Assembly (NCBI GenBank): GCA_021798075.1
Contig: JAJZYO010000040.1
Location: forward strand, 1-11,276
Direction: 5' to 3'
Length of the DNA stretch: 11,276 bases
Source of the DNA: Actinomycetes bacterium
Lineage (GTDB): Bacteria; Actinomycetota; Acidimicrobiia; Acidimicrobiales; Palsa-688
The notes under the pieces were generated by a model. The model saw only the letters and a program-made list of their open reading frames with translations, was not told where the DNA came from and made no database searches. Made by a program: the position numbers and the translations under genes. This document shows positions 1 to 11,276 of this stretch, piece after piece. Positions within the stretch are counted from its first letter, which is position 1, and every line of letters begins with the position of its first letter.

Positions 1-526
1 GGTGCAGATCGTGTTCCAGGACCCCATGTCGTCGCTCGACCCCCGCATGCGGGTTTACGACTTACTGGCCGAGCCCCTCCGGGCGCTCGCGGTGCCGGGC
101 GACCAAGGTGAGCGGGTGGCCGAACTGCTCGCGTCCGTCGAACTGCCAGCCGACGCGGCAAGGCGTTACCCTCACCAGTTCTCAGGCGGCCAGCGCCAGC
201 GCATCGCAATCGCGCGCGCCCTCGGCCCCTCCCCTGAGGTGCTGGTCGCCGATGAACCGGTCAGCGCGCTCGATGTGTCCGTGCGAGCCCAGATCCTGAA
301 CCTGCTCGCCTCGCTCGTGCGCGACTTCAATCTGACCCTCGTGTTCATCTCCCACGACATGGCTGTCGTGCGCCATTTGTGCCGCTCGGTGGCGGTGCTT
401 TACCGGGGGCACCTCGTGGAGACCGGGCCGACCCATCAGATCTACCGATCACCCCAACACGAATACACAAGGGAGCTACTGGCTGCGGTACCGCGGGTGC
501 GCACCGAGCGGGTCAGGGCGCACTGA
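1..526 (+). CDS. Oligopeptide/dipeptide ABC transporter ATP-binding protein, 5'-truncated
   Basis: This is the C-terminal part (about 174 residues visible) of a cytoplasmic ATPase that powers peptide, nickel or similar solute import as the second nucleotide-binding subunit of an Opp/Dpp-type transporter. The visible part opens at the Q-loop ([11 protein letters not shown]). It continues with the ABC signature FSGGQRQR (residues 60-67 of the visible part), Walker B (VLVADEP, 80-86), the D-loop SALD and the H-loop histidine in FISHDM (about 118). It ends with the oligopeptide-family C-terminal segment around [15 protein letters not shown]. The Walker A P-loop lies upstream of the window, so the apparent GTG at position 2 is an internal valine codon, not a start. 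The reading frame is intact to the stop. The Opp/Dpp/Gsi family assignment is firm, but the substrate cannot be told. It is probably the last gene of its transport operon, because a 198-bp gap follows. Confidence 0.93.
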
Positions 527-578
527 GCCCAGTCTCTACCGGCGACGCCGAGCGACGGCAGGCCACGCCGGGCGCCTG

Positions 579-606
579 TTGTGCTCAGGGCGCTCCTCGG
601 TACGGT
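579..606 (+). promoter_or_regulatory. Possible promoter for the Sco-TlpA/ctaG unit
   Basis: TTGTGC (579-584), a 16-bp spacer and TACGGT (601-606) resemble a housekeeping -35/-10 pair with the TANNNT -10 pattern common in Actinobacteria. It would give a 5' leader of about 110 nt before the ATG at 725. The match is modest and based on pattern alone. Confidence 0.25.
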
Positions 607-628
607 GGACAGGTACTGGGACGGCACG

Positions 629-651
629 CCGGGCTCGGCCGGCTAGCCCGG
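629..651 (+). terminator. GC-rich stem-loop, possible terminator of the ABC transporter operon
   Basis: CCGGGCT (629-635) and AGCCCGG (645-651) are perfect inverted repeats around a 9-nt loop. No T-tract follows, so it is not a classic intrinsic terminator. It could act as a weak or Rho-assisted stop, or shape the 5' leader of the next gene. It is the only notable structure in the 527-724 gap. Confidence 0.3.
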
Positions 652-724
652 GACGCCACTTGCAGGCTTCCGGCCGCAGTCACGTGCCGAGGAGCATAGA
701 CGGAGCGCGCGAGATGAGGTGCAA

Positions 725-2047
725 ATGGCTGGAGCGGTTGACAACGAGGCGATGGTGACGGAAGCCACAGCCCGGGTCGCGTCCCACCCGGAGCCGAAAG
801 ACGGTCCCCTCATGACAAGTGGCAAGCGCCGGCCACCCAAGGCGCTGCTTTTTGCGGGCGCGGGAGCCGCTGTGGCTGCCCTGCTCGCGTTGGTCCTACT
901 GCCCAAGCCCTCTCCCGGGGGCGGGACGAGCCCCGGCGGCACGAGCCCCGGGGGGGCGGCCACGGGCGGGCTCGTCGACGGCCCGATGGCCAACCTGCTC
1001 CAGTTGGACGTCTTCAGCCACTGGTTCCAACCGGAGAACTTCAGGCTCACCGACCAGTACGGCAAGACCGTCTCGCTGCGGCAGTTCCGCGGGAAAGTGG
1101 TCCTGCTCTCGTTCAACGACGACCAATGCCCCGACCTGTGCACCCTCTTGGCCCAGGACGTAGTGGCTGCCAACCGGGACATGGGCCCGCGGGCCAAGCA
1201 GGTCGTGTTCCTCGGGGTCAACGTGAACCCCTTCTACCCAGGGGTGCGCTACGTGAAGTCGTGGACCGACAACCACGGGCTCGGGCAGGAGGCCAATTGG
1301 ATCTTCACGACCGGGCCGGTGAAACGGCTCGAGGCCGTCTGGAAGCGCTACGGCGTCACCGTGGCGCTCGACAGGAGAGCCAGGACCGTCCAGCACAGTG
1401 CCGACCTCTACTTCATCAACCCGGCCGGGCACGCGGTCGCTCTGGGCGAGTTCGGGAACAACGATGCCGACACGGCGCTTTTTGCCCACGCCATGGCCCA
1501 GGCGGCCGTCGACCTCCTGCCCCGCTCGCAGCGTGGCCGTGTGGGCGGGCCGTCGGTGCCGGCGCCGACCCCCACCAATGCAACGGTCGGGGCCCCGGCC
1601 CCCTCGTTCGACCTGCCGCTGCTCAACGACCCGCGCCGGGCGCTGTCGTCATCGGCCCTCCGCGGTAGGTACGTCGTCATCAACTTCTGGGCGAGCACAT
1701 GCACCGCCTGCAAACAGGAAATGCCCCACATAGAGCAGGCCTACCGTGAGGTGCGCCGGGACCTCGGCAACCAAGTGGCCTTCGTGGGCGTCGACGTTTC
1801 GGACCGGCGCTTGGCAGCAGCCGCCTTCGCCAAGCGGGCGGGCGTGACCTACTCTCTTGCGTCGGACGCTTCGGGGGCACTGGCCGGCGCTTACCGCATC
1901 CCCGGCCTGCCGTTCACGGCTGTCGTGGGCCCGCACGGCAAGGTGCTCATCCGCCACCCCGGCGCGCTCAGTACCGAGCAGCTCAAGTACGTCGTAGAGA
2001 GCGAGGCGGCCCTGGGGGGCGCCACTGGCCTGGCCAGCAGTGGGTGA
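725..2047 (+). CDS. Membrane-anchored Sco1/SenC - TlpA/ResA thioredoxin fusion protein
   Basis: This is a 440-residue extracytoplasmic redox and copper protein, probably assembling the CuA centre of cytochrome c oxidase. Residues 40-59 form one hydrophobic signal-anchor after a basic segment, followed by a Gly/Ser/Pro linker with TSPGG repeats. Residues about 105-265 form a Sco domain. It keeps the copper-binding CPDLC cysteines (C135, C139) and the conserved histidine in QHSADLYFINP (H224). A proline-rich linker leads to a TlpA/ResA-like domain (about 290-430) with WASTCTACKQEMP (CxxC C326/C329) and the cis-proline loop GLPFT (P396). Known TlpA proteins reduce Sco and CuA cysteines, so having both domains in one chain suggests self-contained reductant and copper donor. 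The ATG at 725 is chosen because GAGG (716-719) lies 5 nt upstream. A GTG at 719 and an ATG at 815 remain possible. ctaG follows after 54 bp. Domain calls are strong and the joint role is inferred. Confidence 0.9.
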   Translation: MAGAVDNEAMVTEATARVASHPEPKDGPLMTSGKRRPPKALLFAGAGAAVAALLALVLLPKPSPGGGTSPGGTSPGGAATGGLVDGPMANLLQLDVFSHWFQPENFRLTDQYGKTVSLRQFRGKVVLLSFNDDQCPDLCTLLAQDVVAANRDMGPRAKQVVFLGVNVNPFYPGVRYVKSWTDNHGLGQEANWIFTTGPVKRLEAVWKRYGVTVALDRRARTVQHSADLYFINPAGHAVALGEFGNNDADTALFAHAMAQAAVDLLPRSQRGRVGGPSVPAPTPTNATVGAPAPSFDLPLLNDPRRALSSSALRGRYVVINFWASTCTACKQEMPHIEQAYREVRRDLGNQVAFVGVDVSDRRLAAAAFAKRAGVTYSLASDASGALAGAYRIPGLPFTAVVGPHGKVLIRHPGALSTEQLKYVVESEAALGGATGLASSG

Positions 2048-2101
2048 ACGGGGCTGGTACCGGTCTTGCCGGAGCAGGGGCACTCATAGGATGAGGCATT
2101 G

Positions 2102-3091
2102 ATGCTGGCGCCCGTGCTGGCCTATGGCAACGCGCCCAGCTCGGCGGTGAGCTTGCACATCCTTCTCACGGGGGTACAGACAGGCGCGCTCGCCCTCTTG
2201 GCGGACGCTTTGGAAGCCCTCGCCCTCGCCCTCTACTTCCTCGGGCTCTGGCGGCTCTCCCGGCGCCATCGGCACTGGCCGGCGTGGAGCACCGCGGCCT
2301 ACGTCCTTGGCGTGGCCATGCTCTGGGTCGCGGTCGGGTCCGGTCTCGCCGCCTACGACCAAGTCAGCGTCACCATGCACGTCGTCCAGCACATCTTGCT
2401 CATGATGGTTGCACCCCCGCTCATAGCGCTGGGCAAACCGGTGACCCTTGCCGCTCAAGCCGCCAGTAGGGCCAACCAGGTACGGCTCCTGAAAGTCGTC
2501 CACAGCTCCCCGGTCGCCGCCCTCACGTTCCCAGTCGTGGCGTGGCTCGTCTACTACGGCACGATGTACGGCTACTTCATGACGCCGATCTACCCGTACT
2601 CGGTGGCGCACCCCCTCTTCCACGACGGGGCCCACCTGTGGTTCTTCCTCGTCGGCTACCTGTACTGGCACCCCCTCGTCGGGCTGGACCCGGCCCGCTG
2701 GCGCTGGCCCTACCCGGTGCGGATCGGCTCGCTGTTCCTCGGCATGCCCTTTGAAGCTTTCTTGGGGATAAGCATCTCGGACCTTCGCACCCCGATCGCC
2801 CCGATCAACACCTTGGCCGACACGCACAGGGCCGGCGACACCTTCTGGGTCGTCTCCATGGCCGCCACGGGCCTGTGCCTGGCGGTCGTCATTGTGCAGT
2901 GGTACCGCCAGCTCGAGCGGGAGACCCCGAGAGAGGACCGCCGGGCCGAGGCGTTGGGGGCCGAGAGCAGGGCCCGGGCGGAGCAGCTCGGTGTCCACGA
3001 GATACCCGAGGGTTTCACCGTCCCCTGGTGGCGCTTGGCCGAGCTCGAGGCAAAGCGTCGTCGTGGTCGTCGTGGAGCTGACGGGAATTGA
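2102..3091 (+). CDS. ctaG: Cytochrome c oxidase assembly factor CtaG (Caa3_CtaG family)
   Basis: This 329-residue polytopic membrane protein of the Caa3_CtaG family is linked to CuB-site assembly of aa3/caa3 oxidases. About seven hydrophobic segments are visible (roughly 30-50, 63-83, 92-113, 138-158, 174-193, 206-225 and 245-267). Family hallmarks are the His-rich HVVQHILLMMVAPPLIALGKP stretch (near residues 93-113) and FHDGAHLWFFLVGYLYWHPL (near 173-192). These histidines are plausible metal ligands. The C-terminal tail (about 268-329) is hydrophilic, charged and presumably cytoplasmic. The ATG at 2102 is preferred over the adjacent TTG at 2099 because GAGG (2093-2096) sits 5 nt upstream. 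A TAGGAT at 2087-2092 could also be an own -10. The last six codons and the stop lie inside the antisense tRNA-Ala gene, which fits a tail under little constraint. It is probably co-transcribed with the Sco-TlpA fusion. Confidence 0.93.
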   Translation: MLAPVLAYGNAPSSAVSLHILLTGVQTGALALLADALEALALALYFLGLWRLSRRHRHWPAWSTAAYVLGVAMLWVAVGSGLAAYDQVSVTMHVVQHILLMMVAPPLIALGKPVTLAAQAASRANQVRLLKVVHSSPVAALTFPVVAWLVYYGTMYGYFMTPIYPYSVAHPLFHDGAHLWFFLVGYLYWHPLVGLDPARWRWPYPVRIGSLFLGMPFEAFLGISISDLRTPIAPINTLADTHRAGDTFWVVSMAATGLCLAVVIVQWYRQLERETPREDRRAEALGAESRARAEQLGVHEIPEGFTVPWWRLAELEAKRRRGRRGADGN

Positions 3092-3145
3092 ACCCGTGGC
3101 CTTCGCCATGCCATGGCGACGCTCTACCAACTGAGCTACAGCCCC
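3073..3145 (-). tRNA. tRNA-Ala (anticodon GGC)
   Basis: On the minus strand a complete 73-nt cloverleaf can be drawn. The acceptor arm is GGGGCTG paired to CAGCTCC, with discriminator A at 3073. The D-arm is GCTC/GAGC, the anticodon stem TCGCC/GGCGA, the T-arm ACGGG-TTCAATT-CCCGT and the variable loop has 5 nt. The anticodon GGC (3112-3110) reads GCC and GCU alanine codons. The acceptor contains a G3:U70 wobble pair, the known identity element of alanyl-tRNA synthetase, which confirms the call independently of the anticodon. The 3' CCA is not encoded. The 3' end overlaps the final 19 bp of ctaG in antisense. Confidence 0.98.
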
Positions 3146-3159
3146 GCTTGGACCCACTG

Positions 3160-3165
3160 ACACTA
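3160..3165 (-). promoter_or_regulatory. Probable -10 element of tRNA-Ala
   Basis: TAGTGT on the minus strand fits TANNNT and lies 14 nt before the mature tRNA 5' end at 3145, implying a start about 7 nt ahead of the tRNA. No convincing -35 is seen at the expected distance. Confidence 0.4.
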
Positions 3166-3258
3166 TCACCCAAACGGCCGTACACGCTGAGGCAGACGCA
3201 CGCGCAAGACGGCGCCGTCGAGGTCAAGGACTCCCGAGGGCGCTCAACACACACCTTA

Positions 3259-3330
3259 TGGTCGAAGTGGCAGGGATGGTCGAAGTGGCAGGGATGGTCG
3301 AGGTGGCAGGGATGGTCGAGGTGGCGGGGC
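3259..3330. repeat. 18-bp minisatellite, four copies
   Basis: The unit TGGTCGAAGTGGCAGGGA occurs at 3259-3276 and 3277-3294 exactly. It recurs at 3295-3312 with one change (A to G) and at 3313-3330 with further changes near its end. Copies abut without spacers, so this is a tandem repeat and not a CRISPR array. The graded divergence suggests growth from one side. Confidence 0.95.
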
Positions 3331-3370
3331 TGGGCCGGCGCCGGCGCAGCGGGTAGGCCAGGCGCCCCTC

Positions 3371-4072
3371 TCAGCGCGGCGGCAGCAGGGAGAGGTCGTC
3401 CCGGCTGATCAGGCCGGTCGCGAGGGCCCACTCGGCGAGGTGCGGGAGGGCGTTGTCGCCGAGCAGGTTGGGCACGCCGGCGTTGGTGAGGCGCGTCCGG
3501 AGGTACTCGACCCGCTTGACAAGCGTGGTCCTGGGCCAAGAGAGGCGGGCGGCCGCCTCGGCATAGCTCTTCGGGTGAGGGTCATAGCGGGGGAAGGCCT
3601 CGAGGTACCCGGAAAAGAGAGCGACGAGGGCCAGCTTGTCTGCTGGCGTAATGGACACGTCGGAGGCCGCCTGCGTCGGGTTGCCTTCGACCTGCAGCAC
3701 GGGGAAAGGGCCGGTGGAGAGGCTCTCCTGGGCGTCTTCGGGCAGGTCCACGGTGAGGGCATGGCGCCGGGTCGAGCCTTCCACGATGACCGTGATCGGC
3801 GCGGTGACGGCGATGCGCCGGCCGGGGGGGAGCACGGTGCGGATGCCTACGTCATCGACCACCTCGAGTGGCCGTACGTTGCTCTTGTTGACGAGCCACC
3901 ACACCCCGGTGTCTGACTCGAGCGACCCGGCGATCCTGGATATCCCGAGGTCGGAGGGGTCGAGGCAGATGGTGGCGCGCTGCGAGCGGCCAAAGGTGAG
4001 GCCCTCTCCCTCACCGACCTCATAGCGCCGGTCGCCGAGCCCCACCGTCAAGGTGCCGGTCGCCTCTGCCAC
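3371..4072 (-). CDS. FHA domain - winged-helix/HTH protein
   Basis: This is a 233-residue cytoplasmic protein with an N-terminal forkhead-associated fold (about 7-98) and a C-terminal helix-turn-helix-like region (about 139-226). FHA landmarks are TFGR (26-29), GISR (43-46) and VNKSN (61-65). The usual SRxH histidine is replaced (SRIAG) and the classic NG turn is altered, so phosphothreonine binding may be changed or absent. The C-terminal part begins SITPADKLALVALF, continues SYAEAAARLSW with basic TTLVKRVEYLRTRL, and ends with HLAEWALATGLI. This architecture is seen in actinobacterial FHA-HTH proteins and suggests a regulator responding to Ser/Thr kinases. The frame stays open upstream to 4522 but would then overlap leuS. 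GTG 4072 is chosen because a TACGTT -10 lies 7 nt upstream, implying a leaderless mRNA. The target genes are unknown. Confidence 0.8.
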   Translation of the reverse strand: MAEATGTLTVGLGDRRYEVGEGEGLTFGRSQRATICLDPSDLGISRIAGSLESDTGVWWLVNKSNVRPLEVVDDVGIRTVLPPGRRIAVTAPITVIVEGSTRRHALTVDLPEDAQESLSTGPFPVLQVEGNPTQAASDVSITPADKLALVALFSGYLEAFPRYDPHPKSYAEAAARLSWPRTTLVKRVEYLRTRLTNAGVPNLLGDNALPHLAEWALATGLISRDDLSLLPPR

Positions 4073-4079
4073 ACCAGGC

Positions 4080-4085
4080 AACGTA
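4080..4085 (-). promoter_or_regulatory. -10 element of the FHA-HTH gene, leaderless start
   Basis: TACGTT on the minus strand matches TANNNT and is separated by 7 nt from GTG 4072, so transcription would begin at or next to the start codon. No Shine-Dalgarno is present, in agreement. Confidence 0.5.
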
Positions 4086-4126
4086 CAACAGCCGGCGGCC
4101 CCACGGGGAGTGCCCGGCAGGTTCAC

Positions 4127-4132
4127 TACCCT
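4127..4132 (+). promoter_or_regulatory. -10 element of leuS, leaderless start
   Basis: TACCCT fits TANNNT and ends 6 nt before the leuS ATG at 4139, placing the transcript start at the start codon. No good -35 is seen 16-18 bp upstream, which is common for such promoters in mycobacteria. Confidence 0.5.
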
Positions 4133-4138
4133 GGTGGG

Positions 4139-6601
4139 ATGAACTACGCGTACGACGCGCAGGAGGTCGAGAGGCGCTGGCAGGAGCGCTGGGAGGCCGA
4201 GCACGCGTTCTGGGCCAGCAACGACGACCCTCGCCCCCCCTTCTACGTGCTTTCCATGTACCCCTACCCGAGCGGGCCCGCCCATCAGGGCCACGTGCGC
4301 AATTACACCTTCGGCGACTTGAACATGCGTTGGCGGACCATGCAGGGCTACTCCGTGCTGTCCCCGTTCGGTTTCGACAGCTTCGGCCTGCCGGCGGAAA
4401 ACGCGGCCATCAAGACCGGCACCCATCCCCGGGTCTTTACCGAGGCCCGCATCGCCGAACTGACGAGCTCGGTCCGCCGGCTCGGCGCTGGCTACGACTG
4501 GCGACGCGTGCTGCGCAGTCACGACCCCATCTACATGCGCTTCAACCAGGTCATCTTCCTGCGCCTGCTGGAGGCCGGCCTCGCGTACCGCAAAAAGGCC
4601 CCGGTCAACTGGTGCCCCGGCTGCAACACGGTGCTGGCCAACGAGCAGGTGCTCGCTGACGGCACGTGCGAGCGCAGCGGCGACGTGGTCGTAAAGCGCG
4701 ACCTGGAGCAGTGGTTTTACCGCATCACCTCCTACGCAGACGAACTGCTCGCCGGCTTGGACGACCTCGAGTGGCCCGAACGCGTGAAGACGATGCAGCG
4801 CAACTGGATCGGCCGGAGCGAGGGCGCCCGTTTTACCATGCAGGTCGCCGGTTCAGAGCACCGGATCGAGGTGTTCACGACGCGCCCCGACACCGCGTTC
4901 GGCATGACTTTCGTGGTGCTGGCCCCCGAGCACCCCCTCGTGCCGGCGCTGGTGACGCCCGATCGGCGCGAGGACGTCGAAGCGTTCATAGAAAGGGTGC
5001 GCCAGGAGCCAGAGATCGAACGGCAGTCCTCCGAGGGGCCGCTCGAAAAGCGAGGCATTTTCACAGGGGCCCACGCCATAAACCCCTTCAACGCCAAACA
5101 GGTACCTATATACCTCGCGGACTACGTCCTCATGAGCTATGGAACAGGCGCGATCATGGCAGTGCCGGCCGAGGACCAGCGCGACTGGGAATTTGCGAAA
5201 ACCTACGGGCTGCCGGTAATACGCACCGTCGAGCCACCCGAGGGCTGGGAGGGAGAAGCCTACACAGGTGACGGCCGGCGCATAAACAGCGAGTGGCTCG
5301 ACGGCATAACGAGCACGGCCGAGGCCAAGCAAAAGGCCACAGCCTGGCTCGAACAAAACGGCTTCGGCCAGCAGGCCGTGCACTACCGCCTGCGCGACTG
5401 GCTGGTGTCCCGCCAGCGCTACTGGGGCTGCCCGATCCCGGTCGTCTATTGCCTCGTTGACGGCATGGTGCCCGTACCAGAGGAAGAACTGCCGGTGCTA
5501 TTGCCAGACGACGTCGAGTTCTTGCCTACGGGGCAGTCACCGCTCCGTTACCACGAGGGGTTCCTCCGGGCCAAGTGCCCTCGGTGCGGCGGGCCCGCCG
5601 AACGCGAGACGGACACGATGGACACATTTGTCGATTCTTCCTGGTATTTCCTGCGCTTTTGCGACCCCTGGGACGAGGCCGTCCCCATCGACATAGAGGC
5701 GGCCCGGCGCTGGATGCCGGTGGACCAGTACATCGGGGGCATCGAGCACGCTATTTTGCACTTGCTCTACGCCAGGTTTTTCACCCGGGCGCTCTCCGAC
5801 CTCGGGCTTTCCCCGAAGGAGGTGCGCGAGCCTTTCAAGCGCTTGTTCACCCAGGGCATGATCCGCATGGAAGGCACGAAGATGTCGAAGTCCAAGGGCA
5901 ACCTGGTCGCACCCGAGGACATATACGACACGGTGGGCGCCGACGCGCTCAGGGTTTTCCACCTATTCGTCGGCCCGCCGGCGGACGACTTCGACTGGAC
6001 CGCGCAGACCGAGGAGGTGATCGAAGGCTGCCGGCGCTTCCTCGACCGTGTGTGGCGGCTGGCGGACGACGAGGCCGAGGGTTGCCCCGGCGGCGAGAGG
6101 GAGCGCCGCCGCGAAGACGACGAGTTGGCGCGCGCCACGGCCAAGGTGGTGGAAAGGGTCACCAGGGACTTCGAGCGCTGGTCCTACAACACCGCGGTGG
6201 CGGCTCTCCGCGAGCACACCAACCTGCTGTACCGCTACGCCCAGGGCGGCGCCCGCCGGGAGGACCTGGCCGCTTCGGTCGACACGCTCCTGAAGCTCCT
6301 GGCGCCGATGGCACCCCACGTCGCCGCTGAGCTGTGGGAACGCCGCCACGGCCCAGGGTCTCGGGTCCACGCCGAGGCCTGGCCCGAGGCCGACCCCGCC
6401 CTTTTGGCCGAGGACACCGCCGTGCTCGTCGTCCAGGTGAACGGCAAGCTGCGGGACCGCGTCGAGGTACCCTCATCGGCAACCGAGGCCGAGGTCATCG
6501 CGGCGGCCCTGGCCAGCCCCAAGGTGGCCGGCCAGCTGGACGGCCGCCAACCGAGGCGCGTGGTGGCCCGCCCGCCCACGCTCGTCAACATCGTCCCCTG
6601 A
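4139..6601 (+). CDS. leuS: Leucyl-tRNA synthetase
   Basis: This 820-residue class Ia aminoacyl-tRNA synthetase charges tRNA-Leu with leucine in the cytoplasm and proofreads mischarged products. The catalytic HIGH-type motif is HQGH (49-52) after MYPYPSGPA, and the KMSKS loop is at 581-585. The CP1 editing domain is intact: TTRPDT (T247, T248, T252) and GTGAIMAVPAED (335-346) with the editing-critical aspartate at 346. The usual PAHD/PGHD histidine is Glu here. CPGC (159-162) and CPRC (480-483) look like zinc-knuckle pairs. GTMDTFVDSSWYF-type and QYIGGIEHAILHLLYARFF signatures follow, then an anticodon-binding region and the C-terminal tRNA-binding domain (VVQVNGKLRDRVEVP). Length is normal for bacterial LeuS. 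It is probably monocistronic, diverging from the FHA-HTH gene and converging on the PAC2 gene. Confidence 0.98.
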   Translation: MNYAYDAQEVERRWQERWEAEHAFWASNDDPRPPFYVLSMYPYPSGPAHQGHVRNYTFGDLNMRWRTMQGYSVLSPFGFDSFGLPAENAAIKTGTHPRVFTEARIAELTSSVRRLGAGYDWRRVLRSHDPIYMRFNQVIFLRLLEAGLAYRKKAPVNWCPGCNTVLANEQVLADGTCERSGDVVVKRDLEQWFYRITSYADELLAGLDDLEWPERVKTMQRNWIGRSEGARFTMQVAGSEHRIEVFTTRPDTAFGMTFVVLAPEHPLVPALVTPDRREDVEAFIERVRQEPEIERQSSEGPLEKRGIFTGAHAINPFNAKQVPIYLADYVLMSYGTGAIMAVPAEDQRDWEFAKTYGLPVIRTVEPPEGWEGEAYTGDGRRINSEWLDGITSTAEAKQKATAWLEQNGFGQQAVHYRLRDWLVSRQRYWGCPIPVVYCLVDGMVPVPEEELPVLLPDDVEFLPTGQSPLRYHEGFLRAKCPRCGGPAERETDTMDTFVDSSWYFLRFCDPWDEAVPIDIEAARRWMPVDQYIGGIEHAILHLLYARFFTRALSDLGLSPKEVREPFKRLFTQGMIRMEGTKMSKSKGNLVAPEDIYDTVGADALRVFHLFVGPPADDFDWTAQTEEVIEGCRRFLDRVWRLADDEAEGCPGGERERRREDDELARATAKVVERVTRDFERWSYNTAVAALREHTNLLYRYAQGGARREDLAASVDTLLKLLAPMAPHVAAELWERRHGPGSRVHAEAWPEADPALLAEDTAVLVVQVNGKLRDRVEVPSSATEAEVIAAALASPKVAGQLDGRQPRRVVARPPTLVNIVP

Positions 6602-6629
6602 CGAGAGTGCGCCCTTCGCGCTCGCGCAT

Positions 6630-6687
6630 GTCCTCAGCCCTCGTGGCCCTAGCGCCGGGCCCGGTCCTCAGCCCTCCGGGTGGCCCT
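6630..6687. repeat. Short direct duplication at the end of the PAC2 gene
   Basis: GTCCTCAGCCCTC occurs at 6630-6642 and 6664-6676. Each copy is followed by TGGCCCT, offset by a 3-nt indel. The right copy contains the PAC2 stop codon (6668-6670) and the left copy is a duplicate just beyond it. The 66-bp convergent gap with leuS also holds the weak stem GGCCC/GGGCC (6645-6661), with no T-tract. Confidence 0.75.
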
Positions 6688-7543
6688 CGCCCCGCAGGAA
6701 CTTCTCGAGCTCGGCTGCGATCTCGTCCCCGGTCGGCACTTCGGTGAACGGGGATGCCGCCGGGCCTAGCTCCGAGTCGTGCTCGGCTTCCAGTTTGCGC
6801 ACCATGGCCCGGTGCTCTCCGCTCCGCTCGATGAGCGTCTGGATGTTGTCGCGAGTAACCCGCCCGGCGTCGTGGAGGAGGGAGGTGTCGATGTGGAGCC
6901 CGGAGAGCTCGGCCAGCTTGTCGAGGAGCACGGCCGCCGCCTCCGGGTAGGCAGTGCCGGAAACGTAGTGCGGCACACGCGCCCAGATCCCGACAGAGGG
7001 CACACCGACCTGGTCGAAGGCCACTTCCAGGACGGCTTGCGCGCCCGCCGGCACGTCGATGGTGGCGGGCAGGAACCCTATGCTGCCCGCGAGTTGCTCG
7101 CTCCCGGCCGAAGCAGCGAGGCGGACGGGCCTCGTATGGGGCACGGGGGCGGGGAACGCGCCGAGGCCCACCACGAGTTCGACACCAAGGCGCTGGCCGA
7201 TCGACACGACCTCGGCGCTCCACTCGTGCCAGCGCAGGTCAGGCTCGGGGCCGGCGAGGATGAGGAGGCTCCGTCCGCCCGTCTCGGTAGCTGCGTAGAG
7301 GCGCAGCTCGGGCCAGGCGAGAGGGCCGTGGATGCCGTGCGAGATGCGGATTATGGGCCGGCGGGAGCGGTGGTCGATAAGCGCGTCGGAGTCGAACGTG
7401 GCGACGACCTCGCGCGGGAACGTCTCCATCAATGTGCTCACGGCCTGGCTCCCCGCGCCTCCGGCGTCGACCCAACCCTCCATCCCGAGCACAAGGACGG
7501 GATGGTCGAGCTCGGGCCAGTTGGTGATCTGGGCAAGGCTCAT
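6668..7543 (-). CDS. PAC2 family protein
   Basis: This 291-residue soluble protein belongs to the PAC2 (proteasome assembly chaperone 2-like, Pfam PF09754) family found across Actinobacteria. Recognisable features are the N-terminal PVLVLGMEGWVDAGGAGSQA (about 15-34), the conserved ATFDSDALIDHRSRRP segment (about 48-63), and LILAGPEPDLRWHEW. Next come the glycine-rich core VELVVGLGAFPAPVPHTRPV and the VGIWARVPHYVS region. The C-terminus is helical and charged (LEAEHDSEL, EIAAELEKFLRGEGHPEG). In archaea and eukaryotes relatives help proteasome assembly. The bacterial role is not established, so no function is asserted beyond a chaperone-like fold. ATG 7543 gives a conventional N-terminus (MSLAQITNW), and the longer open frame upstream would cover the neighbouring thioredoxin gene. 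It is transcribed divergently from that gene across 85 bp. Confidence 0.9.
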   Translation of the reverse strand: MSLAQITNWPELDHPVLVLGMEGWVDAGGAGSQAVSTLMETFPREVVATFDSDALIDHRSRRPIIRISHGIHGPLAWPELRLYAATETGGRSLLILAGPEPDLRWHEWSAEVVSIGQRLGVELVVGLGAFPAPVPHTRPVRLAASAGSEQLAGSIGFLPATIDVPAGAQAVLEVAFDQVGVPSVGIWARVPHYVSGTAYPEAAAVLLDKLAELSGLHIDTSLLHDAGRVTRDNIQTLIERSGEHRAMVRKLEAEHDSELGPAASPFTEVPTGDEIAAELEKFLRGEGHPEG

Positions 7544-7581
7544 CGTTGTTCGGCTAGGCAGACTAGTTGGATGGCGGCCCG

Positions 7582-7607
7582 GGAATGCGCTCGTTGCCGC
7601 AGGCGTT
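7582..7607 (+). promoter_or_regulatory. Sigma-R/sigma-H-type thiol-stress promoter
   Basis: GGAAT (7582-7586), exactly 18 bp, then GTT (7605-7607) reproduce the GGAAT-N18-GTT consensus of Streptomyces sigma-R and mycobacterial sigma-H, ECF factors induced by disulfide stress whose classic targets include thioredoxin genes. It lies 21 bp before the thioredoxin-TPR start codon. An overlapping TACCCT (7607-7612) could serve as a housekeeping -10. The binding factor has not been demonstrated here. Confidence 0.65.
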
Positions 7608-7628
7608 ACCCTGGCCCGGAGGATAACA

Positions 7629-8351
7629 ATGAGTGTAGCCATAGATGTGACAGATGCCACCTTCGAGGCAGAGATCCTCGAGCGTTCGATGCAGGTGCCG
7701 GTTGTGGTCGACCTCTGGGCGGCCTGGTGCGGGCCGTGCCGCGTACTCGGGCCGATATTGGAGAAAGTGGTGGCCGAGCGCCAAGGGGAGGTGGCGCTGG
7801 CGAAGGTCGACGTCGACAACAACCCGCGCGCGGCCGCGACCTTCCAGGTGCAGTCCATACCCGCGGTGTACGCCCTGCGCAACAGGCGGGTCGTGAGCGG
7901 GTTCATAGGCGCCCAGCCCGAGCCGGCAGTAAGGGACTGGTTGGCCGGGGTGGCACCCGCGCCGACCGAAGTGGACGAAATGGTCGCCGCGGGCGACGAG
8001 GCCTCACTGCGCAGCGCCTTGGAGCGGGAGCCCGGCAACGAGACGGCCATCATTTCCCTTGCTACCCTCCTCGTCGAGCGGGGGACGGACGAGTCGCGAA
8101 ACGAGGCACTCCAGCTGCTCTCGCGCATACCGGAGACTTCCGAGGTCCGGCACCTCTTGGCGCTGGCGCGAGTCGGCGGGGAGGCCACTGACGGCGCCGG
8201 CACCATCACGGCGAGGCTCGACGCGCTGTTGGACAGGGTGAAGGGCGACCCCGCCGCCAAGCAGGAGTACCTAGACCTCCTGGAGGTCATGGGGCCCGAG
8301 GACGCCCGGGTCGGCGAGTACCGCAAAGCGCTGACGGCCAGGCTGTTCTGA
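7629..8351 (+). CDS. ybbN: Thioredoxin-TPR co-chaperone, YbbN/CnoX-like
   Basis: This is a 240-residue cytoplasmic protein with an N-terminal thioredoxin fold (about 5-108) and a C-terminal helical TPR-like region (about 112-240). The active site is a complete WCGPC (33-37), and the cis-proline loop is SIPAV (P78). In contrast, E. coli YbbN/CnoX has lost CGPC, so this member should be redox active. The C-terminus carries YbbN-type helices (MVAAGDEASLRSALEREPGN, then NEALQLLSRIP and LLALARVGG). CnoX proteins protect substrates from over-oxidation and hand them to chaperones. That role is inferred here from the family. ATG 7629 is chosen for GGAGGA (7618-7623) 5 nt upstream. The sigma-R-like promoter just ahead indicates induction by thiol oxidation. 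A FolP2-like gene follows after 53 bp. Confidence 0.92.
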   Translation: MSVAIDVTDATFEAEILERSMQVPVVVDLWAAWCGPCRVLGPILEKVVAERQGEVALAKVDVDNNPRAAATFQVQSIPAVYALRNRRVVSGFIGAQPEPAVRDWLAGVAPAPTEVDEMVAAGDEASLRSALEREPGNETAIISLATLLVERGTDESRNEALQLLSRIPETSEVRHLLALARVGGEATDGAGTITARLDALLDRVKGDPAAKQEYLDLLEVMGPEDARVGEYRKALTARLF

Positions 8352-8375
8352 CCCGGGGCTCACCCCTCGGCGAGC

Positions 8376-8381
8376 TAGTCT
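8376..8381 (+). promoter_or_regulatory. Possible -10 element before the FolP2-like gene
   Basis: TAGTCT fits TANNNT and would start transcripts near 8388, just before an ATG at 8392 (out of frame with the main gene) and the GTG at 8405. No clear -35 was found. Confidence 0.3.
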
Positions 8382-8404
8382 TCGACGCGCCATGCCAGCT
8401 GCCC

Positions 8405-9337
8405 GTGCCAGTTCTTCCCCGGTTGCGCCCGGAGATGTCGGATCTCTCTGAGGGGCTTGTCCCCCCGGGCAACGGGGCGAAAGTCCCTGGAGGAGGTGCT
8501 CGAGCGGAGGTGCTCGACTTGGGCGGCCGGCGCCTTGACATTTCCACTCGGGCCCTAGTCATGGGCATCATCAACAGGACCCCGGACTCCTTCTACGACC
8601 ACGGCGTCACGTGGGAGTGGGGCGCTTTTTGGCGGCGCGCAGCCGAGATCGTGGAGGAGGGCGCCGACATAATCGACGTCGGGGCGGTGAAGGCAGGCGT
8701 CGGGCCCGAGGTGGGCGAGGCCGAGGAGATGGACCGGTTACTGCCGGCGGTCGAGGGCCTCGTGGACCGCTTCGACGTGGCCGTGTCGGTCGACACCTGG
8801 CGTGCGCCTGTGGCGGCCGAGGCTTTCCGGCTCGGGGCAGTGCTCGGCAACGACATAAGCGGTTTCGCCGACCCCGGGTACCTGCCGGCCGCTGCAGCCG
8901 CGGGCGCGAGCGTGGTCGCCACCCACATCCGCCTGGCGCCTCGGGTCTTGGACCCCCACCCCGTCTACGACGACGTCGTGGGGGAGGTGTACACGTACCT
9001 CCGCCACCGGGCCGCCCGCGCCGAAGCCGCCGGCATACCGCGCGAGCGCATAGTCATCGACCCGGGCCTCGACCTCGGCAAGGACACCGACCAGTCGCTG
9101 GCTTTGCTCGGAACCTCGGAGACCTTTGCCGGACTCGGCTACCCGCTCTTGCTCGCCGCGTCCAACAAGGACTTCCTGTGTGGACTGCTCGGCCTAGGCA
9201 TCAACGAACGTCGGGAGGCGACCCTCGCGGCCCAAGCTCTCGGCGTGACCCTCGGTTGCCGGGTGCTGCGCACCCATTTCGTCGAAGCGACTCGCCGGGT
9301 GAGGGACATGATCGCAGCTGTCCTGGAGGCGGCGTGA
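8405..9337 (+). CDS. folP2: FolP2-like dihydropteroate synthase family protein
   Basis: This is a TIM-barrel protein of up to 310 residues in the pterin-binding (DHPS) family. Conserved DHPS elements are MGIINRTPDSFYD (53-65), SVDT (128-131), GNDISGF (148-154), DPGLDLGKDTDQSLALL (219-235) and SNKDFL (253-258). The pABA/substrate-loop motif GGESTRPG is replaced by GAVKAGVG (93-100), the SRK motif by SNK, and MHMR-type by THIR (173-176). These variants (NRTPDSFYD, VKAG, THIRLAPR) match the mycobacterial FolP2 subgroup, for which the reported tests I know of showed no DHPS activity. It is therefore probably not the folate-pathway enzyme and its reaction is unknown. The start is uncertain: GTG 8405 has no clear Shine-Dalgarno, and ATG 8435 and GTG 8510 are in-frame alternatives. 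The first 45 or so residues are non-conserved. holA follows after 31 bp, so co-transcription is likely. Confidence 0.88.
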   Translation: MPVLPRLRPEMSDLSEGLVPPGNGAKVPGGGARAEVLDLGGRRLDISTRALVMGIINRTPDSFYDHGVTWEWGAFWRRAAEIVEEGADIIDVGAVKAGVGPEVGEAEEMDRLLPAVEGLVDRFDVAVSVDTWRAPVAAEAFRLGAVLGNDISGFADPGYLPAAAAAGASVVATHIRLAPRVLDPHPVYDDVVGEVYTYLRHRAARAEAAGIPRERIVIDPGLDLGKDTDQSLALLGTSETFAGLGYPLLLAASNKDFLCGLLGLGINERREATLAAQALGVTLGCRVLRTHFVEATRRVRDMIAAVLEAA

Positions 9338-9368
9338 GCTGCGTCGTGGGAGCGACGCCCGGAGAGGG

Positions 9369-10550
9369 GTGAGCAGGGGCGTGGCAGCAAGCCGGGGAGG
9401 TGGGGCGGACAGGGCGCCGGGCCCCGCGAGCGGGCCGGCGGGCCCAGCGAGCGGGCCGGCGGGCCCAGCGAGCGGGCCGGCGGCGACTCTCGCCTGGCTC
9501 ATCACCGGCGACGAACCGACCCTCGTGTCCGAGGCCGTGGGGGAGGTCGTGAAAGAACTGGTGGGGGACACCGACCGCTCGCTCGTGGTCGAGGACTACT
9601 CGGGCGACGACGTGGACCTGCGGGCGGTGGCCGATGCCTGCTTGACACCCCCGTTCCTTTCGGACCGCCGGGTCGTGGTCGTACGCGACGCCGGGCGTTT
9701 CCCCGCCGATCAGCTCCAGGCGCTTGTGTCCTACCTCGAGCACCCTCTCCCGACGAGCAGGTTGGTGGTGGCGGGTGGAGGAGGGCAGCTGCCGGCCAAG
9801 TTCGTCAATGGTTTCAAGCAGTCGCCGGCGGCGAGGGTCGTCGCCACGGACGTCGGGGCCAGGGAGGCGCACGGTTGGCTGACGGAGCGCCTGGGGCGCG
9901 CGCCGGTGAAGCTCGACCGGGAGGCGGCGGCTCTCCTGGAGGCACACCTCGGCGAGGACTTCTCCCGCCTCGGGGCACTCCTCGCGGTGCTCGAAGCCGC
10001 GTATGGGAGAGGTGCCCGGGTCGGGCGGGCAGAGCTGGCTCCTTACCTCGGCCAGCCCGGTGCCGTCCCGCCCTGGGACCTGACCGACGCCATCGACAGG
10101 GGCGACACCGAGCTCGCTCTCAGGCTCCTCCACCGCCTCTCCGACGCCGGAGGGCGCCACCCGCTGGTCGTCCTGGCGATCTTGCACCGCCACTTCGGCA
10201 ACATCTTGCGGGTGCAGTCGCCTACGGTAGCGTCGGAGGCAGATGCCGCTGCGGCCCTCGGCATCGCCAAAGGGCGGAGCACGTTCCCGGCCAAAAAGGC
10301 CCTCGATGCCGCTCGCCGGCTCGGCCCCGCCGGCGCCGGCGACGCCATCACGGCGCTGGCCGACGCCGAGCTGGCGCTCAAGGGAAAGCTCGACTGGGAG
10401 CCGCTCTGGGTGCTCGAAGTGCTGATAGCCCGCCTGTGCCGACTGTCACGTGCCGCCCGGTCCTCGGCCGGAGCAAGGGGACGGGCTGGGGCGCGCAGGG
10501 CTGCGCCGGCGGGGCGGGCGGGGCGGACGGTGGTGCCACGAGAGCGCTGA
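9369..10550 (+). CDS. holA: DNA polymerase III subunit delta
   Basis: This is the delta subunit of the clamp-loader complex, which opens the beta sliding clamp for chromosome replication. The family core begins at about residue 40 with LAWLITGDEPTLVSEAV. It continues with the typical LTPPFLSDRRVVVVRDAGRF segment (about 93-112), which contains the delta helix and hydrophobic contacts to beta. Domain II follows, then the helical collar domain III with HPLVVLAILHRHFGNILRVQ and the LADAELALKGKLDWEPLWVLEVLIARL hallmark near the C-terminus. At 393 residues it is longer than usual. The first 39 residues are a low-complexity GPASGPA repeat linker and the last 28 or so an Arg/Ala/Gly-rich basic tail. 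GTG 9369 is preceded by GGAGAGG (9361-9367). A downstream start cannot be excluded because the linker is not conserved. Unlike many actinobacteria, comEA/comEC do not precede it. Confidence 0.95.
   Translation: MSRGVAASRGGGADRAPGPASGPAGPASGPAGPASGPAATLAWLITGDEPTLVSEAVGEVVKELVGDTDRSLVVEDYSGDDVDLRAVADACLTPPFLSDRRVVVVRDAGRFPADQLQALVSYLEHPLPTSRLVVAGGGGQLPAKFVNGFKQSPAARVVATDVGAREAHGWLTERLGRAPVKLDREAAALLEAHLGEDFSRLGALLAVLEAAYGRGARVGRAELAPYLGQPGAVPPWDLTDAIDRGDTELALRLLHRLSDAGGRHPLVVLAILHRHFGNILRVQSPTVASEADAAAALGIAKGRSTFPAKKALDAARRLGPAGAGDAITALADAELALKGKLDWEPLWVLEVLIARLCRLSRAARSSAGARGRAGARRAAPAGRAGRTVVPRER
9426..9483. repeat. 21-bp tandem repeat inside the 5' end of holA
   Basis: Two identical 21-bp copies (9426-9446 and 9447-9467) and a 16-bp partial third copy (9468-9483) encode successive GPASGPA heptads. 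The length keeps the reading frame, so copy number can vary without breaking the gene. Confidence 0.95.
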
Positions 10551-10642
10551 GGCGCGGCGATCGCAGGTCCGGCGCTAAGTGCTAAGGCGCTCTCGGGCGC
10601 TCGGGCCGGTGCCGGCTCCTCGCCGACGTCGTTAGCCAGCCA

Positions 10643-10680
10643 GAGTGGCGAAAAATGTCCACTTCGCTAAAAAATGTCGC
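10643..10680. repeat. AT-rich island with hairpin and paired AAAAATGTC motifs
   Basis: AGTGG (10644-10648) and CCACT (10659-10663) are inverted repeats around CGAAAAATGT. A second copy of the inner motif, CTAAAAAATGTC (10667-10678), follows about 19 bp after the first. Base composition departs sharply from the surrounding GC-rich DNA. The layout recalls the repeated ends of some insertion sequences, but no transposase is present. Confidence 0.55.
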
Positions 10681-10772
10681 GTTCGTTGCCAAATACGCCC
10701 CGAACGCGTCAGAGGTGGACGAAGGAGACAGAAGTAATCGGCCAGAAGGCGCCGACGGTGGTCACCGGCCGC

Positions 10773-10800
10773 CAAAAAGCTGCCGACGGTGGTCACCGGC
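10773..10800 (-). terminator. Intrinsic terminator, distal copy
   Basis: The second unit repeats the same minus-strand hairpin (10800-10782, stem GCCGGUG/CGUCGGC with two G-U pairs) followed by AGC and T5 (10778-10774). A third hairpin at 10769-10751 is followed by a degraded T-run (GCCTTCTGG). Confidence 0.6.
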
Positions 10801-10803
10801 CGC

Positions 10804-10831
10804 CAAAAAGCTGCCGACGGTGGTCGCCGGC
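10804..10831 (-). terminator. Intrinsic terminator, proximal copy
   Basis: Read on the minus strand, 10831-10813 folds into a 7-bp stem (GCCGGCG with CGUCGGC, one G-U pair) closed by a 5-nt ACCAC loop. AGC and a T5 run (10809-10805) follow directly. It lies 76 nt past the stop of the minus-strand gene ending at 10907. On the plus strand no T-run follows, so the signal has a direction. Confidence 0.65.
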
Positions 10832-10906
10832 CCTGCCGGAAGTCCGCCGGCCAGAAGCTCGCCGACGGAGCCAGAAGCTCGCCGGCGGGTTTCGAGCGGG
10901 ACTTTA

Positions 10907-11276
10907 TTAGCCCTGCTCGTCCTCCGCCGAACTGGCGGGGACGGCCACGTGCACGCCCACGTCTTCGGCGTCCTCGGCCTGGCCTGCGTCCGCCTCGCCG
11001 GCCGCGTCGACGCCCTCCTCTTCGGCAAGAACATCCTCGCCGGCCTCGGTCTCTTCGCCGGCCTCGGTCTCTTCGCCGGCCTCGGTCTCTTCGCCGGCCT
11101 CGGTCCCTTCGCCGGCCCCGATCTGGGCCTTAGCCCGCCTTCCCCTTCTCGGGAGGCGCGGCCGAAGGACGGTGCGCTCTTGCCTGGCACGCTGGCTGCT
11201 GGCCGCTGGGGTAACGGTCTCCGTGGCCACTTCGTCACCCAGGGTGGTCCCTACCTCCTCTTCGCCCGAGCGCGCT
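10907..11276 (-). CDS. C-terminal tail of an unidentified acidic, repeat-containing protein (5'-truncated by the window edge)
   Basis: An open minus-strand frame of 122 codons runs from the window edge to TAA at 10909-10907. No family was recognised. The first 60 or so visible residues are mixed and include a basic patch (LRPRLPRRGRRAKAQ). Then come four near-exact TEAGEE hexapeptides and an Ala/Glu/Asp/Gly-rich tail ending SSAEDEQG. The composition indicates intrinsic disorder, as in acidic tails of ribosomal or nucleic-acid-binding proteins, but that is only an analogy. Codons are mostly GC-ending and the repeat length is a multiple of three, both supporting this frame over the Arg/Pro-rich alternatives. 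A GTG at 11230 could start a 107-residue protein, but it lacks a Shine-Dalgarno, so continuation from outside the window is more likely. Terminator-like hairpins follow downstream. Confidence 0.6.
   Translation of the reverse strand, partial: ARSGEEEVGTTLGDEVATETVTPAASSQRARQERTVLRPRLPRRGRRAKAQIGAGEGTEAGEETEAGEETEAGEETEAGEDVLAEEEGVDAAGEADAGQAEDAEDVGVHVAVPASSAEDEQG
11039..11110. repeat. 18-bp in-frame tandem repeat, four copies
   Basis: Units GCCGGCCTCGGTCTCTTC at 11039-11056, 11057-11074 and 11075-11092 are identical. The copy at 11093-11110 has one T-to-C change, and a partial copy follows to about 11119. On the minus strand the array encodes repeated TEAGEE hexapeptides of the acidic tail. 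Confidence 0.95.

Follow-up and report, generated by a model that had tools for sequence, protein, structure and literature searches.

A family of single-chain Sco-TlpA proteins, usually encoded beside a CcdA-like membrane protein in actinobacterial genomes

Background

The copper ligands of bacterial Sco proteins are given as the motif CXXXCXnH (PMC9145763). There is dispute over whether they serve as copper chaperones, as thiol reductases, or in both ways; one cause is uncertainty about what supplies reducing power outside the membrane (PMC3603459, PMC9145763). For Bradyrhizobium, TlpA is reported to reduce both ScoI and CoxB (PMC6696091, PMC9145763), which agrees with the premise of a sequence-only reading of the DNA considered here: that TlpA-type proteins reduce Sco and the CuA site where the proteins are separate. 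ResA and CcdA are reported to serve cytochrome c synthesis (PMC9145763). Finally, Caa3-type CtaG is described as distinct from the Gram-negative CtaG, which is the Cox11 orthologue (PMC13344008).

The components and the pathway are therefore known. A literature search found no published description of a Sco-TlpA fusion, nor of the single chain with an adjacent divergent CcdA; most subscription papers were outside the reach of this search, so it is weak evidence of absence.

The fusion protein and its neighbours

The window, meaning the whole stretch of 11,276 nucleotides that was analysed, encodes a Sco-TlpA fusion protein of 440 residues (positions 725..2047, + strand). A helix predicted at residues 40-58 (842..898, +; AlphaFold2 secondary structure, pLDDT 72-76), preceded by GKRRPPK, is the probable single, N-terminal membrane anchor. 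The sequence-only reading proposed that one protein carries an intact Sco domain (C135, C139, H224) and an intact TlpA/ResA domain (C326, C329, P396), and that ctaG follows. This arrangement is confirmed.

The first domain (residues 105-236; 1037..1432, +) matches the SCO1-SenC family (Pfam PF02630, 6.9e-19) and contains the CXXXC cysteines along with the distal histidine. In the predicted model, residues 101-265 adopt the Sco fold, and BjScoI (4wbj) is a match by fold. The 50 VIA-align matches listed come mainly from the TlpA domain rather than from the Sco half; among them, all rows aligning to about residues 82-269 are Sco proteins (4wbj, 4hde, 6n5u, 2k6v, 4bpy, 2ggt, and 1wp0). The thiol-peroxidase model PRK09437 reaches only 29 of 140 bits on this half. 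The Pfam match, the fold matches, and the full ligand set thus identify a Sco-type domain, not the plain peroxiredoxin or AhpC-type fold that the earlier reading had weighed against it.

The second domain (residues 288-417; 1586..1975, +; Pfam PF00578/PF08534) places a CTAC motif (326-329) and the cis-proline P396 within a redoxin/thioredoxin fold, as in TlpA/ResA-like thiol-disulphide oxidoreductases. Its closest PDB entry by sequence is ResA (1st9), which is near by fold as well. It nevertheless falls below the NCBIfam curated cut-offs for ResA (92.2 of 170 bits), DsbE (52.8 of 123), and rhizobial TlpA (41.4 of 230). By sequence, it is a ResA/TlpA-like domain outside these three named subfamilies. 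The linker is modelled with pLDDT 80-96 by blocks, a feature of a predicted structure that bears only suggestively on whether CTAC can reach CPDLC.

Downstream lies ctaG (2099..3091, +), listed from a TTG start with an ATG at 2102. Its product belongs to the Caa3_CtaG family (PF09678, 1e-61; 208.8 bits, cut-off 27.7), and scores 38.7 of 279 bits against the Caa3_CtaG equivalog TIGR02737, below the NCBIfam curated cut-off. Judged on these scores, it is a family member and not the Bacillus-type equivalog. The gene upstream of the fusion, cut by the window edge, encodes an oligopeptide-type ABC-transporter ATPase. A scan of window positions 500-3300 returned no promoter-like site, and three terminator-like sites against 1.1 expected: two within the fusion gene and one within ctaG. 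The first 3,074 bases of the window correspond to contig C47 of the nearest compared genome (G001) at 99.7% identity.

Other features of the window were noted in passing. A tRNA-Ala(GGC) on the opposite strand (3072-3145, -) shares 20 bases with the 3' end of the called ctaG gene. Short tandem arrays occur at 3258-3333 (18 bp), 9418-9483 (21 bp), and 11037-11117 (18 bp); the second falls inside a DNA polymerase III delta-like reading frame.

Conserved and unusual residues

A protein search scored at least 7,995 candidates and yielded 210 homologues, the best 120 of which were aligned with the query to give 121 sequences. Within this alignment, the Sco ligands are retained almost without exception (C135 and C139, 120/121 each; H224, 121/121), as are the catalytic residues of the TlpA domain (C326 and C329, 120/121 each; P396, 121/121).

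The Sco loop of the fusions is distinctive. Its common form is NDDxCxD(L/I/V)C, and the residue that follows is mostly threonine: the 47 fusion rows have 36 Thr, including Thr140 of the window protein, with 7 Ala and 4 Pro. Proline occupies this position in all 14 other Sco rows, so the window protein departs from the usual CxxxCP loop. This proline is a common Sco residue rather than a defining one; the altered loop may shift copper affinity. Two histidines also set the fusions apart: H411, in the TlpA domain (47/47 fusion rows versus 6/18 others), and H255 (39/47 versus 0/14). Possible roles are interdomain contact or an extra metal ligand.

Genome G016 contains two related paralogues. One (L123:5552-6709, on contig C499) is still fused and keeps a TlpA CSAC motif, and both of its Sco cysteines are gone; the other (L124) is a partial copy that retains them.

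A divergent CcdA partner

The sequence-only reading held that the TlpA domain would need an electron donor, such as a CcdA-like protein, and saw none. Indeed, no CcdA was seen within the 11,276 nucleotides. The wider family tells more: a membrane protein of about 300 residues, CcdA-like as described below, is encoded at 40 of 46 fusion loci, no more than 0.8 kb upstream of the fusion gene, and the nearest genome has it at another locus (G001:C123). Of the six loci that lack it upstream, two (L053 and L065) are cut off there by a contig edge. CtaG is encoded within 2.5 kb on the same strand in 34/46; both neighbours are present in 31/46, and at least one in 43/46.

In 33 of the 40 linked loci, the fusion frame has a start codon that precedes the end of the CcdA-like gene's stop codon by 1-17 bases. 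Frames of 656-788 residues running over that gene in nine loci raised the prospect of a CcdA-Sco-TlpA triple fusion, which was rejected. In eight of the nine, the extra part is another reading frame of the CcdA-like gene; in the ninth (L046, A. terricola), its first part is the CcdA-like protein in frame, and the gene there is itself split between two frames (9047-9932), by mutation or sequence error. Overall, the two frames differ in 39/40 loci, and in the remaining one (L038) the fusion frame opens after the stop codon of the CcdA-like gene. The CcdA-like protein is translated separately from the fusion.

Its identity rests on several comparisons. Two cysteines are invariant in 20 rows: C20, in an NPCG motif, and C137. 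The profile matches the solved CcdA structure 5vkv at 6.9e-9 over positions 6-217, and 5vkv is also the first-ranked Foldseek match of the model (probability 1.00), but with a modest E value of 0.03 and TM scores of 0.37/0.46. Against Pfam DsbD_TM (cut-off 27.1), the protein from L025 scores 20.9 bits, and those from L022 and the nearest genome give no match. These sequence comparisons define a divergent CcdA subfamily.

Does this protein accompany the fusion at the level of whole genomes? At E<1e-55, its profile matches in 25/25 fusion genomes (10 of the window's family and 15 via named loci), at least nine of which contributed profile rows and so match by construction (G003, G005, G018, G434, G436, G438, G443, G444, and G448). 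Among fusion-less genomes of the window's family it matches in 1/15 (Fisher p 3.4e-6, uncorrected for kinship or linkage). That one (G022) has neither the fusion nor any Sco match. A genus of 23 genomes that includes an Arthrobacter gives the same picture: the fusion is present in four, and the CcdA-like gene at E<1e-55 in exactly those four and none of the other 19 (Fisher p 1.1e-4, again uncorrected for kinship or linkage, with one of the four genomes in the profile). The two genes travel together, so linkage accounts for part of this signal. In G001, G002, and G008, however, the CcdA-like gene lies mid-contig on a different contig from the fusion, yet is present; a similar separation in G019 is probably a contig break.

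The association does not extend across the order. In its other families, 9 of 16 fusion-less genomes carry a gene of this type at E<1e-55, each with a TlpA match beside it. The CcdA-like protein therefore seems to be the partner of TlpA domains of this type, and it follows the fusion at the family and genus levels, not beyond.

Several neighbouring genes recur. The flanks of 12/46 fusion loci contain a MarR-regulator cluster (for example, L039:7562-8074), and those of 17/46 a CLC-type chloride-channel cluster (for example, L037:5083-7176). The unlinked CcdA-like gene of the nearest genome (L116:6917-9365) adjoins one for a 467-residue Lipoprotein_15 secreted-repeat protein, and its counterpart in G002 has surroundings that are similar by first residues.

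Distribution and origin of the fusion

The Sco-TlpA fusion is a real family. Scanning species genomes gave 112 confirmed stretches, and the best 80 of these correspond to 78 distinct loci. Fusion loci make up 46 of the 78 (L021-L066, chosen by matches), including one cut by a contig end (L065) and one broken in frame (L066). In the latter (M. elymi, 9826-11255), the fusion is split over two frames, by mutation or sequence error. Sources are Acidimicrobiaceae and unclassified actinobacterial MAGs, Arthrobacter, Paenarthrobacter, Microbacteriaceae, and Actinotalea. L040 and L056 carry Proteobacteria and Acidobacteriota bin names, respectively, which may be binning errors.

Whole-genome searches found both-domain matches in 10/25 genomes of the window's family and in 0/16 from the other families of the order. 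Phylum-wide, at least 1 of 396 genomes matched at E<=1e-35, namely the nearest genome; four first-look candidates were scored per genome, so this low count is a sign of rarity only.

The core fusions fall on one side of a branch in trees of both domains: 46 rows with support 97 for the Sco domain, and 47 rows with support 90, which is not conclusive, for the TlpA domain. In these trees L065 and L066 are labelled as fused, and the G016 paralogues are set apart. Earlier one-clade tests (p 0.01 for Sco, 8e-5 for TlpA), in which L065 and L066 were labelled unfused, are superseded.

Other fused proteins are known from single loci. One from the Chloroflexi UBA6019 (L098:10822-11748) has a best segment 26% identical. 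Another, of 565 residues, from a Solirubrobacterales MAG (L067:3159-4856), has an intact Sco domain, a middle thioredoxin-like stretch without CXXC, and a C-terminal TlpA-like stretch with CAPC; it adjoins CtaB, a second Sco, CtaG, COX1, and COX2. Adding the G016 paralogues to the one-clade test gives p 0.24 (TlpA tree), and adding L067 and L098 as well gives p 0.41 (Sco tree). Common origin of these proteins with the core fusions is thus neither shown nor rejected.

Unfused counterparts point to a possible source. In a single cluster, the nearest genome encodes COX2, COX1, three CtaG proteins, an ordinary CcdA, CtaB, TlpA, and two Sco proteins, all as separate genes. Unfused Sco, CcdA, and TlpA genes stand in a row in G020; TlpA, Sco, and CtaG adjoin COX2 and COX1 in G010. 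Altogether, unfused counterparts were located in cox clusters of G001, G010, and G006. Such clusters, along with the pairs of TlpA and CcdA-like genes in other families, suggest that a pair of this kind captured a Sco domain, an order of events that we infer.

Relation to cytochrome oxidase

Genomes with the fusion do not lack a CuA oxidase, which the sequence-only reading had named as a finding that would tell against it. Of the 25 fusion genomes, 24 gave a COX2 match, as did 38/40 of all genomes searched; the two without a match (G025 and G022) are both incomplete. All 14 COX2 regions read, 13 from ten fusion genomes and one from the fusion-less G023, retain intact CuA ligands. A suspected COX2 without CuA was dropped: sequences missed by the first motif carry CTQFC, CNNIC, or CTNLC and retain the His and Met ligands. 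The ctaG gene occurs in 40/40 genomes. The idea that the fusion tracks with ctaG and cox genes is accordingly not discriminating, as both COX2 and CtaG are near-universal here, with or without it.

Physical linkage to the oxidase is rare. COX1 and COX2 are near the fusion in 1/46 loci (L033, with a CtaG-COX1-COX2 cluster some 1.5 kb away), and CtaB is beside it in another (L060). Queries with COX1, COX2, and CtaB matched nothing in the other 44 of the 46 loci, 30 of the 46 being at least 15 kb long.

That the fusion replaces stand-alone Sco holds in some lineages only. It fails in the nearest genome, where two Sco matches occur besides the fusion, and in the window's family 3/10 fusion genomes have no Sco match other than the fusion. 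In G016, the additional Sco matches are themselves fusion-like. In all 15 fusion genomes that we take to be Micrococcales, Sco matches other than the fusion are weak: 7.4e-6 or weaker, with at least five over the cut-off.

The 23-genome genus again provides a useful comparison. COX2 is present, by match, in all 23, and a Sco match below 1e-13 only in the four with the fusion. The other 19 thus keep COX2 while lacking both the fusion and a strong Sco match; eight of them have a weak Sco match (2.6e-6 or worse, in frames of about 160-190 residues), seven over the Pfam cut-off. These 19 genomes argue against an obligatory CuA role for the fusion.

A proposed mechanism and its rivals

Two intact domains with conserved residues, linkage to and co-occurrence with the CcdA-like protein, and unfused components in cox clusters are the observations to be explained. 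The explanation we favour, somewhat above even chance, is that a membrane-anchored Sco chaperone with an attached thiol reductase, supplied by the CcdA-like protein, loads copper alongside CtaG. The electron path is drawn from published work on TlpA, Sco, and CcdA (PMC9145763, PMC6696091). Electrons would pass from cytosolic thioredoxin through the CcdA-like protein to the CTAC of the TlpA domain, which would reduce the CxxxC of the adjoining Sco domain and so allow copper to rebind, re-priming it in cis. Perhaps the TlpA domain would also reduce the two CuA-site cysteines of oxidase subunit II. Reduced Sco would bind and transfer copper, and CtaG would take part in its insertion. Fusion would speed the step between TlpA and Sco and fix the ratio of the two. 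We infer the electron flow, the copper binding, and CuA as the target.

If the fusion acted mainly when copper is low, this would fit its patchy distribution, as well as the sco mutants that are reported to be rescued by copper (B. subtilis; PMC13344008) or to show a phenotype at low copper (S. lividans; PMC3603459). As a counterpoint, S. lividans Sco is reported to be a copper chaperone and not a thiol-disulphide reductase (PMC3603459). Other points against this explanation are the retention of COX2 without the fusion in 19/23 genomes, the non-exclusive CcdA-like partner, the altered Sco loop, the G016 paralogue that lacks Sco cysteines, the complete separate set already present in the nearest genome, and the scarcity of COX1 and COX2 near the fusion.

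Several of these points might be taken to mean that the fusion serves general thiol-redox chemistry outside the cytoplasm, its Sco half being substrate-binding or peroxidase-like with no specific copper delivery. COX2 genomes of one genus mostly do without it, a MarR-family cluster is nearby in some loci, and one paralogue has dispensed with its Sco cysteines. We consider this improbable in view of the near-invariance of the three copper ligands across the best 120 of 210 homologues and the query, the proximity of CtaG in 34/46 loci, the exclusively Sco character of the rows at about 82-269 among the matches listed, and the low PRK09437 score. The retention of COX2 in those 19 genomes, and the distance of most fusion loci from COX1 and COX2, could equally mean that copper is supplied to another cuproprotein, or to the CuB site, instead of CuA; Caa3_CtaG is placed at CuB only tentatively (PMC9145763). 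The unfused counterparts in cox clusters of three genomes, and the L067 cox cluster that holds both a Sco and a related Sco-TlpA protein, speak for the oxidase, and no cuproprotein is among the ten flank proteins scanned around fusion loci, a scan that covered recurrent genes. A different target is unlikely on this evidence.

A bolder version of the copper-loading explanation is that the CcdA-like protein, Sco-TlpA, and CtaG form a self-contained copper and electron module, which would move as a unit between actinobacterial lineages, with Sco re-reduced in cis after each transfer, its loop remodelled, and no PCuAC needed. PCuAC is found in 1/26 fusion genomes versus 7/34 others. This version is tentative, and we would sooner doubt than accept it.

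Comparison with known systems

Together, the CcdA-like protein, Sco-TlpA, and CtaG probably constitute a compact toolkit for supplying a respiratory oxidase with copper. With a Sco and a likely reductase united in one chain, and a CcdA-family gene usually adjoining, the disputed role of Sco would become testable with a single polypeptide. The patchy presence of the fusion among cultured Arthrobacter, whose relatives include some that have no strong Sco match, is a natural comparison.

The Bradyrhizobium pair of ScoI and TlpA, whose mixed disulphide has been crystallized (4txo), draws on the same two domain families, and the two chains of 4txo match the two halves of the fusion. There they are two proteins; here they are one chain, usually with an adjacent CcdA-family gene and CtaG. 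Bacillus subtilis offers likenesses to the rest of the locus: the TlpA domain is closest in PDB sequences to ResA, the CcdA-like protein matches CcdA, and the CtaG proteins share a Pfam family. ResA, however, is not fused to Sco. The Streptomyces lividans Sco (4bpy), the reported chaperone, stands alone, and its operon is reported to include a PCuAC-like gene (PMC3603459), in contrast to the near-absence of PCuAC from fusion genomes. Finally, the planctomycete Sco-CtaM (DUF420) and Corynebacterium CtaG-CopD (CtiP) proteins, as reported, likewise place two copper-assembly domains in one chain (PMC13344008, PMC9145763). They use different domains, and neither unites Sco with TlpA.
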